From positions 248,001 to 312,000 of the forward strand of contig JANSXE010000004.1 of the NCBI GenBank assembly GCA_024743195.1: a stretch of DNA of 64,000 bases, given 5' to 3'. The translations under genes and the position numbers were made by a program. The stretch's first letter is position 1; each line of letters begins with the position of its first letter. Origin of the DNA: Alphaproteobacteria bacterium. Lineage in GTDB: Bacteria > Pseudomonadota > Alphaproteobacteria > UBA8366 > Aestuariispiraceae. The notes under the pieces were generated by a model. It did not search any database. It had not been told where the DNA came from and saw only the letters and a program-made list of their open reading frames with translations. Below, piece by piece: positions 1 through 64,000 of this stretch.

Positions 1-2
1 AC

Positions 3-41
3 AGCCGCCGCCGCAGCTCGTCTCGGCGGCGGCTTTGCTTT
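3..41 (+). terminator. Rho-independent terminator of a gene left of the window
   Basis: An 11-bp perfect stem (3-13 with 24-34, GCC-repeat arms) is followed by a T-rich run TTTGCTTT. It reads on the plus strand, so it should end a transcript whose gene lies outside the window. Confidence 0.6.
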
Positions 42-315
42 CCGGGCGCCGGTCGGCCGGAGCCCTGGCGCGCGGGTCGGCCCACGCCCCGGCGGCCGCG
101 CCCTGGCGTCGTCGTCCCGGACGGCCGTCAGGGCGATCCGGGATCCAGGAGCGGCCGGCGCCTCCGGCGGGAGCCGCTCTGCATCCCGGCTCTCCGCTAT
201 CGCTCCGGCCGGGATGACGGCGGAGCCGCCCGAATGGGCCTTGAGCCCTCGTCCTGAGGAGCCGCCGTCAGGCGGCGTCTCGAAGGGCGAGGACCGAGCG
301 CGCGTCGGCGCCCCC
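42..315. other. Non-coding gap with palindromic repeat
   Basis: No credible gene is seen here. The stretch holds a short inverted pair around 184-217 (CATCCCGG near the left end, CCGGGATG near the right) and one copy of the dispersed palindromic repeat at 247-292. It lies downstream of the minus-strand quinone oxidoreductase gene. Confidence 0.5.
247..292 (+). repeat. Dispersed palindromic intergenic repeat, copy A
   Basis: About 46 bp with outer arms CCTCGTCCT and GGGCGAGG, an inner GCCGCC/GGCGGC hairpin, and the conserved words CCTGAGGAG and GTCTCGAAGG. The same architecture recurs at 7982-8020, 8136-8180, 39232-39272 and 39301-39346, always between genes. It resembles a REP-type element. 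Confidence 0.75.
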
Positions 316-1311
316 TCACACCGTCAGCATGATCTTGCCGATGTGGGTGGAGCTCTCCATCAGCGCGTGCGCGTCGGCGGCGTCGGCCAGCGGGAAGGTC
401 TTGTGGATGATGGGGCGCACCTTGTCCGTCTCCAGCAGCGGCCAGACATGCTCCTTCAACTCGCCGGCGATCGCCTCCTTCTCCGCAATCGTTTGCGGGC
501 GCAGGGTGGAGCCGAGCACGCTCAACCGGTTGCGCAGGATGGGGGAGAAATCAACCTCCGCCTTGGCGCCGCCCAGGAAGGCGATGAAGCAATAGCGCCC
601 GTCGCGCCGCAGGAGCTTCAGGCTCGGGTCGATGTAGGACCCGCCGACCATGTCCAGGATCACGTCGATCCCCTCGCCCTGGGTGTCGGTCCGGATCGCC
701 TCCGCCCAGTCCTCGGTCTTGTAGTTGATCGCGCGGTCTGCGCCCACTTCGCGGCAGACGTCGAGCTTGTCGGAGCTCCCCGCGGTGGTGAAGACGGTGG
801 CGCCGAAGCGCGTGGCGAGCTGGATCGCGGTCAGCCCGATGCCGCTGGAGCCGCCATGCACCAGGAAGCGCTCCCCCGCCGTCAATCGGCTGCGCATGAA
901 GACGTTGTACCAGACGGTGAAGAAGTTCTCCGGCAGGGCGGCCGCCTGCACCATGTCGTAGCCCTTGGGCGGCGTCAGGCAGTGGCCGGCGGGCGCGGTG
1001 CAGTATTCCGCATAGCCGCCGCCCGGCGTCAGCGCGCAGACCGGGTCGCCGACCGTCAGGCCCGCGACCCCCTGGCCCAGCGCGGCGACGGTCCCGGCGA
1101 CCTCCAGCCCCGGCAGCGGGCTCGCGTCCGGCGGCGGCGGATAGGCGCCGGCGCGCTGCAGGCAGTCCGGGCGATTGACCCCGGCGGCCGCGACCTTGAT
1201 CAGCGCCTCGCCGGCCTTGGGCTCGGGCACGGCGGTTTGGATCGGCTTCAGAACCTCCGGGCCGCCGGGGGCGGAGATCTCGACGGCGTTCATCGTGGTC
1301 GGCAGGGCCAT
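316..1311 (-). CDS. NAD(P)H-quinone oxidoreductase, PIG3-like MDR family
   Basis: This 331-residue protein is a zinc-free medium-chain dehydrogenase/reductase of the quinone oxidoreductase (PIG3/TP53I3) type, expected to reduce quinones with NADPH in the cytoplasm. The N-terminal GroES-like domain opens with MNAVEISAPGGPEVL and carries the family word AAGVNRPDCLQRAG. The Rossmann half has HGGSSGIGLTAIQLA for dinucleotide binding, followed by a GSS/K pair typical of NADPH preference. The start at 1311 is chosen because a GAGCGAGG ribosome site lies just upstream. An in-frame start at 1395 would add 28 residues unlike the family, and an ATG at 1293 is also possible. It is divergent from the DUF1192 gene. 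The physiological quinone cannot be told from sequence. Confidence 0.9.
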   Translation of the reverse strand: MALPTTMNAVEISAPGGPEVLKPIQTAVPEPKAGEALIKVAAAGVNRPDCLQRAGAYPPPPDASPLPGLEVAGTVAALGQGVAGLTVGDPVCALTPGGGYAEYCTAPAGHCLTPPKGYDMVQAAALPENFFTVWYNVFMRSRLTAGERFLVHGGSSGIGLTAIQLATRFGATVFTTAGSSDKLDVCREVGADRAINYKTEDWAEAIRTDTQGEGIDVILDMVGGSYIDPSLKLLRRDGRYCFIAFLGGAKAEVDFSPILRNRLSVLGSTLRPQTIAEKEAIAGELKEHVWPLLETDKVRPIIHKTFPLADAADAHALMESSTHIGKIMLTV

Positions 1312-1421
1312 GGCGTCCTCGCTCGCTTTTCCTCGGGGGGCGTTTCTGCTTGTCTTGCGGGGCGGACTATAGGAAGCGCGGGCCCGCATAGACAAGCGGC
1401 CCCGATGGCGGGAGGCGAAGG

Positions 1422-1610
1422 ATGGCGATTTTCGACGACGAAGAACCGGCCCCGCCGAAAGGCCTGGCGCCGCGCGATCTGGAGCCGATGTCGATCGACG
1501 CGCTCGAGGCCTATATCGGCGAGCTGCAGGCCGAGATCGAGCGCGTGACGGCCAAGATCGAGGCGAAGCGCGCCGCCCGCGGCGCGGCCGACGGCTTTTT
1601 CAAGACGTGA
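1422..1610 (+). CDS. DUF1192 family small protein
   Basis: This 62-residue acidic protein matches the pattern of the alphaproteobacterial DUF1192 family: a proline-rich N-terminus (DDEEPAPPKG), the core MSIDALEAYIGELQAEIERV, and a basic helix ending in GFFKT. The central part is predicted as a short coiled coil. It has a clear GGAGG ribosome site at 1411-1415. The stop is followed 19 bp later by the next gene's start, so the two are probably cotranscribed. The family has no established function, and I infer none. Confidence 0.85.
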   Translation: MAIFDDEEPAPPKGLAPRDLEPMSIDALEAYIGELQAEIERVTAKIEAKRAARGAADGFFKT

Positions 1611-1629
1611 CGCGAAGGAGAGGAACCGC

Positions 1630-2673
1630 ATGAGCGAGATGAACCGCGCCTGGGTGCTCGACCACTATCCCGACGGCATGCCGACGGCCGATTGCTGGCG
1701 GATGGAGGAGCGGGCGCGCCCCGCGCCCGGCGACGGGCAGGTGCTGGCCCGGTCGATCTACCTCTCGGTCGATCCCTATATGCGCGGGCGCATCTCGAAG
1801 GCGGCCAACTACGCCGCCGGCGTGCAGATCGGCGAGGTGATGCACGGCGGCGCCGTCGCCGAGATCGCCGAGAGCCGGCATCCCGACTGGAAGCCCGGCG
1901 ATCTGATCGAAACCATGGGGTTCGGGTGGCGCGAATGGGCCGTGCTCGACCCCGCGACCGAGGGGCCGAACGGGCTGCGCCGGGTCGATCCGGCGCTGGG
2001 GCCCATCCACGCCTATCTCAGCTATCTCGGCATGCCGGGGATCACCGCCTGGATCGCGCTGGAGCGGATCGGGGCCTTGCAGGCGGGCGAGACGGTGCTG
2101 GTCTCCGCCGCCTCCGGCGCCGTCGGCCAGGTGGTCGGGCAGATCGCCAAGGACGCCGGCTGCCGCGCGGTGGCGGTGGCGAGTTCGCCGGAGAAGCTCG
2201 CCTGGTGCCGCGAGATCGGCTTCGACGCCGGCGTCGACTACCGCGCCGAAGCGGACCGGCTGGAAGACGCGATCCGCGAAGCCTGTCCGGACGGGATCGA
2301 CGTCTTCTTCGACAACACGGCCGGGCCGATCCATGACGCGGCGATGAAGAACCTGGCGCAGAACGCCCGCATCGTCATCTGCGGCATGGTGGCCAACGCC
2401 GGGACCTTCGATCAGCCGGACATGGGCGAGCGGCACCTGCGGCGCATCCTGGTCGCCCGCGCCCGGATGGAGGGCTTCCTGATCTTCGATCACATGGCGC
2501 GCTGGGACGATGCGCGCCGGGCGCTCGCGGCCATGGCGGCGGACGGACGGCTCAAGTTCAAGACCGACGTGCTGGACGGGATCGAGCATATGCCGCAGGC
2601 CTTCATCAACCTGCTGACCGGCCAGAACTTCGGCAAGCAACTCGTCCAGGTGTCCGAGGATCCGGCGGCGTAG
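1630..2673 (+). CDS. NADP-dependent MDR oxidoreductase (CurA/PTGR-like)
   Basis: This 347-residue member of the leukotriene B4 dehydrogenase / curcumin reductase branch of the MDR superfamily reduces activated carbon-carbon double bonds of alpha,beta-unsaturated carbonyls with NADPH. The N-terminal substrate-binding domain has LSVDPYMRGRIS, a family signature. The Rossmann region has VSAASGAVGQVVGQIAKDAG, followed by ASSPEKLAWC, then FDNTAGPIHDA in place of the usual FDNVGG. No zinc ligands are present, as expected for this branch. A GGAGAGG ribosome site precedes the ATG. It follows the DUF1192 gene closely. The substrate is unknown. Confidence 0.9.
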   Translation: MSEMNRAWVLDHYPDGMPTADCWRMEERARPAPGDGQVLARSIYLSVDPYMRGRISKAANYAAGVQIGEVMHGGAVAEIAESRHPDWKPGDLIETMGFGWREWAVLDPATEGPNGLRRVDPALGPIHAYLSYLGMPGITAWIALERIGALQAGETVLVSAASGAVGQVVGQIAKDAGCRAVAVASSPEKLAWCREIGFDAGVDYRAEADRLEDAIREACPDGIDVFFDNTAGPIHDAAMKNLAQNARIVICGMVANAGTFDQPDMGERHLRRILVARARMEGFLIFDHMARWDDARRALAAMAADGRLKFKTDVLDGIEHMPQAFINLLTGQNFGKQLVQVSEDPAA

Positions 2674-2700
2674 GTCGGGGGGACGTCGCCGTCGCGACGC

Positions 2701-2756
2701 CTCTGGGGCTCTGGGGCTCTGGGGCTCTGGGGCTCTGGGGCTCTGGGGCTCTGGGA
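2701..2756. repeat. Seven-copy 8-bp tandem repeat (CTCTGGGG)
   Basis: Six perfect CTCTGGGG units and one variant (CTCTGGGA) run head to tail, starting 27 bp after a stop codon. An 8-bp unit is not a multiple of three and it lies outside genes, so copy number could vary without protein effects. Confidence 0.9.
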
Positions 2757-2775
2757 GCGAAACCGCCTCTCCCTC

Positions 2776-2910
2776 GTCCTGACGAAGGTCAGGACCCATG
2801 CCTGAGCGGGCGCGGCGAGACGCCGGGCGGCGAGACGCGCCATCCGTGCCCAAACGGCCCCAAGGGCTTGGTCGCCACCGCTCAGGCATGAGCCCTGATT
2901 GTCATCAGGG
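2776..2910. repeat. Composite palindromic intergenic element
   Basis: A perfect 8-bp hairpin with GAAG loop (2776-2795) and a 7-bp hairpin (2893-2910, ATCAGGG arm) flank a 13-bp inverted pair (CATGCCTGAGCGG at 2797-2809 and its reverse complement at 2878-2890). The gap 2674-3068 holds this element, the 8-bp tandem repeat and a 13-bp triplicate. No gene is seen in it. Confidence 0.7.
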
Positions 2911-2950
2911 CGCGGCGGAGTTGCGGGACTTTGTCTCCTACACCCCGCCG

Positions 2951-2989
2951 CCCCGCCTTGACGCCCCGCCTTGACGCCCCGCCTTGACG
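2951..2989. repeat. Three-copy 13-bp tandem repeat
   Basis: Three exact copies of CCCCGCCTTGACG lie head to tail, about 80 bp before the 3-hydroxybutyrate dehydrogenase start. They are non-coding. Confidence 0.9.
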
Positions 2990-3068
2990 CAGGGCGCCGG
3001 GCGCCCAACCTTGCGAACCGGATGCGCTGCAGCGCAGCACGACAGGATCTGTGAAAGGGACGCGACGG

Positions 3069-3860
3069 ATGGGCGACATGTTGAAGGGCAAGGCGGCGCT
3101 GGTCACGGGCTCGACCAGCGGCATCGGGCTGGCGATGGCCCGCGCGCTGGCGAACGAGGGCTGTTCGGTGATGCTGAACGGTCTGGGCGACCCGGAGGAG
3201 CTGGAGCGCGTCCGCGCCGACCTGGCCGCCGAGACCGGGGCGGAGATCGGGTTCCACGGCGCCGACATGTCGAAGCCGGCGGAAATCCGCGACGCGGTCG
3301 AGAAGACGGCGGAGCGCTTCGGCGCGCTCCACATCCTGGTGAATAACGCCGGCATCCAGCACACCGATCCGATCGATCGTTTCCCGGAGGACAAGTGGGA
3401 CGCGATCCTGGCCATCAATCTGTCCGCCGCCTTCCACGCCACCAAGGCGGCGCTGCCGCATCTGCGGCGCGCCGGCTGGGGCCGCATCGTCAACACCGCC
3501 TCCGCCCACGGGCTGGTGGCGAGCGTGTGCAAGGCCGCCTATGTCGCCGCCAAGCACGGGATCATGGGCCTGACCAAGGTGACGGCGCTGGAGACGGCGG
3601 AGGAGCCGATCACCTGCAACGCCATCAATCCGGGCTGGGTGCGCACGCCGCTGGTCGAGGCGCAGATCCAGGCCCGCGCGGAGGAAAAGGGCGTGCCGGT
3701 CGAGGAAGAGGCGGTGGCGCTCCTGTCCGAGAAGCAGCCCTCGAAGCAGTTCACGACGCCGGAGCAATTGGGCGGGATGCTGGTCTTTCTCTGCTCGCCC
3801 GCGGCCGATCAGATCACCGGCGCGCCGATGATCGCCGACGGCGGCTGGACCTCCCAGTAG
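3069..3860 (+). CDS. bdhA: D-3-hydroxybutyrate dehydrogenase (SDR family)
   Basis: This 263-residue classical short-chain dehydrogenase interconverts 3-hydroxybutyrate and acetoacetate with NAD, a step of polyhydroxybutyrate and ketone-body use. Seen: the cofactor motif TGSTSGIG near the N-terminus, NNAG, the catalytic Ser in NTASAHG, and YVAAK. The family-specific stretch NPGWVRTPLVEAQI and a C-terminal GAPMIADGGWTSQ fit BdhA well. ATG 3069 is preferred to an upstream GTG at 3051 because the purine run GAAAGGGA at 3053-3060 is correctly spaced for it; ATG 3078 is also possible. It appears to be a single-gene unit, with non-coding sequence on both sides. Confidence 0.9.
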   Translation: MGDMLKGKAALVTGSTSGIGLAMARALANEGCSVMLNGLGDPEELERVRADLAAETGAEIGFHGADMSKPAEIRDAVEKTAERFGALHILVNNAGIQHTDPIDRFPEDKWDAILAINLSAAFHATKAALPHLRRAGWGRIVNTASAHGLVASVCKAAYVAAKHGIMGLTKVTALETAEEPITCNAINPGWVRTPLVEAQIQARAEEKGVPVEEEAVALLSEKQPSKQFTTPEQLGGMLVFLCSPAADQITGAPMIADGGWTSQ

Positions 3861-3916
3861 TCGGCGCCAGCGCGCGAGCGCGCCTATTCCGGGGCGCGCA
3901 GAAAACCCGCATCGCA

Positions 3917-3949
3917 TTAACCCTTTGTTAGGAAGGGGCGCGGTAATCT
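3917..3949 (+). promoter_or_regulatory. CtrA-like box and putative -10
   Basis: TTAA-N7-TTAG at 3917-3931 matches seven of eight bases of the CtrA consensus TTAA-N7-TTAA known in alphaproteobacteria. A TAATCT -10-like hexamer follows at 3944-3949. CtrA boxes over the -35 region are the usual activating arrangement. That this drives the RNA at 3956-4063 is inference. Confidence 0.4.
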
Positions 3950-3955
3950 GAGACC

Positions 3956-4063
3956 GTCAATTGAGACCCGTCTCCCCGACGGGGTCTTGCGGACCCCTTC
4001 CGCAAGTGACTCTCTTTGACCCCCTGTTCAACTTCGAGCCGCCCTCGGGCGGCTCGTTTTTTT
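3956..4063 (+). ncRNA. Candidate small RNA upstream of metY
   Basis: Predicted from structure only. After the putative -10 there is an imperfect hairpin (about 3964-3987, one bulge). Next is a perfect 8-bp hairpin with a CCCCT loop (3986-4006), then an unpaired C-rich linker (4007-4034), then a strong terminator hairpin and seven T. The linker ends in CCCCCTGTTCAACTT, the exact reverse complement of 4193-4207 in the metY leader. No known RNA family was recognised. It could instead be a processed or read-through 3' region of the bdhA transcript. Confidence 0.4.
4035..4063 (+). terminator. Strong Rho-independent terminator
   Basis: CGAGCCGCC pairs with GGCGGCTCG around a CTCG loop (4035-4056), followed by TTTTTTT (4057-4063). 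It reads on the plus strand only and ends either the bdhA transcript or the candidate small RNA. Confidence 0.9.
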
Positions 4064-4148
4064 CGCGCCGAATGCGAGCTTCCGGCGCGGCTGCACGGCG
4101 GGGTCGACCGCGGCGTGCGTATTCCACCATCGGATGGTTCGAAGTCAG

Positions 4149-4177
4149 TTGACGCCTATCGGACCCCCCGCTATCGT
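4149..4177 (+). promoter_or_regulatory. Sigma70-type promoter of the metY leader
   Basis: TTGACG (4149-4154), a 17-bp spacer and TATCGT (4172-4177) predict a start near 4184, about 175 nt before the metY start codon. The predicted RNA 5' end begins with TCAAC-GCAA-GTTGA, a 5-bp hairpin with a GNRA tetraloop that overlaps the 15-nt segment complementary to the upstream RNA. Confidence 0.5.
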
Positions 4178-4221
4178 TCGGCCCGTCAACGCAAGTTGAA
4201 CAGGGGGAACAGGGAACCGGG

Positions 4222-4289
4222 GGCGAACTCGGTCTCGCATTCCGACAGGGTCGCCGATGCGCATGACGCCGCGGCGGCCCTGTTTTTTT
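4222..4289 (+). terminator. Leader terminator with alternative hairpin (putative attenuator)
   Basis: The terminator is CAGGGTCGCC (4246-4255) pairing with GGCGGCCCTG (4273-4282), 10 bp with one G-U, then TTTTTTT (4283-4289), only 70 bp before the metY start. An alternative fold, GGCGA (4222-4226) with TCGCC (4251-4255) enclosing TCGG/CCGA, uses the terminator's left arm, so the two exclude one another. That is the layout of a transcription attenuator or riboswitch. I could not match it to SAM-II or another known aptamer. Confidence 0.55.
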
Positions 4290-4358
4290 GAGATGCGTCC
4301 GCGTTGCATCGCCTGCGTCCCTGCAACCATTCCGCAGTCGTCGCAGGAGCGCCGCGCC

Positions 4359-5678
4359 ATGGCCAACTCGCCCTATCTGAAGTTCGACACCCGCGCCCTG
4401 CACGCCGGCCAGCAGCCGGACCCGACGACGGGCGCGCGGGCCGTCCCGATCTATCAGACCACCTCCTACATGTTCGAGGATGTGGATCACGCGGCGGCGC
4501 TGTTCAATCTTGAGCGGCCGGGCCACATCTACTCGCGCATCTCCAACCCGACCGTGGCGGTCTTGGAGGAGCGCATGGCGAGCCTCGAAGGCGGCGTCGG
4601 CGCGGTCGCGACCGCGAGCGGGCATGCGGCCGTCTTCCTTGCGATCGCGACCTTGATGGGGCAGGGCGGCCATATCGTCGCCAGCCGCGCGCTCTATGGC
4701 GGCTCGATCAATCTGTTCCTGCACACGCTGCCGCGCTTCGGGATCACGGCGACGCTGGTCGACCCGCGCGACCCTGCGGCCTTCGAAGCCGCGATCCGGC
4801 CCGAGACGCGGCTCGTCTTCTCCGAGCTGATCGGCAATCCCAATCTCGACATCCTCGATATCGAGAATGTGGCGGAGATCGCCCATCGCCGCGGTCTGCC
4901 CCTGATGATCGACGCGACCTTCAACACGCCCTATCTGTGCCGGCCGTTCGAGCACGGCGCCGATCTGGTGATGCACTCGCTGACCAAATGGTGCGGCGGG
5001 CACGGGATCGTCATGGGCGGCGCGCTGGTCGACGGCGGGACCTTCGACTGGTGGGCCGAGCCGGAAAAGTGGCCGACGCTGACCGAGCCCTACGCCGCCT
5101 ATCACGGGATCGTCTTCGCCGAGGAGTACGGCCCCGCCGGCTTCATCATGCGCGCGCGTGCGGAAGGCGTGCGCGACTTCGGCGCCGTTCTGCCGGCGCA
5201 GAGCGCCTTCTACCTGCTGCAGGGGCTGGAGACGCTGCCGCTGCGCATGGAGCGGCATGTCGCCAACGCGCGCAAGGTCGCCGACTTCCTGGCCGGCCAC
5301 GAGGCGGTCGAGTGGGTCAACTATCCGGGGCTGGAGAGCCACCCCGACCATGCGCTGGCGCAGAAGCTTCTGCCCAAGGGGCCGGGCTCGATGCTGGCCT
5401 TCGGCGTCAAGGGCGGGCGTGCGGCCGGCGCGGTCTTCATCCAGTCGGTAGAGCTGTTCAGCCATCTCGCCAATGTGGGCGACGCCAAGTCGCTGGTGCT
5501 GCACCCGGCCTCGACCACGCATCAGCAGATGACGCAGGAGCAGCTCGCCGCGGCCGGGATCGGCGAGGACCTGATCCGCGTGTCGGTCGGGCTGGAGGAT
5601 GCGGACGATCTGATCGCCGACCTCGACCAGGCGTTGAAGCGCGCGGCCAAGGCCGTCGCCGCGAAGGCCGCGGAATAG
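4359..5678 (+). CDS. metY: O-acetylhomoserine sulfhydrylase / Cys-Met metabolism PLP enzyme
   Basis: This 439-residue enzyme belongs to the cystathionine gamma-synthase-like PLP family. The best guess is O-acetyl- (or O-succinyl-) homoserine sulfhydrylase, which makes homocysteine from sulfide. Seen: an N-terminal FDTRALHAGQQPDPTTGARA, the YSRISNPT word, the phosphate-binding ATASGHAA region, and the PLP lysine in HSLTKWCGGHG. The C-terminus has ELFSHLANVGDAKSL and HPASTTHQQM, both family hallmarks. The ATG at 4359 has an AGGAG site at 4345-4349; the frame stays open upstream to 4257 but that part is leader. Length fits MetY (about 430). Substrate choice within the family is not certain. Regulation is probably through the structured leader. 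Confidence 0.88.
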   Translation: MANSPYLKFDTRALHAGQQPDPTTGARAVPIYQTTSYMFEDVDHAAALFNLERPGHIYSRISNPTVAVLEERMASLEGGVGAVATASGHAAVFLAIATLMGQGGHIVASRALYGGSINLFLHTLPRFGITATLVDPRDPAAFEAAIRPETRLVFSELIGNPNLDILDIENVAEIAHRRGLPLMIDATFNTPYLCRPFEHGADLVMHSLTKWCGGHGIVMGGALVDGGTFDWWAEPEKWPTLTEPYAAYHGIVFAEEYGPAGFIMRARAEGVRDFGAVLPAQSAFYLLQGLETLPLRMERHVANARKVADFLAGHEAVEWVNYPGLESHPDHALAQKLLPKGPGSMLAFGVKGGRAAGAVFIQSVELFSHLANVGDAKSLVLHPASTTHQQMTQEQLAAAGIGEDLIRVSVGLEDADDLIADLDQALKRAAKAVAAKAAE

Positions 5679-5700
5679 AACGAGAGGGGGAGCGGACGCG

Positions 5701-6519
5701 ATGCGCATCGCCGTCGACGGCTATGAGGTCTTCGCCAACACCGGCGGCCGGGAGGTCGACCCGAAAGGGACGGTCGCGGTCTTCGTCCACGGCGCGGGCG
5801 GCGACCATTCGGTCTGGGGGCTGCAGACCCGCTACATCGCCCATCACGGCGCCGGCGTCCTGGCGCTCGACCTGCCGGGGCACGGGCGCACGGCGGGGCC
5901 GGCGCTGGGGTCGATTTCCGAGTTGGCGGGCTTCCTGGAGGCGCTGATCGCGGCCGCCGCGCTGGCGCGCCCGGTGCTGATCGGCCATTCGATGGGCGCG
6001 CTCGCCTGTCTGGAGGCGGCCGGGCGGCTGGGCGACCGGCTGGCCGGTCTCGCGCTCTGCGGCGTGGCGGCGAAGATGCCGGTGCATCCGGCGTTGCTGG
6101 ACGCCGCGTTGAACGATCGGCCGGCGGCGGCGCGCATGATCGCCGGCTGGGGCCATGGCGGGCCGGCGCATCTGGGCGGCAATCCGGCGCACGGGATTTC
6201 CGCGGTGCAGACGGCGATCCGGCTGATCGAGCGCACGCCGCCCGAGGTGCTGCACGCGGACCTCGCCGCCTGCGACGCCTATCAGGGCGCGCCGGAGGCG
6301 GCGGCGCGGGTCGCCTGCCCGACGCAATTCGTGCTGGGCCGGCTGGACAAGATGACGCCGGCCAAGGCGGCGCAGCCGCTGGTGGACGCGGTCCGCGGGG
6401 CGGAGACGAGCCTGCTGCCCGCCAGCGGCCATATGATGATGACCGAGGCCCCGAACGAGACCCGGGCGGCGCTGGTGCATCTGCTGGCCCGCCTCGGCGT
6501 CGGGAGCCGTGCGGCGTGA
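5701..6519 (+). CDS. Alpha/beta-hydrolase
   Basis: This 272-residue protein has the canonical alpha/beta hydrolase order. The oxyanion motif VHGAGGDHSVW is near residue 29, DLPGHG follows, the nucleophile Ser sits in GHSMGA, the acid is likely the Asp in LGRLDKMTP, and the catalytic His is in ASGHMMMTE. No signal peptide is seen, so it is cytoplasmic. It follows metY by 22 bp with a GAGAGGGGGAG ribosome site, and the next gene overlaps its stop, suggesting a metY-hydrolase-thioesterase operon. The substrate (ester, lactone or thioester) is unknown. Confidence 0.85.
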   Translation: MRIAVDGYEVFANTGGREVDPKGTVAVFVHGAGGDHSVWGLQTRYIAHHGAGVLALDLPGHGRTAGPALGSISELAGFLEALIAAAALARPVLIGHSMGALACLEAAGRLGDRLAGLALCGVAAKMPVHPALLDAALNDRPAAARMIAGWGHGGPAHLGGNPAHGISAVQTAIRLIERTPPEVLHADLAACDAYQGAPEAAARVACPTQFVLGRLDKMTPAKAAQPLVDAVRGAETSLLPASGHMMMTEAPNETRAALVHLLARLGVGSRAA

Positions 6520-6977
6520 GCGGCGCGGTCCCCCCTTCCGCCCCCCCGCCGCAGCGGTCCGACTTCCCGCACTTTCTGGCCATCCCGACCCGGTGGATGG
6601 ACCAGGACCCGTACGGCCATGTGAACAATGTCCAATATTACGCCTTCTTCGACACCGTGGTGAACGAGCATCTGATCCGCACGGCCGGCCTCGACGTCGC
6701 CGCGACGCGCGAGATCGGGCTGGTGGTCGAAACCCAGTGCCGGTTCCTGAAGGAGATCAATTTCCCCCAGACCGTGCAGGCCGGGATCCGCGTCGTGAAG
6801 CTCGGCAACAGCTCGATCGCCTACGAGATCGGCCTGTTCCGCGACGAGGAGACGGACCCGGCCGCCTTCGGCCGCTTCGTGCACGTCTATGTCGACCGCG
6901 AGACGCGCGCGACCGTGCGCGTGCCGGAGCGCGTGCGCGAGGCGGTGGCGCCGCTGCGGATCGAGGCCGCCGGCTGA
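6516..6977 (+). CDS. Acyl-CoA thioesterase (4HBT, YbgC-like)
   Basis: This 153-residue hotdog-fold thioesterase hydrolyses acyl-CoA esters. The catalytic signature is the Asp-rich stretch TRWMDQDPYGHVNNVQYYAF, as in 4-hydroxybenzoyl-CoA thioesterases, and a long hydrophobic helix follows. The start is GTG at 6516, overlapping the previous stop as GTGA, which implies translational coupling with the hydrolase. The first 15 residues are Pro/Ala-rich and may be disordered. The chain-length preference is not predictable. Confidence 0.85.
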   Translation: MSGAVPPSAPPPQRSDFPHFLAIPTRWMDQDPYGHVNNVQYYAFFDTVVNEHLIRTAGLDVAATREIGLVVETQCRFLKEINFPQTVQAGIRVVKLGNSSIAYEIGLFRDEETDPAAFGRFVHVYVDRETRATVRVPERVREAVAPLRIEAAG

Positions 6978-7094
6978 TCCGGCCGCGCCCATCGGCGCTT
7001 TCTATCGCCGGAATCGAGAAATCTCGTTTGCGTCGGCCGGCGGGCGGCGCTGACCTGCGCGCAGGATTCATTCCAGCGTGGAGGCGGCAGGGCG

Positions 7095-7889
7095 ATGGGC
7101 GCCGACGAGAGGCTTGAGAGGTTCCGCCGGGACGGCTTTCTGTTCCCCGTCCCGGTCATGACGGAGGCCGAGGCGGCGCGCCAGCGCGCGGCGCTCGAGG
7201 CGGCGGAGGGCCGCTGGGGCGGCTCCCTGCATTATGTGCTGAAGCCGCACCTGTTGTTTCCGGAGGCGGCGGAGTTGGTCCGCGCGCCGGCGCTGCTCGA
7301 CGCGGTCGAGGCGACCCTGGGCCCGGACCTTCTGGTCTATGAGACCAGCTACATCATCAAGGAGGCGCGGACGACGCGCTTCGTGAGCTGGCACCAGGAT
7401 CTGACCTATTGGGGCCTCGATACGGACGAGGTGCTGACCGCCTGGATCGCGTTGTCGCCCGTGACGGTCGAGAGCGGCTGCATGCGCATGATCCCGGGCA
7501 GCCACGCCGCCGGCCGCAAGGACCATGTCGACGCCCGCGGCGCCGACAACATCCTGGCCCGCGGCCAGACCGTGAAGGATGTGGACGAGGCGGCGGGGGT
7601 CGACATCCTGCTGCGGCCGGGCGAGGCGTCGCTGCATCACGGCTGGGTGCTGCACGCCTCCCAGCCCAACCGTTCGGACGACCGGCGCATCGGATTCAGC
7701 GTCGTCTTCCTGACGCCGCGCACCGCGCAGCGGGTCGGCGGGCGGCAGAGCGCGGTGCTGGCGCGCGGGCGCGACGCCTACGGCCATTACGATCCGGAGC
7801 CGCTGGCCACCGAAGCCTTCGCGCCCGAGATGGTCGCGCTGCAACGCGATCTCGACGCGCGGCGCAAGGCGCTCTGGCAGACGGCGTGA
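7095..7889 (+). CDS. Phytanoyl-CoA dioxygenase family protein
   Basis: This 264-residue protein is a non-haem Fe(II)/2-oxoglutarate-dependent oxygenase of the PhyH family. The facial triad is visible: His and Asp in SWHQDLTYWG, and the distal His in HHGWVLHASQPN. The following RRIGFSVVF provides the Arg expected to bind 2-oxoglutarate. MIPGSHAAG is another PhyH hallmark. It is separated by about 117 bp from the thioesterase and probably has its own promoter. The substrate is unknown; relatives act on small hydroxylated metabolites as often as on phytanoyl-CoA. Confidence 0.85.
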   Translation: MGADERLERFRRDGFLFPVPVMTEAEAARQRAALEAAEGRWGGSLHYVLKPHLLFPEAAELVRAPALLDAVEATLGPDLLVYETSYIIKEARTTRFVSWHQDLTYWGLDTDEVLTAWIALSPVTVESGCMRMIPGSHAAGRKDHVDARGADNILARGQTVKDVDEAAGVDILLRPGEASLHHGWVLHASQPNRSDDRRIGFSVVFLTPRTAQRVGGRQSAVLARGRDAYGHYDPEPLATEAFAPEMVALQRDLDARRKALWQTA

Positions 7890-7981
7890 GGGGGCTGGAC
7901 GCGTCGCATTGTCACGGGCCCGGCTTGACCTGCGGCTGTCCGGTTCATCGGCGGGCGGTGGGTTCAATCGCCGCCCCCCCG

Positions 7982-8020
7982 CCCTTCGAGACGCCGCCTG
8001 ACGGCGACTCCTCAGGGTGA
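7982..8020 (-). repeat. Dispersed palindromic intergenic repeat, copy B
   Basis: Reverse-orientation copy: CCCTTCGAGACGCC, an inner CGCCG/CGGCG hairpin, then CTCCTCAGGGTGA. It faces copy C about 115 bp away. Confidence 0.7.
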
Positions 8021-8135
8021 AGGCTCTCGGGCCTGTCGAGAGGCCCGCCGTCATCCCGGGCGCGGCCGTCAGCGGCGAAGCGCGTCCAAGGGTCGCTCGG
8101 GATGAGGGCGTTATGCTTGTGGCCACACTGTAAGG

Positions 8136-8180
8136 CCTCGCCCTGAGGCGGGCGCGTCAGCGCCCGTCTCGAAGGGCGAA
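8136..8180 (+). repeat. Dispersed palindromic intergenic repeat, copy C
   Basis: Forward-orientation copy: CCTCGCCCTGAGG, an inner GGGCGC/GCGCCC hairpin, then GTCTCGAAGGGCGA. The hairpin arms differ from copy A but stay complementary, which is compensatory change. Confidence 0.7.
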
Positions 8181-8206
8181 GCCCTGCGCCGGCCGTTCCC
8201 GCCGGC

Positions 8207-8380
8207 TCAGCCGCCCTCGCCATCGCCCTCCGCCGGGGCGGGCGGACCTTCCGGCATGTTCTTCTGGATCAGATCCAGGATCTTCACCGCCAGATCGTAG
8301 GGCATTTCCATCTGGATATTGACGCGCATCGAGTCCGGCAACGTCTCCGAGCCGATGAACTCCAGCACTTTTTCCGACAT
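8207..8380 (-). CDS. Small protein, paralogue of its neighbour, beside T6SS
   Basis: This 57-residue protein begins MSEKVLEFIGSE, has a core RVNIQMEMPYDLAVKILDLI, and ends in a Pro/Gly/Glu-rich tail. It aligns end to end with the first 42 residues of the 92-residue protein encoded just upstream on the same strand: both start MS, share RV-(N/R)-x-x-x-(E/D)MP, then A-x-x-IL-x-(L/I). No family was recognised. The gene lies 72 bp after its paralogue and both are divergent from tssB, so a T6SS-related role is possible but is only inference from position. The ATG at 8380 has a purine-rich upstream region. Confidence 0.7.
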   Translation of the reverse strand: MSEKVLEFIGSETLPDSMRVNIQMEMPYDLAVKILDLIQKNMPEGPPAPAEGDGEGG

Positions 8381-8452
8381 GGCTCCCGGTGCTCCTCTTG
8401 CGCCGCGCCTCAGGGGCTGATCCCGGCGGGCTGGTGACTATCGGACGCGCGC

Positions 8453-8731
8453 TCAGGCGGATTTGGCGGCCTCCGGCTTGGCCGGCGCGGCCTTCTTCGC
8501 CTTGGCGGCCTCGGCCTTGGCGGCCTTGCGGGCGGCGGCTTCCGCCTTGCGGCGTTCGGCCTCGGCCCGCCGGCGCTCGGCCTCCGCCGCTTTCTTCGCC
8601 TTTTCCTTGTGATCGTGCACGATCGAAAGGATGGCCATCGCCTCCGCATGCGGCATGTCCAAGTCCAGGCGAACGCGGATGCGGCCGGTCTCGCTCTCGT
8701 TTCCGGTCAGCTCGATGATGTCGTCGCTCAT
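8453..8731 (-). CDS. Small protein with basic Ala/Lys-rich tail, beside T6SS
   Basis: This 92-residue protein has two parts. Residues 1-42 (MSDDIIELTGNE to HDHK) are homologous to the 57-residue neighbour, with core RVRLDLDMPHAEAMAILSIV. Residues 43-92 form an uninterrupted Ala/Lys/Glu/Arg-rich helix, first charged and coiled-coil-like, then AAPAKPEAAKSA, which resembles histone H1-like or TolA-like tails. It is divergently transcribed from tssB across an AT-rich region. The function is unknown. The repetitive tail raises the chance of a false frame, but the conserved head shared with its paralogue argues it is real. Confidence 0.75.
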   Translation of the reverse strand: MSDDIIELTGNESETGRIRVRLDLDMPHAEAMAILSIVHDHKEKAKKAAEAERRRAEAERRKAEAAARKAAKAEAAKAKKAAPAKPEAAKSA

Positions 8732-9108
8732 GATCCCCCCGCTGGTCGGCTGGCGGTTGCGGCGCGCGGCGCGGCGCGCCGGTCAAGTCTACGCGGAAAG
8801 GCGCCGCTTAGGCTAGACGTTGCAAGATTTAATGATTTCATATGGTTAGCTGGTTCATGCAAGGGCTTCAAATAGCGCCTGGGGATTCGCCATTCTTTAT
8901 TGGAAAAGTTCGGAAGGTTCGGAAAGTAACAAACCCGACAAAAATCAAAGCGCTTTCGAAGCTTGCATGAATTTTCTAATTCCCTTTTACTTCCTTCTGG
9001 AAAGAGCGCGCCGACGCGACTCGGGGGCGAAGGCCCTGCGCGGCGGAGCGACAGGCTTCGGGCGCCGTGTGCGGGAACGAACGCGCTCGGCGGCTCAGAC
9101 GGGGGACG
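8732..9108. promoter_or_regulatory. AT-rich divergent promoter region of the T6SS locus
   Basis: This 377-bp gap between the small-protein pair and tssB is markedly more AT-rich (about 8815-9000) than anything nearby. It contains a perfect 10-bp inverted repeat, TTCATGCAAG (8854-8863) and CTTGCATGAA (8962-8971), which extends imperfectly through GGCTTCAAA and TTTCGAAG. It also has tandem GTTCGGAA words near 8908-8926. The layout suggests a regulated divergent promoter, but I cannot name the regulator. Confidence 0.5.
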
Positions 9109-9636
9109 ATGATGTCGGACAGCATCCAGCACAAGATCGGTCGGGTTCGCCCGCCGCGGGTCCAGATCACCTACGATGTGGAGATCGGCGGCGCCATCGA
9201 GATGAAGGAGCTCCCCTTCGTCATGGGGATCATCGCCGACCTTTCCGGCAAGCCGGCCGAGCCTTTGCCGAAAATGAAGGACCGCAGCTTCGTCGAGATC
9301 GACCGCGACAATTTCAACGATGTGATGGCGGGCGTGAAGCCGCGCGCCGCCTTCCAGGTCGACAACAGGATGGCGGGCGAGGATTCCGAGGACGCCGGCA
9401 AGATGAATGTCGAGCTGATCTTCCGCAGCCTCGACGATTTCGAGCCGGAGAACGTCGTCCGCCAGATCGAGCCGCTGAAGCGCCTGTTCGAGGCGCGCCG
9501 TCGGCTTGCCGACCTGATGACCAAGCTGGACGGCAACGACGATCTGGATCGGCTGCTGCGCGAGATGGTCGCCGACGCCGACAAGCAAGCGGAGCTCAAG
9601 AAGCTCCTGGAAGAGGCCAAGGGCGGCGAGGAATAG
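9109..9636 (+). CDS. tssB: Type VI secretion sheath small subunit TssB (VipA/ImpB)
   Basis: This 175-residue protein is the small subunit of the T6SS contractile sheath, which polymerises with TssC around the Hcp tube in the cytoplasm. Seen: the N-terminal SIQHKIGRVRPPRVQITYDVE, then the core LPFVMGIIADLSG, which is the VipA hallmark, then RSFVEIDRDNFNDVM, and a helical C-terminus with acidic and lysine residues. ATG 9109 or 9112 follow a GGGGGAC ribosome site; the frame is open further upstream but that part is unlike the family. It is the first gene of the tssBC-hcp-EFG series. Confidence 0.95.
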   Translation: MMSDSIQHKIGRVRPPRVQITYDVEIGGAIEMKELPFVMGIIADLSGKPAEPLPKMKDRSFVEIDRDNFNDVMAGVKPRAAFQVDNRMAGEDSEDAGKMNVELIFRSLDDFEPENVVRQIEPLKRLFEARRRLADLMTKLDGNDDLDRLLREMVADADKQAELKKLLEEAKGGEE

Positions 9637-9708
9637 GCTGACAGCCTTCTAAAGGGCTAGAGGCGAGGCCGCGCGTCGGCCGGCGCCCGGCGACAGGGGA
9701 AGCGAGCG

Positions 9709-11160
9709 ATGGCTGACGAAACGAGCGAACTGAACGTCCTCGAACAGATCATGACCGAGGGCAAGCTGGCCCGCGCGGAGGAGCAAAAGCCCTACGCGGT
9801 CGATCTGGTGGGCGAATTCATCGACAGCGTGGTGGCCGAGGGCACCGACGTCTCCGCCGACACGGCGGCGCTGATCTCCCAGAAGATCGCCGAGATCGAC
9901 GCGCTGATCACCGAGCAGTTGAACGAGATCATGCACCATCCCGATTTTCAGTCGCTCGAGTCGACCTGGCGCGGGATGCACTATCTCGTCATGAACACCG
10001 AGACCGGGACCCAGCTCAAGCTGCGGGTCATGAACGCCAACAAGAAGGATGTGCTCACCGACCTGGAAAAGGCGGTGGAGTTCGACCAGTCGGCCCTCTT
10101 CAAGAAGATCTACGAAGAGGAGTACGGCACCTTCGGCGGCTTCCCCTACAGCGCGCTGATGGTCGATTTCGAGTTCGGCCGCCACCCGCAGGACATGGCG
10201 CTCTTGGAGAAGCTGGCCGAAGTCGCCGCGGCGGCGCATGCGCCGATGATCTCGGCGGCGAATCCGCGGCTCTTCGACATGGACAGCTTCACCGATCTCG
10301 GCGGCCCGCGCGACCTGGCCAAGATCTTCGAAAGCGCCGAACTGATCAAATGGCGCAGCTTCCGCGACAGCGAGGAGAGCCGCTACGTCGCGCTGACCCT
10401 GCCGCATGTGCTGCTGCGCCTGCCCTACGGGCCCGAGACGGTGCCGGTCGAGGGGTTCGAGTTCGTCGAGGACGTCGACGGCCGCGACCACTCGAAGTAT
10501 CTCTGGGGCAACGCCGGCTGGGCGCTCGCCCAGCGCATCACCAACGCCTTCTCGCTCTATGGCTGGACGGCCGCGATCCGCGGCGTCGAGGGCGGCGGCA
10601 CGGTCAAGGGCCTGCCGACACACACCTTCAAGACCGACGAGGGCGAGATTGCGCTCAAATGCCCGACCGAGATCGCGATCACCGACCGGCGGGAGAAGGA
10701 GCTCTCCGACCTCGGCTTCATCGCGCTGTGCCACTGCAAGGGCACCGACTACGCCGCCTTCTTCGGCGGCCAGACGGCCCAGAAGCCGAAGAAGTACAAT
10801 CTCGACAGCGCCAACGCCAACGCGGCGCTCTCGGCGCGGCTGCCTTACGTGCTCGCCGCCTCGCGCTTCGCCCACTACCTGAAGGCGATCATGCGCGACA
10901 AGATCGGCAGCTTCCTGACGGCGGCCAATGTCGAGGAGTACCTCAACACCTGGATCGCCAACTACGTGCTGCTGACCGACGACGCGCCGCAGGCGACCAA
11001 GGCGCGTTTCCCGCTGCGCGAAGCGCGCATCGACGTGCGCGAGATTCCCGGCAAGCCGGGCGCCTACAACGCGACCGTCTTCCTGAAGCCGCACTTCCAG
11101 TTGGAGGAGTTGACAGCCTCGGTCCGGCTGGTGGCCGAACTGCCGCCGCCGGCGGCCTAA
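9709..11160 (+). CDS. tssC: Type VI secretion sheath large subunit TssC (VipB)
   Basis: This 483-residue large sheath subunit interlocks with TssB and contracts to propel the Hcp tube. Family landmarks in order: a SLESTWRGMHYLV stretch near residue 85, GTFGGFPYSALMVDFEF, LPHVLLRLPYG, YLWGNAGWALAQRI, and the C-terminal NYVLLTDDAP followed by LREARIDVREIPGKPGAY. Its length is close to other TssC proteins, so it looks intact. It lies 72 bp after tssB with a GGGGAAGCGAG ribosome site. The disassembly ATPase ClpV (tssH) is not encoded nearby. Confidence 0.95.
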   Translation: MADETSELNVLEQIMTEGKLARAEEQKPYAVDLVGEFIDSVVAEGTDVSADTAALISQKIAEIDALITEQLNEIMHHPDFQSLESTWRGMHYLVMNTETGTQLKLRVMNANKKDVLTDLEKAVEFDQSALFKKIYEEEYGTFGGFPYSALMVDFEFGRHPQDMALLEKLAEVAAAAHAPMISAANPRLFDMDSFTDLGGPRDLAKIFESAELIKWRSFRDSEESRYVALTLPHVLLRLPYGPETVPVEGFEFVEDVDGRDHSKYLWGNAGWALAQRITNAFSLYGWTAAIRGVEGGGTVKGLPTHTFKTDEGEIALKCPTEIAITDRREKELSDLGFIALCHCKGTDYAAFFGGQTAQKPKKYNLDSANANAALSARLPYVLAASRFAHYLKAIMRDKIGSFLTAANVEEYLNTWIANYVLLTDDAPQATKARFPLREARIDVREIPGKPGAYNATVFLKPHFQLEELTASVRLVAELPPPAA

Positions 11161-11229
11161 GCCCGAGCGTGCTGGAGAATCCCGCGCCCCCAAGGCGGCG
11201 CGCGGCGAAGAAGATAGGGGAACGGCGTC

Positions 11230-11715
11230 ATGGACGTGCTGGTGTTGAAGATCGACGGGGTGGAGGGGGAAGCCACTCTCGAGGGCTATGAGAACCAAAT
11301 CGTGTGCCACAGCTTCTCCCACTCGGTGCACAACAACCTGCAGACCGACGTTTCCAATGTCGGCCGCTCGCGCGGACGGGTGGAGCACAGCGATTTCGTG
11401 ATCACGAAATACGCGGACAAATCCTCGCCGCTCCTGAACTTCAAATGCTGCATCGGCGCCAATCTCGGCACCGTGATCTTCACCGTCCTGCGCTCGGCCG
11501 GCGAGGCTGCGCACAAGCCGCAGATGATCTACACGCTGGAGAACACGATGGTCTCCTCCGTCGCGATCTCCGGCGGCGGCGGCGACACCCCGATCGAGAC
11601 CGTCAGCCTCAACTACACCAAGGTGAAGTGGGAGGTGAAGGTCCAGTCCGAATCGGTCGCCGAGCCGGGCTCCATCGCCTCCGAATGGGATGTGACGGTC
11701 AACAAGGGGCAGTAA
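11230..11715 (+). CDS. hcp: Hcp, type VI secretion tube protein (TssD)
   Basis: This 161-residue protein forms the hexameric rings of the inner T6SS tube, which is secreted with effectors. Seen: LVLKIDGVEGEATLEGYENQ at the N-terminus, the SFSHSVHN turn, HSDFVITKYADKSSP, and the C-terminal SLNYTKVKWEV, all Hcp features. It has no C-terminal effector extension, so it is a structural Hcp rather than an evolved one. It sits between tssC and tssE with an AGGGGAACGG ribosome site. Confidence 0.95.
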   Translation: MDVLVLKIDGVEGEATLEGYENQIVCHSFSHSVHNNLQTDVSNVGRSRGRVEHSDFVITKYADKSSPLLNFKCCIGANLGTVIFTVLRSAGEAAHKPQMIYTLENTMVSSVAISGGGGDTPIETVSLNYTKVKWEVKVQSESVAEPGSIASEWDVTVNKGQ

Positions 11716-11782
11716 CCGGGCGCGGCCCCGCCGTCGCCGCCGCCTCCCCGCCGACCCTTGCGGCGGCTGAAGAGGATCCGCG

Positions 11783-12301
11783 ATGCGACCGCTTCACCGA
11801 ACCGAGGGCGCCCGCGCGCCGCTGTTCGACCGGCTGGTCGACGACGCGCCGGGAACGCCGTCGGAGCCGATTCCGCGCATCATGCTGGATGTCGAGGCGC
11901 TGGCCGCCTCCGTCGAGCGCGAGGTGCGCCTGCTCCTCAACACCCGCTGTCCCCTTCCCGAGGCGGCGATCGACTACGACGCGCGCACGGTCGTCGATTA
12001 CGGGCTGATCGATCTGGCCGGCTTCTTCACCGCGGACGTGCAGGACCAGCGCCGCCTGGCGCAGCATGTCGCGCGCACCATCGCGGCCTATGAGCCGCGC
12101 CTTTCGCGCGTCAATGTGACGGTCGAGCGGCTGCACAAGGAGGTGCGCGCGCTCGACGTCGCGATCTCGGGAGAACTGCGCGTCGGCGAGATCGTCCATC
12201 CCATCGCCTTCCCGGTGCGCATCGCGCCGCCGGGCGACAGTGCCGACGGAGCGCCCGGTGGGGAGAGGGGTGGGGAGAGCGGCGGGGAGAGCGGCGCGTG
12301 A
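11783..12301 (+). CDS. tssE: Type VI secretion baseplate protein TssE (gp25-like)
   Basis: This 172-residue protein is related to phage T4 gp25, a baseplate component that seeds sheath assembly. Seen: LFDRLVDD near the N-terminus, a LLNTRCPLP stretch typical of TssE, DYGLIDL, and an EPRLSRVNVTV segment (gp25 core EPR motif). The last 20 residues are a low-complexity Gly/Glu/Ser tail encoded by imperfect GGGGAGAG repeats, which could expand or shrink. The stop overlaps the next start as GTGA. Confidence 0.92.
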   Translation: MRPLHRTEGARAPLFDRLVDDAPGTPSEPIPRIMLDVEALAASVEREVRLLLNTRCPLPEAAIDYDARTVVDYGLIDLAGFFTADVQDQRRLAQHVARTIAAYEPRLSRVNVTVERLHKEVRALDVAISGELRVGEIVHPIAFPVRIAPPGDSADGAPGGERGGESGGESGA

Positions 12302-14124
12302 GCGACGACTACCGCGCAGACCTGCTGCCGCACTACCAGCGGGAGCTCGACTATCTGCGCCGCATGGGCCGCGCCTTCGGCCAGACCTATCCGAAGATCG
12401 CGGGGCGCCTCGAGATCGGCGAGGGGGAGAGCGCCGACCCGCATGTCGAGCGGCTGATCGAGAGCTTCGCCTTCCTGACCGCGCGCATCCAGCAGAATCT
12501 CGACGCGGAGTTCCCGAAAATTCCGGAGGCGCTGCTCGGCGTTCTCTACCCGCAATTCACCACGCCGACGCCGTCCATGACGATCGCGCGCTTCCGGCCC
12601 GACCCGCGGCGCGGCAAGATGACCGGCGGCTACCCGCTTCCGAAGGGGACGCCGCTTTTCGCCACCGCGCCCAACGGCATGGATTGCCGGTTTCGCACCG
12701 GCTATCCGGTGACGCTCTGGCCGCTTGAAGTCGCCGCGGCCGGCTTCCAATCGACCGACGCCTACGATTTTCTCGATGCGCGCACCGAGATCGCCTCGGT
12801 GCTGCGCCTGTCGCTGCGCACGACGGACGCCCCGATCGCCGATCTGGGGATGCAGCGTCTGCGCTTCTATCTGAACGCCGACCGGGTGACGGCCGACGCG
12901 CTCTACGAGCTGTTGTTCGTGCACGCCCGGGGCGTCGCGCTGCTGGCCGACGGCGACCGCAAGCGGCCCGTGGAGCTGCCGGTCGACGCCATTCGCCCGG
13001 TCGGATTCGGGCCGGACGAGGCCGTGATCGAACCGCCGCCGCACGGCCAGCCCGCTTACGCGCTGCTGCAGGAGTATTTCACTTTCCCGCAGAAGTACCT
13101 GTTCTTCGATGTGGAGGGGCTCGACCGGCAGCCCGCGCAGCAGACCCTCGATCTCCTGATCCTGCTCGACAAGACGCCGCAACGCCGGCTCAGCGTCGAT
13201 GCGGAGAGCTTCGCGCTGTTCTGCACGCCGGCGATCAACCTGTTCCGCAAGACGTCCGAGCCGGTCCGCCTCGACGGGCGGCAGAGCGAGTACCGCCTCG
13301 TCGCCGACCGCCGGCGCGAGCGGATCACCGAGATCCATTCGATCCTGGATGTCACCGCCAGCAATCTGCCGGAGGCGGACGCCTATCGGGTGGAGCCGTT
13401 CTTCTCCTTCAACCACGCCGCCTCCCAGGCCCCCGGCGGCCGCGGCGCGCGCGCCTTCTGGGCGGCGCGGCGGGACGCCACCAGTCGCGCCGATCTCGCC
13501 GGCACGGACCTCTGGATCAGCTTTCTCGATCTCGACTGGACGCCGGAGCAGCCGGCGGCGACTACGCTCTACGCGCACACGCTCTGCACCAACCGCGGTC
13601 TGGCCGAACAGTTGCAGGCCGGGGCGATCCTGCAGATCGAGGAGGGCGCGCCGCTCGCGGGGATCGAGGCTCTGACCAAGCCGACGCGCCAGCTCAACCC
13701 GCCGCTCGACGGGGAGACGCTGTGGCGGCTCGTCTCGCATCTTTCGCTCAACTACCTCTCGCTCAGCCAGTTCGAGGGATCGTTGGCGGCGCTGCGCGAA
13801 ATCCTGCGGCTTTATGCGCGGACGGACGATCCGACGGTGGAGCAACAGATCAACGGCCTCGTCGGGATGAGTTGCCGGCGCGCGGTGCGCCGCGTCGGCC
13901 CGGACGCCTGGCGCGGCTTCGCACGCGGGGTGGAGGTGACGCTGACCTTCGACGAACGCGCCTTCGTCGGCGCCAGCGCGATCCTGCTCGCCTCGGTGCT
14001 CGACCGGTTCCTGGGGCTCTACGCCTCGGTCAACTCCTTCGCGCAGCTCATCGCGCGCTCGCAGCAACGGGATGGGGTCTGGAAGCAATGGCCGCCACGC
14101 GCCGGCGATCAATCCCTCCTCTGA
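12298..14124 (+). CDS. tssF: Type VI secretion baseplate protein TssF
   Basis: This 608-residue TssF forms the baseplate wedge with TssG, TssE and TssK. Family landmarks: LLPHYQRELDYLRRMGRAFGQ at the start, then GRLEIGEGESADPHVERLIESFAFL, ALLGVLYPQFTTPTPSM, and near the C-terminus SLNYLSLSQ and FARGVEVTLTFDE. Its length is normal (about 600), so it is intact. It starts with GTG overlapping the tssE stop, and it overlaps tssG by 37 bp, so expression is coupled. Confidence 0.95.
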   Translation: MSDDYRADLLPHYQRELDYLRRMGRAFGQTYPKIAGRLEIGEGESADPHVERLIESFAFLTARIQQNLDAEFPKIPEALLGVLYPQFTTPTPSMTIARFRPDPRRGKMTGGYPLPKGTPLFATAPNGMDCRFRTGYPVTLWPLEVAAAGFQSTDAYDFLDARTEIASVLRLSLRTTDAPIADLGMQRLRFYLNADRVTADALYELLFVHARGVALLADGDRKRPVELPVDAIRPVGFGPDEAVIEPPPHGQPAYALLQEYFTFPQKYLFFDVEGLDRQPAQQTLDLLILLDKTPQRRLSVDAESFALFCTPAINLFRKTSEPVRLDGRQSEYRLVADRRRERITEIHSILDVTASNLPEADAYRVEPFFSFNHAASQAPGGRGARAFWAARRDATSRADLAGTDLWISFLDLDWTPEQPAATTLYAHTLCTNRGLAEQLQAGAILQIEEGAPLAGIEALTKPTRQLNPPLDGETLWRLVSHLSLNYLSLSQFEGSLAALREILRLYARTDDPTVEQQINGLVGMSCRRAVRRVGPDAWRGFARGVEVTLTFDERAFVGASAILLASVLDRFLGLYASVNSFAQLIARSQQRDGVWKQWPPRAGDQSLL

Positions 14125-15155
14125 TCCGCGCCCTGGAGGCGGAGCCCTATCGCTTCGACTTCTATCAGGCGGTGCGGATTCTGGAGCGCGCGCGCGTCCT
14201 CGCGCCGGACGCCGACGCGACGCCGGTCGGCGAGACCGGCGATCCGCGCGGCGAGGCCGTGCGCTTCAGCGCGGACCCCTCGCTCGCCTTTCCGGCCAGT
14301 TCGATCGCGGAGCTCGAGCCGGCGGCCCGGCCGGACCGGCCCGCGCGGATGACGACGCGGTTCCTGGGGATCGCCGGAGCGCTTGGCCCGCTGCCGCGGC
14401 CCTGGACCGAACGGCTGCTCGCGCGGCAGGCGAAGAAGGACCACGCCTGGCGCAGCTTTCTGGACATCTTCAATCATCGCCTGATCGCGCTGATGGTGCG
14501 CCTGCGCAAGGCGCACCGTCTCGCGCTGGAGACCGAGGCGCCGGCGCGCAGCGGCCTCGCGCGCTATCTCTTCGCGCTGATCGGCCTCGGCGCGCCGAGC
14601 CTGCGCGACCGCACCGCGGCCGCGGATCAGACGCTTCTGCGCTACGCCGGGCTGCTGGCGCACCGGCCGCGCACCGCCGCCGGTCTGGAGCGGCTGCTGA
14701 GCGACCACTACGCCGCGCCGGTGCGCGTACGGCAATTCGTCGGCGCGTGGCTGCGTCTAGAGCCCGACCAGTGGACGCAACTCGGCGCCCGCCCCGGACC
14801 GGCGGGCGGCGTCAACAATGCGTTGGGCCGGACGGCGGTGATCGGCGCCCGCGTCTGGGATCAGCAGGCGGGGCTCGAGCTGCGGGTCGGCCCGCTTGCC
14901 TATACGCGGTTTCTGGAGTTCCTGCCGGGCGGCGCGGCGCACCGGACCATGATCCCCCTTGTGCTGTTCGCCGCGACGCCGGAAGCGGACGTCAGGCTGC
15001 GCCTCGTCGTGCGCAAGGAGGAGGTTCCGGCGATGCGGCTGGGGGACGACCTGCGACTCGGCTGGACCACCTGGTTGAAGACGCGGGATGTCGCGCGGGA
15101 TGACGATCAGGTGGCCGTCACGCTGCGCGGTCAGGCGGCGCTGGAGAGCGTTTAG
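14088..15155 (+). CDS. tssG: Type VI secretion baseplate protein TssG
   Basis: This 355-residue TssG is the partner of TssF in the baseplate. Seen: PYRFDFYQAVRILE near the N-terminus (family FxFFQAVRLLE), the VRFSADPSLAFPAS stretch, FLGIAGALGPLPRPWTE (family FxGLxGPxGxLP), HRLIALMVRLRKAHR, and a C-terminal GPLAYTRFLEFLPGG. The ATG at 14088 lies inside the tssF end. It is the last tss gene here: on the right a minus-strand nitroreductase gene converges and overlaps its stop by 4 bp. tssA, H, J, K, L, M, vgrG and PAAR genes are absent from the window. Confidence 0.95.
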   Translation: MAATRRRSIPPLIRALEAEPYRFDFYQAVRILERARVLAPDADATPVGETGDPRGEAVRFSADPSLAFPASSIAELEPAARPDRPARMTTRFLGIAGALGPLPRPWTERLLARQAKKDHAWRSFLDIFNHRLIALMVRLRKAHRLALETEAPARSGLARYLFALIGLGAPSLRDRTAAADQTLLRYAGLLAHRPRTAAGLERLLSDHYAAPVRVRQFVGAWLRLEPDQWTQLGARPGPAGGVNNALGRTAVIGARVWDQQAGLELRVGPLAYTRFLEFLPGGAAHRTMIPLVLFAATPEADVRLRLVVRKEEVPAMRLGDDLRLGWTTWLKTRDVARDDDQVAVTLRGQAALESV

Positions 15156-15772
15156 TCCGTCGGTCCGGTCCAGGATTTGAGGAACTTGCCGGGCTCGGGC
15201 CGCTTCTTGACGCGCCGGTCGGCCGGCGGCGTTCCCATATAGAGAAAGCCGATCAGGCGGTCCTTTTCCCCGAAGCCCAGCGCCTTGCGCACCGTCGGAT
15301 CGTGCGCGACCCACCCGGTCAGCAGCACCGCGCCCCATCCGGCCGCATGGGCCGCCAGCAGCACGTTCTGGGTCGCGCAGGCCGCGGCGATCACCTGCTC
15401 CTCCGGCGGGACCTTCGGGTGGTTCTCCGTGATCTCCGCGGCGACCGCCAGGATCAGCGGGGAGCGCAGCGGCTTGCCGCGGAGCGCCGCGACGTCCTCC
15501 TCGCAGGTCATGGGATCGCGCGCGCGCAGCGCGGCCTCGAACACGTCCGACAGCCGCTCGCGCGCCGACCCGCGGATCGAGAGGAACCGCCAGGGGCGCA
15601 ACGCGCCGTGATCCGGCGCGCTGACGGCGGCGGCGAGCAGCCGCTCAAGCTCGGCGTCGTCCGGGGCGGGCTCCGCCAGATCGACCGCCTTGGTCGATTG
15701 GCGCGACGCGATGAGATCGATCAGCGCCTCCGAGGCGCTGTCGAAGGGGGCGTCCAGTGCGGCGTCCGGCAT
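15152..15772 (-). CDS. Nitroreductase family protein (YdjA-like)
   Basis: This 206-residue FMN-dependent oxidoreductase resembles the small YdjA-type nitroreductases. Seen: LIASRQSTKAVDL (the family has R-R-S followed by basic FMN contacts), the PDHGALRPWRF word, which is specific to this branch, AACATQNVLLAAHAAGWGAVLLTG, and a C-terminal FLYMGTPP. The natural electron acceptor is unknown. It is convergent with tssG and overlaps its end, so it is unlikely to belong to the T6SS. Confidence 0.88.
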   Translation of the reverse strand: MPDAALDAPFDSASEALIDLIASRQSTKAVDLAEPAPDDAELERLLAAAVSAPDHGALRPWRFLSIRGSARERLSDVFEAALRARDPMTCEEDVAALRGKPLRSPLILAVAAEITENHPKVPPEEQVIAAACATQNVLLAAHAAGWGAVLLTGWVAHDPTVRKALGFGEKDRLIGFLYMGTPPADRRVKKRPEPGKFLKSWTGPTD

Positions 15773-15820
15773 GCCGGGTCTCCCGAGATCAGGCGGTCGA
15801 AAAGGCGGCGGTTCGCCCGC

Positions 15821-16546
15821 TTATGTAGGGCGTCCGCGCCCGTCCAGAAAGGGCATCAGCAGGAATCCCGCGATGAAGCCGCCCAGATGCGCCTCCCAGG
15901 CGATCCCGCCGTCGACGCCGAACAGGGCGGGCGCGCCCGTCATCACGACGTTGATCGCGAGATAGGCGCCGGCGAACATGAAGGCGGTGCGGCGATGATG
16001 GAAGGGCGGCGGCGCCGGAGCGACGCCCGGCGGCGGATAGAGCGCGACCCGCAGAAGCGCGCCCAGCACCCCGAAGATCGCGCCCGAGGCGCCGACCAGC
16101 GGCGTGATCTCATAGGGCGAGAAGGCGGCGAACAGCATGACGCCGCCCACCGCCGACAGCGCATAGAGCAGCAGGAAGACCACCGGCCCCATGCGCCGCG
16201 CCACCGCCGTCCCGAAGGCCAGCAGGAACCCCATGTTGGTGAGCAGATGCAGCCAGCCCCCGTGGATCAGCGTGTGGCCGACGGGCGAGATCAGCATGCC
16301 CGGCAGTTCCGTCTCGACCGCGCCGGGGTGGGTGTAGCGCGCCGGGATGAAGGCCAGCGTCAGAAAAAGCCGTCCCATCGCCTCCTGCGGCAGCCAGCCC
16401 ATCGCGGCCGCCATCCGCACCAGATGCGCGCCGACGGTGACGCCCAGAATCCAGCGCACGATGGTGGGCGCGATCAGGATCGGCTGGCGCGGCGGACGCG
16501 GCGCGCCGGGGGTCGGGCGGTGCGGGCGGGGTTGCGGCGGGGACAT
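15821..16546 (-). CDS. Rhomboid family intramembrane serine protease
   Basis: This 241-residue polytopic membrane protein cleaves transmembrane substrates within the bilayer. The catalytic dyad is visible: Ser in GASGAIFG and His in AHLGGFIAGF. The HGGWLHLLTNMGFLLAFG segment with the His/Asn oxyanion region is typical. About six hydrophobic segments follow a Pro/Arg-rich cytoplasmic N-terminus. ATG 16546 is preferred; the frame extends to a TTG at 16621 overlapping the upstream acetyltransferase stop, which would add 25 basic residues. The substrate is unknown. Confidence 0.88.
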   Translation of the reverse strand: MSPPQPRPHRPTPGAPRPPRQPILIAPTIVRWILGVTVGAHLVRMAAAMGWLPQEAMGRLFLTLAFIPARYTHPGAVETELPGMLISPVGHTLIHGGWLHLLTNMGFLLAFGTAVARRMGPVVFLLLYALSAVGGVMLFAAFSPYEITPLVGASGAIFGVLGALLRVALYPPPGVAPAPPPFHHRRTAFMFAGAYLAINVVMTGAPALFGVDGGIAWEAHLGGFIAGFLLMPFLDGRGRPT

Positions 16547-16617
16547 GCGCGGTTTGCGGCCTCGTCGGTCGAAGGGCGGGCGATTGGGACGCAGTGTGCC
16601 GGCCCCCGCCCCCGCGG

Positions 16618-17112
16618 TCAAAGCGCCTGAGCCGCCTCTGCAAGCTCCGACAGCGCCGCGCCGCGCAGTTCATAGACCAACGCCTCTTCGGGCAGGGCGG
16701 CCCCCACGCGCTCATAGAGCCGGTGCGCCGGATTGCTGCGATAGGCGGCGAGGCCGACAGAGCCGCGCCCTTCCTCGACCGCGCGTCGCGCCACGGCGGC
16801 CAGCAGCGCCCGGCCGAGGCCGGCGTTGCGCCGGCCCGGCTCGACATAGAGGTCGTGGAGCCAGACGCCCATGCGCCCCGCATCCGTGTCGAAGAAGTCC
16901 TGACACAGCGCGTAGCCGATCGCGGCGCCGGACGCGTCCTCGGCCAAGACGCCGTAGAGGAAGGGACGCGCCCCCGTCAGCAGCGGGCGGATCGCCTCGG
17001 CCGGGAAGGGCGGCGCCTTGATCCCGAAATGCCGGTTCAGCGTCTCGGCGAGAGCGGCGACGGCGGGCGCGTCTCCCTCGGTCAGGGCGCGCAGGCGGTG
17101 GGGGTCGGGCAT
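16618..17112 (-). CDS. GNAT family N-acetyltransferase
   Basis: This 164-residue GNAT acetyltransferase transfers acetyl from acetyl-CoA to an unknown amine. The acetyl-CoA-binding motif A is seen as LYVEPGRRNAGLGRALLAAVARRAVEEG, followed by the AYRSNPAHRLYERVG motif B. The N-terminal ALTEGDAPAVAAL is typical. It directly precedes the rhomboid gene on the same strand with essentially no spacing, so the two are probably cotranscribed. Confidence 0.88.
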   Translation of the reverse strand: MPDPHRLRALTEGDAPAVAALAETLNRHFGIKAPPFPAEAIRPLLTGARPFLYGVLAEDASGAAIGYALCQDFFDTDAGRMGVWLHDLYVEPGRRNAGLGRALLAAVARRAVEEGRGSVGLAAYRSNPAHRLYERVGAALPEEALVYELRGAALSELAEAAQAL

Positions 17113-17257
17113 GGCGTGCGCCTAAGGCTGCGGCGGTAACGCAATCTGCTTTACCAGCCGCGCCTCCCGTCTGGCCAGCCTCCGGAGGCTTCGGCATAAT
17201 CCGGCCGCGTCGGCGCGGGATAGGCGCCGTGATGCGCGGCAGGCGCAGGGAGGGGCG

Positions 17258-18796
17258 ATGAATCTGGCTTTGTGGGTCGAGCGGGCGGGCAAGGCGCGCG
17301 CGGACGCGCCGGCGACCGCCTGGGGCGCGCGCGTGCATCGGCGCTATGGCGAGCTGGCCGAACGGGCTTCGCGTCTCGCCGCCGGGATGCGCGGCCTGGG
17401 GCTTGCGCCCGGCGCGCGGGTCGCGCTCTTCGCCAAGAACCATCCGGCCTATGTGGAGGCGATGGTCGCGATCTGGTGGGCCGGCCTCGCCGCCGTTCCG
17501 ATCAACAACAAGCTGCACCGGGACGAGGTCGCCTACATCCTCGAGGCGTCGCGCGCCGGGCTCGTCTTCACCACGCCGGACCTGGGCGAGACCGCGGCCG
17601 CGGCGGCCCCGGCGACGCCGCTGATGGATCTCGAAGGCGCGGCCTACGAGGCGCTGATCGCCGGCGCGGAGCCGGCGCCGGTCGCCGACGCCGGGCTCGA
17701 CGATCTCGCCTGGCTGTTCTTCACCTCCGGCACCACGGGGCGGCCGAAGGGCGCGATGCTGAGCCATCGCAATCTGTTGACCATGACGACGGCCTATCTC
17801 GCGGACGTCGCCCCGGTCGCAGAGGGCGACGCCTGTCTGCACGCGGCGCCGATGAGTCACGGCTCCGGCCTCTACATCCTGCCGCATCTGGCGCATATGG
17901 GCGTCAATGTCGTCCCGGAGAGCGGCGGCTTCGGGCCGGCGGAGATCGTGGAGCTGCTGACCCGCTGGCCGCGCGCGGCGATGTTCGCCGCGCCGACGAT
18001 GCTGAACCGCCTGGTGCGCTGGGAGGGGGAGATACCGGAGGCGGCGCTGCGCAACCTGAAGGCCGTGATCTATGGCGGCGCGCCGATGTATGTGGAGGAC
18101 GCGCAGGCGGCGCTCGAGCGCCTCGGTCCGCGCCTCGTCCAGATCTACGGCCAGGGCGAGAGCCCGATGACCATCACCTGCCTGCGCCGCGAGGAGATCG
18201 CGGACCGGGAGCATCCGGACTGGTTGACGCGGCTCGGCTCCGCCGGGCGGCCCTATGTGAACGTCGAAGTGCGCGTCGTCGACGCGGACGGGCGCCCCGT
18301 CGCGCCCGGCGAGAGCGGCGAAATCGCCTGCCGCGGCCCCTCGGTCATGCTGGGTTATCTCGACGACCCGGAGGCGACGGCCCGGACGATCCGCGACGGC
18401 TGGCTGATGACCGGCGACGTCGGCGCTTTCGACGCGGCCGGCTATCTGACGCTGATGGACCGTTCGAAGGATCTGATCATCTCGGGCGGGACCAACATCT
18501 ACCCGCGTGAGGTCGAGGAGGCGCTCTTGACCCATCCCGGGGTCGACGAATGCTCGGTGATCGGCCGGCGCGACGCCGATTGGGGCGAGATCGTCGTCGC
18601 CTACGTCGTCGGCCGCGCGGGGGAGGACGAGCTCGACGCCTGGTGCCTGGAGCGTATGGCCCGATTCAAGCGGCCCAAGGCCTACGTCTTCGTCGACGAG
18701 CTTCCGAAGAACAACTACGGGAAGATTCTGAAGACCGAGCTGCGCGAGCGCGATGCGGCGCGCACCGAGCCCCTGCAAGGAGGAGTGAACGGATGA
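17258..18796 (+). CDS. Acyl-CoA synthetase (AMP-forming)
   Basis: This 512-residue ANL-superfamily ligase activates a carboxylic acid to acyl-AMP and then acyl-CoA. Core motifs: the P-loop FFTSGTTGRPKGAMLSH near residue 155, IYGQGESPMTIT (family YGxTE, with Gln/Gly-Glu here), GWLMTGDVG, DRSKDLIISGGTNIYPREVEE, and the C-terminal catalytic Lys in KNNYGKILKTELR. The enzyme is short for a long-chain ligase and resembles medium-chain or aromatic acid ligases. Its stop overlaps the following SDR start (ATGA), forming a two-gene operon. The substrate cannot be assigned. Confidence 0.9.
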   Translation: MNLALWVERAGKARADAPATAWGARVHRRYGELAERASRLAAGMRGLGLAPGARVALFAKNHPAYVEAMVAIWWAGLAAVPINNKLHRDEVAYILEASRAGLVFTTPDLGETAAAAAPATPLMDLEGAAYEALIAGAEPAPVADAGLDDLAWLFFTSGTTGRPKGAMLSHRNLLTMTTAYLADVAPVAEGDACLHAAPMSHGSGLYILPHLAHMGVNVVPESGGFGPAEIVELLTRWPRAAMFAAPTMLNRLVRWEGEIPEAALRNLKAVIYGGAPMYVEDAQAALERLGPRLVQIYGQGESPMTITCLRREEIADREHPDWLTRLGSAGRPYVNVEVRVVDADGRPVAPGESGEIACRGPSVMLGYLDDPEATARTIRDGWLMTGDVGAFDAAGYLTLMDRSKDLIISGGTNIYPREVEEALLTHPGVDECSVIGRRDADWGEIVVAYVVGRAGEDELDAWCLERMARFKRPKAYVFVDELPKNNYGKILKTELRERDAARTEPLQGGVNG

Positions 18797-19599
18797 CGAA
18801 ACGCCTCGACGGCAAGATCGCCCTGGTGGTCGGCGCGGGCTCGATCGGCCCCGGATGGGGCAACGGGAAGGCGACCGCCGTGCTGTTCGCGCGCGAGGGG
18901 GCCAAGGTGGTCTGCGCCGACGTCAACCCGAAGGCCGCGGAGGAGACGGCCGCGATCATCCGCGAGGAGGGCGGCGAGGCGGCGGCGCTCGCCGCCGACG
19001 TCTCGAAGAGCGCCGACATGGCGGCGGCGGTCGAAAAGACGCTCGAGGCGTTCGGCCGGCTCGACGTGCTCGACTACAATGTGGGTCTCGCTCACGTCGG
19101 CGGCGTCGTCGAGGTGACGGAGGACGATTGGGACCGGATGTTCGACGTCAATCTGAAGGGCTGCTTCCTGGCGATGAAGCACGCCATCCCGGTGATGGAG
19201 GCGCAGGGCGGCGGCTCGATCGTCGCGATCTCGTCGATCGCCTCCATCCGCCATACGGGCATGCCCTACAGCACCTACTACGCGACCAAGGCGGCGATGA
19301 ACCATTTGGTTCGCACCACCGCGGTCGACTACGCGGCCAAGCGCATCCGGGTGAACGCGGTGTTGCCGGGCCTGATGAAGACGCCGATGGTCGAGCATTC
19401 GGCCGGCCTCGCGAAAGCCTATGCCGAAGGCGACGTGGAGGAGATGTGGCGGGTGCGCGACGCCCAGGTCCCGATGGGCCATATGGGCGACGCCTGGGAC
19501 GTGGCCAACGCCTGCCTGTTTCTGGCCAGCGACGAGAGCAAGTACGTCACCGGTCTGGAGCTCGTCGTCGACGGCGGGATCACCCTGAAATACAGTTGA
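18793..19599 (+). CDS. SDR family oxidoreductase
   Basis: This 268-residue short-chain dehydrogenase has an unusual cofactor loop, VGAGSIGPGWGNGKA, longer than the classical TGxxxGIG and typical of one SDR subgroup. Catalytic residues are clear: Ser in ISSIASIRHTG and Tyr/Lys in YYATK. NAVLPGLMKTPMVE and a C-terminal GLELVVDGGITLKYS complete the fold. It is translationally coupled to the acyl-CoA synthetase and probably acts on a related acyl or hydroxy-acid intermediate; this is inference from the operon only. Confidence 0.88.
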   Translation: MTKRLDGKIALVVGAGSIGPGWGNGKATAVLFAREGAKVVCADVNPKAAEETAAIIREEGGEAAALAADVSKSADMAAAVEKTLEAFGRLDVLDYNVGLAHVGGVVEVTEDDWDRMFDVNLKGCFLAMKHAIPVMEAQGGGSIVAISSIASIRHTGMPYSTYYATKAAMNHLVRTTAVDYAAKRIRVNAVLPGLMKTPMVEHSAGLAKAYAEGDVEEMWRVRDAQVPMGHMGDAWDVANACLFLASDESKYVTGLELVVDGGITLKYS

Positions 19600-19615
19600 G
19601 CGGTGGGGGGAGCCG

Positions 19616-20140
19616 ATGGCCGCTGGCGTCCAGATCGCGATGACCTACGACGCCGTGGAGGACCGCATCCTGATGCGCCACCGGGTGGGGTCGAAGGACG
19701 TGCGGCTGTGGATCACCCGGCGGCTGGCGCAATCCTGGATCGCCGGCGTCGCGCGCATCCTGGACCATGTGCAGGGGATCGAGGCGCAGCCGGCGGCCCA
19801 GCGCCGCGCCGTCGGCCGGTTCCAGCGCGAAAGCGCGGTGCGGGGCGCCGATTTCAGAAAGCCCTATGAGGAGGCGGAGACGGCGCTGGAGCCCTTTCCG
19901 CCGGAGGGGCCGATGCTGGTCGCGAAACTGACCTTCACGGCGCGCAAGAACGGCGCGCTGGAGCTGCTGTTCGCCGAGGCGGACACCGAACGCAGCGTGA
20001 AGATTCCGATCAGCCAGCGCGAATTGCACGGCCTCACCCACATGCTGACCCTGGCCGCGCGCAAGGGGGGCTGGGGCTTGAGCGATCCGAACCTTCCCGA
20101 TGCGAGCGCGCCGAAGGCGCCGCCGGCGCGCGCGAACTGA
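19616..20140 (+). CDS. Uncharacterised 174-residue protein
   Basis: I do not recognise the family. The protein is soluble, with no signal peptide or membrane segment. Visible features are an N-terminal IAMTYDAVEDRILMRHRV, then DVRLWITRRLAQSWIAGVARIL (a conserved-looking LW-TRR helix), a basic middle, a short beta-rich part (AKLTFTARKNGALELLFAEAD), and a Pro/Ala tail. It starts 17 bp after the SDR stop, behind a GGGGGGAG site, and so may be the third gene of the acyl-CoA synthetase operon. Codon use matches its neighbours, supporting a real gene. Confidence 0.75.
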   Translation: MAAGVQIAMTYDAVEDRILMRHRVGSKDVRLWITRRLAQSWIAGVARILDHVQGIEAQPAAQRRAVGRFQRESAVRGADFRKPYEEAETALEPFPPEGPMLVAKLTFTARKNGALELLFAEADTERSVKIPISQRELHGLTHMLTLAARKGGWGLSDPNLPDASAPKAPPARAN

Positions 20141-20161
20141 GCGCGCCCCCAATCCGCGCCC

Positions 20162-21241
20162 TCATTCCGGGCCGTCGGGGGGGCGCCCGCGCGCGTCGGG
20201 CCAGAGCCGCCGGAACGCGATCGGCGCCGCGATCACCACAAGCACGATGCGCACGACATGGTGGGTCGCCACGAAGGCCACGTCGGCGCCCAGCGCGAGC
20301 GCGACCAGCGACATCTCCGCCAGGCCGCCCGGCGCGTAGGCCAGCACGACCGCGTCGATCTCGACCCCCGCCAGCCGGTTCAGCAATAGCGCGAACAGAA
20401 CCGTCACCGCCAGCATCATCGCGGTCGACCCGACCGAGAGGCCCAAGACCCGTAAGACCTCGCGCCGGGCCACGCCGACGAAGCGACAGCCGATCACGGT
20501 TCCGATCACCCATTGCGCCAGATTGACGATCACGGTCGGCGGCTGCGCGGCGCTGAAGCCTGCCAGATGGACGATGGCGCTGACCATCATCGGCCCCACC
20601 AATAGGGCCGCCGGCAGCCGCAACAGCTTCGCCAGCGGCCAGCCCAAGAGGCCGGAGAGGATCAGGATCGCATAGTCCTGCGCCGCCACGTCGGCGAGCG
20701 CCACGCCGAAGCGCGTGCGATCGACCAGCTCCACATCCGTCGTAAGGCGGAAGAAGATCGGGATCGCCAGCACGGCCAGCAGGATGCGGCTGGCGTGCGT
20801 CAGCACGATGCGCCGATCGTCGCCGCCCATCGCCGCCCCGACCAGCATCATCTCGTTCAACCCGCCCGGCATGCCGGCGAAATAGGCCGTCACCCGGTCG
20901 TAGCCGCCGATCCGACGGAAATAGTGATAGGCGAGGAAGCCGGTGATGAGGATGTAGCCGCCGAGCAGCGCCAGGCTCGCCGCCCAGTCGCCGGCGCGCT
21001 CCAGCATGCTCGGCGTGAAGCCGGAGCCGAGCATGACGCCCAGCACCATGATCATCGGCGGGCGGATCGTCGTCGGCCCTTTGATCGGCGCCCTCAGCAC
21101 GGCCAGAAGCGTGCAGGCGCACATCGGCCCGAGCATCCAAGGCAGCGGCATGGAGACCGCCTGCGCCGCCAGCGCGCCGAGCGCGCCCGCCCCCAACGCA
21201 AGGCCCATGCGCCCGATATCGTCGAGGCCGGGGCGGGTCAC
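20162..21241 (-). CDS. AbrB-type integral membrane protein (AmoA-like)
   Basis: This 359-residue membrane protein is built from two similar halves of the AbrB/ammonia-monooxygenase-like (PF05145) family, with about ten hydrophobic helices. The repeated motif is visible: PLPWMLGPM in the first half against PAALLVGPMMVSA in the second, and AGMPGGLNEMMLVG against AYAPGGLAEMSLVA. Members are predicted transporters or regulators of unknown substrate, unrelated to the AbrB DNA-binding fold. Its start overlaps the stop of the upstream aspartoacylase-like gene, so the two are coupled. Confidence 0.88.
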   Translation of the reverse strand: MTRPGLDDIGRMGLALGAGALGALAAQAVSMPLPWMLGPMCACTLLAVLRAPIKGPTTIRPPMIMVLGVMLGSGFTPSMLERAGDWAASLALLGGYILITGFLAYHYFRRIGGYDRVTAYFAGMPGGLNEMMLVGAAMGGDDRRIVLTHASRILLAVLAIPIFFRLTTDVELVDRTRFGVALADVAAQDYAILILSGLLGWPLAKLLRLPAALLVGPMMVSAIVHLAGFSAAQPPTVIVNLAQWVIGTVIGCRFVGVARREVLRVLGLSVGSTAMMLAVTVLFALLLNRLAGVEIDAVVLAYAPGGLAEMSLVALALGADVAFVATHHVVRIVLVVIAAPIAFRRLWPDARGRPPDGPE

Positions 21242-22194
21242 GTGCGGACCTCGCGCGCAAAGCGTACGGCCGTGCGGCCCGGCGCGGCGTTCGGCGTCGG
21301 CATGATCAGCACGCAGCCGTCATAGGGCGTCGCGACCGCGTCCGTCCCGTCATGGGCGACGACGGTTCCCGCCCGGGGAATGCATTCACCACCCTGGAAG
21401 TCCTCGACGAATCGGAAGGCCTGGGTTTCCGGCGTCGTGCGATGGGTGACCTCCAGCACCCGTTGCGCCGCCGCGGGCGCGGGCGGGCGCGGCAGGACGG
21501 CGCCGTCCTCCGGCAGCATGTCGAGCGCCGCCAGGAACCGCGCCGCGGTCTCGACCGCGCAGGCGACGGTGCGGGCGCGGTAATGCGGGCCGCACTCCAC
21601 CAGAAGCGCCGTCGCCGGATCCGTCGGATCGGCGAAGCGTCCGAAGTCGCGCATCCGTACCCCGTCGGCATGGCCGAAATCCATCACGATGTCCCGCGGC
21701 GCGCCCAGGCGCCGCGCCAGCGCCAGGCCCTTCGCCTCGCGTCCGGCCAGGATCATCGCCGGCCCGTCCCCGATCATGGAGTGCAGGTCGAGCAGGGCGT
21801 CCGCCGTCGCGATCTCCGGGGCGAGGGCCTTTGCGCGGGCGTGCTCGGGGCTGCGGACCGGCGCGGTCAGGACCTCCGGGCCCCACAGGCGGTTCAAATC
21901 CTCCACTGCGGCGCGGACCCCAAGGCGGGCGCCCGGTCCGGTCCGTCGATAGGCCTCCGGGTTGCCGAAGATCAGCGTGAGCGCGCCCCGCGAGGGGCGG
22001 AAGTCCGCACGCAGCAAGCGGTCGAGCACGACGGCGCCGCAGGGCTCGTCGCCATGCACGATCGCCGAGATCACGGCGTGCGGGCCCGGCGCGCCGTCGC
22101 GCGCCGGCAATCGATGCAGATAGGGGATCGGGCCGGCGCCGCGATGGGAGGAGATGTCGGGCGGCGCGACCTCGAGGGGTGCCTCGTCGCTCAT
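21238..22194 (-). CDS. Succinylglutamate desuccinylase/aspartoacylase family protein
   Basis: This 318-residue zinc-dependent amidohydrolase of the M14-like AstE/ASPA family removes acyl groups from amino acids or small amides. Zinc ligands are suggested by SAIVHGDEPCGA (HxxE) and by LLDLHSMIGDG further on. The VECGPHYRARTV segment holds the likely catalytic Glu. It is cotranscribed with the AbrB-type membrane protein, whose start overlaps its stop, which may link uptake or export to deacylation of a small molecule. The substrate is unknown. Confidence 0.85.
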   Translation of the reverse strand: MSDEAPLEVAPPDISSHRGAGPIPYLHRLPARDGAPGPHAVISAIVHGDEPCGAVVLDRLLRADFRPSRGALTLIFGNPEAYRRTGPGARLGVRAAVEDLNRLWGPEVLTAPVRSPEHARAKALAPEIATADALLDLHSMIGDGPAMILAGREAKGLALARRLGAPRDIVMDFGHADGVRMRDFGRFADPTDPATALLVECGPHYRARTVACAVETAARFLAALDMLPEDGAVLPRPPAPAAAQRVLEVTHRTTPETQAFRFVEDFQGGECIPRAGTVVAHDGTDAVATPYDGCVLIMPTPNAAPGRTAVRFAREVRT

Positions 22195-22206
22195 TGCTCC
22201 GCCAAT

Positions 22207-22845
22207 CTACCCCGTCGCGACGGATCGGAACAGGGCTGCGTCCTCGTCGGGCAGGGCGGCGGCGAGATCGTGCGGCCGGTCCATGTCGAAGGTGTGGGCC
22301 GCGAAGCCGAGGGCCTGCGCGGCGGCCGTATTCTCCGGCCGGTCGTCGATGAAGAGCGTGCGCGCCGGCGCCAGACCGAAGCGGCGGATCGCGGTTTCGA
22401 AGATCGCCGGCTCCGGCTTGATCGTCCCCTCATGCGCGGAAATCACCCGGCCGTCAAAGCGCGTCAGCACGGGATAGTGCGGCTCCGACCAGACCATATG
22501 CTCCGCCGCATAGTTGCTGAGCGCGAAGACCGGCCGACCCTCGGCCCGCAGCGCGTCGAGGAAGGCCGCCGTCTCCGCGATCTCGCCGTCGATGGTTTCG
22601 ATCCAGCGGCGCTCGTAGGTTCGAAAGGCGTCGAGATGCTGCGGCGCGCGGGCGGCGACGCGGGCCTCGGCCTCCGCGACGCTCAGGCCGCGATCCTGCG
22701 CCAGGATCAGGGCCGGCAGGTCGATCGCGTCTGAAAAGGCCTGCGCGGCGTCGGCCGACCCCAGGATGTCGGCCAGAAGCCGCTCCGGCCGCCAGCGGAT
22801 CAGTACATTGCCGAGATCGAAGAGATAGGCGTCGAAGCGCGTCAT
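22207..22845 (-). CDS. HAD-superfamily phosphatase
   Basis: This 212-residue HAD-IA hydrolase has all four motifs: I in FDLGNVLIRW (the catalytic Asp is followed by Gly and Asn in place of the usual second Asp), II in FALSNYA, III Lys in GTIKPEPAIFE, and IV in FIDDRPEN. A change from DxD to DxGN occurs in several HAD-IA phosphatases of the YihX type. It ends 13 bp before the aspartoacylase-like gene on the same strand. It is probably a sugar-phosphate or nucleotide phosphatase. Confidence 0.88.
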   Translation of the reverse strand: MTRFDAYLFDLGNVLIRWRPERLLADILGSADAAQAFSDAIDLPALILAQDRGLSVAEAEARVAARAPQHLDAFRTYERRWIETIDGEIAETAAFLDALRAEGRPVFALSNYAAEHMVWSEPHYPVLTRFDGRVISAHEGTIKPEPAIFETAIRRFGLAPARTLFIDDRPENTAAAQALGFAAHTFDMDRPHDLAAALPDEDAALFRSVATG

Positions 22846-23022
22846 GACGGGTGGATGGATAGCGCGCGACCGCCGATTCGGAAAGGGGCGCGGCGTTAAG
22901 CCTTTGCGACCCTCTTCGCTTGATTTTTTCGACCCGGCGACGGAGTCTCACGCTGCGGCGCCCCGTCAACGCGGGCGGCGTGCGTTTTGTGACGAAGCGG
23001 AGCGAGCGGGAGGGCGGCGACG

Positions 23023-23898
23023 ATGGAAGGTGCGGGGCGCGAGAGCGACGCGGCGTTGGAGGCTCGGACCGAGCGCGCGGCCGACGCGGACGCCGAGGCG
23101 CGCGGGGTCGGCGGCTTCCCGATCCCCGACAACGTCTACGCCGAGACCGTGACGGAGGTGGAGCATTACACCGACCGGCTGTTCCGCTTCCGCACCACGC
23201 GCTCCCAGGCTTTCCGGTTTCGCTCCGGCGAGTTCGCGATGATCGGCCTGCCCAATGCGGAGCGGCCCGTCTACCGCGCCTATTCCATGGCGAGCCCCGC
23301 TTGGGACGAAACGTTGGAGTTCTTCTCCATCAAGGTGCCGGACGGGCCCTTGACCCAGCATCTCCAGAAGATCAAGCCCGGCGACACCGTGCTCATGCGC
23401 AAGAAGCCGACCGGGACCCTGGTGCTCGACGCGCTGCTTCCGGGCAGCCGGCTTTACCTGTTGTCGACCGGGACCGGGATCGCGCCCTTCGCCAGCATCA
23501 TCCGCGATCCCGAGACCTACGATAAGTTCGAGCAGGTGATCCTCACCCACACCTGCCGCATCCCGGCGGAACTGCGTTATGGCGAACAACTCGTCGCCGA
23601 GATGCGCGACGACCCGCTGGTGGGCGAACTGGTGGAGGGCCGGCTGCACCACTACACCAGCGTCACCCGCGATGCCGATTTCCCGCGTCAGGGCCGCATC
23701 ACGACCCTGATCGAAAACGGCAAGCTGTTCGAGGATTTGGGGGTTCCGCCGCTCGATCCGGCGACGGACCGGGTGATGATTTGCGGCTCCATGGCGATGC
23801 TGCAGGATCTGAAGGCCCTGTGCCTCGCCCGCGGCTTCGAGGAAGGCGCCAACAACAAACCTGGGCAGTTCGTCGTCGAAAAGGCCTTCGCTGACTGA
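23023..23898 (+). CDS. fpr: Ferredoxin-NADP reductase
   Basis: This 291-residue FAD enzyme shuttles electrons between NADPH and ferredoxin or flavodoxin. Seen: the FAD motif RAYSMASP, the pyrophosphate/NADPH motif LLSTGTGIAPFASII, MICGSMAML, and a C-terminal PGQFVVEKAFAD as in bacterial Fpr. The first 30 or so residues are an acidic/Ala-rich extension not seen in typical 257-residue Fpr proteins. The ATG at 23023 has a good GGAGGG site, so the extension is likely translated. It is transcribed away from the HAD gene. Confidence 0.92.
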   Translation: MEGAGRESDAALEARTERAADADAEARGVGGFPIPDNVYAETVTEVEHYTDRLFRFRTTRSQAFRFRSGEFAMIGLPNAERPVYRAYSMASPAWDETLEFFSIKVPDGPLTQHLQKIKPGDTVLMRKKPTGTLVLDALLPGSRLYLLSTGTGIAPFASIIRDPETYDKFEQVILTHTCRIPAELRYGEQLVAEMRDDPLVGELVEGRLHHYTSVTRDADFPRQGRITTLIENGKLFEDLGVPPLDPATDRVMICGSMAMLQDLKALCLARGFEEGANNKPGQFVVEKAFAD

Positions 23899-23910
23899 GC
23901 GCGCCGCACT

Positions 23911-24450
23911 CTAAGCGGCGATCTGAGCCTCGATCTGCTCGAGCGTCATCGGCTCCACCACCTTCAGCACCCGCTCGCAGCGCCCGTTCACCGGATGGAA
24001 CGGCAGCAGCAGGCGCGTGTAGCACCAGAGCTTGCCGCTGATCGACACGTAAGCGCGGCGCGCCAGCGCCGGCTCGCCGCGTTCGGCCGCCTCGAGCAAC
24101 TGGCGCACGACAGCCTCGCCGTCGTCCGGGCCGAAGAATTCGTAAGCGGAGACGCCGCGCATCTCGCCGCCATAGAGCTCGCAGACCCGCGTCCCGGCCA
24201 GGCGCACGGTCGCGTTCGGCGTCGCGTAGTCCAGGTCGACGATCATCAGGTGCGACAGCGTGCGGCGCGGAAAATCCTCGGGCCCGATGACTGCGGGCGG
24301 CGTCGACCCGCAGAGCCCGCGCCACGCGTCGAGCACTTGCGAGAGAATCGGATAGGTCCCGACGCCCTCGAGCGCGAGCGGCAGGTCCTCGGCCCGCACC
24401 GAGGGGAAGGCCGGCTCGGATCGCGCGTCGTTCAAGAGGGTCAGCATCAT
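23911..24450 (-). CDS. PAS_5-type PAS domain protein
   Basis: This 179-residue single-domain protein belongs to the alphaproteobacterial PAS family PF07310. Seen: PRRTLSHLMIVDLDY, then NATVRLAGTRVCELYGGEMRGVSAYEFF (a PAS helix-strand pattern), GKLWCYTRLLLPF, and a C-terminal helix. No output domain is present. The ATG at 24450 is chosen because AAAGGAG lies just upstream. It is convergent with fpr. A related two-domain protein is encoded at 58631-59794. Ligand and partner are unknown. Confidence 0.8.
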   Translation of the reverse strand: MMLTLLNDARSEPAFPSVRAEDLPLALEGVGTYPILSQVLDAWRGLCGSTPPAVIGPEDFPRRTLSHLMIVDLDYATPNATVRLAGTRVCELYGGEMRGVSAYEFFGPDDGEAVVRQLLEAAERGEPALARRAYVSISGKLWCYTRLLLPFHPVNGRCERVLKVVEPMTLEQIEAQIAA

Positions 24451-24772
24451 CCGCACTCCTTTCGCGCGGCTCCGATCCGTGACGCGGAGCCGCCGGTACC
24501 TCGTCGCTCCACCGCGGGTTGGCCCAGCCAGGCGGCGGCGTGCGCCCCCTCAACGCTCGCCGCCGCCGGCGCCCTCCCCCGGCTCGGGAACGGGAGCGCA
24601 GACCGACGGTTCTTTCGCGATCGGCGCCATCTCCCGGCCGGCCGCTCCGTCGCGTCTGCGCAATGACTATGCGCGCAAGATAAAGCCCAGGCGTCAGGAG
24701 CTCGCCACCCTCATTTGAGGGGCGAGGAAGAGACCGTTGCAGACGCCGGACGACCCGTGGCGCGGTCGGTCG
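24451..24772. other. Intergenic gap, nothing assigned
   Basis: This 322-bp gap lies between the PAS gene and the peroxiredoxin gene, both minus-strand. It should contain the PAS promoter, but I see no hexamer pair, repeat or terminator convincing enough to report. Confidence 0.5.
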
Positions 24773-25339
24773 TCAGCCGGCCGCGTCGCGGAGCCAATCG
24801 AGGACGGCTTGCGCGTTCCGATCCGGGGGAAAGACCGGATAGAAGACAGTCTCGATCCGGCCGTCGCGCAGGATCAGCGTAAGGCGCTTCAGGAGCCGCA
24901 TGCCGGCGGTCTCGAACCAGGGCAGGCGCAGCGCTTCCGCAAGCGCCAAGTCGGGGTCCGACAGCAGCGGAAAGGGCAGATGCAGGCGCGCGGCGGCCTC
25001 CGCCTGATAGGCGCTTGTCTGGGTCGACAGTCCGAAAAGATGCGCGACGCCGAGCGCCCGCAACTCAGCGAAATGATCGCGGAAGGCGCAGGATTGCGGC
25101 GTGCAGCCGCGCGCGCCCGGGATCATGTCCCAGCCCTCCGGCAAGGGCGCGTCGGGCCGGCCGGTCATCGGATAGGCGTAAACCACGGTTCGTCCGGCAA
25201 GCGCCGCAAGGTCGACCGCGCCGCCGTCGGTCGCGACGAGCGGCCGGGAGGGAACGGCGAGGCCGGGCAAATGATCCGCCGCGCCGTCGTCCTCGGGCGC
25301 GGGCAGCGTGCTCCAATCGACGGTGGTCAGGTTCGACAT
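24773..25339 (-). CDS. Peroxiredoxin / AhpC-TSA family protein
   Basis: This 188-residue thioredoxin-fold peroxidase reduces hydroperoxides. The active-site region is GARGCTPQSCAFRDHF: the Cys in the GCT position is the probable peroxidatic residue, and a second Cys five residues later suggests an intra-helix disulfide as in PrxQ-like enzymes. Further support comes from VYAYPMTGRP before it and LPFPLLSDPDLALAEAL after it. No signal peptide is seen. It is next to nrdJ but separated by nrdJ's terminator. Confidence 0.85.
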   Translation of the reverse strand: MSNLTTVDWSTLPAPEDDGAADHLPGLAVPSRPLVATDGGAVDLAALAGRTVVYAYPMTGRPDAPLPEGWDMIPGARGCTPQSCAFRDHFAELRALGVAHLFGLSTQTSAYQAEAAARLHLPFPLLSDPDLALAEALRLPWFETAGMRLLKRLTLILRDGRIETVFYPVFPPDRNAQAVLDWLRDAAG

Positions 25340-25442
25340 GGGCGGTCTCCTGCGCGGGCGCTGCGGATCGCGTCAGCGTTCACGCCCCAGCGGATCGGGC
25401 GCAAGGGCCATTTGCGGCCTCGGACCGCGCCGCACGCCGAAG

Positions 25443-25472
25443 AAAAAGCCCCCGGCCGGGAAGGCCGGGGGC
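25443..25472 (-). terminator. Rho-independent terminator of nrdJ
   Basis: A perfect 10-bp GC stem (25448-25457 with 25463-25472) is followed on the minus strand by TTTTTCTTC. It lies 70 bp past the nrdJ stop and before the peroxiredoxin gene. Confidence 0.85.
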
Positions 25473-25541
25473 AGTTCACAGGGAGCACCGTGGCGCGGCG
25501 CTACTGGCCGCGCCGCCCGGCAAAACAGGCAGGGCCGGGCC

Positions 25542-28500
25542 TCATGAGCACCCGCTGGTGGCGCCGCAGGTGACGCACTTCATGCAGGTGCCGTTACGCA
25601 CGAGGGTGAAGTTGCCGCATTCGCCGCAGCTGTCTCCCTCGTATCCTTTTGCGCGGGCCTCGCGAATGCGGTCGGTCCGCGTATCGGTCTCCTCGATCAC
25701 CGTTTCGTCCACCGCGACGGCGGCGACCTGCGTCCGGCTTTCCACCCGAAGCCCGCCGTCGTTGGAGGCGGTCGCGGACCCGGCCGGGGCGCCGTTGTTG
25801 GCGGCCAGCGTCGAATAGACCGTCAGGTCGGACTTTCGGACGAAGCCGCGGCTGGTGATCCTCTGGATCGCGGCCACGGCCTCCGCGGCCTCAGGCGGCA
25901 GGGTTCCCTGCTTGTCGCCTTGACCCGTCGTGTCGGGCAGCATGTCGTCCGGCTGCACATGGGCCAGGTCGTCGCGACCCAGATAGCTGATCGCCACCTC
26001 CCGGAAGATGTAGTCCAGGATCGAGGTCGCCATCTTGATGGCGTCGTTGCCCTCGACCATGCCCTGGGGCTCGAAGCGGGTGAAGGTGAAGGCCTCCACA
26101 TACTCCTCCAGCGGCACGCCGTATTGCAGGCCGATCGACACCGCGATGGCGAAGTTGTTCATCAGCGAGCGGAAGGCCGCGCCTTCCTTGTGCATGTCGA
26201 TGAAGATCTCGCCCAGGCGGCCGTCCTCATACTCGCCGGTGCGCAGATAGACCTTGTGGCCGCCGACCATCGCCTTCTGGGTGTAGCCCTTGCGGCGATG
26301 GGGCAGGCGCTGGCGTTCGGCGGCGCGCTCGATGATGCGCTCGACGATCCGCTCGGCGATCACCGGGGCGGCCTCGGCCGGACGGGCCTCCGCCAGCTCT
26401 TCGGCCAGCTCCTCCGCCTCGTCCACGTCTTCGATCAGCGAGGCCGCCAGCGGCTGCGAGAGCTTGGAGCCGTCGCGGTAAAGCGCGTTGGCCTTCAGCC
26501 CCAGACGCCAGCTCAGCATGTAGGCGGTCTTGCAGTCCTCGACCGTCGCGCCGTTGGGCATGTTGATGGTCTTGGAAATCGCGCCGGAGATGAAGGGTTG
26601 CGCGGCGGCCATCATCTGGATGTGGCTTTCGACCGAGAGATAGCGCGTGCCCAGCTTGCCGCACGGATTGGCGCAGTCGAACACCGGCAGATGCTCCGCC
26701 TTCAGGTGCGGCGCGCCCTCCAGGGTCATCGCCCCGCAGCAATAGACGTTGGCGGCCTCAATATCGCTCTTGGAGAAGCCGAGCGCCGTCAGCAGATCGA
26801 ACGAGAAATCGTCCATCAGCGCCGGATCGATCCCCAGCGCGTCGCGGCAGAACGCCTCGCCCAGCGTCCATTTGTTGAAGGCGAACTTGACGTCGAAGGC
26901 GCTGCCCAGCGCGGCCTCGATCTTGGCGAGCGCCGCCTCGTCGAAGCCCTTCTCCATCAGCGTCGCGTGATTGACGCCGGGGGCGTCCTTCAGCGTGCCG
27001 GTCCCGACCGCATAGCGGACGATCTCGTCGACCTGAGCCGCGCTGTAGCCGAGCTTGGACAGCGCCTCCTGCACCGTGCGGTTGATGATCTTGAAATAAC
27101 CGCCGCCGGCCAGCTTCTTGAACTTCACCAGGGCGAAATCGGGCTCGATGCCGGTGGTGTCGCAATCCATCACCAGGCCGATCGTGCCGGTCGGCGCGAT
27201 CACGGTCGCTTGCGCGTTGCGATAGCCGTGCGCCTCGCCCTTCTTCAGCGCCCGGTCCCAGGCGGCCGCCGCGGCCTTGGCCAGATCGTCATAGGGCGTG
27301 TTCGGCACGTCGAGCGGCACCGGCGCGATGGCCAGCCCCTCATAGCCGTCGGCCCAGCCGTGCGCGGCCGTGCGGTGATTGCGCATCACCCGCAGCATCG
27401 CCTCCCGGTTCTTCGCGAAGCCGGGGAAGGGGCCGAGCTCCTCCGCCATCTCCGCCGAGGTCTCGTAGGAGACGCCGGTCATCAGCGCCGTGATCGCGCC
27501 GCACAGCGCCCGGCCCTCGTCCGAATCGTAGGACAGGCCGGAGGCCATCAGCAGGCCGCCGATATTGGCGTAGCCGAGGCCCAGCGTGCGGAACTCGTAG
27601 GAAAGCTGCGCGATTTCCTTCGACGGGAACTGCGCCATCAGCACGGAAATTTCCAGCGTGATGGTCCACAGCCGCACCGCGTGCTCGAACGCCGCCACGT
27701 CGAACGAGCCGTCGTCGCGCCGGAACTGCATCAGGTTCAACGAGGCGAGATTGCACGCCGTGTCGTCCAGGAACATGTACTCCGAGCACGGGTTCGACGC
27801 GTTGATCCGGCCCGAGTTCGGGCAGGTGTGCCAGTCGTTGATCGTGGTGTCGTACTGCAGGCCGGGATCGGCGCTGGCCCAGGCGGCGTGGGCGATCTGC
27901 TCCCACAGCTCGCGGGCGTTGACCACCTTCGCGACCTTGCCGTCTGTGCGCCGGATCAGTTCCCACGGCTCGTCCTGCTGCACCGCGCGCAGGAAGCTGT
28001 CGGTGACCCGCACCGTATTGTTGGCGTTCTGGCCGGAGACGGTGACGTAGGCTTCCGAATCCCAGTCCGTATCGTAGGTCGGGAACTCGATCGCCGCATA
28101 GCCCTGGCGGGCGAACTGGATGACCCGCTGGACGTAGTTCTCCGGAATCAGCGCCCGGCGCGCGGTCTTGATCGCGGCCTTGAGCTCGGGGTTCGCCTTC
28201 GGATCGAAGCGCGCCGCCTCCGACAGCGCGGTCGCGTCATGGCAGGCGCGCATGATCGCGTTCAGGTGCTCGGCGTGCAGCTTGGAGCCCGCGACCAGGG
28301 CGGCGACCTTCTGCTCCTCGATCACCTTCCAGTTCACGAACTGCTCGACGTCGGGATGGTCGACGTCGACCACCACCATCTTGGCGGCCCGGCGGGTGGT
28401 GCCGCCGGACTTGATGGCGCCCGCCGCGCGGTCGCCGATTTTGAGGAAACTCATCAGGCCGGAAGACTTGCCGCCGCCGGCCAGCGGCTCGCACTCGGAG

Positions 28501-29216
28501 CGCAGGGCCGAGAAGTTCGTACCCGTGCCGGAGCCGTACTTGAACAACCGCGCCTCGCGGACCCAAAGGTCCATGATGCCCTTCTCGTTCACCAGATCGT
28601 CGGCGACGGACTGGATGAAGCAGGCGTGCGGCTGCGGGTGCTCGTAAGCGCTCTTCGACTTGGTCAGCTTGCCGGTGCGGAAGTCGACATAGTGGTGACC
28701 CTGGCTCGGCCCGTCGATGCCGTGCAGCCAATGCAGGCCGGTGTTGAACCATTGCGGGCTGTTCGGCGCCGCCATCTGGCGGGCCAGCATGGCGCGCATC
28801 TCGTCGTAGTAGGCGCGGGCGTCGTCCTCGCCGTCGAAATAGCCGCCCTTCCAGCCCCAATAGGCCCAGGCGCCGGCCAGCCGGTCGAACACCTGCTTCG
28901 CGCTGGTCTCGGAGCCGTAGCGCGCCTCCTCGGGCAGCTTCGCCAGCGCCTTCTCGTCCGCGACGCGGCGCTGCAGGAAGGCGGGCACGTCCTTTTCCCC
29001 GGCCGGCCTGGTCGCGGCCGGGACGCCGGCCTTGCGGAAATACTTCTGCGCCAGCACGTCGCAGGCGACCTGCGACCAGTGGCCCGGAACCTCGATGTTC
29101 TTCAGGGAGAAGACCGTGGTTCCGTCGGGATTGCGGATCTCGCTGTCCGTCCGCCGAAATTCGATCGAGTCGTAGGGCGAATCGCCGTCGGTCGTGAATC
29201 GTCGAGATACCCGCAT
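25542..29216 (-). CDS. nrdJ: Vitamin B12-dependent ribonucleotide reductase (class II)
   Basis: This 1224-residue adenosylcobalamin-dependent enzyme makes deoxyribonucleotides with or without oxygen. Seen: [11 protein letters not shown] near residue 150, the catalytic [21 protein letters not shown] segment (Asn-Cys-Glu triad), [16 protein letters not shown], and a C-terminal zinc-finger-like cysteine cluster ([18 protein letters not shown]) that may help re-reduce the active site. ATG 29216 begins [11 protein letters not shown], the usual start of alphaproteobacterial NrdJ; the frame runs 30 codons further upstream. No class I genes are in the window. A promoter with candidate NrdR boxes lies upstream and a terminator downstream. 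Confidence 0.96.
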
Positions 29217-29355
29217 GTCGTCCTCGCGCCAGGATGTTGAATGATCGGTTTTGCCGCGTGTGCGATCGGCCGCGTGACCCAGCGACGCCTCCGAAACGGT
29301 CCCCAAGCCGTTGGAATCCCCAGCGAAGGCGCTATCTCTTGCGGCCGTGATGGAC

Positions 29356-29383
29356 AGAATACACTACATATGGATGGGCTCAA
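29356..29383 (-). promoter_or_regulatory. Sigma70-type promoter of nrdJ
   Basis: Reading the minus strand, TTGAGC (29383-29378) and TATTCT (29361-29356) are separated by 16 bp, predicting a start near 29348, about 130 nt before the nrdJ ATG. Confidence 0.5.
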
Positions 29384-29425
29384 GGATTTTGTGTTTATGA
29401 AGTATTAAAACACTAAATATAGTTC
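29379..29425 (-). promoter_or_regulatory. Candidate NrdR box pair
   Basis: ACACTAAATATAGTTC at 29410-29425 matches 13 of 16 positions of the NrdR consensus ACACwATATATwGTGT. A weaker site ending TTTTGTGT at 29379-29394 begins exactly 31 bp away, the usual spacing of NrdR box pairs, and overlaps the -35. A third partial match (ACACTACATATGG) lies at 29361-29376. Confidence 0.5.
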
Positions 29426-29576
29426 TCTTGACTTTTTCGGAGCCGGCGGCGCCTCTTCGGTTGGGTCCGTTCGCCGCCCCGCGCCCCTCTGGACGGGCGG
29501 GGCCTGCGGTGCGATAAAGCGAGCGCCCGCGAGAGCGGCCCAAGACCAGCCCGAGACCAGTCTGGGAGCGCCTTTC

Positions 29577-29936
29577 ATGCCTAACGCCATCACGCGCCTG
29601 ATCACCTGGATGCGCGGCGAGTTCGTCGGCGAGGACGAATTCGGCAACCGCTATTACCGGGACAAGACGGCGCCGGCGAGCGGGCGCCGCCGGCGCTGGG
29701 TGGTCTATTCCGGCGGCGACGACGAGGCGAGCCGCGTGCCGCCGATGCATCACGCCTGGCTGCACTACACGATCCAGGATTTCCCGGATGCGAACCGGCC
29801 GCGCCGCGCCTGGGAGAAGCCGCATCTGCCGAACCTGACCGGCACCCCCGACGCCTATCGCCCGCCCGGTCATACGCTGCGCGGCGGCCGCCGCGACCGG
29901 GCCACGGGCGATTACGAGGCCTGGACGCCCGAATGA
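29577..29936 (+). CDS. NADH:ubiquinone oxidoreductase subunit NDUFA12
   Basis: This 119-residue accessory subunit of respiratory complex I is found in alphaproteobacteria and mitochondria. Seen: FVGEDEFGNRYYRDK, then RRRRWVVYSGGDDEASRVPPMHHAWLHY, and PNLTGTPDAYRPPGH, all conserved in NDUFA12/17.2 kDa proteins. It sits on the peripheral arm at the membrane. Its stop overlaps the next ATG, so it is coupled to mlaD. The core nuo genes are not in the window. Confidence 0.95.
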   Translation: MPNAITRLITWMRGEFVGEDEFGNRYYRDKTAPASGRRRRWVVYSGGDDEASRVPPMHHAWLHYTIQDFPDANRPRRAWEKPHLPNLTGTPDAYRPPGHTLRGGRRDRATGDYEAWTPE

Positions 29937-30538
29937 CGGGCGAGGCGGCGGTTCGAGGCATGCGGTCGGGACCGTTCAAAGTGAAGCGCGAGACCCTGCA
30001 CACGCTTGTCGGCGCGGCGGTGGTGCTGCTCGGCGCGGTCGTGATCGTCACCCTCTATCGCGGCGGGCAGCCGGGCAAGACCAACGCCGACGGCTACCAG
30101 GTGACGGCGAGCTTCCGCTCGATCGACGGGATCACGGCGGGATCGGACGTGCTGCTGGCCGGGATCAAGGTGGGCGAGGTCGAATCGCAGCATCTCGACC
30201 TGGAGAGCAACAACGCCGTCGTCGTGATGCGCATCCGCGAGGGGATCGAGATCCCCTACGACAGTTCCCTCAAGGTTCTGAGCAACGGCATGGCCGGCGG
30301 AAAATACCTCAAGATTTCGCCCGGAGGCGATTTCGAGATGCTGCCGCCGGGCGGCTCGATCGATTTCACCCAAAGCGCGATCCGCTTCGAGGAATTGCTG
30401 CAGAACGTCATCCTGACGGCGGAATCCCGGCGGCGCGCGCAGCAGGAGGGCGGCGCCCCGGACGACAACGGGTCCGAGGCGTCCGACGACGCGCCCGGGC
30501 TTGGCGGCTTCGGTCTGCCGAGCCTGACGGACGAGTAG
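29933..30538 (+). CDS. mlaD: MlaD-like phospholipid-binding MCE protein
   Basis: This 201-residue MCE-domain protein is anchored by one N-terminal membrane helix (VGAAVVLLGAVVIVTLY) with the MCE domain in the periplasm. Seen: YQVTASFRSIDGITAGSDVLLAGIKVGEV, the MCE core, and the GGKYLKISPGG loop. MlaD hexamers carry phospholipids between inner and outer membrane with MlaE/MlaF. The C-terminal 40 residues are polar and probably disordered. The start overlaps the NDUFA12 stop. No mlaE, mlaF or mlaC gene is in the window. Confidence 0.9.
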   Translation: MTGEAAVRGMRSGPFKVKRETLHTLVGAAVVLLGAVVIVTLYRGGQPGKTNADGYQVTASFRSIDGITAGSDVLLAGIKVGEVESQHLDLESNNAVVVMRIREGIEIPYDSSLKVLSNGMAGGKYLKISPGGDFEMLPPGGSIDFTQSAIRFEELLQNVILTAESRRRAQQEGGAPDDNGSEASDDAPGLGGFGLPSLTDE

Positions 30539-30572
30539 GCGTGAAACAGCGAGCGTACGGGAGCGCGAGGCC

Positions 30573-31028
30573 ATGAACCGCAGCGTCATCGAGACCATCA
30601 TGGGGGCGGTCGTCCTGCTGGTCGCGGGCTTCTTCCTGGTCTTCGCGTACGAGACGACCGACCTGCGGGTCGGCGGCGGCTACGAGCTGACGGCGCGCTT
30701 CAACGCCGTCGACGGGCTGACGCTGGGCTCCGACGTGCGGGTCGGCGGGGTCAAGGTGGGGTCCGTCATCGACCAGGGCATCGACCAGGAGCTCTATCAG
30801 GCGGTGGTCACCATGGCGCTTCGGCCGGAGGTGCGGCTTCCCGCGGACAGTCGCGCGGTGATCGCGAGCGACGGTCTGCTGGGCGGCCGCTACGTCAAGA
30901 TCGAGCCGGGCTCCGCGCCCGAGTTGCTGGCCGACGGCGACAGCTTCGGCCGGACCGAGGACGCCATCGCCCTGGAGGAGCTGCTGGGCCGGGTGATTTT
31001 CCTGGTCACCGGCGAGGAGGTCGAGTGA
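30573..31028 (+). CDS. Second MlaD-like MCE protein
   Basis: This 151-residue MCE protein has the same design as its upstream neighbour: one membrane helix (IMGAVVLLVAGFFLVFAY), then YELTARFNAVDGLTLGSDVRVGGVKVGSV and LLGGRYVKIEPG. It lacks the polar C-terminal tail. The two are clear paralogues in tandem, 34 bp apart. They could form a mixed hexamer or separate complexes; the sequence does not decide. Its stop overlaps the methyltransferase start (GTGA). Confidence 0.88.
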   Translation: MNRSVIETIMGAVVLLVAGFFLVFAYETTDLRVGGGYELTARFNAVDGLTLGSDVRVGGVKVGSVIDQGIDQELYQAVVTMALRPEVRLPADSRAVIASDGLLGGRYVKIEPGSAPELLADGDSFGRTEDAIALEELLGRVIFLVTGEEVE

Positions 31029-31840
31029 GCGCCGCGGCCCGCACCCCGCCGACCGGCGAACCGTCCCAGAGCTGGGATCCGGACCGCTATCGCCGCGAGG
31101 CGGGCTTCGTCGCCGAACTCGGCCTGCCGGTCCTGGACCTGCTGGACCCGCGGCCGGGGGAGCGGATTCTCGATCTCGGCTGCGGCGAGGGCGCGCTGAC
31201 CGCCAAGCTGGCCGCCGCCGGCGCCCAGGTGGTCGGGGTCGACGCCAGCCCGGAGCAGATCGCCCGCGCACGCGACGAGGGGCTCGACGCCCATGTCGTC
31301 GACGGGCAGGCCCTGGCCTCGGAAGCGGCCTTCGAGGCGGCGTTCGACGCCGTCTTCACCAACGCCGCGCTGCACTGGATGAAGCGCGATCCGGACGCCG
31401 TGATCGCCGGCGTCGCGCGCGCGCTCAAGCCCGGCGGACGCTTCGTCGGGGAGTTCGGCGGGGCGGGCAATGTGGCGGCGATACGCGACGCGCTGAGGGC
31501 GGAACTGAGCGCGCGCGGGATCGACCCGGCCCCTTACGACCCCTGGTTCTTCCCGAGTGTGGACGACTATCGCGCGCGGCTCGAAGCGGGCGGCTTCGCG
31601 GTGCGGGAGATCGCGCTGATCCCCCGGCCGACGCCGCTGCCCGGCGACATCTCCGGCTGGCTTTCCACGTTCGGCGAATCCTTCCTGAACGCCCTGCCGG
31701 AGGCGGATCGCGCGGACGCCGTCGCCGCGGCGCGGGCGCGGCTTGCGCCCGTCCTGGCGGGGCCGGACGGTTCCTGGACGGCGGATTACGTGCGGTTGCG
31801 CTTCGCGGCCGATCTCGTCGAGGCCCGGGAGGCGCCGTGA
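31025..31840 (+). CDS. SAM-dependent methyltransferase (class I)
   Basis: This 271-residue Rossmann-fold methyltransferase has motif I in ILDLGCGEGALTAKLAAAGAQVVGVDASPEQI, motif IV in FDAVFTNAALHWMKRD, and ALKPGGRFVGEFGG. The NAALHW word is typical of the Tam/UbiE-like group. The substrate is unknown. It lies in a tightly overlapping series NDUFA12-mlaD-mlaD2-methyltransferase-DUF2155, with starts overlapping stops at both ends, so it is cotranscribed with envelope and respiratory genes. Confidence 0.88.
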   Translation: MSAAARTPPTGEPSQSWDPDRYRREAGFVAELGLPVLDLLDPRPGERILDLGCGEGALTAKLAAAGAQVVGVDASPEQIARARDEGLDAHVVDGQALASEAAFEAAFDAVFTNAALHWMKRDPDAVIAGVARALKPGGRFVGEFGGAGNVAAIRDALRAELSARGIDPAPYDPWFFPSVDDYRARLEAGGFAVREIALIPRPTPLPGDISGWLSTFGESFLNALPEADRADAVAAARARLAPVLAGPDGSWTADYVRLRFAADLVEAREAP

Positions 31841-32274
31841 TGCGCGCGCGCGGGTGGTTGGCGGCGGCGGCTCTGGCGGTCGGTCTCGCCTCGGCGCCGG
31901 CCTCCTCGGAGGCCGTTCCGCGCGAGGTTGCGCTGCTGCAAGGGCTGGACAAGGTGACGGCGCGGGTCTCGACCTTCGAGGCGCCGGTCGGAGAAACCGT
32001 CTCTTTCGGGGCGTTGCGCATCCGGGTGCGGCATTGCGACCGCACGCCGCCGGAGGAGCCGCCGGAGGCCGCCGCCTTCCTGGAAATCGACGAGGTGAAG
32101 CCGGCGGAGGAGCCGGTCGCGGTCTTCACCGGCTGGATGTTCGCGTCGTCGCCCGGCCTGAACGCGCTGGAGCATCCGGTCTATGACGTCTGGGTCTTGG
32201 ACTGCGCCGGCGCGGAGCTGCCGGACAGCGACGCGCCGGCGTCCATCCCGGCGCCGGACGACGCGGCGCAGTAG
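31840..32274 (+). CDS. DUF2155 family exported protein
   Basis: This 144-residue protein has a signal peptide (RARGWLAAAALAVGLASAPASS, cleavage near SSEA) and the DUF2155 core: LQGLDKVTARVSTFEAPVGETVSFGALRIRVRHC, PPEEPPEAAAFLEI, and FTGWMFASSPGLNALEHPVYDVWVLDC. Two conserved Cys may form a periplasmic disulfide. ATG 31840 overlaps the previous stop as TGATG; a GTG at 31837 is possible. The family is confined to alphaproteobacteria and commonly lies near NDUFA12 and aat, as here. Function is unknown. Confidence 0.9.
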   Translation: MRARGWLAAAALAVGLASAPASSEAVPREVALLQGLDKVTARVSTFEAPVGETVSFGALRIRVRHCDRTPPEEPPEAAAFLEIDEVKPAEEPVAVFTGWMFASSPGLNALEHPVYDVWVLDCAGAELPDSDAPASIPAPDDAAQ

Positions 32275-32290
32275 ACGCGCCGCCTCGCTG

Positions 32291-32767
32291 TCAGCCGGCG
32301 GGCGCCGCCTGGTCCGCAGCGCCGGCGCCGGAGGAGCCGCCGGCGGCCTCGCCGGCCTGCCGCAGGCTCTCGACGGCCTGTCGCGCGGCTTCCGGGTCGG
32401 TGAAAAGACCCGCAAAGAGGCTGCCCGCCAACAATAGGGCCGCTTGGTCCCACCGAGTCAGGGTCGGCGAGAAGGGCCGCTGTCGGCCGATCAGCGCCCA
32501 GAGCATCGCCGCCGCCGACGCGGCGAACAGGTAGGCCGAGACCATCGGCGCGAACAACGCGTCGGGCTGCGGCGTGGCCAGCAGCACGCACAAGGCCGCC
32601 AACAAGGCCGTCCCGCGCAGGATCGCCGTATTGCGCGCCTCGGCGTCCTGCGGGCCGCCGTTCGGCCCGGGCTTCCCGGGGGCGCCCTGCAGGTCCCAGC
32701 GATTGTCTCGAGCGTCGGCGCGCGGCCGACGGTCGCGGTTCTCTCCGTGCTCGCGATGCATCGTCAT
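32291..32767 (-). CDS. Uncharacterised membrane protein (158 aa)
   Basis: I do not recognise a family. The first 45 residues are charged and Gly/Pro-rich (ENRDRRPRADARDNRWDLQG). Two or three hydrophobic helices follow (GTALLAALCVLLA, MVSAYLFAASAAAMLWALIG, AALLLAGSLFAGLF), then an Ala/Gly-rich tail. ATG 32767 has GGAAGGACG upstream and is preferred over longer starts. It is convergent with the DUF2155 gene. With the next gene it interrupts the usual DUF2155-aat adjacency. The low-complexity tail makes the call less sure. Confidence 0.6.
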   Translation of the reverse strand: MTMHREHGENRDRRPRADARDNRWDLQGAPGKPGPNGGPQDAEARNTAILRGTALLAALCVLLATPQPDALFAPMVSAYLFAASAAAMLWALIGRQRPFSPTLTRWDQAALLLAGSLFAGLFTDPEAARQAVESLRQAGEAAGGSSGAGAADQAAPAG

Positions 32768-32920
32768 CGAAACGCCCGTCCTTCCCGCATCTTGGGGGGC
32801 TGAGGGGGGCGAGTGCGGAGAAAGCAGGCTCTCCGGACTCGCGCCGTCACGCCCTGAGATGTGGGACGCCGACGCCGGCGCATCAAGCGCCGCCGCTGTC
32901 GAACGGCGCCGCAAGCGCGC

Positions 32921-33745
32921 TCAGCCGTCCTTTTTCAGGGTGATCGGGCTCTCGATCGTCTTCAGCATGTCGTTGACCGATTTGAGCGCGTCCGCCGCGT
33001 CGATGTTGCCGAGCAACGTGGCCAGAAGAGCGCTCTTCTCCCGCTCGTCCAACTCCTCGATCAGGCCGACGGGCAGTCTCGGAACGAAGTCCTCGAACGG
33101 GAACTTGGTGAAGGGGCGGTCCGGGTCGATCTGCACGACCCCCGCGCCGCCGGCCAGCGGAACCGTTGCTTGCGTCTGGTCGGTGATCGCGCCGTCCGCG
33201 TCCAGATAGCTGGCCCGGTATTGCGGCGTAAGCAGGACGCGCACGGGCCCGTCGCTTTGCGCCTGCTGCACGAAGCGTCCGAAGGGACTGTCGTTGCTGC
33301 GCCCGAAAAGCGCGGGCAGTCGGATTTCGACATAGCCGCGCACTTCGAAGTCCGGTCCCGCGAGCGGCGTGTCGTCGCCGGGAACCGGTCCGAACACCTG
33401 GGGCAGGACGGCGACGAGCGCCGTCCCGTGCGCCGGCACGGTGAAGGCTCCGCTGGCCGGGAAGAAGCGCTTGCCGTCGCTGCTGCGCAACCGCGTGAAC
33501 CGATTGTCGGCCGGAACTCCGGCAGGGCTGTCGATGATGACGAGGGTGTTGTTCTCCAGCGTGCGGTTCGGGTCGCCCGGATCGGCGATGATGAAGCGCA
33601 GCGAGTAGGTGTAGTCCTCGTCCTCAAGGTTGCTGATCGACAGGAAATAGCCCTGGATCACGGTCGCGACCGGCCCGCCGTCGTCCGGGTCGGCCGGCGA
33701 TTGCGGCTTGAAGATCAGTTCGAAGCTGGAAACCACTTCGGCCAT
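32921..33745 (-). CDS. Uncharacterised 274-residue protein, probably beta-rich
   Basis: I recognise no family. The protein begins MAEVVSSFELIFKPQSP and is rich in short hydrophobic strands separated by Asp/Gly/Pro turns (GYFLSISNLEDEDYTYSLRFII, GTALVAVLPQVFGPVPGDD, VRGYVEIRLPALFG), suggesting an immunoglobulin-like beta sandwich. The C-terminus is helical (KSALLATLLGNIDAADALKSVNDMLKTI). No signal peptide is seen. Its composition, fewer Ala/Arg and more Asn/Asp/Thr than its neighbours, differs from the surrounding genes and hints at a different history. GGGGGAGAGACGCC precedes the ATG. Confidence 0.75.
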   Translation of the reverse strand: MAEVVSSFELIFKPQSPADPDDGGPVATVIQGYFLSISNLEDEDYTYSLRFIIADPGDPNRTLENNTLVIIDSPAGVPADNRFTRLRSSDGKRFFPASGAFTVPAHGTALVAVLPQVFGPVPGDDTPLAGPDFEVRGYVEIRLPALFGRSNDSPFGRFVQQAQSDGPVRVLLTPQYRASYLDADGAITDQTQATVPLAGGAGVVQIDPDRPFTKFPFEDFVPRLPVGLIEELDEREKSALLATLLGNIDAADALKSVNDMLKTIESPITLKKDG

Positions 33746-33840
33746 GGCGTCTCTCCCCCTTTGCGCCGGTGGTGAAGAAAGCCATCATAACACCAATGAG
33801 GGCATAGGCGCGACCGTACACGCAGCGGGGGAATTCGGCG

Positions 33841-33889
33841 GCGCCCCCGTCTGCAGCGCCCCGTCTGCAGCGCCCCCGTCTGCAGCGCC
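33841..33889. repeat. Short tandem repeat (14-15 bp, three copies)
   Basis: GCGCCCCCGTCTGCA occurs three times head to tail (the second copy lacks one C), ending 17 bp before the aat stop codon. It lies in the non-coding gap between aat and the 274-residue protein gene. Confidence 0.85.
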
Positions 33890-33905
33890 GCCTGCGGGCC
33901 GCGCT

Positions 33906-34556
33906 TTACTCGGCGTAGCGATCCAGGAAGCGTTCGGCTTCGCCCGGCTGATAGCCGGCGAAGAATTCGCCGTGGGAGGCCAGGGCCTCCGCCAGCATCG
34001 CCCGATAGTCGGCGCGCGGCACCTCGCTCGCGCCGAAGCGCTCGAGATGCTTGGTGACGAACTGGGTGTCGAGCAGCCGGTAGCCGGCCGCCTCGAGCCG
34101 CGCGACCAGGTGGACGAGCGCGACCTTGCTGGCGTCGCGCCGGCGGGAGAACATGCTCTCCCCGAAGAAGGCGCCGCCGAGGGTCACGCCATAAAGCCCG
34201 CCCACCAGCCGGTCGCCCTCCCAGACCTCGACGGAATGGGCGTGGCCCATGCGGTGCAAGGAGGTGTAGAGGGTCAGGATCTTGTCGTTGATCCAGGTGC
34301 GCGGGCGGCGCTCCGTCGATTCCGCGCAGCCGTCCATGACGCCTTCGAAATCCTCGTCGAAGCTGACCCGGTAGCGCCGGCTGCGCACCGTGCGGCGCAG
34401 ACGGCGCGGCACGTGGAAACGGCTCATGTCGATGATCCCGCGCATCCGCGGGTCGATCCAGAACAGGTCCGGGTCGTCGCGATCCTCCGCCATCGGAAAG
34501 ACCCCGATGGCGTAGGCCCGCAGCAGCATGTCCGGCGTCAGATCGAGCGGTTCCAT
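33906..34556 (-). CDS. aat: Leucyl/phenylalanyl-tRNA-protein transferase
   Basis: This 216-residue enzyme adds Leu or Phe to N-terminal Arg/Lys of proteins, marking them for ClpAP via ClpS (N-end rule). Family signatures in order: [87 protein letters not shown], and [16 protein letters not shown]. Length is normal. It lies downstream of accC in the aroQ-accB-accC-aat series on the minus strand, a common alphaproteobacterial order. Confidence 0.96.
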
Positions 34557-34688
34557 GGCCGTCCGTCGTCCCCCAAAGGGGCGTCCATCCCAAAGGGGCG
34601 CGCCCGTGAAGTCCGGAGTCTAGTCGGCTCGCGGGGGTCTTGTCTGCCCTAAAAATCACCTACGGCGTGCGACGGAGCGTCCTGGCGC

Positions 34689-36032
34689 TCAGTCCTTCAG
34701 CCCCATCCAGCGCTCAAGCCAGTGGATGTCGTAGTCGCCGTCGATGAAGCGCTTCTCGCCGATGATCTTCTGGTGCAGCGGGATCGTCGTCTTGATGCCG
34801 CCGATCACGTACTCCGCCAGCGAACGCCGCAGCCGCATCAGGCATTCGTTGCGGTTGCTGCCGTGCACGATCAGCTTCGAGACCAGGCTGTCGTAGAAGG
34901 GCGGCACCGAATAGCCCGAATAGAGCTGACTGTCGACGCGCACGCCCAGCCCCCCCGGGGCGTGATAGTCGGTGATCCGGCCCGGGGTCGGCATGAAACT
35001 CTCCGGGTCTTCGGCCGTGATGCGGCATTCGATGCTGTGGCCCTGGAACTGGATGTCCGACTGTTCCATATCAAGCGTGGCGCCCGCGGCGATGCGGATC
35101 TGCTCGCGCACCAGATCCACGCCGCAGATCATCTCCGAGATCGGGTGCTCCACCTGGATGCGCGTGTTCATCTCGATGAAGTAGAACTCGCCGTTCTCGT
35201 ACAGGAACTCGATCGTCCCGGCGCTGCGGTAGCCCATCTCCTTCATGGCGCGGGTCACGGTCTCGCCGATGCGCTCGCGCTGTTCGGGATTGAGGGCGGG
35301 GGAGGGCGCCTCTTCGACCACCTTCTGATGCCGGCGCTGGATGGAGCAGTCGCGCTCGCCCAGATGGATGCAGCCGCCCTGACCGTCGCCCAGAATCTGG
35401 ACTTCGATATGGCGCGGATGGGCGAGGTAGCGCTCGATATAGACCGCGTCGTCGCCGAAGGCGGCCTTGGCCTCCGTCCGGCAGAGCGAGAGCGCGGTCT
35501 TCACCTCCTCCATCGAGAAGGCGACCTTCATGCCGCGCCCGCCGCCGCCGGCGGCCGCCTTGATGATCAGCGGGAAGCCGACCTCCTCCGCGATGCGCAG
35601 CGCCTCCTCGTCCGAGGTCACCGCGCCGTCGCTGCCCGGGACGCAGGGGATGCCGAGCGCGCGCGCCGCGTCCTTGGCCTGGATCTTGTCGCCCATCATC
35701 CGGATGTGCTCGGAGCTGGGCCCGATGAAGGCGATGCCGTGCTCCTCCACCATCTCGGCGAAGGCGGCGTTCTCGCTCAGGAAGCCGACGCCGGGATGGA
35801 TCGCGTCGGCGCCGGTAATGACGGCCGCGCTGAGGATCGCCGCCTTGTTCAGATAGCTGTCCTTGGGGGCCGGCGGGCCGATGCAGACGGCCTCGTCGGC
35901 GAGGCGGACGTGCATCGCGTCCGCGTCCGCCGTCGAATGCACCGCCACCGTATGGATGCCCATCTCCTGGCAGGCGCGGTGGATGCGCAGCGCGATCTCG
36001 CCTCGGTTCGCGATCAGGACCTTTTCGAACAC
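34689..36032 (-). CDS. accC: Biotin carboxylase subunit of acetyl-CoA carboxylase
   Basis: This 447-residue ATP-grasp enzyme carboxylates biotin on AccB, the first half-reaction of fatty-acid synthesis. Seen: MFEKVLIANRGEIALRI at the N-terminus, the ATP-binding Gly loop [19 protein letters not shown], and EMNTRIQVEHP with the catalytic Glu/Asn/Arg set. Length and motifs are normal. It starts 22 bp after accB ends, so accB-accC are cotranscribed. The carboxyltransferase genes accA/accD are not here. Confidence 0.97.
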   Translation of the reverse strand: MFEKVLIANRGEIALRIHRACQEMGIHTVAVHSTADADAMHVRLADEAVCIGPPAPKDSYLNKAAILSAAVITGADAIHPGVGFLSENAAFAEMVEEHGIAFIGPSSEHIRMMGDKIQAKDAARALGIPCVPGSDGAVTSDEEALRIAEEVGFPLIIKAAAGGGGRGMKVAFSMEEVKTALSLCRTEAKAAFGDDAVYIERYLAHPRHIEVQILGDGQGGCIHLGERDCSIQRRHQKVVEEAPSPALNPEQRERIGETVTRAMKEMGYRSAGTIEFLYENGEFYFIEMNTRIQVEHPISEMICGVDLVREQIRIAAGATLDMEQSDIQFQGHSIECRITAEDPESFMPTPGRITDYHAPGGLGVRVDSQLYSGYSVPPFYDSLVSKLIVHGSNRNECLMRLRRSLAEYVIGGIKTTIPLHQKIIGEKRFIDGDYDIHWLERWMGLKD

Positions 36033-36054
36033 GCGCCTCTCCCCGGCTCGCCGC

Positions 36055-36507
36055 CTATTCCAGGATCACCAGGGCTTCGCCGAATTCGACCGGCTGGCCG
36101 TCGGAGACGACGATCTCCTTCACCACGCCGCCGCGCGGCGCCGGGATCGGGTTCATCACCTTCATCGCTTCGATGATCAGGAGCGTCTGTCCCTCCTTGA
36201 CCGTGTCGCCCGTCTTCACGAAGGCGTCGGCTCCCGGCTGCGGGGACAGATAGGCCGTGCCGACCATTGGGGAGGGCACCGCGCCCGGATCCGCGGCCTT
36301 GTCCGCGCCGGCGACGGGCGCCGGGGCGGCGGGCGCGGCGAGCGGAGCCGGGGCGGGCGCCGCCGGCGCCGCGGCGGGCGCCGGGCGTCCGCGCGACAGC
36401 TTGAGCGCCTGCTCGCCGTCCTTCACTTCGAGCTCGACGAGCCCCTTGTCGTCCATCAGGTCGGCCAGCTTCTCGATCAGCTTGGCGTCAACGGTCAGTT
36501 TCGGCAT
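36055..36507 (-). CDS. accB: Biotin carboxyl carrier protein of acetyl-CoA carboxylase
   Basis: This 150-residue carrier swings biotin between AccC and the carboxyltransferase. The biotinyl Lys is K116 in EAMKVMNP. The N-terminal 40 residues form a helical region, followed by an Ala/Pro-rich linker (about residues 42-72) typical of AccB, then the biotinyl domain (about 78-150). It precedes accC. Length is normal. Confidence 0.97.
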
Positions 36508-36595
36508 GTCGGCCCCTCAGGCTCTTTCTGGCGGCGGCGATCGGCGGGGGATCGCGTCATCTAGCCCCCGCGCCGGCGCCGGCTCAACCCCAAAT

Positions 36596-37048
36596 TCATT
36601 CGCGTCCGGCCGTCGCGATCTCCGCCATCGCCTCCAGCGCGAGCCGGTAGCCGCGCGCCCCGAAGCCGCAGATCACCCCGACCGCTACGTCCGACAGGAA
36701 GCTCTTATGCCGGAAGGGCTCGCGGGCGTACACGTTGGACAGATGCACCTCGATCATCGGCAGCTCGGCGGCGATCACCGCGTCGCGCAGCGCGACCGAG
36801 GTGTGGGTGTAGGCGGCGGCGTTGACGATCAGCCCGGCCGCGCGATCGCGCGCCTCGTGGCACCAGGAGACGAGCTCGCCTTCGTGATTCGACTGCCGGC
36901 AGTCGACGGCGAGGCCGAGCGTCGACGCCGCGTCGGCCAGCATCGCTTCGATGTCGGCCAGCGTCGTCGCGCCGTAGATCGCCGGCTCGCGCTTGCCCAG
37001 CATGTTGAGGTTGGGTCCGTTCAGGACCATCACCAGCGGCTCGGCCAT
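36596..37048 (-). CDS. aroQ: Type II 3-dehydroquinate dehydratase
   Basis: This 150-residue enzyme catalyses the third step of the shikimate pathway and forms dodecamers. Seen: [19 protein letters not shown] (with the catalytic Tyr and Arg), [34 protein letters not shown], and the catalytic His in [20 protein letters not shown] 37048 matches the family start; the frame remains open far upstream across the opposite-strand S9 peptidase and that part is not coding. It is first in aroQ-accB-accC and divergent from the peptidase gene. Confidence 0.97.
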
Positions 37049-37264
37049 CGGCCTGTCGCCTCCCCCCGGAACATCGGTCGCGCGGCCCCTCGCCGGCGCA
37101 GCCCGTTGATTTGCGGCCCTTATAGCACGCCGCCGGCCCCCGGCAAACGCGCTCCGTCGGGGGCGGCGCGATGCGGCGGGCCGCCCTTTCCCCGGGCCGC
37201 GCGGGCCGCTAGGCTTGCGTGGACAACGCCTCAATACTCGTCGTGCGATGGAGCCCCGAACCGG

Positions 37265-39205
37265 ATGGCCAGCAAGAAGACCGCCCCTTATGGCGCGTGG
37301 GCGTCCCCGATCACCACCGACCTGATGACCCGCGGCGCCGTCGGGCTCGGGCCGATGACGCTGGACGGCGGCGCGGTCTACTGGACCGAGCAGCGCCCGT
37401 GGGAGCAGGGCCGCACCGTGTTGGTGCGCCGCGGTCCGGACGGCGCCGTGCGCGATCTGACGCCGGCGCCCTACAATGTCCGCTCCAAGGTGCATGAGTA
37501 TGGCGGCGGGGCCGCGACGGCGGGGCTGGGCGGCGCCTGGTTCGTCGATGCGCGCGATCAGCGCATCTATCGCGCAGACGGCGAGGGCGGCGCCATCCGC
37601 CCGCTGACCGAGGCGGACGGCGCCGGCTATGCGGACCTTACGCTCGACGCCCCGCGCGAGCGGCTGATCGCCGTGCGCGAGGCGCCGCGCGCCGACGCGG
37701 AGCCGGAGAACAGCCTGGTCGCGATCCATTTTGACGGCCGCCTCGAAACGCTCGCAGAGGGCGCGGACTTCTACGCCATGCCCGCGCTTTCGCCCGACGG
37801 CGAGCGCTTGTCCTGGATCGAATGGCGCCACCCCAACATGCCGTGGGACGGCACGCTCTGCCGGGAGGCGCGGCTCGACGCCGACGGGCGCGTGATCGCA
37901 ACGCAGACCGTCGCCGGCGGCCCGGAGGTTTCCGTCTTCCAGCCGCTCTACGCGCCGGACGGGCGGCTGCACTACGTCTCGGACGAAAGCGGTTATTGGA
38001 ACCTCTACCGCCATGGCGAGACGCCGGAGCATTTCCGCGTCGAGGCCGATTTCGGCCTGCCGCACTGGCAGTTCGGGATGCGCAGCTACGCCTTCCTCGA
38101 CGCCGAGACGGCGGTCGCGGCCTTCGCCGTTGAGGGCGATTGGCGGCTCGGCGTCTTCGATCTGGCGGCCAAACGGTTGAGCCCGCTGTCGCTCTCCGGC
38201 GGCTGGTGCGTCTTCGACGCGGTGACGGCGGCGGACGGGCGGATCGGCTTCACCGGCGGTCGGGCCGGCGGACCGGGCGGCCTCGTGCTCTTGGAGTTGG
38301 CCGGCGGGCGCGAGACGGTGCTGCGCGAGGCCTTCGAGCTCAAGCTCAAGGAGGAGGCGGTTTCGCTGGCGCAGAAGATCGAGTTCCCGACCGAGCTCCC
38401 GGACGGGACGGCGACCACCGCCTTCGGCTATTTCTACCCGCCCGCCAACGCCGACTGCGCCGCGCCGGAGGGCGAGACGCCGCCGCTGATCGTCATGAGC
38501 CACGGCGGGCCGACGGGTCAGGCGACGCGGGCCTTCTCGCTCAAGATCCAGTTCTGGACCAGCCGCGGCTTCGCGGTGCTCGACGTCAATTACGGCGGCT
38601 CCACCGGCTTCGGCCGGGCCTATCGCCAGCGCCTCAAGGGCGCCTGGGGCCTCGTCGACGTCGAGGATTGCGTGCGCGGCGCACTCTATCTCGCGGACCG
38701 GGGGCTTGTGGATCGCGCGCGGCTGATCGCCGTCGGCGGCAGCGCGGGCGGCTATACGACGCTCGCCGCGCTGACTTTCCGCGACGTCTTCCGCGCCGGC
38801 CGCTCCAGCTACGGCATCGGCGATCTGGAGACGCTGGCCCGCGACACCCACAAGTTCGAGAGCCGCTATCTCGACAGCCTCGTCGGCCCCTGGCCGGAGG
38901 CGGCGGACACCTACCGCGCCCGCTCGCCGATCCACCACGCCGACCGGCTCGACTGCCCGGTCATCTTCCTGCAGGGGGAGGAGGACAAGGTCGTGCCGCC
39001 GAACCAGGCGGAGGCGATGGTCGAGGTGCTGCGCGAGAAAGGGTTGCCCGTCGCCTATCTGCTGTTTGAAGGGGAGGGGCACGGTTTCCGCCGCGCCGAC
39101 AGCATCCGCCGCGCCTTCGAGGCGGAGCTCAGCTTCTACGCCCAGCTCTTCGGCTTCACGCCGGCCGACGCGATCGAGCCGGTCGAGATCGAGAATCTCG
39201 GCTGA
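37265..39205 (+). CDS. S9 family serine peptidase (acylaminoacyl/dipeptidyl-peptidase-like)
   Basis: This 646-residue protein has an N-terminal seven-bladed beta-propeller (about residues 20-370) and a C-terminal alpha/beta-hydrolase peptidase domain, the prolyl oligopeptidase plan. The catalytic Ser is in GGSAGGYTT, the Asp in [11 protein letters not shown], and the His in [30 protein letters not shown] is a further S9C/S9A mark. No signal peptide is seen. ATG 37265 begins the recognisable sequence, and the longer open frame upstream lies over aroQ. It probably degrades small peptides in the cytoplasm. Confidence 0.92.
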
Positions 39206-39231
39206 CCCCCGCGGCCGGGGCCGCGTCCCCA

Positions 39232-39272
39232 CCCTTCGAGACGGGCGCTGGCGCGCCCTCCTCAGGGTGAGG
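39232..39272 (-). repeat. Dispersed palindromic intergenic repeat, copy D
   Basis: Reverse copy: CCCTTCGAGACGGGCGC, inner hairpin GGGCGC/GCGCCC, CTCCTCAGGGTGAGG. Lies 27 bp after the S9 peptidase stop and faces copy E. Confidence 0.75.
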
Positions 39273-39300
39273 TCTCGACTTTTCGCTTCACGCGCAGGGC

Positions 39301-39346
39301 CCTCATCCTGAGGAGCCGCCGAAAGGCGGCGTCTCGAAGGACGAGG
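39301..39346 (+). repeat. Dispersed palindromic intergenic repeat, copy E
   Basis: Forward copy: CCTCATCCTGAGGAG, inner hairpin GCCGCC/GGCGGC, GTCTCGAAGGACGAGG. It forms an inverted pair with copy D, 28 bp apart, between convergent genes. Confidence 0.8.
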
Positions 39347-39356
39347 GCGTGGCCCG

Positions 39357-39854
39357 TCAGTCGCCCGTGTCGCCCCGACCCAGCGTGAGCACGACATCGG
39401 CGCCCCGCCGTTCGCCGGTCGGCCGCCAGCCGAGACGCCGGTAGAAGCCGGTCGCGCGGATCTCCGGGTCGGGATTCGCCTTGAGCCAGATCGGATCGCA
39501 GCCGAGGGCGCTGAGCCAGTCGACAACGGCGGCGAGCAGGCGCTTGCCGGCGCCTTTGCCCTCATGATCCGGGTGCACGGCGACCACCAGCACCTCGCCG
39601 CTTCGCCGGGCGCCCATCGCGAAGCCGACCACTTGGCCCGCCGCCTCCGCGACCCAGCCGGCGACCGCGGCGGCGTTCAGGGCCTCCGCCATGGCCTCCG
39701 GCGTGACGCCGTAGTCGTCGCGCAGCACTTCCAGCGTCACCGCGTTCTCGCGCGTGGCGAGCCGCACCGCGAAGGAGGCCGGGACGTCGGCGGCGGTCAT
39801 GGCGCGGATCGCGAGCATGCGCCGGAGGATCGCCGTGCGGCGGCTCTCGGTCAA
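39357..39854 (-). CDS. GNAT family N-acetyltransferase
   Basis: This 165-residue acetyltransferase has motif A as [29 protein letters not shown] and motif B as [18 protein letters not shown], the latter a frequent RimI-like pattern. The start is uncertain: internal Met at residues 13 or 19 ([14 protein letters not shown]) look equally good. It is convergent with the S9 peptidase gene. The substrate is unknown. Confidence 0.85.
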
Positions 39855-39896
39855 CGCCCGCCCCCTCTCTGCGCAATGGCGAGAGGGGGCGAGGCC

Positions 39897-40196
39897 TCAG
39901 CGGTCCTCGCTCAGATAGGTGGAGAGATAGTCGAGCACCTGCGTGCGGTCCGGCTCGTCGATCGGGTACATGCCCTGCTCGTCGACCATCCAGACCAAGA
40001 GATCGTCCCAGCGCTCGCGGCTGAGCCCTTGCTGCGCGACGATCCGGTTGGAGTGGCAGGCGCCGCAATAGGCGAAGACGAGATCGCGGTTCTCACCGGG
40101 CGGCAGCCCGTCATAATCGTCGTACTGGGCGAGGGCAGAGGGGGCCGCCAAGGCCGTCAGGGCCGCGAAGCCGGCGGCGGCGAAAACTGAACGCAT
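39897..40196 (-). CDS. c-type cytochrome subunit of sulfite dehydrogenase (SorB-like)
   Basis: This 99-residue protein has a Sec signal peptide (MRSVFAAAGFAALTALAAPSALAQ) and one haem c motif, CGACH, followed by a Met in WMVDEQGMYPID that may be the distal ligand. The ATG at 40196 has GGGAGCGG upstream. It lies 73 bp after the molybdoenzyme gene on the same strand, as sorA-sorB pairs do, so it probably accepts electrons from sulfite and passes them to the respiratory chain in the periplasm. Confidence 0.85.
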   Translation of the reverse strand: MRSVFAAAGFAALTALAAPSALAQYDDYDGLPPGENRDLVFAYCGACHSNRIVAQQGLSRERWDDLLVWMVDEQGMYPIDEPDRTQVLDYLSTYLSEDR

Positions 40197-40268
40197 CAAA
40201 TCCGCTCCCTTGAAAGGAACGGGCGGGCGCGGCCTGACGCCGCCCCCGCCCGAGGTCATGGCCTCCGA

Positions 40269-41585
40269 TCAGGCGACCCGCACCGAGATCCGGTGCATCG
40301 AGTTGTTGAGATAGCCCTTCGGGTTCCAGGCGATCGCATGCGGCTGGGAGACGCCCTTGTCGTTGGTGGCGCGCGCCCAGACCTCGTAATAGCCGGCCTG
40401 CGGGAAGGTGATCTCCGCCCGCCACTGCTGCCAGGCGTAGGGGTTCACCGGGGCGTCCAGGTCGGCGTCCATCCAGGTGGCCCCGAAATCCATCGAGACC
40501 TCCATCTTGGCGATCGTCTCGTCGCCCGACCAGGCGTGACCGCGCACCTGGATGGTGCGGTCCGACGTGCTCACGCCCGTCTCCGGGAAGGTGATGAGGG
40601 ACTTCACCGGCATCGCCTCGATGATGACGAAGTCCTCCTTCGCCACGTCCTCGCCCGGGGACACCGGGCGGTTGGGCACCCGGTAGCTGGAGCCGGTCAT
40701 CTTCGGTCCGTCATGCACGACGTCGCGCAACTGGATGCGGGTCAGCCATTTCTGCGAGCAGGAGCCCGGCCAGCCCGGCACGACGAGACGCAGGGGCGCG
40801 CCGTTCATCGGGTGGATCGGGGCGCCGTTCTGCTCGAAGGCGATCAGGTTGTGCGGGTTCATCGCCTTGGCGATCGGCACCCCGCGCGAGATCGGCAGCT
40901 TCTCCGGATCGCCGGAGAGGTGCATGTCCGCGCCGTAGTGCGCCGTATAGACCACGCTGTCCTTGACGCCCGCGGCCTTCAGCACGTCGGCGAGCCGCAC
41001 GCCGGTCCATTGCGAACAGCCGACCGCGCCGTAGGTCCACTGGTTGCCCGAGGCCGGCGGGTCGAAGAAGGCGCGGCCGTTGCCGCCGCACTCGATGGTC
41101 AGATTCTCGGTCACCACCTCGAACTGGCTCTTCAGGTCGGCGATGGAGAGCTGCATCGGCGTGTCGACCAGACCGTCGACGGCGAGCGTCCAATTGTCCG
41201 GGCTCATGTCGTCCGGCACGATCCCGTTGTTGCGGATGAAGTGCCGCGCCGTCGGGGTGACGGCGTCGTCCAGCAGGTGCGGCGGGGTCTCCGCATTGAC
41301 CGGACGGTCGTTCAGGACGGTCAGTCCGTCCTTGCCCTCGACCGCGCCCAGCTTCTCGGCCAGCGCCATCGGAACGAAGCCCGACGGCATGTTGCGATGG
41401 AACGGAATCGCCATGCCCACCATCGCGCTCATGGTGGCGAGGCCCGCCCCGCGCAGGAAGCCGCGCCGGTCGGCGTGCGCCACGCGGCCGAACAGCGCCT
41501 TGTCCGCGCCCTCCGGGTCGTCCTTGAACATCTTGAAGAGCCGCGGCGTCTCTTTGACGTCGCGGCCGGGATCGTGATCAGCCAT
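40269..41585 (-). CDS. Sulfite dehydrogenase molybdopterin subunit (SorA/SoxC-like)
   Basis: This 438-residue sulfite oxidase-family molybdoenzyme oxidises sulfite to sulfate in the periplasm. It has a twin-arginine signal (RRGFLRGAGLATMSAM, Arg 40-41) after a cytoplasmic leader. The Mo-ligating Cys is C166 in IECGGNGRAFF. GCSQWTGVRLADVL, GYSRSxP-equivalent MNPHNLIAFEQNG, PGWPGSCSQKWLTRI and the C-terminal dimerisation domain (VRGHAWSGDETI, YEVWARATNDKG) are present. A GGAGGAAG ribosome site precedes the ATG. It heads a two-gene operon with the cytochrome gene and has an ECF-type promoter upstream. Confidence 0.92.
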   Translation of the reverse strand: MADHDPGRDVKETPRLFKMFKDDPEGADKALFGRVAHADRRGFLRGAGLATMSAMVGMAIPFHRNMPSGFVPMALAEKLGAVEGKDGLTVLNDRPVNAETPPHLLDDAVTPTARHFIRNNGIVPDDMSPDNWTLAVDGLVDTPMQLSIADLKSQFEVVTENLTIECGGNGRAFFDPPASGNQWTYGAVGCSQWTGVRLADVLKAAGVKDSVVYTAHYGADMHLSGDPEKLPISRGVPIAKAMNPHNLIAFEQNGAPIHPMNGAPLRLVVPGWPGSCSQKWLTRIQLRDVVHDGPKMTGSSYRVPNRPVSPGEDVAKEDFVIIEAMPVKSLITFPETGVSTSDRTIQVRGHAWSGDETIAKMEVSMDFGATWMDADLDAPVNPYAWQQWRAEITFPQAGYYEVWARATNDKGVSQPHAIAWNPKGYLNNSMHRISVRVA

Positions 41586-41666
41586 GGTCTTCCTCCCGAT
41601 CGGATCTGTCGGCCGCGCGGGGAGGCCCCCCGCACGCGCCCGGCGTCTCGGCGCCGTTACCAGGAA

Positions 41667-41694
41667 GAAACGACCGGGCGGCCGGGTTTATTCC
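41667..41694 (-). promoter_or_regulatory. ECF-type promoter of the sulfite dehydrogenase operon
   Basis: On the minus strand GGAAT (41694-41690), 17 bp, then CGTTTC (41672-41667). This is the GGAA(T/C)-CGTT pattern recognised by many alphaproteobacterial ECF sigma factors. The predicted start is about 75 nt upstream of the molybdoenzyme ATG. The adjacent sigma/anti-sigma pair makes it the likely target. Confidence 0.55.
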
Positions 41695-41738
41695 CGGCGG
41701 CCGAAGATTTTTCTACGTAGAGGAAATAAGGCGGCCGA

Positions 41739-42602
41739 TCAGGCCTGGCAGGGCGCGCTGTTGGCGCGGGCGTCGGCCATCAGGGTCCGCCCCTCGTCGT
41801 CGATCGGCCGGTGCAATTGGCTGGCGCGGTGCACCGTCTCGGCGATGACGCCGAAGCGGCCTGCATCCATGCCGCTTGCGATCAGAAGGTAGCGCACGCC
41901 GCCGACGCGCCAGACGAACCCCTGGGCCGCGGGGGCGTCCGACGAGGGGGCGCCTTCGGCCAGACGCAGCCGCTCCAGCCGCTCGGACAGGCCGGCGGCC
42001 CCGTCCGCGAAGGCGACCAGGGTCACCCGGCAGCCGCGCGTGCCGTGATAGTTCACCGCCAGCGACGCCGCGCCGTCCGGGCCGGTGAAGCTCTCGATCC
42101 GCCCCACGGTCAGCTTGCCGGAGCGCAGGTCCGGCACGAAGGGCGCGAAGCCCTGCAGCGCGACCGGCGTCGCGGCGAGCCGGGCGCCCGGCGACTGGGC
42201 CGGCCGTTCGGAGAGCGCCGCATGCCGCTCGACCGCGTGCGTCACCCAGGCCGGGGCCGACCGGTCCTGCGATCCCCCGAAAGGCGCAAGCCACACCGTC
42301 GCCCCCGCCATCAGCAGGATGACCGCCGCCGCCGCGACCCGGCGCCAGGCCCGACGTTTCGGCTGCATCGTCGCCTGGGACGCGCGGAGAGCCGGCGGAA
42401 CCTGCGGCGCATGGTCGGCGAAGGCGTCGCCCAGCGCCGCCTTCAGCTCGCCCAGGGCCGCAGCGTCGCGCGCGTCCGCCGGGTCGTCGGCGATGGCGCG
42501 CGCGGTCCGCGCCGCCGCGCGCGGGTCGAGCTCGCCGTCCACGAAGGCGTTCAGTCGGCGCCAGCGCGCGTGCGCGTCGGAGGTCTCAGGATCGGCGGCC
42601 AT
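41739..42602 (-). CDS. Anti-sigma factor, membrane-anchored
   Basis: This 287-residue protein has an N-terminal cytoplasmic anti-sigma part (RWRRLNAFVDGELDPRAAARTARAIADDP, the usual helix-loop with no Zn-binding HxxxCxxC), then one membrane helix (VAAAAVILLMAGATVWLAPF, about residues 90-110), then a periplasmic domain with two Cys (RGCRVTLVAF and the C-terminal PCQA). It is encoded directly after the ECF sigma gene. ATG 42602 is preferred because the longer start (42626) overlaps the sigma gene. It probably holds the sigma factor inactive until a periplasmic signal, perhaps sulfite, appears. Confidence 0.85.
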   Translation of the reverse strand: MAADPETSDAHARWRRLNAFVDGELDPRAAARTARAIADDPADARDAAALGELKAALGDAFADHAPQVPPALRASQATMQPKRRAWRRVAAAAVILLMAGATVWLAPFGGSQDRSAPAWVTHAVERHAALSERPAQSPGARLAATPVALQGFAPFVPDLRSGKLTVGRIESFTGPDGAASLAVNYHGTRGCRVTLVAFADGAAGLSERLERLRLAEGAPSSDAPAAQGFVWRVGGVRYLLIASGMDAGRFGVIAETVHRASQLHRPIDDEGRTLMADARANSAPCQA

Positions 42603-42622
42603 GGGGTCCCAGGTTGCTCGCG

Positions 42623-43150
42623 TCACGCCGTGCGGCCGCGCCGGCGCATCGGCAGGATGTTGCTCTCGCCGATCGCGTCGATCAAGGCCGCGCGCGCCCG
42701 GCTCAGTCTGCTCATAACCGTTCCGGTGGGAACGTCAAGGATTTCAGCCGCTTCGCCATAGGTGAACCCGGCGATGTCGACGAGCGCCAGGATCTCCCGA
42801 TGCGGCGGCGACAGCTTCATCAGCCCGAAGCGCACGGTGAGCTGCGTGATCACCGGCGGCTCCGCCCCGACCGGCGGTTCGAAGGCCTCGTCCGCCTCCG
42901 CCTCCCGCCCGACGTCGAGCGCCGCCTCCCGTCGGGTCCGACGGCACAGATCGATGAAGGCGTTGCGCAGGATGCGGAAAAGCCAGGCGCGCAAGGCGTC
43001 CGGATCGCTCGGCGCGCGCTGCGCGCTCATCGCCTTCACGAAGACGTCCTGGACCAGATCCTCCGCGTCCGCCGGGTTCTTCGACAACGCGTAGGCGTAG
43101 CCGTAGAGCCGGGCCGCATGCGTTTGCAGATCGCGTCTGAGGGACTCCAC
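42623..43150 (-). CDS. ECF RNA polymerase sigma factor
   Basis: This roughly 175-residue ECF sigma factor has region 2 in LYGYAYALSKNPADAEDLVQDVFVKAM and LRAWLFRILRNAFID, and region 4 in LSPPHREILALVDIAGFTYGEAAEILDVPTGTVMSRLSRARAAL. The GTG start at 43150 has GAGGA upstream; the frame continues to an ATG at 43234, which would add 28 residues not seen in the family. It lies next to its anti-sigma gene and the sulfite dehydrogenase operon. A related arrangement controls sulfite oxidation in Sinorhizobium (RpoE1/RpoE4). Confidence 0.9.
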   Translation of the reverse strand: MESLRRDLQTHAARLYGYAYALSKNPADAEDLVQDVFVKAMSAQRAPSDPDALRAWLFRILRNAFIDLCRRTRREAALDVGREAEADEAFEPPVGAEPPVITQLTVRFGLMKLSPPHREILALVDIAGFTYGEAAEILDVPTGTVMSRLSRARAALIDAIGESNILPMRRRGRTA

Positions 43151-43182
43151 CGGAACCGGTCCTCGTAAGGCGGATAAAAAAA

Positions 43183-43197
43183 TTGGAATCGTTCCAA
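43183..43197. promoter_or_regulatory. Perfect palindrome upstream of the ECF sigma gene
   Basis: TTGGAA-TCG-TTCCAA, 15 bp, lies 33 bp before the GTG start. Its half-site includes GGAAC on the minus strand, so it may combine an ECF -35 element with an operator. No good CGTT -10 is found at the right distance, so autoregulation is unproven. Confidence 0.4.
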
Positions 43198-43265
43198 GGC
43201 GCGGCATCGTAGCACGGATTTTCCGTTTGGCCACGGCGCCGTTTTTTCCCGCCGCGCCGGGCCGC

Positions 43266-44222
43266 TCAGCCGAGGCCGAGCAGCGCGATCGCGGCCGGAA
43301 CGCTGAAGACCGCGACGGCGGTCGAGATCAGGATCGCCGTCGAGCCGCGCGCGACATAGAGCCCGTACCGCCCGCCGATCACGAAGACGTTGGCGGCCAC
43401 CGGCAGCGCGGCGGTCAGCACGCCGGCCGCCGCCCAGAACGGATCGATCGGATAGAGCTGGAAGCAGACCAGCGCGACCGCCAGCGGGTGCAGCAGCAGC
43501 TTGAAGAGGCTCATCGAGGCGACTTCGCCCAGCCCCTCCGAGAGCGGCCGGCCGACGAGGCTGGCCCCCAGCGCGAAGAGGGCAGCCGGTCCGGCCGCGT
43601 CGGCCAACAGGCCGGTCAACCGCCCCGCCGGGGCCGGCAGGCTCCATCCCGTCGCCGACCAGGCGATCCCGGCGGCGATCGACAGGATGAAGGGGTTGCC
43701 CAGCACGCCCCGCGCCGCCTGCGCGACCGCCCGGGCCAGCGAGCCGCCCTCGCCCTGCCGCGCCCGATGCAGCTCCAGCAGCACGAGCGAGCAGGTGATC
43801 GTCACCACCAGATCCCACAGGATCGCGATCACCACCGGCGCCGTCGCGGCGGGCCCCATGATCCCGGCGATCAGGGGAATGCCCAGGAAGCCCGCGTTGC
43901 TGACCGCCGCCGCCTGACCGTGCAGCGCCGTCTCTCCCAGGTTGAGGCGGAACAGGAAGCGGCCCGCCGCCAGCGCCGCCAGATAGACGGCAAGCGTCGC
44001 CGCGCCGTAGGCGATGAGGTAGTCCCAGCGCAACACCTCGCCCAGGTCGCGCAGCGCGAAGGCGCGGAAGATCAGGCACGGCAGGGCGAAATAGAAGACG
44101 AAGACGGTGACGCCCTGCGCCGCCGCCTGGCCCAGGAGCCCGCGCCACGCGCCGACGGCCCCCAGCGCCACCACCGCGAAGAAGGGAAAGGTCGCCCCGA
44201 AGATCGCCAGGAAGGAGGCCAT
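43266..44222 (-). CDS. AEC family transporter (auxin efflux carrier-like)
   Basis: This 318-residue protein has ten predicted membrane helices in two halves of five, as in AEC/BASS-fold carriers. Family marks: YFALPCLIFRAFA near residue 50, the NAGFLGIPLIAGIMGP segment in helix 4, and NVFVIGGRYG in the C-terminal half. AEC members move dicarboxylates, organic anions or amino acids. Given the next-door sulfite genes a role in anion export is possible, but the position alone is weak evidence. Confidence 0.87.
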   Translation of the reverse strand: MASFLAIFGATFPFFAVVALGAVGAWRGLLGQAAAQGVTVFVFYFALPCLIFRAFALRDLGEVLRWDYLIAYGAATLAVYLAALAAGRFLFRLNLGETALHGQAAAVSNAGFLGIPLIAGIMGPAATAPVVIAILWDLVVTITCSLVLLELHRARQGEGGSLARAVAQAARGVLGNPFILSIAAGIAWSATGWSLPAPAGRLTGLLADAAGPAALFALGASLVGRPLSEGLGEVASMSLFKLLLHPLAVALVCFQLYPIDPFWAAAGVLTAALPVAANVFVIGGRYGLYVARGSTAILISTAVAVFSVPAAIALLGLG

Positions 44223-44308
44223 GGCCCCTTATCGCCGCGGCGAGGTCGTGCGGCAAGAGCAAGACCGGCCGTCTTTCCTTCCGGCGACGGCGCGCTATTC
44301 TCCGCCGC

Positions 44309-45109
44309 ATGAGAGACGAAAGACCAGCCCCCGACGCCCCCGTCACCGCCGCGCTTCTGATCGTGGGGGACGAGATCCTGTCCGGCCGGACGCGCGACGC
44401 CAACCTGCAGCATCTCGCCGAGCGTCTCGGCCCGATCGGCGTGCGGCTGGTCGAGGCGCGCGTCATCCCCGACGTCGAGGCGGTGATCGTCGCCGCGGTG
44501 CGCGAGCTGTCGGGCCGCGTCGACTACCTCTTCACCTGCGGCGGCATCGGGCCGACCCATGACGACATCACCGCCGACTGCGTCGCCGCGGCCTTCGGCC
44601 GGTCGATCGACATCCACCCCGAGGCGCGCGCCCGGCTGGAGCGTCACTACGCCGACAGCGAGCACGCATTGAACGCGGCCCGCCTGCGCATGGCGCGCAT
44701 TCCGGACGGCGCGCGGCTGATCGACAATCCGGTCTCCGCCGCGCCGGGCTTCGTGCTGGAGAACGTCTACGTGATGGCGGGCGTGCCGCGCATCATGGCG
44801 GCGATGCTGGATCAGGTGGTCCCGACCCTGCGCCGCGGGCGCCCGCTGGTCAGCGTCAGCATCCTCTCCGCCCTGCCGGAGGGGGAGGCCGCCGCGGGCC
44901 TGCGCGAGATCGCCGAGGCGCACCCGAACGTCGGGATCGGCAGCTATCCGCGCTGGGGCGCGGGCGGCTTCGCGCTCACCATCGTGCTGCGCGGGGAGGA
45001 GCCGGAGGCGGTCGAAGCCGCGGCGCAGGCGACGGAGGCGCTGATCCGTCGACTCGGCGCGGCCTCGCGCCGGCTGGAGGCGGCCGACCTGGACGCCGTC
45101 GGAGGCTGA
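44309..45109 (+). CDS. Molybdopterin-binding / CinA N-terminal domain protein
   Basis: This 266-residue protein is the MoaB/Mog-like domain of the CinA (competence/damage-inducible protein A) family without the C-terminal nicotinamide-nucleotide amidase domain. Seen: LLIVGDEILSGRTRDANLQHLAERL, FTCGGIGPTHDDITADCVAAAFG, and NPVSAAPGF. The C-terminal half, SYPRWGAGGFALTIVLRG, matches the COG1058 extension. The nucleotide or cofactor substrate is unclear: CinA-type domains hydrolyse ADP-ribose, Mog-type ones adenylate molybdopterin. A molybdoenzyme is encoded nearby. Confidence 0.88.
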   Translation: MRDERPAPDAPVTAALLIVGDEILSGRTRDANLQHLAERLGPIGVRLVEARVIPDVEAVIVAAVRELSGRVDYLFTCGGIGPTHDDITADCVAAAFGRSIDIHPEARARLERHYADSEHALNAARLRMARIPDGARLIDNPVSAAPGFVLENVYVMAGVPRIMAAMLDQVVPTLRRGRPLVSVSILSALPEGEAAAGLREIAEAHPNVGIGSYPRWGAGGFALTIVLRGEEPEAVEAAAQATEALIRRLGAASRRLEAADLDAVGG

Positions 45110-45112
45110 GCG

Positions 45113-45364
45113 ATGCCCCTGCTGCCCTTCGAACGCAAGGTGGTGCGCTTCTGGATCACCCACATCGCGGTGGGTATGGGCGTGGCCGCGCTCGCCACCT
45201 TCGCGTTGCTCCATTGGAACATGGGCGGGCTGGGGACGCTGATCGGGAACGCAAAGCACCCCTGGGCCTGGGCGCTCTTCCTGTTCGGCAGCCTGTCGCT
45301 CAGCTTCGCGCCCTTGAGCCTCTTCATCGGCGTCATGGCGCAGCAGGAGGACGACGACCCCTAG
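45113..45364 (+). CDS. Small two-helix membrane protein (83 aa)
   Basis: An 83-residue protein with two hydrophobic helices (THIAVGMGVAALATFALLHW and ALFLFGSLSLSFAPLSLFIGVMA) and an acidic C-terminus QQEDDDP. I recognise no named family. It starts 4 bp after the CinA-like stop and is probably cotranscribed with it. Confidence 0.75.
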   Translation: MPLLPFERKVVRFWITHIAVGMGVAALATFALLHWNMGGLGTLIGNAKHPWAWALFLFGSLSLSFAPLSLFIGVMAQQEDDDP

Positions 45365-45382
45365 GGTCCTCTCCGCCGCCGG

Positions 45383-45553
45383 CTACATCACGTCCTTCAG
45401 ATAGAGCGCGACCCCGATGCCGATGGCGACCGCGATCGCGACCGGGATCAGCGTCAGCCAGCCGCCGCGCCCGGCCCGCCGGCGGCGCATCAACAGCCAC
45501 AGCGCCGCGGCGCCGAGCGCGACCCAGAGATAGGTTGTCCAATCCCGTTCCAT
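45383..45553 (-). CDS. Small two-helix membrane protein (56 aa)
   Basis: A 56-residue protein, MERDWTTYLW at the start, with helix 1 VALGAAALWLLM, a basic turn RRRRAGRGG, helix 2 LIPVAIAVAIGIGVALYL and a KDVM end. The positive turn between helices predicts a cytoplasmic loop. It is convergent with the 83-residue membrane protein gene. No family is recognised. Confidence 0.65.
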   Translation of the reverse strand: MERDWTTYLWVALGAAALWLLMRRRRAGRGGWLTLIPVAIAVAIGIGVALYLKDVM

Positions 45554-45794
45554 GACGGTGCGAGCTTAGCGGGATTCGCGCCCAGGGCGCGAGGGGGCGG
45601 CGCCGAACCGCCACAATCCGGACGTGCGCCGGACACAGGGGGCTGATCTTCTGGCTCGGCGCGGCTGGCCGGCCTTGTTCCGGAGGGTCGGCTGCGTTAG
45701 GGCGGACCCTGTCCCTGGGGACCCGAGAATAGCGAGCAGGCGCGTGCGAGGACGCAAGATCCGACTGGACCGCGGCGACACTTTGGGCGGGACC

Positions 45795-46046
45795 GTGCCG
45801 CTGACGCTGCGCGATCAGGTGCAGCCCGACGTCGGCTTCGGCGAACGGCGCTTCGGCCGCCGGCGCCGTCGGCGCGCGGGGCTCCTGTCCTGGCTGCTGA
45901 CGATCCTGCTGGCGCTGATCGTCGCGGGCGCGGTCTGGTTCGCCGTGGCGATCCTGGACGTCGGCGCTCCCGGGGCGGCCGCCGGCGAGGCGGCGGCCGA
46001 CGGCCTCTGGCCCGCGATCCGCGGCTGGGTCGAGAGCTGGTTCTAA
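45795..46046 (+). CDS. Small single-helix membrane protein
   Basis: From a GTG at 45795 this encodes 83 residues: a basic N-terminus (GERRFGRRRRRRAG), one membrane helix (LLSWLLTILLALIVAGAVWFAVAIL) and a short acidic/aromatic tail ending RGWVESWF. The positive-inside rule puts the N-terminus in the cytoplasm. The start is uncertain; the frame is open to 45624, but that upstream part has unremarkable composition. No family is recognised. Confidence 0.55.
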   Translation: MPLTLRDQVQPDVGFGERRFGRRRRRRAGLLSWLLTILLALIVAGAVWFAVAILDVGAPGAAAGEAAADGLWPAIRGWVESWF

Positions 46047-46153
46047 AGCCGCTTTCTGGGTCGCGTCCGCGATAAGGGCGCCCTGTCCTGACCCCTTCCA
46101 AAATCCAGCGGCGCGGACTAGCTTCGCCCGACGTTGCACGAGGCGGCGCACGC

Positions 46154-46240
46154 GCGGGCGTGGCGAAATTGGTAGACGCAAGCGACTTAAAATCGCTTGG
46201 GGCTTGCCCCGTGCCGGTTCGAGTCCGGCCGCCCGCACCA
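46154..46240 (+). tRNA. tRNA-Leu (UAA)
   Basis: An 87-nt cloverleaf with encoded CCA. The acceptor stem GCGGGCG pairs with CGCCCGC. The D-loop holds TTGGTAGACG. The anticodon arm AGCGA-CTTAAAA-TCGCT carries UAA. A long variable arm, TGGGGCTTGCCCCGTG, marks class II. The T arm has GGTTCGAGTCC. It reads UUA codons, which are very rare in this GC-rich sequence. Confidence 0.97.
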
Positions 46241-46257
46241 TCCCGCCGGACGGCCGC

Positions 46258-46833
46258 TCACGCGCGATGCGCGCGTTTCGCCAGGCGCGGGACCAGGTAG
46301 GTCAGCGCGACGCTGGCGGCGAGCGCCAGCGCGACGGCGGTCAGCACCGCCCCCCAGCTCTGGGGCCGCAGCGCGCCGCAATAGACGATCGCCAGGAACA
46401 GCGGAACGTCCAGGAAATGGGTCGCGCGGCCGATGAGCGTGCGCGCCTCCTCCCGGTCCGTCTCGGTCAGGCGGCCGGCTGCGAGCGCCGCGCGCGAGCG
46501 CCTCAGCGCGCGGCGGAACTGGACCCGGGTGATCGTGTTGCCCTCGACGAACTCGAACAGGAAAAGGCCCCACATGCCCACCACCCAGGGCTCGGAGAAG
46601 AAGCCGAGGCCCAGCTCCAGGATCAGCCAGAAACCAGAGCCCCCGACCAGCAGCGCCCCCGGGACCACGAGCCCGTCATAGAAGGCGGCGGTGTACCAGG
46701 CGGCCTCCGCGAAAACATGCACGTCGCGCGTCCCGTAGGCCCGCAGTTCCGAGACGAAGACCGCCAGCAGCCCGCCGCCCAGCAGGACGAAGCCCAGGAT
46801 GTGCGCGAGCCGCAGCAGCAGATAGAGGTCCAT
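46258..46833 (-). CDS. DUF2269-like integral membrane protein
   Basis: This 191-residue membrane protein has about five helices. The first, LYLLLRLAHILGFVLLGGGLLAVFV, carries the conserved His of DUF2269-type proteins, and a second region reads AAFYDGLVVPGALLVGGSGFWLIL. His residues within helices suggest haem or metal binding, but this is inference. It is the third gene of a MarR-led minus-strand operon, after a second predicted membrane protein. Confidence 0.75.
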   Translation of the reverse strand: MDLYLLLRLAHILGFVLLGGGLLAVFVSELRAYGTRDVHVFAEAAWYTAAFYDGLVVPGALLVGGSGFWLILELGLGFFSEPWVVGMWGLFLFEFVEGNTITRVQFRRALRRSRAALAAGRLTETDREEARTLIGRATHFLDVPLFLAIVYCGALRPQSWGAVLTAVALALAASVALTYLVPRLAKRAHRA

Positions 46834-46837
46834 CGGC

Positions 46838-47362
46838 CTAGCTCCCCGCCGGCGTGCGGCGCGCGCCGAGCCGCGGCTTGACGACGGCGATCGCGATCGC
46901 GGCGAGCGCCAGCGCCACATTGACCGCGCCGAACAGCGCCTCGCGCCCCTCCAGCGCATGGAGCCGCGCCCAGGCGGCCCCCGCACCCGGTCCTGGGCCC
47001 GCCGCGCCGCCGCTCGCCGCCGCCTGCTCGGCGAGGCCGAGGAGCTCCCGTCCCGTCGGGGCCAGCACGAGGGCGGCGTTGAGCGCGATCAGCAACCCCG
47101 CCCCCGCATGCAGCAGGAGCCAGCGCCGCCCGCCGAGCGGCAGGCCGCCCTTGGCGTAGAGCGCCGCGCCGGTCACCAGCATCAATCCGAGCCCCGGCAG
47201 CGTGACCGAGAGCGTCGCCGCGGAAATCGCCTGGCGCGCGAAGAGCGCAGCCCCGGTTTCCGTGTCCACGCCCGGGATCAGCCCGACGGAGATATGCCCC
47301 AGGATGCTGCCCAGAAACATCGCGACGCCGATCAGATGCAGCGTCTTGAGCCCTTTTCTCAT
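46838..47362 (-). CDS. Membrane protein with N-terminal His helix (174 aa)
   Basis: This 174-residue protein has four predicted helices: KTLHLIGVAMFLGSILGHISVGL, ISAATLSVTLPGLGLMLVTGAAL, RRWLLLHAGAGLLIALNAALVL and a C-terminal AVNVALALAAIAIAVV. The pattern of His in helices 1 and 3 resembles the neighbouring DUF2269-like protein and CopD-like redox membrane proteins. Its ATG overlaps the marR stop, and it ends 4 bp before the next start, so the three genes form one operon. Confidence 0.75.
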   Translation of the reverse strand: MRKGLKTLHLIGVAMFLGSILGHISVGLIPGVDTETGAALFARQAISAATLSVTLPGLGLMLVTGAALYAKGGLPLGGRRWLLLHAGAGLLIALNAALVLAPTGRELLGLAEQAAASGGAAGPGPGAGAAWARLHALEGREALFGAVNVALALAAIAIAVVKPRLGARRTPAGS

Positions 47363-47838
47363 CGCGTCTCTCCGTCGCGGTCCAGCGCAGCCTCCAGGGC
47401 GTCGGCGCGGCGCGCGATCTCGCCGAGCAGCGCGGCCGCCCGGTCGAGCGTCGCCGCGTCCAGCCCGTCGGCCAGTCGGTTGACCCAGTCCGCCTGCACC
47501 GCGTCGAGGCGGGCCAGCGTCGCCTCCGCCTTGTCGGTCAATGCGACCAGCTTGGCGCGCCGATGATCGGGATTGTCCCGAAAGGCGAGGAACCCGAGCC
47601 CCGCCAGATCGTTCGCGATGCGCTGCACGTTCTGGCGCGACAGACCCATGCGACGGCCGATCTGGGCGACCGTCAGCGGCCGCCCCTCCTCTTGCAGCGC
47701 GCCCAGCACCTGCCAGCGCGCGCTGGTGAGGCCCAGCGGCCCCGTCAGCCGGTCGCCCGCCGCCAGAAGCCGGCCGTTGAGCCGGAAGACCTCCAGGATC
47801 ACCCGGGTGAGCGCGTCCCCTTCGTCGCTGCGGTGCAT
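47359..47838 (-). CDS. MarR family transcriptional regulator
   Basis: This 159-residue winged-helix regulator has the MarR core LGLTSARWQVLGALQEEGRPLTVAQIGRRMGLSRQNVQRIANDLAGLGFL, then the wing DNPDHRRAKLVALTDKAEATL. Long N- and C-terminal helices form the dimer interface. It is first in an operon with two membrane proteins and is divergent from a secreted nuclease gene. A near-perfect palindrome in its promoter is probably its own operator. The ligand is unknown. Confidence 0.92.
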   Translation of the reverse strand: MHRSDEGDALTRVILEVFRLNGRLLAAGDRLTGPLGLTSARWQVLGALQEEGRPLTVAQIGRRMGLSRQNVQRIANDLAGLGFLAFRDNPDHRRAKLVALTDKAEATLARLDAVQADWVNRLADGLDAATLDRAAALLGEIARRADALEAALDRDGETR

Positions 47839-47868
47839 GGCGCAAACTCTGTCACCTCATTTCCGATA

Positions 47869-47884
47869 TGACAGTATATTGTCA
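47869..47884. promoter_or_regulatory. Putative MarR operator over the marR promoter
   Basis: TGACAGTATATTGTCA has perfect TGACA/TGTCA arms around a 6-bp AT-rich centre, matching MarR operators in length. It covers a minus-strand TATACT -10, which has TTGACG 18 bp upstream, so binding should repress the marR operon. Confidence 0.6.
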
Positions 47885-47966
47885 AACAAATTTTACCGTC
47901 AACCCTGTTCCGCGGCGCGCCTCGACCGCGATGGACGCGGGCCCGCCCGCCGTGCGATCCTGGGCG

Positions 47967-48638
47967 ATGGTTCAGCGCCGTCTCTTGCCCGCCCTGCTGC
48001 TGGCCGCGTGCGTCGCGGCGCCGGCCGCCTCGGCGCAGGCCGAGCCGGTGGTCGGCGCCGCGCAGGTGCTGAGCGGCGACCGGCTGCTGGTCGGCGCGAC
48101 GCGCATCGCGCTCTATGGGATCGACGCGCCGGAGCCTTCGCAGACCTGCCGGCGCGAGAATGCGGAGTGGGCGTGCGGCGCGGCGGCGACGCGCCATCTC
48201 TCGGCCTTCGCCGGCGGCAAGCGGGTCGCCTGCACCGCCCGCAGCCTGCCGGACGCCGACGGCTGGATCGCCGCCAAATGCAAGCTGGAGATCGGCCTGG
48301 ACCTCGCCGCCGAACTGGCGACGCGCGGGCTGGCGCTGGTTCATCCGCGGGGACCGCGCGACTATTGGCCGAACCGGAACGAGGGCCGCACGCGCGGCGC
48401 CGGATTGTGGAGCGGCCTCTATGTGACCCCCTGGGACTGGCGCGAGGGACATCGCATCCTGACCCACATCGCCGACGAGCGCGGCTGCGCGGTCAAGGGG
48501 AAGATCGACGCGCGGGGCGAGAAGCGCATCCTGCTGCCCTTCGACCCGGCCTATGCGGCCGAAGCCGTCGACCGCGCCGCCGGCGAACGCTGGTTCTGCA
48601 CCGAGGCCGACGCGCACGCCGCCGGCTGGCGGCGGTGA
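47967..48638 (+). CDS. Secreted thermonuclease-family protein
   Basis: This 223-residue protein has a signal peptide (RRLLPALLLAACVAAPAASAQA) and an SNase-like OB fold. Seen: VLSGDRLLVGATRIALYGIDAPEPSQTC with the catalytic Asp, and GLALVHPRGPRDYWPNRNEGR with the region of the second acidic and Arg residues. It lacks one obvious Arg/Glu of the micrococcal nuclease active site, so nuclease activity is likely but unproven. An in-frame start at 47931 is possible. The C-terminal 70 residues with four Cys are an unusual extension. Confidence 0.8.
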   Translation: MVQRRLLPALLLAACVAAPAASAQAEPVVGAAQVLSGDRLLVGATRIALYGIDAPEPSQTCRRENAEWACGAAATRHLSAFAGGKRVACTARSLPDADGWIAAKCKLEIGLDLAAELATRGLALVHPRGPRDYWPNRNEGRTRGAGLWSGLYVTPWDWREGHRILTHIADERGCAVKGKIDARGEKRILLPFDPAYAAEAVDRAAGERWFCTEADAHAAGWRR

Positions 48639-48671
48639 GCGGGCGGTCCGGCGCGCCGTTGGCGACGCCGC

Positions 48672-49577
48672 TCAGTCCAACGCCGCGAAGGCCTCAGCGC
48701 GGGCGATCAGGCGGCGTGCGTTCTGGACGATCGGGAGCTCGAGATTGACGCCGTCCAGCTCGACGACGCCGAGCCCGCGGGCTTGCGCCTCCTCGAAGGT
48801 CTCGACGACGCGGCGCGCATGGGCGACGGCCGTCGGCTCCGGCGTCAGCAGCGCGTTGATCAGGCCGGCGTGGCCGGGCGCGACGCAACTCTTCGCCGTC
48901 ATGCCGAGGCGCCGGGCGTCCCGTGTCTCCGCCGTCAGGCCGGCGTCGTCGGTGAAGGTGTAGGGGCAGTCGATCGAGACGACGCCCGCCGCGCGACACT
49001 CCAGATGGAAGCGTTCGCGCACATAGGCGAGTTCGCGTCCGTCGCGGCCGCGCTCCGCGCCCAGATCGGCGACCATGTCCTCGCTCGCGACCAGGCAGGC
49101 GGTGACGCGCGGGCTCGCGGTCGCCACCGCATAGGTCTGCATCAGGCCGCGGGCCAGCTCGATGTTGGGGACCAGTTCGACGGCGCCGGCGGGCAGCCCC
49201 GCCTCGGCCTCCAACCGGTCGATCCCGTCGGAGAGCGCGGCGATCTGCGCCGGCTCCGCCACCTTGGGCAGCAGGACGGCGTCCGGCGCCCCGTCGGCCC
49301 CTTGGGCGAAGCAGGCGGCGAGGTCGAGCGGCCCGTCGGCGGTCTCCAGCGGGTTGATGCGCACGGCCGCCACCTTGCCGGCGGCGCGCCAGGCGCGCAT
49401 CAGGCCGGGGATCAGCGCGCGCGCCGCCGGGCGCTGGGCCGGCGCCGTGAAGTCCTCCAACTCGTGGATCAGGACGTCGGCCGGACCGTCGCTCAGGGCG
49501 GCGAGCCCGCGCTCCTCCGCGCCGCCGGCGAAGAGCCAACTGCGGCGCAGGGCGGGCGGGCGGCGGGTCGCGGTCAT
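48672..49577 (-). CDS. HpcH/HpaI aldolase / CitE-like CoA ester lyase
   Basis: This 301-residue protein has the TIM-barrel fold of CitE and malyl-CoA lyases, which cleave CoA thioesters such as citramalyl- or malyl-CoA. Seen: LRRSWLFAGGAEE at the start, ELEDFTAPAQRPAARA (the family LEDxVxxxxKxxAR, here with F for A), VRINPLETADGPLDL, VLLPKVAEPAQI, and CLVASEDMVADLG. The active-site Asp usually followed by LED is replaced by Glu (HELED). The substrate is not certain. Confidence 0.82.
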   Translation of the reverse strand: MTATRRPPALRRSWLFAGGAEERGLAALSDGPADVLIHELEDFTAPAQRPAARALIPGLMRAWRAAGKVAAVRINPLETADGPLDLAACFAQGADGAPDAVLLPKVAEPAQIAALSDGIDRLEAEAGLPAGAVELVPNIELARGLMQTYAVATASPRVTACLVASEDMVADLGAERGRDGRELAYVRERFHLECRAAGVVSIDCPYTFTDDAGLTAETRDARRLGMTAKSCVAPGHAGLINALLTPEPTAVAHARRVVETFEEAQARGLGVVELDGVNLELPIVQNARRLIARAEAFAALD

Positions 49578-49591
49578 GCGCTCCGGCGCCC

Positions 49592-50917
49592 CTAGACCGC
49601 GACGGCCGCCGGCGCGCCGGCGGATGCGGGGTAGTCCTCGGCCTCGGCGATGACGATCCGATTTCGGCCCGCCGCCTTGGCGCGATAGAGGGCGCGATCG
49701 GCCGCCTCGGTCAGGGCGGCGGCGTCCTCCGCCTTCGGATAGCTGGCCAGTCCGGCGGAGAAGGTGACGCTGAACGCGCCGGTCTCGCCGGTCTGGCGCA
49801 AGGCCGAGAAGCTCTCCCGAATCTCATCGACGACTCGCGCGGCCTGCCGGGGCGTGGTGTTCGGCATCGCGATCGCGAACTCCTCTCCGCCGAAGCGCCC
49901 GACCACGTCCGAGGCGCGCAGCCGTTGCTTGAGCAGGTGCGCCAGCGCCCGCAGCACCCGGTCGCCGGCGGGATGGCCGTGCGCGTCATTGACCTGCTTG
50001 AAGTGGTCGAGGTCCAGCATGCACAGGGTCAGCGGCTGCTCGGCGCGCTTCATGCGCGCGATGTCCGCGTCCAGTTGCTCCTTCGTCGCCGTGTGGTTCA
50101 AGAGCCCGGTCAGGCTGTCGCGCAACATGGTGGCGCGCAGCGCGCGGAAGCGGCGCGTCCGGTTGGCGATTGCGCTGACAAGATGCTGGGGTTTGATCGA
50201 TTTCGTCAGGAAATCGTCGCCGCCGGTCGCCATCATGCGGTCCTGGGTTTCGGCGTCGTCTTCGGCGGACAGGAAGACGATGGGGATGGAATCGAAGGCG
50301 GCCTCCTGCCGGATCACGGCGGCGAGTTCGGAGCCCTGGATGTCCGGCATATAGTGGTCCATCAGGATCAGCTCCGGCCGGAAATCGGCCAGGTGCCGCA
50401 TGACCGTGTAGGGATCCTCCACGACCTCCACCGTCATGCCGGCGGATTGCAGCAACTCGGCGTGGTACCGGGCCATCAGCGCGTCGTCGTCGACGATCAT
50501 GATGCGATAGGGCTCGGCCTCGAGCGCGCCGCGCAGCCCGTCGAGCCGATCGACCAGCGAGAGCCCGTTCAAGGGCGGCGTCAGATAGGCGTCCGCCCCG
50601 GCGCGCACCGCGGCGATGCGCGCCGGCACCGAGGAATCGTCTGCGATGAAGACAAGGCTGGGCCGCGGCTCGGCTTCGGCCACCGCCGCCGCCGTCGCCG
50701 TCGCCGTCCGGCGCACGACCTCGCGGTCGTCGCTGTCGGCGCGCAGACGCAGCAGCACATGCGCCGGCTGCGCCCGCGCGATCGCCGCGCGCGCATCCTC
50801 CGGCGCGTCGCAGACGATCGCCTCGTAGCCGAAGGGCGCGATCAGGGTCGCAATTTCCGACCCGGCCTCGCCCTGCGGGTCGATCACCAGGACCCGAATG
50901 CGCTTCCCACCGTCCAT
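49592..50917 (-). CDS. PleD-like diguanylate cyclase response regulator
   Basis: This 441-residue protein has REC-REC-GGDEF order. REC1 (about 8-130) has lost the phospho-acceptor (LLRLRAD where LxDxxMP is expected). REC2 (about 138-255) is intact, with D187 in LMDHYMP and K239 in LTKSIKP. The GGDEF domain (about 260-430) has the active GGEEF at 343-347 and an inhibitory RxxD site (RASD, 334-337) five residues before. It should make c-di-GMP on REC2 phosphorylation, with product inhibition, as PleD does. The cognate kinase is not here. Confidence 0.93.
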   Translation of the reverse strand: MDGGKRIRVLVIDPQGEAGSEIATLIAPFGYEAIVCDAPEDARAAIARAQPAHVLLRLRADSDDREVVRRTATATAAAVAEAEPRPSLVFIADDSSVPARIAAVRAGADAYLTPPLNGLSLVDRLDGLRGALEAEPYRIMIVDDDALMARYHAELLQSAGMTVEVVEDPYTVMRHLADFRPELILMDHYMPDIQGSELAAVIRQEAAFDSIPIVFLSAEDDAETQDRMMATGGDDFLTKSIKPQHLVSAIANRTRRFRALRATMLRDSLTGLLNHTATKEQLDADIARMKRAEQPLTLCMLDLDHFKQVNDAHGHPAGDRVLRALAHLLKQRLRASDVVGRFGGEEFAIAMPNTTPRQAARVVDEIRESFSALRQTGETGAFSVTFSAGLASYPKAEDAAALTEAADRALYRAKAAGRNRIVIAEAEDYPASAGAPAAVAV

Positions 50918-51080
50918 GGGTTTTCCCCCGAGCCGCCGCCCGCCCGATCGACGGCGTCCTGTCGCCGCCCGCGCGGATTCTTGTCGCCGGTCGTGCGGCG
51001 TTATCGGTCAGTGATAGCCGCAACGGCGATCGCTCGCAACAGACGCCCGGTTGCGGCCCCGCGGGGCGTTCGCGCCCGAC

Positions 51081-52238
51081 TCAGACCTTCCGGAACGGGG
51101 ACTGTTCGTTCAACAGATCCTGGATGCGCGCTTCCTCGCTGCGCTCCGCGTCCAGGAACCGCGCGACCGCGTCCCGGAAGGACGGGTTCGGCAGCCAATG
51201 GGCGGAGCGCGTCTCCACCGGCAGGTAGCCGCGCTGGATCTTGTGCTCGCCCTGGGTGCCCGCTTCGACGCGCGCCAGGCCCCGCTCGATCGCGAAATCG
51301 ATGGCGCGGTAATAGCAGAGCTCGAAATGCAGGAACTTGTAGTCGCCGGCGCAGCCCCAGTTGCGGCCGAACAGCGCCTCCGTCCCGAGCAGGTTCAGGG
51401 CCCCGGCGATCGGTCGGCCGTCCGCATGGGCCAGCATCAGAACCGTCCGGTCCCGCATCCGATCCTGCAGCAACTCGAAGAAGCCGCGCGTCAGATAGGG
51501 CGCGCCCCATTTCCGATCGTAGGTGTCGACATAGAAACGGTAGAAGACGTCCCAGTGGCTGGGCTTCAGGGCGTCGCCGGTCAGCGTTTCGATCTCGATC
51601 CCGGCTTCCGCGATCTGGCGGCGCTCCTTCCGGATCGCCTTGCGCTTGCGGCTGGACAGCGCGTCGAGGAAGGCGTCGAAGGACGCATAGCCGTCGTTGC
51701 GCCAATGATACTGGCGGCCGGTGCGGATCAGGAAGCTGTGCTCGGCCAGCCGGGCCGCCTGATCGGCCGGCAGGAAATTGGCGTGCAGGCTTGAGACGCC
51801 GAGCCGTTCGGTCAGCTCCACCATCCCCTGGGCCAGCGCGTCGGCCGCCGCCGCCGGGTCGGGCGCGGCGCGGGTCAGAAGGCGCGGGCCGGTCACCGGC
51901 GTGAAGGGAATCGCGGACAGCAGTTTCGGATAGTAGCGCCCGCCGGCGCGCTCATAGGCGTTGGCCCAGCCATAGTCGAAGACGTACTCCCCCATGCTGT
52001 GGCCTTTGAGGTAACAGATCGCCACGGCCTCCAGCCGCCCGTCCGCCCCTTTCAGCAGCAGATGCTGCGGCAGCCAGCCGGTGTCTGGGCGGACCGAGCC
52101 GCTCTCCTCCAGCGCCGACAGGAAATCGTGGCTGCAGAACGGATTCTCGGGGCCGGCGCAGGCGTCCCACTGGGCGCGGTCGACCGCGCCCAGACTCTCA
52201 GCGATCTCGATGCTGCGCGGCTCGCCGCCGTCCGGCAT
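51081..52238 (-). CDS. FemAB-like GNAT superfamily protein (PF04339)
   Basis: This 385-residue protein belongs to the FemAB-like family formerly called DUF482. Seen: NPFCSHDFLSALEESGSV, HLLLKGADGRLEAVAICYLKGHSMGEYVFDYGWANAYERAGG, SSLHANFLP, YHWRNDGYASFDAFLDALSSRKRKAIRKERR, LMLAHADGRPIAGALNLLG, and a C-terminal VEAGTQGEHKIQRGYLP. The family is proposed to transfer amino-acyl or acyl groups in peptidoglycan or lipid metabolism, but activity is not established. It seems to be monocistronic. Confidence 0.85.
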   Translation of the reverse strand: MPDGGEPRSIEIAESLGAVDRAQWDACAGPENPFCSHDFLSALEESGSVRPDTGWLPQHLLLKGADGRLEAVAICYLKGHSMGEYVFDYGWANAYERAGGRYYPKLLSAIPFTPVTGPRLLTRAAPDPAAAADALAQGMVELTERLGVSSLHANFLPADQAARLAEHSFLIRTGRQYHWRNDGYASFDAFLDALSSRKRKAIRKERRQIAEAGIEIETLTGDALKPSHWDVFYRFYVDTYDRKWGAPYLTRGFFELLQDRMRDRTVLMLAHADGRPIAGALNLLGTEALFGRNWGCAGDYKFLHFELCYYRAIDFAIERGLARVEAGTQGEHKIQRGYLPVETRSAHWLPNPSFRDAVARFLDAERSEEARIQDLLNEQSPFRKV

Positions 52239-52394
52239 GGGGTCCTGGCTCCGGAGTCCTGGGGGTCGTTACGACGCCCTAGGGGTCGTTGCGTCGCGTA
52301 GTAACCTGTCGCGGGAAGGAGGGGCTTTCAAGGGCGGGCGATCGTGATCACAATCAGCGTCGGGTCGGACACCAAGAAGGCGGCGAGGATCATC

Positions 52395-54008
52395 ATGGCG
52401 GCGGAGACGGCGGATGCGATCGTCATCGGGGCGGGACATAACGGGCTCGCCTGTACGGGCTACATGGCGCGGGCCGGGTTGAGCGTGCGGGTCTTTGAGC
52501 GCGCCGCCCATATCGGCGGGGCCGCGCTGACCGAGGAGTTCCACCCCGGCTACCGCAACTCGGTCTTCTCCTATCTGGTCAGCCTGCTGGACCAAAGGGT
52601 GATCCGCGACCTGGCGCTGTTCGACCACGGTCTGGAACTGATCCGGCGCCCGGGCGGCAGCCTGACGATCCTGCCGGGCGACCACCTCTATCTGCCGCGC
52701 GATCCGGCGGCGGCGAAGGCCGCGCTGGCGCGCTTCTCGCAGAAGGACGCGGACGCCTTCGCGCCGTTCGAGGCGATGCTGGAGCGCTTCGGCGATCTGG
52801 TCCGCGCCTTGGCGCACGAGCCGCCGCCCAATATCGGCGGGGGAATGGGCGATCTGGTCAAGCTGCTGGGGGCCGCCAATCGGATGCGCAAGCTCGCGGC
52901 CGAGGATCAGGCGGCGCTGGCGGAACTGATGACCATGTCGATCGGCGACTTCCTGGATCGCTGGTTCGAGAGCGATCCGATCAAGGGCCTGTTCGGGTTC
53001 GAAGGCGTGATCGGCAATTTCCAGGGGCCTTACGAGCCGGGCAGCGCCTATGTGCTGCTGCACCATGTGTTCGGCCAGGTCGACGGGCGCACCGGCGCCT
53101 GGGCCTACGCCAAGGGCGGGATGGGGGCGATCGCCCAGTCGATGGCCTCCTTCTGCCGGGCCAAGGGCGCGTCGATCGAGACCGAGGCCGAGGTGACGGA
53201 GGTGATCCGCGAGAAGGGCAAGGCCGCCGGCGTCGCGCTCGCCGACGGGCGGGTCGTGCGCGCGCCCGTCGTCGCCGCCAACTGCCATCCGCAGATCCTG
53301 TTCGGCCGCCTGATCCCGGGCGAGGAGACGCCGGAGCCCTTCCGCCGGAAGATCGAGACCTGGCGCTCGGAAAGCGCCACCTTCCGCATGAATCTGGCGC
53401 TCAGCGAGTTGCCGAAGTTCGAGACCGTGCCGCATGACGAGACCGGCCTGACGGCGATGCAGAACACGATCGACATCTGCCCGTCGCTTCCCTACCTGCA
53501 GGCGGCGCATGACGACGCCCGGCGCGACGGCTGGGCGCAGGCCCCGATCGTCTCCATGTGCATCCCCTCGATCAGCGACCCGACGCTGGCGCCGGAGGGC
53601 CGTCACGTGATGAGCCTGTTCTGCCAGCATTTCCGCCGTCATCTGCCGGACGGCCGCTCCTGGGACGATGTGCGCGAGAACGTCGCCGACCACATCGTCG
53701 ATACGGTCGCGCAATACTGTCCCAACCTACGCGAGGCGATCGTCGGCCGACAGATTCACTCGCCCCTGGACATCGAACGGCGGCTCAACATGGTCGGCGG
53801 CGACATCTTCCACGGCAAGCTGGCGCTCGATCAGATCTTCAGCCTCCGGCCCGCCGCCGGCTACGCCGACCACCGCATGCCGATCGACGGGGTCTATCTC
53901 TGCGGCTCCGGCGCGCATCCGGGCGGCGGGGTCTCGGGCGTGCCGGGACGCAATGCGGCGCTGGCCGCGCTCGCCGACCTCAAGCGCGGCCGCGTCAAGG
54001 CGGCGTGA
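52395..54008 (+). CDS. FAD-dependent oxidoreductase, phytoene desaturase-like (PYROXD2)
   Basis: This 537-residue flavoprotein has the dinucleotide-binding motif IVIGAGHNGLACTGYMARAGLSVRVFE at its N-terminus and a C-terminal FAD motif, GVYLCGSGAHPGGGVSGVPGRNAA, both characteristic of the carotenoid desaturase/PYROXD2 group. Between them lie ALTEEFHPGYRNSVFSYLVSLL and AYAKGGMGAIAQSMA. No carotenoid genes are nearby, so a role in carotenoid synthesis is unlikely. ATG 52395 has a GAGGA site; GTG 52344 is an alternative start. The substrate is unknown. Confidence 0.88.
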   Translation: MAAETADAIVIGAGHNGLACTGYMARAGLSVRVFERAAHIGGAALTEEFHPGYRNSVFSYLVSLLDQRVIRDLALFDHGLELIRRPGGSLTILPGDHLYLPRDPAAAKAALARFSQKDADAFAPFEAMLERFGDLVRALAHEPPPNIGGGMGDLVKLLGAANRMRKLAAEDQAALAELMTMSIGDFLDRWFESDPIKGLFGFEGVIGNFQGPYEPGSAYVLLHHVFGQVDGRTGAWAYAKGGMGAIAQSMASFCRAKGASIETEAEVTEVIREKGKAAGVALADGRVVRAPVVAANCHPQILFGRLIPGEETPEPFRRKIETWRSESATFRMNLALSELPKFETVPHDETGLTAMQNTIDICPSLPYLQAAHDDARRDGWAQAPIVSMCIPSISDPTLAPEGRHVMSLFCQHFRRHLPDGRSWDDVRENVADHIVDTVAQYCPNLREAIVGRQIHSPLDIERRLNMVGGDIFHGKLALDQIFSLRPAAGYADHRMPIDGVYLCGSGAHPGGGVSGVPGRNAALAALADLKRGRVKAA

Positions 54009-54272
54009 GCGCGCCGCGCCCCGGACGTGCTGAAGCTTTCGTCCGCTCCCAGGCCGGCCCCAGGACGCCGCGGCCGACGCCGCGGCCGACGCCGTCCAAC
54101 TCGCGGTCGAACGCCCGCAGCCGCTCCAGCAGGGCCTCCATCAACCTGGGATCGGGGGCCGGTCCCGTCCGGCCCGGCAGGCTGCTCCTTCGTCGCCCCG
54201 GAGACAGGGATGGGATAGGCGTCGTCGACGCCCCCTCTCGATCCGGGAGGCGACGGCCCCGCAAGGACAAAC

Positions 54273-54310
54273 GCCCGGCCCCCGGCCTTGAGGAGGGCCG
54301 GGGGCCGGGC
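54273..54310. terminator. Very stable 15-bp hairpin between convergent genes
   Basis: A perfect 15-bp GC stem (54273-54287 with 54296-54310) with an 8-nt loop. On the minus strand it is followed by GTTTGTCC, a weak T tract. It probably helps end transcripts from ridA and from the oxidoreductase gene on the other side. Confidence 0.6.
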
Positions 54311-54340
54311 GCAGCCGTGCTGTGCTAGCATGTTCTATCT

Positions 54341-54358
54341 AGAGGCCGAAAGGCCTCT
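54341..54358. terminator. GAAA-capped hairpin downstream of ridA
   Basis: AGAGGCC-GAAA-GGCCTCT, 7 bp with a stable tetraloop, and flanking CTAT/ATAG that can extend it. It lies in an AT-rich patch 22 bp past the ridA stop. It could protect the 3' end or terminate in either direction. Confidence 0.5.
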
Positions 54359-54380
54359 TATAGTAAACAAAAAATCGAAA

Positions 54381-54848
54381 CTATTCAGCCAAAACGAGGG
54401 CCTCCACCTCGACGGCGACGCCGAGCGGGAGGGAGCCGGCGCCGACGGCGAAGCGGCTGTGCTGGCCCTTGTCGCCGAACACCTCGCCCATCAGGTTGGA
54501 GGCGCCGTTGATCACCTTCGGGTGGTCGAGATAGTCCGACGGGCAATTGACGAAGCCGCCCAGCTTCACGATCCGGCGCACCCGGTCGAGGTCGCCGTCG
54601 AGCGCGCGTTTGGCCTGGGCGATGATGTTGAGGGCGCAGGTCCGCGCCGCCTCCTGCCCCTCTTCCAGTGAGAACTCGACGCCGACCTTGCCGACGAACT
54701 TCAGCTCGCCGTTCCAGAACGGCACCTGACCCGAGATATGGAGCAGATCGCCGACGCGCACGACCTGGGTGTAGGCGCCGGCGGCGGCGGGCGGCTCCGG
54801 CAGCGCGATGCCGAGTTCCTGGAGGCGGGCGTCGATCGTTCCGGCCAT
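54381..54848 (-). CDS. RidA family protein (YjgF/UK114)
   Basis: This 155-residue trimeric enamine/imine deaminase-type protein hydrolyses reactive 2-aminoacrylate-like intermediates from PLP enzymes. Seen: YTQVVRVGDLLHISGQVPFWNGEL, an ARTCALNIIAQAKRAL helix, and RRIVKLGGFVNCPSDYLDHPKVINGASNLMGEVFGDKGQHSRFAVGAGSLPLGVAVEVEALV. The usual active-site Arg before the last strand is replaced in context by HSRFAVGAGSLP, which retains an Arg. The length (155 rather than about 128) fits the longer RidA-like subfamily. Confidence 0.9.
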   Translation of the reverse strand: MAGTIDARLQELGIALPEPPAAAGAYTQVVRVGDLLHISGQVPFWNGELKFVGKVGVEFSLEEGQEAARTCALNIIAQAKRALDGDLDRVRRIVKLGGFVNCPSDYLDHPKVINGASNLMGEVFGDKGQHSRFAVGAGSLPLGVAVEVEALVLAE

Positions 54849-55007
54849 GGCGGGGGCTCCTTTCGCGCGGCGCTTCGAACGGCGCGGACTATAGCCAGCG
54901 CCGGCAGGCTTTGCCAACCGCACGCGGCGTTGCTACATCATCCGGGCGCGCCCCCGATCCGGCGGGGGCGTGAGCGGGTGCTGAGATCTGAAGAGGCGAC
55001 GCGGCGG

Positions 55008-55895
55008 ATGAGCGAGAGCGGCGAGGCGATCGAGGGCGTCTATCGGCTGACGCCGCCGGCGGCGGGGACGGTCCGCGCGCCGGTGGTGCTGGATTCGCCG
55101 CATTCGGGCGCGGTCTATCCGGCCCGCTTCCGCCCGCGCATCCCGCATCGCGAGCTGCGCCGGGTGGAGGATTCCTTCGTCGACGAACTGTTCGCGGACG
55201 CGCCGTCGGCGGGCGCGACGCTCTTGGCCGCCGACTTTCCGCGCAGCTTCATCGACCCGAACCGCGCGGTGGACGATCTGGACGTCGGCATGATCGGCGG
55301 CCCCTGGCCGCACCGGGTCAATCCGACGGAGAAGACCCGCCTCGGCCACGGGCTGATCTGGCGCAGTTGCCCGAGCGAGCGGCCGATGTACGACCGGCCG
55401 CTGCCGCCGGAGGAAATCGCCTGGCGGATCGAGACCTTCTGGCGGCCCTATCACGAGGCGCTGGAGAGCGAATTGACGCGCGCCTACGCCGCCTTCGGCG
55501 CGGTCTGGCATCTCGACTGCCACTCCATGCCGGCGAGCAGCAGCCCCGCCGTGCCGGGCCGCGCCGGCGCGCGGGCCGACTTCGTGCTCGGCGACCGGGA
55601 CGGGACCAGTTGCGCGCCCGCCTTCACGCAGTTCGTGCGCGACCGGCTGCGCGCGATGGGCTATACGGTGCGCGTCAACGACCCCTATCGCGGCGCCGAG
55701 CTGGTGCGGCTGCACGGCCGGCCGGCTCAGGATCGCCACAGCCTGCAGATCGAGATCAACCGGGCCCTCTACATGCGTGAGGCCGCGCTGGAGAAGACCC
55801 ACGGCTTCGCGGGCCTGAAGCGCGATCTGACCCGGCTGGTCGGAGAGGTCTGCGACTATGCGCTGAGCCGCACCGCCCGGTTCGCGGCCGAGTAA
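55008..55895 (+). CDS. N-formylglutamate amidohydrolase family protein
   Basis: This 295-residue zinc-dependent amidohydrolase (PF05013) removes formyl groups from N-formylglutamate or similar amides, the last step of one histidine-degradation route. Seen: VVLDSPHSGAVYP (metal-binding PHSG), EDSFVDELFADAP, FPRSFIDPNRAVDDLD, the second ligand in WHLDCHSMPA, and LQIEINRALYMRE. ATG 55008 is preferred over the longer open frame. No hut genes are nearby, so the substrate may differ. Confidence 0.88.
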   Translation: MSESGEAIEGVYRLTPPAAGTVRAPVVLDSPHSGAVYPARFRPRIPHRELRRVEDSFVDELFADAPSAGATLLAADFPRSFIDPNRAVDDLDVGMIGGPWPHRVNPTEKTRLGHGLIWRSCPSERPMYDRPLPPEEIAWRIETFWRPYHEALESELTRAYAAFGAVWHLDCHSMPASSSPAVPGRAGARADFVLGDRDGTSCAPAFTQFVRDRLRAMGYTVRVNDPYRGAELVRLHGRPAQDRHSLQIEINRALYMREAALEKTHGFAGLKRDLTRLVGEVCDYALSRTARFAAE

Positions 55896-55925
55896 GAACC
55901 CCTGGATAATGTTAGGATTCCTGTG

Positions 55926-56285
55926 ATGGTGAGGCTATACGGCCTGAAGAATTGCGACAGTTGCAAGTCCGCCGCGAAGGCGCTCGACGCGGCCGGGCTC
56001 GCGTATGAGTTCATCGATTTCAAGAAGAGCCCGCCGGACGCCGCGACGACCGCGCGCTGGGCCGAAGCGGTGGGCGCGAAGAAGCTGGTCAACCGCGGCG
56101 GAACCACCTGGCGCAAGCTTGACGAGGGCGCGCAGGCGCTGGCCGACGCCGAAGAAGGCGCGGCGATGCTGGTGAAGGATAACCCCTCGCTCGCCAAGCG
56201 CCCGGTGATCGAGCATGACGACGGCGCGGTGACCGTGGGGTTCGACCAGGCGGTGAAGGCCAAGCTCGGCCTCGGCGCGGACTGA
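55926..56285 (+). CDS. ArsC/Spx-like (YffB) reductase family protein
   Basis: This 119-residue thioredoxin-fold protein has the motif KNCDSCKSAAKALDAAG (CxxC), then YEFIDFKKSPPD, LVNRGGTTWRKL, NPSLAKRPVIEHDDGAVTVGFD, matching the YffB branch of the ArsC family. YffB-type proteins have no proven arsenate reductase activity; a glutathione-dependent thiol reductase is likelier. A GTG at 55923 is an alternative start. Only 37 bp separate its stop from the next ATG. Confidence 0.88.
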   Translation: MVRLYGLKNCDSCKSAAKALDAAGLAYEFIDFKKSPPDAATTARWAEAVGAKKLVNRGGTTWRKLDEGAQALADAEEGAAMLVKDNPSLAKRPVIEHDDGAVTVGFDQAVKAKLGLGAD

Positions 56286-56322
56286 GCCCGGCGGAGGCGA
56301 CGAGACGGAGGCGCGGCGGATC

Positions 56323-58524
56323 ATGGCGCGGCAGGCCGGGCGGATACCCCTGATCGGCTACAGCGACCGGCTGACCGTGCGGCCGGGCGAGACGATCGGC
56401 TTCAAGGTGTCGAGCCACGCCGACGCGCCGTTCGAGGCCTGGCTGACCCGCTCGATCTGCGCCGATCCGAATCCGGACGGGCCCGGGATCGTCGAAGAGC
56501 CTTTCGCGGCGGCGTTCGCCGGCGCCTATCCGTCGCGGGTGCAGCCCTTCGACCCTGGCGGCTATGCGCTTGTCGAGCGCGGACCGGCCCTGCCGGCGGG
56601 CGAGCCCTTCGCTTTCGAGGCGCTGGTCTGGCCGACGCTGCCGGCCGACGGGCGGGAGCAGGTCGTGCTGGCGGCCGGCGGGGTGCGTCTCATGCTGCTC
56701 CAAGACGGGCGCGTCGCGGCGCGCGCCGGCGGGGCCGAGGCCGCGACGGCGGCGCCGTTGAAGCGGCGGCGCTGGTATCGCCTGCGGCTCGCCTGCGACC
56801 CCGAGGAGGGCCGACTGGCCGTCGGCTGGGAGGCGCTGGCGACGCGGCGCGCCGACGCGCCGCGGCCGGGCGAGGCGGAGGAGGACTCGATCGAACGACC
56901 GCCCGGCGCTGAGACGGCGCGCGCGCTGTCCTTCGATCCGGCGGCGCCGGTCGTCATCGCCGCCGCGCTCGACGCCGACGGCGTCGCGATCGGCCATTAC
57001 GACGGCAAGATCGAGGCGCCGGCGATCCTCGATCGGCATGATCGGCCGGCGGCGCGCTGGGACTTCGCGCGCGACGTGGAGACGCTGACGGTGCGGGACG
57101 TCGGGCCGTCGGGCCTCGACGGGCGGTTGGTCAATCTGCCGGTGCGGGGCGTCACGGGCGCGGGCTGGGACGGCTCCGCCTTCTCCTGGCGGGAGAAGCC
57201 CGAGCACTACGGCGCGATCCATTTCCACAGCGACGCGATCGTCGATTTCGGCTGGGAGGACGATTTCCGCTTCACCGTTCCCGAGGATCTGCCGTCCGGG
57301 ATCTACCTTGCGCGCATCCGCTGCGGCGCGGCGGAAGACGCGATGCCCTTCTTCGTGCCGCCGCCGAAGGGCGCGCGCGCGGCGGAGGTGGCGGTGCTCG
57401 CCTCGACCTTCACCTACGCGATCTACGGCAACCACGCGCGGCCCGACTTCGCGCCCTTCTGGCGCGATCGGTTCACGGCCTGGGACGCCTATCCCTACAA
57501 TCCGGCCGACCATCCGGAATATGGCCTTTCCACCTACAACCGCTTCCGGGACGGCGCGGGGATCTGTCATGCAAGCTGGCGCCGGCCCCTGTTCACGCTG
57601 CGGCCGGGCTACGTTACCTTCGGCTACGGCGAGGGCTCGGGCCTGCGCCATTTCCCGGCCGACAGCCATCTGATCGCCTGGCTGCACGCGAAGGACATCG
57701 CGTACGACATCGTCACCGACGAGATGCTGGACGAGGAGGGGGCGGCGGCGCTCGACGGCTACAAGGCGGTGCTGACCGGCAGCCACCCTGAATACCACAC
57801 GCCGGCCATGCTGGACGCGCTCGGCGCCTATCGCGACGGCGGCGGCAAGCTCGCCTATCTCGGCGGCAACGGCTTCTATTGGAAGATCGTGCGCCACGCG
57901 GAGCAGCCGGGCGCGCTTGAGGTGCGCCGGGCCGAAGGCGGCATCCGCGCCTGGCCGACCGAGCCGGGGGAGGCCCATCACGCCTTCGACGGCTCCTATG
58001 GCGGGCTGTGGCGCCGGCTGGGTCGGGCGCCGCAACTGCTGACCGGAATCGGCTTCAGCGCGCAGGGCCAGTTCGAGGCCGCGCCCTACCGGGTGGAGGC
58101 GGTCGATCCGGGCGCGCCGGGCGCCTGGATCCTGGGCGATTTGAAGCCGGGCGATCTGGTGGGCGATTTCGGGCTTTCCGGCGGCGGCGCGGCCGGTTTC
58201 GAACTCGACCGGGTGGATCCGGACCTCGGCAGTCCGGACGGGATCACGGTGCTCGCCCGCTCCGCCGGGACGGGCGAGAGCTTCGTCACCGTGCCGGAGG
58301 AGATGCTGACCCACATCACCACCGTCACCGGCGAGCCGAAGGAGGCGCTGCTGCGCGCCGACATGACCTATTTTGAGACCCCGGCCGGCGGGGCGGTCTT
58401 CTCGGTCGGCTCGATCACCTTCTGCGGCAGCCTGCCGGAGAACGGCTTCAACAATCCGGTGAGCGCGCTGCTGGAGCGCGTGGTGCGGGGCTTCTGCGCC
58501 GGCGGGGGCGAGAGCCGCGCTTGA
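56323..58524 (+). CDS. N,N-dimethylformamidase large subunit-like protein
   Basis: This 733-residue protein resembles the large (beta) subunit of N,N-dimethylformamidase, an iron amidohydrolase that cleaves DMF to dimethylamine and formate. The N-terminal part (about 10-230) is beta-rich with a LamG-like region; the C-terminal part holds TFTYAIYGNHARPDF, YGLSTYNRF, VLTGSHPEYHTPAMLDAL and YLGGNGFYWKI. Tyr and Glu residues in these stretches are candidates for the mononuclear iron site known in the family. The small alpha subunit gene is not adjacent. The true substrate may be another amide. Confidence 0.85.
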   Translation: MARQAGRIPLIGYSDRLTVRPGETIGFKVSSHADAPFEAWLTRSICADPNPDGPGIVEEPFAAAFAGAYPSRVQPFDPGGYALVERGPALPAGEPFAFEALVWPTLPADGREQVVLAAGGVRLMLLQDGRVAARAGGAEAATAAPLKRRRWYRLRLACDPEEGRLAVGWEALATRRADAPRPGEAEEDSIERPPGAETARALSFDPAAPVVIAAALDADGVAIGHYDGKIEAPAILDRHDRPAARWDFARDVETLTVRDVGPSGLDGRLVNLPVRGVTGAGWDGSAFSWREKPEHYGAIHFHSDAIVDFGWEDDFRFTVPEDLPSGIYLARIRCGAAEDAMPFFVPPPKGARAAEVAVLASTFTYAIYGNHARPDFAPFWRDRFTAWDAYPYNPADHPEYGLSTYNRFRDGAGICHASWRRPLFTLRPGYVTFGYGEGSGLRHFPADSHLIAWLHAKDIAYDIVTDEMLDEEGAAALDGYKAVLTGSHPEYHTPAMLDALGAYRDGGGKLAYLGGNGFYWKIVRHAEQPGALEVRRAEGGIRAWPTEPGEAHHAFDGSYGGLWRRLGRAPQLLTGIGFSAQGQFEAAPYRVEAVDPGAPGAWILGDLKPGDLVGDFGLSGGGAAGFELDRVDPDLGSPDGITVLARSAGTGESFVTVPEEMLTHITTVTGEPKEALLRADMTYFETPAGGAVFSVGSITFCGSLPENGFNNPVSALLERVVRGFCAGGGESRA

Positions 58525-58630
58525 AAGCGCGCGGGCGCCGCCCCATCCTTCCTGCGCTGTAACCCGGGGGATGCGACATGGCTGAATTCTCGCCGCCGAG
58601 AGCCGGCGCGTCGGGACTGCGGAGCGTCTG

Positions 58631-59794
58631 GTGACGTCCGGCGCCGACGACGCGGACGCGGCGGCGCTGCGCGGCCGGCTCCAAGCGCTGTTTCAAGCCG
58701 AGGGTTCGCCGCCCCCGGAGGTCGTCCCCGCGCCGACCGCCGAGGTCTTTGACGACCCCCGCCTGCAGTTCCACCTGGCCTATTGGCGGGCGCTCGGCGG
58801 CGCCGTGGGCGCCCCGCCGCCGGCCGGGGCGCTGCCGTCGCTCGACCTCTCGGCGGGGCTCGGGCATGTGAACCTCATCGAACGGGTGGGCGCGGACGAT
58901 TTCCTCTATCGCGTCTACGGCGTGCGGGTTTCCGAAGCGGCGGGACAGGATCTGACGGGGGTCATCCTCAGCGCGGCCAAGATGCCGGAGGCGCAGCGGG
59001 CGCTCTTCGCCGGCAGTTATCGGCTGGCGGCGGCGACGGCGGCGCCGGTGCTGACGGTCCATGCGGCGCCGGCCTGGGCGCGGGTGCAGACATGGCGGCG
59101 GCTGGTCACGCCGCTGGCGGACGACGACGGCGTTTGCCGTCGGTTTCTGGTCGGGCTGGTCGCGCAGGGCGGCGGGGCGCATCCGCGCCCGCCGCCGCCG
59201 GCCGCGGACGCGCTGATGCATTACGACGGGCCGGCGGATCGCGGCGCCGGGCTGGCGGAGCCGCTTCCGCCGGCGGAGGGCATGCCCTTCCGCAACATCG
59301 ACTTCCGCGTCCTGTCGGGTGACGCGGTGGCGCCGGAGCGTTTCGGGCTCGCCGCCCACCAGGTGCTGGCCGGCTTCTGGCGCGCGGCGCGGATAGAGGC
59401 TGGAGGCGACCTGCCCTTAACGCGATCGATCGATCCGCTGGCCTTTCGGCAGGCGCTGGGCAGCGTGCTGCTGCTCGAACCGGTGGACGGCGGGCGCGAT
59501 TATCTGTACCGCCTCTACGGCACCCAGGTCGCGCGGTTCTTCGGGCGCGACATGACGGGCCGGCGTCTGTGGGAGTTTCCCTCCCCCGCGGTCACAAACT
59601 CGCTCGTCCAGTACCGCATGGTGACGACCAACCGCGTTGCGCTCTATGTCGAGCACGACGCGCCGGACAGCGTTTCCGTGCTGGTGCGCTGGTGCCGGCT
59701 GATCCTGCCCTTCCAGGACGAATCCGGCGCGATCGACCGCCTGCTGGTCGGCAATGTCGCCGTGCCGCGGGCGAAGGGCGGCGACGCTTTCTAA
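58631..59794 (+). CDS. Protein with two PAS_5-type PAS domains
   Basis: This 387-residue protein has two PAS repeats of the PF07310 type. The first is near 70-185 ([33 protein letters not shown], then [11 protein letters not shown]) and the second near 265-382 ([34 protein letters not shown], then [11 protein letters not shown]). No output domain is present, so it probably senses a ligand and acts through a partner. The GTG start overlaps the stop of an 18-codon upstream ORF (58578-58634), which may couple translation. The single-domain relative is at 23911-24450. Confidence 0.85.
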
Positions 59795-60918
59795 CCGTCG
59801 GCCGCGCCGGCGCGCATGAAGGCGGCGCACATCTCCGCCACCGGCGCCTTGTTCAGGTCGCGGGCGATGAAGACGAGGCGGGAGCGCGGCGTCTCCCCGG
59901 CCGGCCAGGCGGGAAGCTGGGCGGGCGGGTGGAAGACGTGCTGCACGCCGTGCACGGCGACCGGGCCCGCGACCTCCGCCACGTCCAAGATTCCCTTGAT
60001 GCGCAAGAGATTGGCGCCGTGGCTGGCGATCAGCGCCTCGATCCAGTCGACGAAGGCGTCCCAGCGGATTGGCGCGTCCCACTCGATCACGAAACTGCGG
60101 ATGCGGGCGTCGTGCCGGCTCGGGTCGTGCGGGTGGTCGTGCGTATGATGGGGCCCGTGGCCGGGCGCGGCCTCCGTTTCCGCCTTGTACGCCTCCTCGG
60201 CGAGCCAGCGGGCGACGTCGGGGCTCTTCGTCGCCGGATCGTAGAGCCCGGCGTCGAACAGCCGCGTCGGCTCGACCGCCCCGCCCTCGACCGGCAGGAT
60301 CGGCGCCGCCGGGTTGAGGCGGCGCAGCCGCGCGGCCAGCGCGTCGCGCGCCGCCGGATCGTCGACCAGATCGATCTTGGTCAAGAGGATGCGGTCGGCG
60401 ACGGCCGCCTGCTTCACCGCCTCCGGCTGGGCGTCGAGCGTCGCGTCGCCCGCAAGCGCGTCCACCGTCGAGACCACCCCGTCCAGGCGATAGCGCGAGG
60501 AGACGACCGGATCGGTCATCAGCGTGTGCAGGATCGGCGCGGGATCGGCGAGGCCCGTGGTTTCGATGACGAGGCGCCGGAAGGCCGGGATGTCGCCCGT
60601 CCAGCGCCGCCGGATCAGACCGCGCAGCGTCTCGATCAGATCGCCGCGGATGGTGCAGCACAGACAGCCGGAATCCATCACCACCATGTCCTCGCTGGCG
60701 CTCTCCACCAGCCGGTGGTCGATCCCGACTTCGCCGAACTCGTTGATCACGACCGCCGTCTCCGCCATGGCGGGATCGCGCAGCAGACGGTTCAGCACCG
60801 TCGTCTTGCCGCTGCCCAGAAAGCCGGTCAGCACGGTGACGGGCAGGCGCTCCAGGCCCGGGTCGTTGGGGCCTGCGTCCTCGACGGTTTCGGGTTCGGT
60901 CATGGTGCGGCCGCTCAT
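59791..60918 (-). CDS. CobW/COG0523 GTP-binding protein
   Basis: This 375-residue G3E GTPase is a putative metal chaperone. Seen: the P-loop [24 protein letters not shown], the metal-binding SGCLCC (CxCC), LTKIDLVDD, and a His-rich loop [17 protein letters not shown], which may store or deliver zinc or cobalt. The C-terminal CobW_C domain is complete. ATG 60918 or 60903 may be the start. It is convergent with the PAS gene, overlapping its end. Which metal or enzyme it serves is not decided; the B12-dependent NrdJ makes cobalt a possibility only. Confidence 0.92.
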
Positions 60919-61008
60919 TGCCTCTGGCCGCTCGGGCTCCGGGCGCCTAGACTTCGCCCGCGCCGCAAGCGCGGGGCCTGAGAGAACACCAGCGGGAGGC
61001 CGGGTGCA

Positions 61009-62424
61009 ATGACCGAAACGCGGGCGAGCGACCCGATCCACTGGACCGCCTGTCAGGCGGTGGACGCGCTGGCGGTCGGGGAGGTTTCTCCGCAAGAGCT
61101 TGTCGCCGCCGCCTTCGAGCGGATCGAGGCCGTCGACGGGGCGGTCAATGCGCTGCCCACGCTCTGCCGCGAGCGCGCGGAGGCGATGGCGCAGGAGGCG
61201 GCCTCGCGCGCGCCGCTCTTCGGTCTGCCGGTCGCGGTGAAGGACCTGAACGAAGTGGCCGGCGTGCGCTGCACCTTCGGCAGCCCGATCTACGCGGACT
61301 ATGTCCCCGACGCCAGCGACGTCACGGTCGAGATGCTGGAGGCGCGCGGCGGCCTCACCATCGCCAAATCCAACACGCCCGAGTTCGGCGCCGGCGCCAA
61401 CACCTTCAACGAGGTCTTCGGCGTCACCCGCAATCCCTGGAACACGGATCTGACCTGCGGCGGCAGCTCCGGCGGCTCGGCGGTCGCGCTGGCGACCGGG
61501 CAGGCCTGGCTCGCCACCGGCTCCGACCTGGGCGGCAGCCTGCGCACCCCGGCCAGCTTCTGTCAGGTGGTGGGTCTGCGTCCGGCGCCGGGGACGGTCC
61601 CGCGCTCGTCGCCCAGCCAGCCCTTCGGGACGCTGGCGGTGGAAGGGCCGATGGGCCGCACGGTGGAGGACGTCGCGCTGATGCTGGACGCGATGGCGGG
61701 CCAGCATCCGCGCGACCCGATCTCCAAGCCGCCGACCGCGCCCTCCTTCCGGCGCGCGGCGCAGGACGGCCGCGCGCCGCGCCGCGTGGGCTATTCGCCG
61801 GATCTCGGGATCCTGCCGGTCGACCGCCGCGTGCGCGACGTCACCGCCGCCGGCGCCCGGCTGTTCGAGACGCTGGGCGCCGTCGTCGAGGAGACCAGCC
61901 CCGACTTCACCGGCGCGCCGGACTGCTTCCAGACCCTGCGCGCGGCCGGCTATGTCGCGGGCCACCGCAGGCACTATGCGGAGCAGCGCGACAAGCTGAA
62001 GCCCGACGTGATCTGGAACATCGAAAAGGGCATGGCGCTGACCGCCGACGACATCGCGGCCGCCGAGATCGCCCGGGCGGAACTGCTGACGCGCTGCTGG
62101 GCCTTCTTCGAGAGCTACGACCTGCTGTGCTGCCCCGCGGCCATCGTGCCGCCCTTTCCGGTCGAACAACGCTATGTCGACGCGGTCGACGGCCATCGCT
62201 TCGACAATTACGTCGACTGGCTCGCCATCTGCTCCGCGATCACGCTGACCGGTCTGCCGTCGATCTGCGTGCCCTGCGGCGTCACCGAGGACGGGCTGCC
62301 GGTCGGCCTGCAACTCGTCGGTCCGCCGCACGGGGAGGCCCATCTGCTCGGCATGGCCAAGCGGTTCGAGGAGGCGACCGGGCTGCGCGGCAGGACGCCG
62401 ATTGATCCCGTCTCGAACGGGTAG
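61009..62424 (+). CDS. Amidase signature family protein
   Basis: This 471-residue amidase has the full signature: a Lys in [19 protein letters not shown], and [42 protein letters not shown], with the Ser-cisSer-Lys triad. [11 protein letters not shown] and the C-terminal [21 protein letters not shown] are typical. No gatB/gatC is nearby, and its GatA-like character is general, so it is a catabolic amidase acting on an unknown amide. It is divergent from the CobW gene. Confidence 0.9.
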
Positions 62425-62517
62425 AGCGCGGCCCGGCCCGCGTCGTTGCGCCGGGGCGCGCGGCCGGGTACATTGCACCGCACAATTACAGCCCGCAGCC
62501 TGAGGAGCCGGCCGACG

Positions 62518-62985
62518 ATGGACAATGTGCGCCTGCATGAAGAGCTTAACGGCTACTTCATCGAGGATCTTTCGGTCGGCATGTCGGCCGTCTTCGCCAA
62601 GACGATCACGGAGGCCGACATCGTCATGTTCTCCGGCGTCACCGGCGACATGAACCCGGTCCATGTGAACGAGGAATTCGCCAAGGACAGCATCTTCAAG
62701 GGCCGCATCGCCCACGGCATGCTGACGGCGAGCCTGATCTCCACCGTGCTGGGCATGAAGATGCCGGGGCCGGGCTGCATCTATCTGAGCCAGGATTTGA
62801 AGTTCCTGGCCCCGGTGCGCGCCGGCGACACGGTCTCCGCCCGCGCGATCATCACCGACATCATTCCCGAAAAGAAGCGCATCGTCTGCAAGACCACCGC
62901 CAGCGTCGGCGAGAAGCTGGTCTGCGACGGCCAGGCCAAGATGATGGTTCGCTCCCGCGCCGAGGAAGAGGCCGCCAAGGGCTGA
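62518..62985 (+). CDS. MaoC-like (R)-specific enoyl-CoA hydratase
   Basis: This 155-residue hotdog-fold hydratase converts trans-2-enoyl-CoA to (R)-3-hydroxyacyl-CoA. Seen: the hydratase motif [32 protein letters not shown] with the catalytic Asp and His, then [22 protein letters not shown]. Such enzymes can feed polyhydroxyalkanoate synthesis from beta-oxidation; with bdhA in the window PHB metabolism is plausible, though no phaC is present here. The ATG at 62518 has a GAGGAGCC ribosome site. Confidence 0.93.
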
Positions 62986-63084
62986 CCGCCCGCGCCGGCC
63001 TCGCCTAGGGGCTGGGCGGGCCCTGTCGGCTTCGCTACAGTCCGACCCGATCATGCCTTGCTGTGCAACGGGTCCGAAGCGTCC

Positions 63085-64000
63085 ATGCAGATCATTCACG
63101 AACTCGCGGGCTATCCCGCGGAGGCGCGGGGCGCGGTCCTCGCGCTCGGCAATTTCGACGGGGTGCATCGCGGCCACCAGGCGGTGGTCGGCCGGGCCGT
63201 GCGGCTGGCGGAGGCGGACGGCGCGCCGTCCGGCGTGCTGACCTTCGAGCCGCACCCGGTGCGGTACTTCAAGCCGGACGCGCCGTCCTTCCGACTGACC
63301 CCGTTCCGCATCAAGGCGCATCAGCTCCAGGCGCTGGGTCTCGACCTGCTGGTTTGCCTGACCTTCGATCACGCCGTCGCAAACCTGACGGCGGACGCCT
63401 TCATCGAGGAGGTGCTGGTCCGCGCCCTGGGCGTGGGGCGCCTCGTCGTCGGCTACGACTTCTGCTTCGGCAAGGGCCGCACGGGCTCGGTCGAGACGCT
63501 GAAGGCGGACGGGCGGTTCGCCGTGGAGGTCGTCGACCCCAGCGCCGGCGGCGACGGCGAGGTCTATTCCTCCACCCGTATCCGCGAGTATCTGACGCAC
63601 GGCCAGCCGGGACAGGCGGCGGCGCTGCTCGGGCGGCCGTTCGAGATCGAGGGGACGGTGGTCGAAGGCGCCAAGCTCGGCCGCACCATCGGCTTTCCGA
63701 CCGCCAATCTGGCGCTCGACGACTATCTGCGGCCGGCCTACGGCGTCTACGCCGTGCGCGTCGGCGTGAGCCCGCCCGAGGGGGCGGAGCCGCACTGGCA
63801 TGACGGCGTCGCCAATTTCGGCCGCCGCCCCACCGTCGACGGGATCGGCGAGGTGTTCGAGGTCTATCTGTTCGGCTTCGAGGGCGACCTATACGGCGCC
63901 GACCTGCGCGTGGCGCTGATCGAGTTCATCCGGCCGGAGCAGAAGTTCGACGGGCTCGACGCGCTCAAGGCCCAGATCGCGGAGGATTGCCGCAGCGCGC
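63085..64000 (+). CDS. ribF: Bifunctional riboflavin kinase / FAD synthetase (partial)
   Basis: At least 305 codons are present and the frame is still open at the window edge, so the C-terminus is cut. The N-terminal FAD synthetase domain has [30 protein letters not shown] and [18 protein letters not shown]; the riboflavin kinase domain has [28 protein letters not shown] and [10 protein letters not shown]. It makes FMN and FAD from riboflavin. The ATG at 63085 fits the family start. It probably has its own promoter in the 99-bp gap. Confidence 0.95.

Follow-up and report, generated by a model that had tools for sequence, protein, structure and literature searches.

A candidate sponge RNA encoded upstream of metY and its predicted pairing with two sibling small RNAs in Alphaproteobacteria

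The intergenic region in front of metY in this alphaproteobacterial genome probably encodes a sponge for sibling small RNAs (sRNAs), one of which has a CtrA-like promoter. Two RNA genes appear to lie there in tandem, RNA1 and RNA2, and the predicted 5' end of RNA2 is antisense both to RNA1 and to a SorX-like sRNA encoded elsewhere in the genome. We consider the pairing of RNA1 with RNA2 very likely to be functional. The original prediction had read the same complementarity as control of homocysteine synthesis by a CtrA-linked sRNA; a sponge acting on the siblings explains more than that reading, and the finding is best seen as sRNA-sponge control, not as a metY circuit.

In the window, i.e. 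the whole 64,000-nt stretch of DNA that was analysed, the gene order is 3-hydroxybutyrate dehydrogenase (3069-3860, + strand; TIGR01963, 334 bits, cut-off 307), RNA1, RNA2, metY, alpha/beta hydrolase and thioesterase-like protein. The metY gene (4359-5678, +) encodes O-acetylhomoserine aminocarboxypropyltransferase, a homocysteine synthase (NF006004, 729.5 bits, cut-off 636), and is 90% identical to that of Marivibrio halodurans, the nearest named relative found. The window also carries a DUF1192 gene (1422-1610, +), and in three other loci (L122, L126 and L127) a DUF1192-like coding sequence seemingly lies just upstream of RNA1 or RNA2 as judged by eye, which hints that a neighbourhood of older date has been conserved. 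No metabolite riboswitch (SAM or other) was matched by Rfam before metY, so a riboswitch in the metY leader was rejected; the only Rfam match above threshold in the 64 kb is a tRNA gene (46154-46237, +), and the eight matches up to E 10 within 3850-4380 are all to sRNA and CRISPR families.

The 15-mer CCCCCTGTTCAACTT at 4020-4034 is, as originally predicted, the exact reverse complement of 4193-4207, and the two inverted arms lie 158 nt apart. Each arm is single copy in the 4.17-Mb genome, and a search of the same genome with the 499-bp intergenic region returned no second match. The chance of such a match had been put at 0.01, which is too low: at least one run of 15 nt with a loop of 30-200 occurred in 8 of 60 dinucleotide-shuffled 64-kb windows (70% GC), or about 0.13 per window. 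When only the 499-bp intergenic region was shuffled, none of 3000 trials gave such a run. Because the shuffled windows contain such runs, the length of the complementarity alone is suggestive and not decisive; on the sequence evidence, the decisive support is its conservation together with compensatory change.

RNA1 is laid out as a CtrA-like box, a -10-like element, small hairpins, an open linker with the 15-mer and a strong terminator. TTAA-N7-TTAA is the consensus of CtrA, and the box TTAACCCTTTGTTAG (3917-3931, +), a putative RNA1 activator site that is conserved in relatives, departs from it by one mismatch. With at most one mismatch, the motif was present at 64 of 72 loci compared with 148 of 1440 mononucleotide shuffles; among the 72 loci, some show the same genome more than once and two or more are copies of a different sRNA. 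The eight box-less loci include two SorX-like sRNAs (L157 and L166) and three that were not identified (L160, L162 and L165); L015, L071 and L176 are RNA1 loci with two mismatches in the box. From this box we infer that RNA1 is CtrA-regulated. The -10-like TAATCT (3944-3949, +) would belong to the same promoter, and TAAT-type hexamers are similarly placed by eye in several relatives. RNA1 itself is predicted to be an sRNA of ~106 nt (3958-4063, +; estimated 5' end, +/- 5 nt), in which the seed CCCCCUGUUCAACUU (4020-4034, +) is mostly single-stranded (unpaired probability 0.52-1.0 in the predicted single-RNA fold) and runs directly into an intrinsic terminator (4035-4063, +). The original prediction of an unpaired linker before a strong terminator, within a CtrA-linked small RNA gene, thus agrees with a discrete-looking RNA1 that has a CtrA-like box and its own terminator.

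By Rfam, RNA1 of the window scored 29.0 bits against BjrC1505 (RF02356), 26.7 bits against SorY (RF02651) and 21.1 bits against alphaR8/mmgR (RF00519 suhB), below the respective gathering cut-offs of 50, 111 and 41; it also matches ncS54 below threshold. The core of alphaR8/mmgR is UUUCCUCCCU, in place of which the window RNA1 has UUUGACCCCCUGUU, and it therefore falls outside that family. At the metY locus L078, the best of nine loci scanned, RNA1 reached 54.3 bits against BjrC1505, above the cut-off of 50, and four others of the nine matched at 28-41 bits; the cut-off was passed in 13 of 289 class genomes. What links the window RNA1 to this BjrC1505/SorY-related group is thus its shared position and core and not the score that it reaches itself. 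The core is of the anti-Shine-Dalgarno type, CCUCCCUG in most relatives and CCCCCUG in the window RNA1. R1 matches were obtained in 139 of the 289 class genomes, and many of these matches are to other CCTCCCTG sRNAs. The downstream gene is different in other families, where RNA1, accompanied by RNA2 or alone, precedes a DUF1465-like ORF and not metY (L252, L254, L255, L174-L176 and L184; Pfam-tested in L252 only). Upstream of RNA2 in L123 and L125 (genomes G176 and G276) we saw by eye an RNA1-like sRNA with a TTAA-type box, GTGAAGCCTCCCTTCC and a terminator; it has lost the GTTCAAC seed, while the match between RNA2 and the genome's own SorX-like sRNA persists.

RNA2 is preceded by a sigma70-type promoter, TTGACG-17-TATCGT (4149-4177, +), found where the original prediction had put it. 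A TTGAC -35 with a spacer of 16-18 nt precedes RNA2 in 31 of the 34 non-redundant pair loci counted (14 further loci and the mis-anchored L010 being left out); TTGAC is absent from the scanned frame in L178, L179 and L197, the first two of which were anchored on a wrong AACAGG. The promoter score reached p<=0.05 against mononucleotide shuffles in 21 of these 34. The conserved -35 and spacer therefore suggest that RNA2 starts at the antisense sequence itself, in line with the earlier placing of the second arm at the 5' end of the leader. The resulting RNA of ~100 nt (4190-4289, +; 5' end estimated at 4186-4191), both a sponge candidate and the upstream part of the metY leader, would begin with the antisense seed AAGUUGAACAGGGGG (4193-4207, +) and end at an intrinsic terminator with a 13-bp outer stem and a U tract (4244-4289, +), 69 nt before the metY start. 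Across loci, the terminated RNA2 measures roughly 60-105 nt, the T-run rule having put a few ends in the wrong place. In the class sample of 289 genomes, R2 matches numbered 37 at E<=0.01 and 20 at E<=1e-3, and many of the weaker matches printed resemble bare terminators. Within the RNA2 terminator, an ATG that follows an SD-like ACAGGG shares the reading frame of metY (4257-4358); a read-through transcript could yield from it a MetY protein 34 residues longer.

The first 16 nt of the window RNA2 are open in the predicted fold; within the arm, the first 12 of 15 bases are open and the last three are unpaired at 0.46, 0.01 and 0.06. Co-folding in silico, the check suggested with the original prediction, favoured RNA1 and RNA2 together by 26 kcal/mol over the two apart. 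Two other parts of that prediction did not hold: the GCAA-capped hairpin at the leader 5' end is absent from the predicted fold, and refolding of the attenuator by pairing is not seen there. The pairing site stops 36 nt short of the terminator stem, and the predicted RNA2 fold contains no antiterminator on which pairing could act.

The RNA1/RNA2 pair is present in many alphaproteobacterial families. At metY loci it recurs in Tistlia (L049), Pelagibius (L059 and L095), Kiloniellaceae (L057 and L112), Ferruginivarius (L051) and others, and the two RNAs adjoin in 11 genomes (G000, G070, G079, G163, G189, G206, G266, G271, G297, G303 and G321). The spacing of the arms varies from 76 to 336 nt, and extends to ~850 nt in L074 and about 2 kb in M. 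halodurans. The window has GTTCAAC in RNA1 and GTTGAAC in RNA2, and joint changes are seen as GTCTAAC/GTTAGAC (L127), GTCCAAC/GTTGGAC (L021), GTTAAAC/GTTTAAC (L185), ACTCGG/CCGAGT (L074 and L077) and GTTAAC/GTTAAC (L057). Using the 14 gap-free pairs among 34 non-redundant ones (alignment A4, no bulge needed; L121, which repeats L034, left out), we found 88.1% of cells paired versus 83.3% after shuffling, with 0 of 500 shuffles reaching that value. Covariation was 0.186 versus 0.102 (0/500), and both sides had changed at 6 of the 15 pairs (3/500), while further pair types were unremarkable (50/500). Sliding the register by 1-3 nt left only 21-50% paired. The arms thus change together in relatives, the comparison that the original prediction had proposed; conservation of one arm and not the other, without compensation, was named there as counter-evidence, and what we find is conservation of both arms with compensatory changes.

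Duplex energies point the same way. Cognate RNA1:RNA2 duplexes averaged -26.8 kcal/mol versus -22.5 kcal/mol for swapped ones (34 pairs; 0/20000 permutations), a comparison that favours cognates in that some RNA2 sites were picked by duplex energy; the L074 RNA2 was set by hand, and L189, L174 and L194 (no RNA2 recognised) and L184 and L192 (no core found) were left out. The cognate RNA2 was the best or tied-best single partner for just 3 of the 34 RNA1s, because GC-rich RNA2s bind many RNA1s well. A scan of the 350 nt downstream, independent of the RNA2 motif, gave a significant partner (p<=0.01) at 31 of 53 RNA1 loci versus 0 of 34 SorX-like control loci; these were 53 of 55 and 34 of 35 loci, L191 having no core and L187 and L279 too short a region, and L074 (distant RNA2) and L071 (wrong core taken) were counted as failures. 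Twelve RNA1-type loci (f13, f124 and others, L074 not counted) had no partner within 405 nt (p>=0.4). All counts treat related genomes as independent. At three loci with RNA1 before metY, L177-L179 (G209, G083 and G305), RNA2 is of the form AGT(C/T)TGACAGGTTGAGG, and its trailing GAGG could, with a two-base bulge, base-pair with CCUC of the core.

RNA2 has a second predicted partner. In the window's own genome, a SorX-like sRNA with hairpin CGTCTCCCAGACG and core CCTCCCTGTTCAACTTGCC lies on another contig (G000:C5:4640-4696, +; locus L241). The hairpin is typically followed by GTGAAGCCTCCCTGTTCAACTTGCC, and of 45 genome handles searched, 37 have it among loci read; the sRNA and RNA1 have a common core, and their genes are unlinked. 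Matches to SorX (RF02784) at E<=0.1 were obtained for 3 of 5 SorX-like loci scanned, the best being 44.1 bits (L166), short of the gathering cut-off of 46.6. For the copy in the window's genome Rfam gave nothing at E<=0.1, so the name SorX-like refers to common sequence. An alphaR8 sRNA has been reported beside an FGase gene, and by eye none of the L241 ORFs is one.

When the two siblings were compared in 23 genomes, RNA2 paired better with the SorX-like sRNA than with RNA1 in 14 and worse in 8 (G331 and G163 have the same coordinates and are probably one genome; only G331 is among the 23). For the 10 gap-free and distinct genomes (alignment A5), 92.0% of cells were paired (0/500 shuffles), and covariation was 0.313 versus 0.198 (0/500). 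All 10 genomes have a pair at the variable position 8, with three pair types among them; the weaker measures were both-side pairs (13/500) and further pair types (253/500). Cognate duplexes averaged -27.0 versus -24.1 for swapped ones (0/20000 permutations). In L074, L077, L118 and L193, position 8 of RNA1 is mismatched with RNA2, and the SorX-like sRNA has there a C that pairs with the RNA2 G. At position 7, RNA1 has C, the sibling U and RNA2 a G that pairs with both in G271, G206 and G027, a pattern that is suggestive only, as G336 and G337, with U in both siblings, have the same RNA2 G. In G138, G176, G098 and G148, RNA2 stands before metY with no adjacent RNA1, and a SorX-like sRNA with CCTGTTCAACTTGCC is present and fits RNA2, which argues that RNA2 is kept for the sibling family and not for RNA1 alone. 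In summary, RNA2 co-varies in sequence with the SorX-like sRNA at least as well as with RNA1, and complementarity to the seeds of sibling sRNAs that is kept in evolution, the feature by which a sponge is recognised, is found in RNA2.

A rather unlikely alternative, although the strongest of those considered, is that RNA2 is the metY leader, that RNA1 (or the SorX-like sRNA) controls metY in trans by binding its leader, nascent or complete, and altering termination or stability, and that terminated RNA2 is a by-product. Among the 20 R2 matches at E<=1e-3, metY lies in the fetched flank of 13, including the four genomes with no adjacent RNA1. The gap from the terminator to the metY start is as short as 32-43 nt (L004, L050, L074, L105 and L109), and of 27 regions after RNA2 scored for a separate metY promoter, 3 reached p<0.1, no more than shuffles give; in these lineages metY is thus probably read through from the RNA2 promoter. 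StsR/UpsM, as described in the accessible part of PMC8307010, is a precedent for action both in trans and in cis. However, metY is missing within 1.5 kb at 6 of the 20 (L127 and L129-L133), the remaining one, L119, running off its contig, and no metY occurs within about 6 kb of RNA2 in L127 and L133 (wider loci L257 and L252; genomes G297 and G206). RNA2 converges on a Pfam Hsp20 gene in L252 and on Hsp20-looking ORFs in L257 and L129, and so is not a leader in these three. The distance between pairing site and terminator stem and the fold without a switchable antiterminator also speak against it. We therefore rejected metY-specific attenuation as the sole role of RNA2, which occurs without metY nearby, and the purpose first proposed, control of homocysteine synthesis, is unsupported as stated, given these loci, a second sRNA that pairs about as well or better, and a fold that shows no attenuator refolding. 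A cis role of RNA2 on metY, with control of metY, is possible, and in metY lineages RNA2 may serve as a sponge and as an attenuated leader at once.

The roles could also be reversed, RNA2 being a regulator with its own mRNA targets and the CtrA-linked RNA1 the sponge that removes it, which we regard as improbable. Pairing is symmetric, and the consensus-like promoter and open 5' seed of RNA2 are features of many trans-acting sRNAs; yet it is RNA1 that has the core common to the target-regulating sRNAs SisA (PMC12559287) and SorX (PMC8625941), going by the portions of these articles that were available, and co-variation of RNA2 with two unlinked siblings better fits a common sponge. It is most improbable that the inverted arms in the window reflect a single read-through transcript with a long hairpin, or terminal inverted repeats of a small mobile element. 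The mobile element, raised in the original prediction, fails as neither the arms nor the intergenic region have a second copy in the genome; the case for a long transcript is weaker, since RNA1 and RNA2 are each provided with a conserved promoter-like sequence and terminator of their own. The variable spacing and the SorX-like partner on another contig argue against both.

The sponge reading can be put as a sequence of steps. RNA1 and RNA2 would be distinct small RNAs. RNA1 would belong to the BjrC1505/SorX/SorY group, have a core of the anti-Shine-Dalgarno type, be activated by CtrA and act in trans. By analogy with SisA, RNA1 and its SorX-like sibling would block ribosome-binding sites with CCUCCCUG. 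RNA2, transcribed from its sigma70-type promoter and ending at its own terminator, would begin with ~16-20 nt antisense, in both siblings, to the core end and the GUU(N)AACUUG after it; this match to both seeds is the reason for proposing sponge action. RNA2 would anneal to the seeds of RNA1 and the sibling and withdraw both from their mRNA targets, with decay of the duplex being probable. In many genomes RNA2 would be the attenuated 5' part of metY transcription, so that metY promoter activity would set the sponge dose. The analysis itself establishes the sequences, their conservation and co-variation, and the promoter-like and terminator anatomy; expression of the two RNAs, titration, the direction of regulation, CtrA dependence and the link to methionine supply are all what we infer from these. 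More tentatively, and with rather less than even confidence, we propose an undescribed two-RNA module in which a CtrA-timed sRNA and a tandem sponge, often an attenuated metY leader, would couple the activity of sibling anti-SD sRNAs to cell-cycle state and to methionine supply, the G of RNA2 serving siblings with C or U.

Several known systems resemble parts of this arrangement. The StsR-UpsM pair of Rhodobacter sphaeroides involves sequences and genes other than those of RNA1 and RNA2. It likewise consists of two pairing sRNAs, one of them derived from a 5' leader (that of dcw), and its effects occur both in trans and in cis, but StsR is under RpoHI/RpoHII control according to the part of the article consulted (PMC8307010). 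RNA1 and the SorX-like sRNA resemble the group of BjrC1505 (RF02356), SorY (RF02651), SorX (RF02784) and suhB/mmgR (RF00519), which have a core around CCUCCCUGUU and then a GC-rich terminator; the window RNA1 reaches the gathering cut-off for none of its matching families. SorX is described, in the text available, as a 3'-UTR-derived sRNA of Rhodobacter (PMC8625941). BjrC1505 is named in a table only of PMC6337395, and the string 1505 is absent from the examined text of a Bradyrhizobium sRNA paper (PMC5082802). In the open-licence literature searched, whose scope excludes the original BjrC1505, SorX and alphaR8 articles, we found no description of a paired RNA2 for this group, of RNA2 itself, or of a CtrA box on BjrC1505-type sRNAs. 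CcnA of Caulobacter is, like RNA1, a CtrA-linked small RNA; unlike RNA1 it acts by a CCCC loop on ctrA/gcrA mRNA and is encoded at the replication origin, and the accessible text describes no such partner RNA (PMC8959179). QrrX of Vibrio cholerae is, like RNA2, one sponge aimed at the conserved pairing domain of siblings, Qrr1-4, but it is activated by its LysR neighbour QrrT and lies between vca0830 and vca0832, and the part of the article consulted does not describe a tandem sibling (PMC9732341).

CCUCCCUG-core sRNAs are widespread in Alphaproteobacteria, and few have a known target or antagonist. A co-evolving partner RNA is a direct handle on them, as the RNA2 seed tells which sRNA bases matter. 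If the CtrA box works, the cell-cycle master regulator would be linked to this sRNA family in many lineages. The closest known system is CrfA of Caulobacter crescentus, a sponge of the alphaR8 sRNAs SisA-D, which, like RNA2, pairs with the conserved core of sibling CCUCCCU-type sRNAs, as far as the available text describes it (PMC12559287). From the same partial source, CrfA pairs by an internal G/A-rich stem loop with UUUCCUCCCU, whereas RNA2 would pair by its 5' end with CCCUGUU(N)AACUUG; unlike CrfA, RNA2 is in tandem with one sibling, often before metY, and one sibling has a CtrA-like box. If the sponge reading is true, sponge control of CCUCCCU-type sRNAs is not confined to Caulobacter and arose with different binding geometry.
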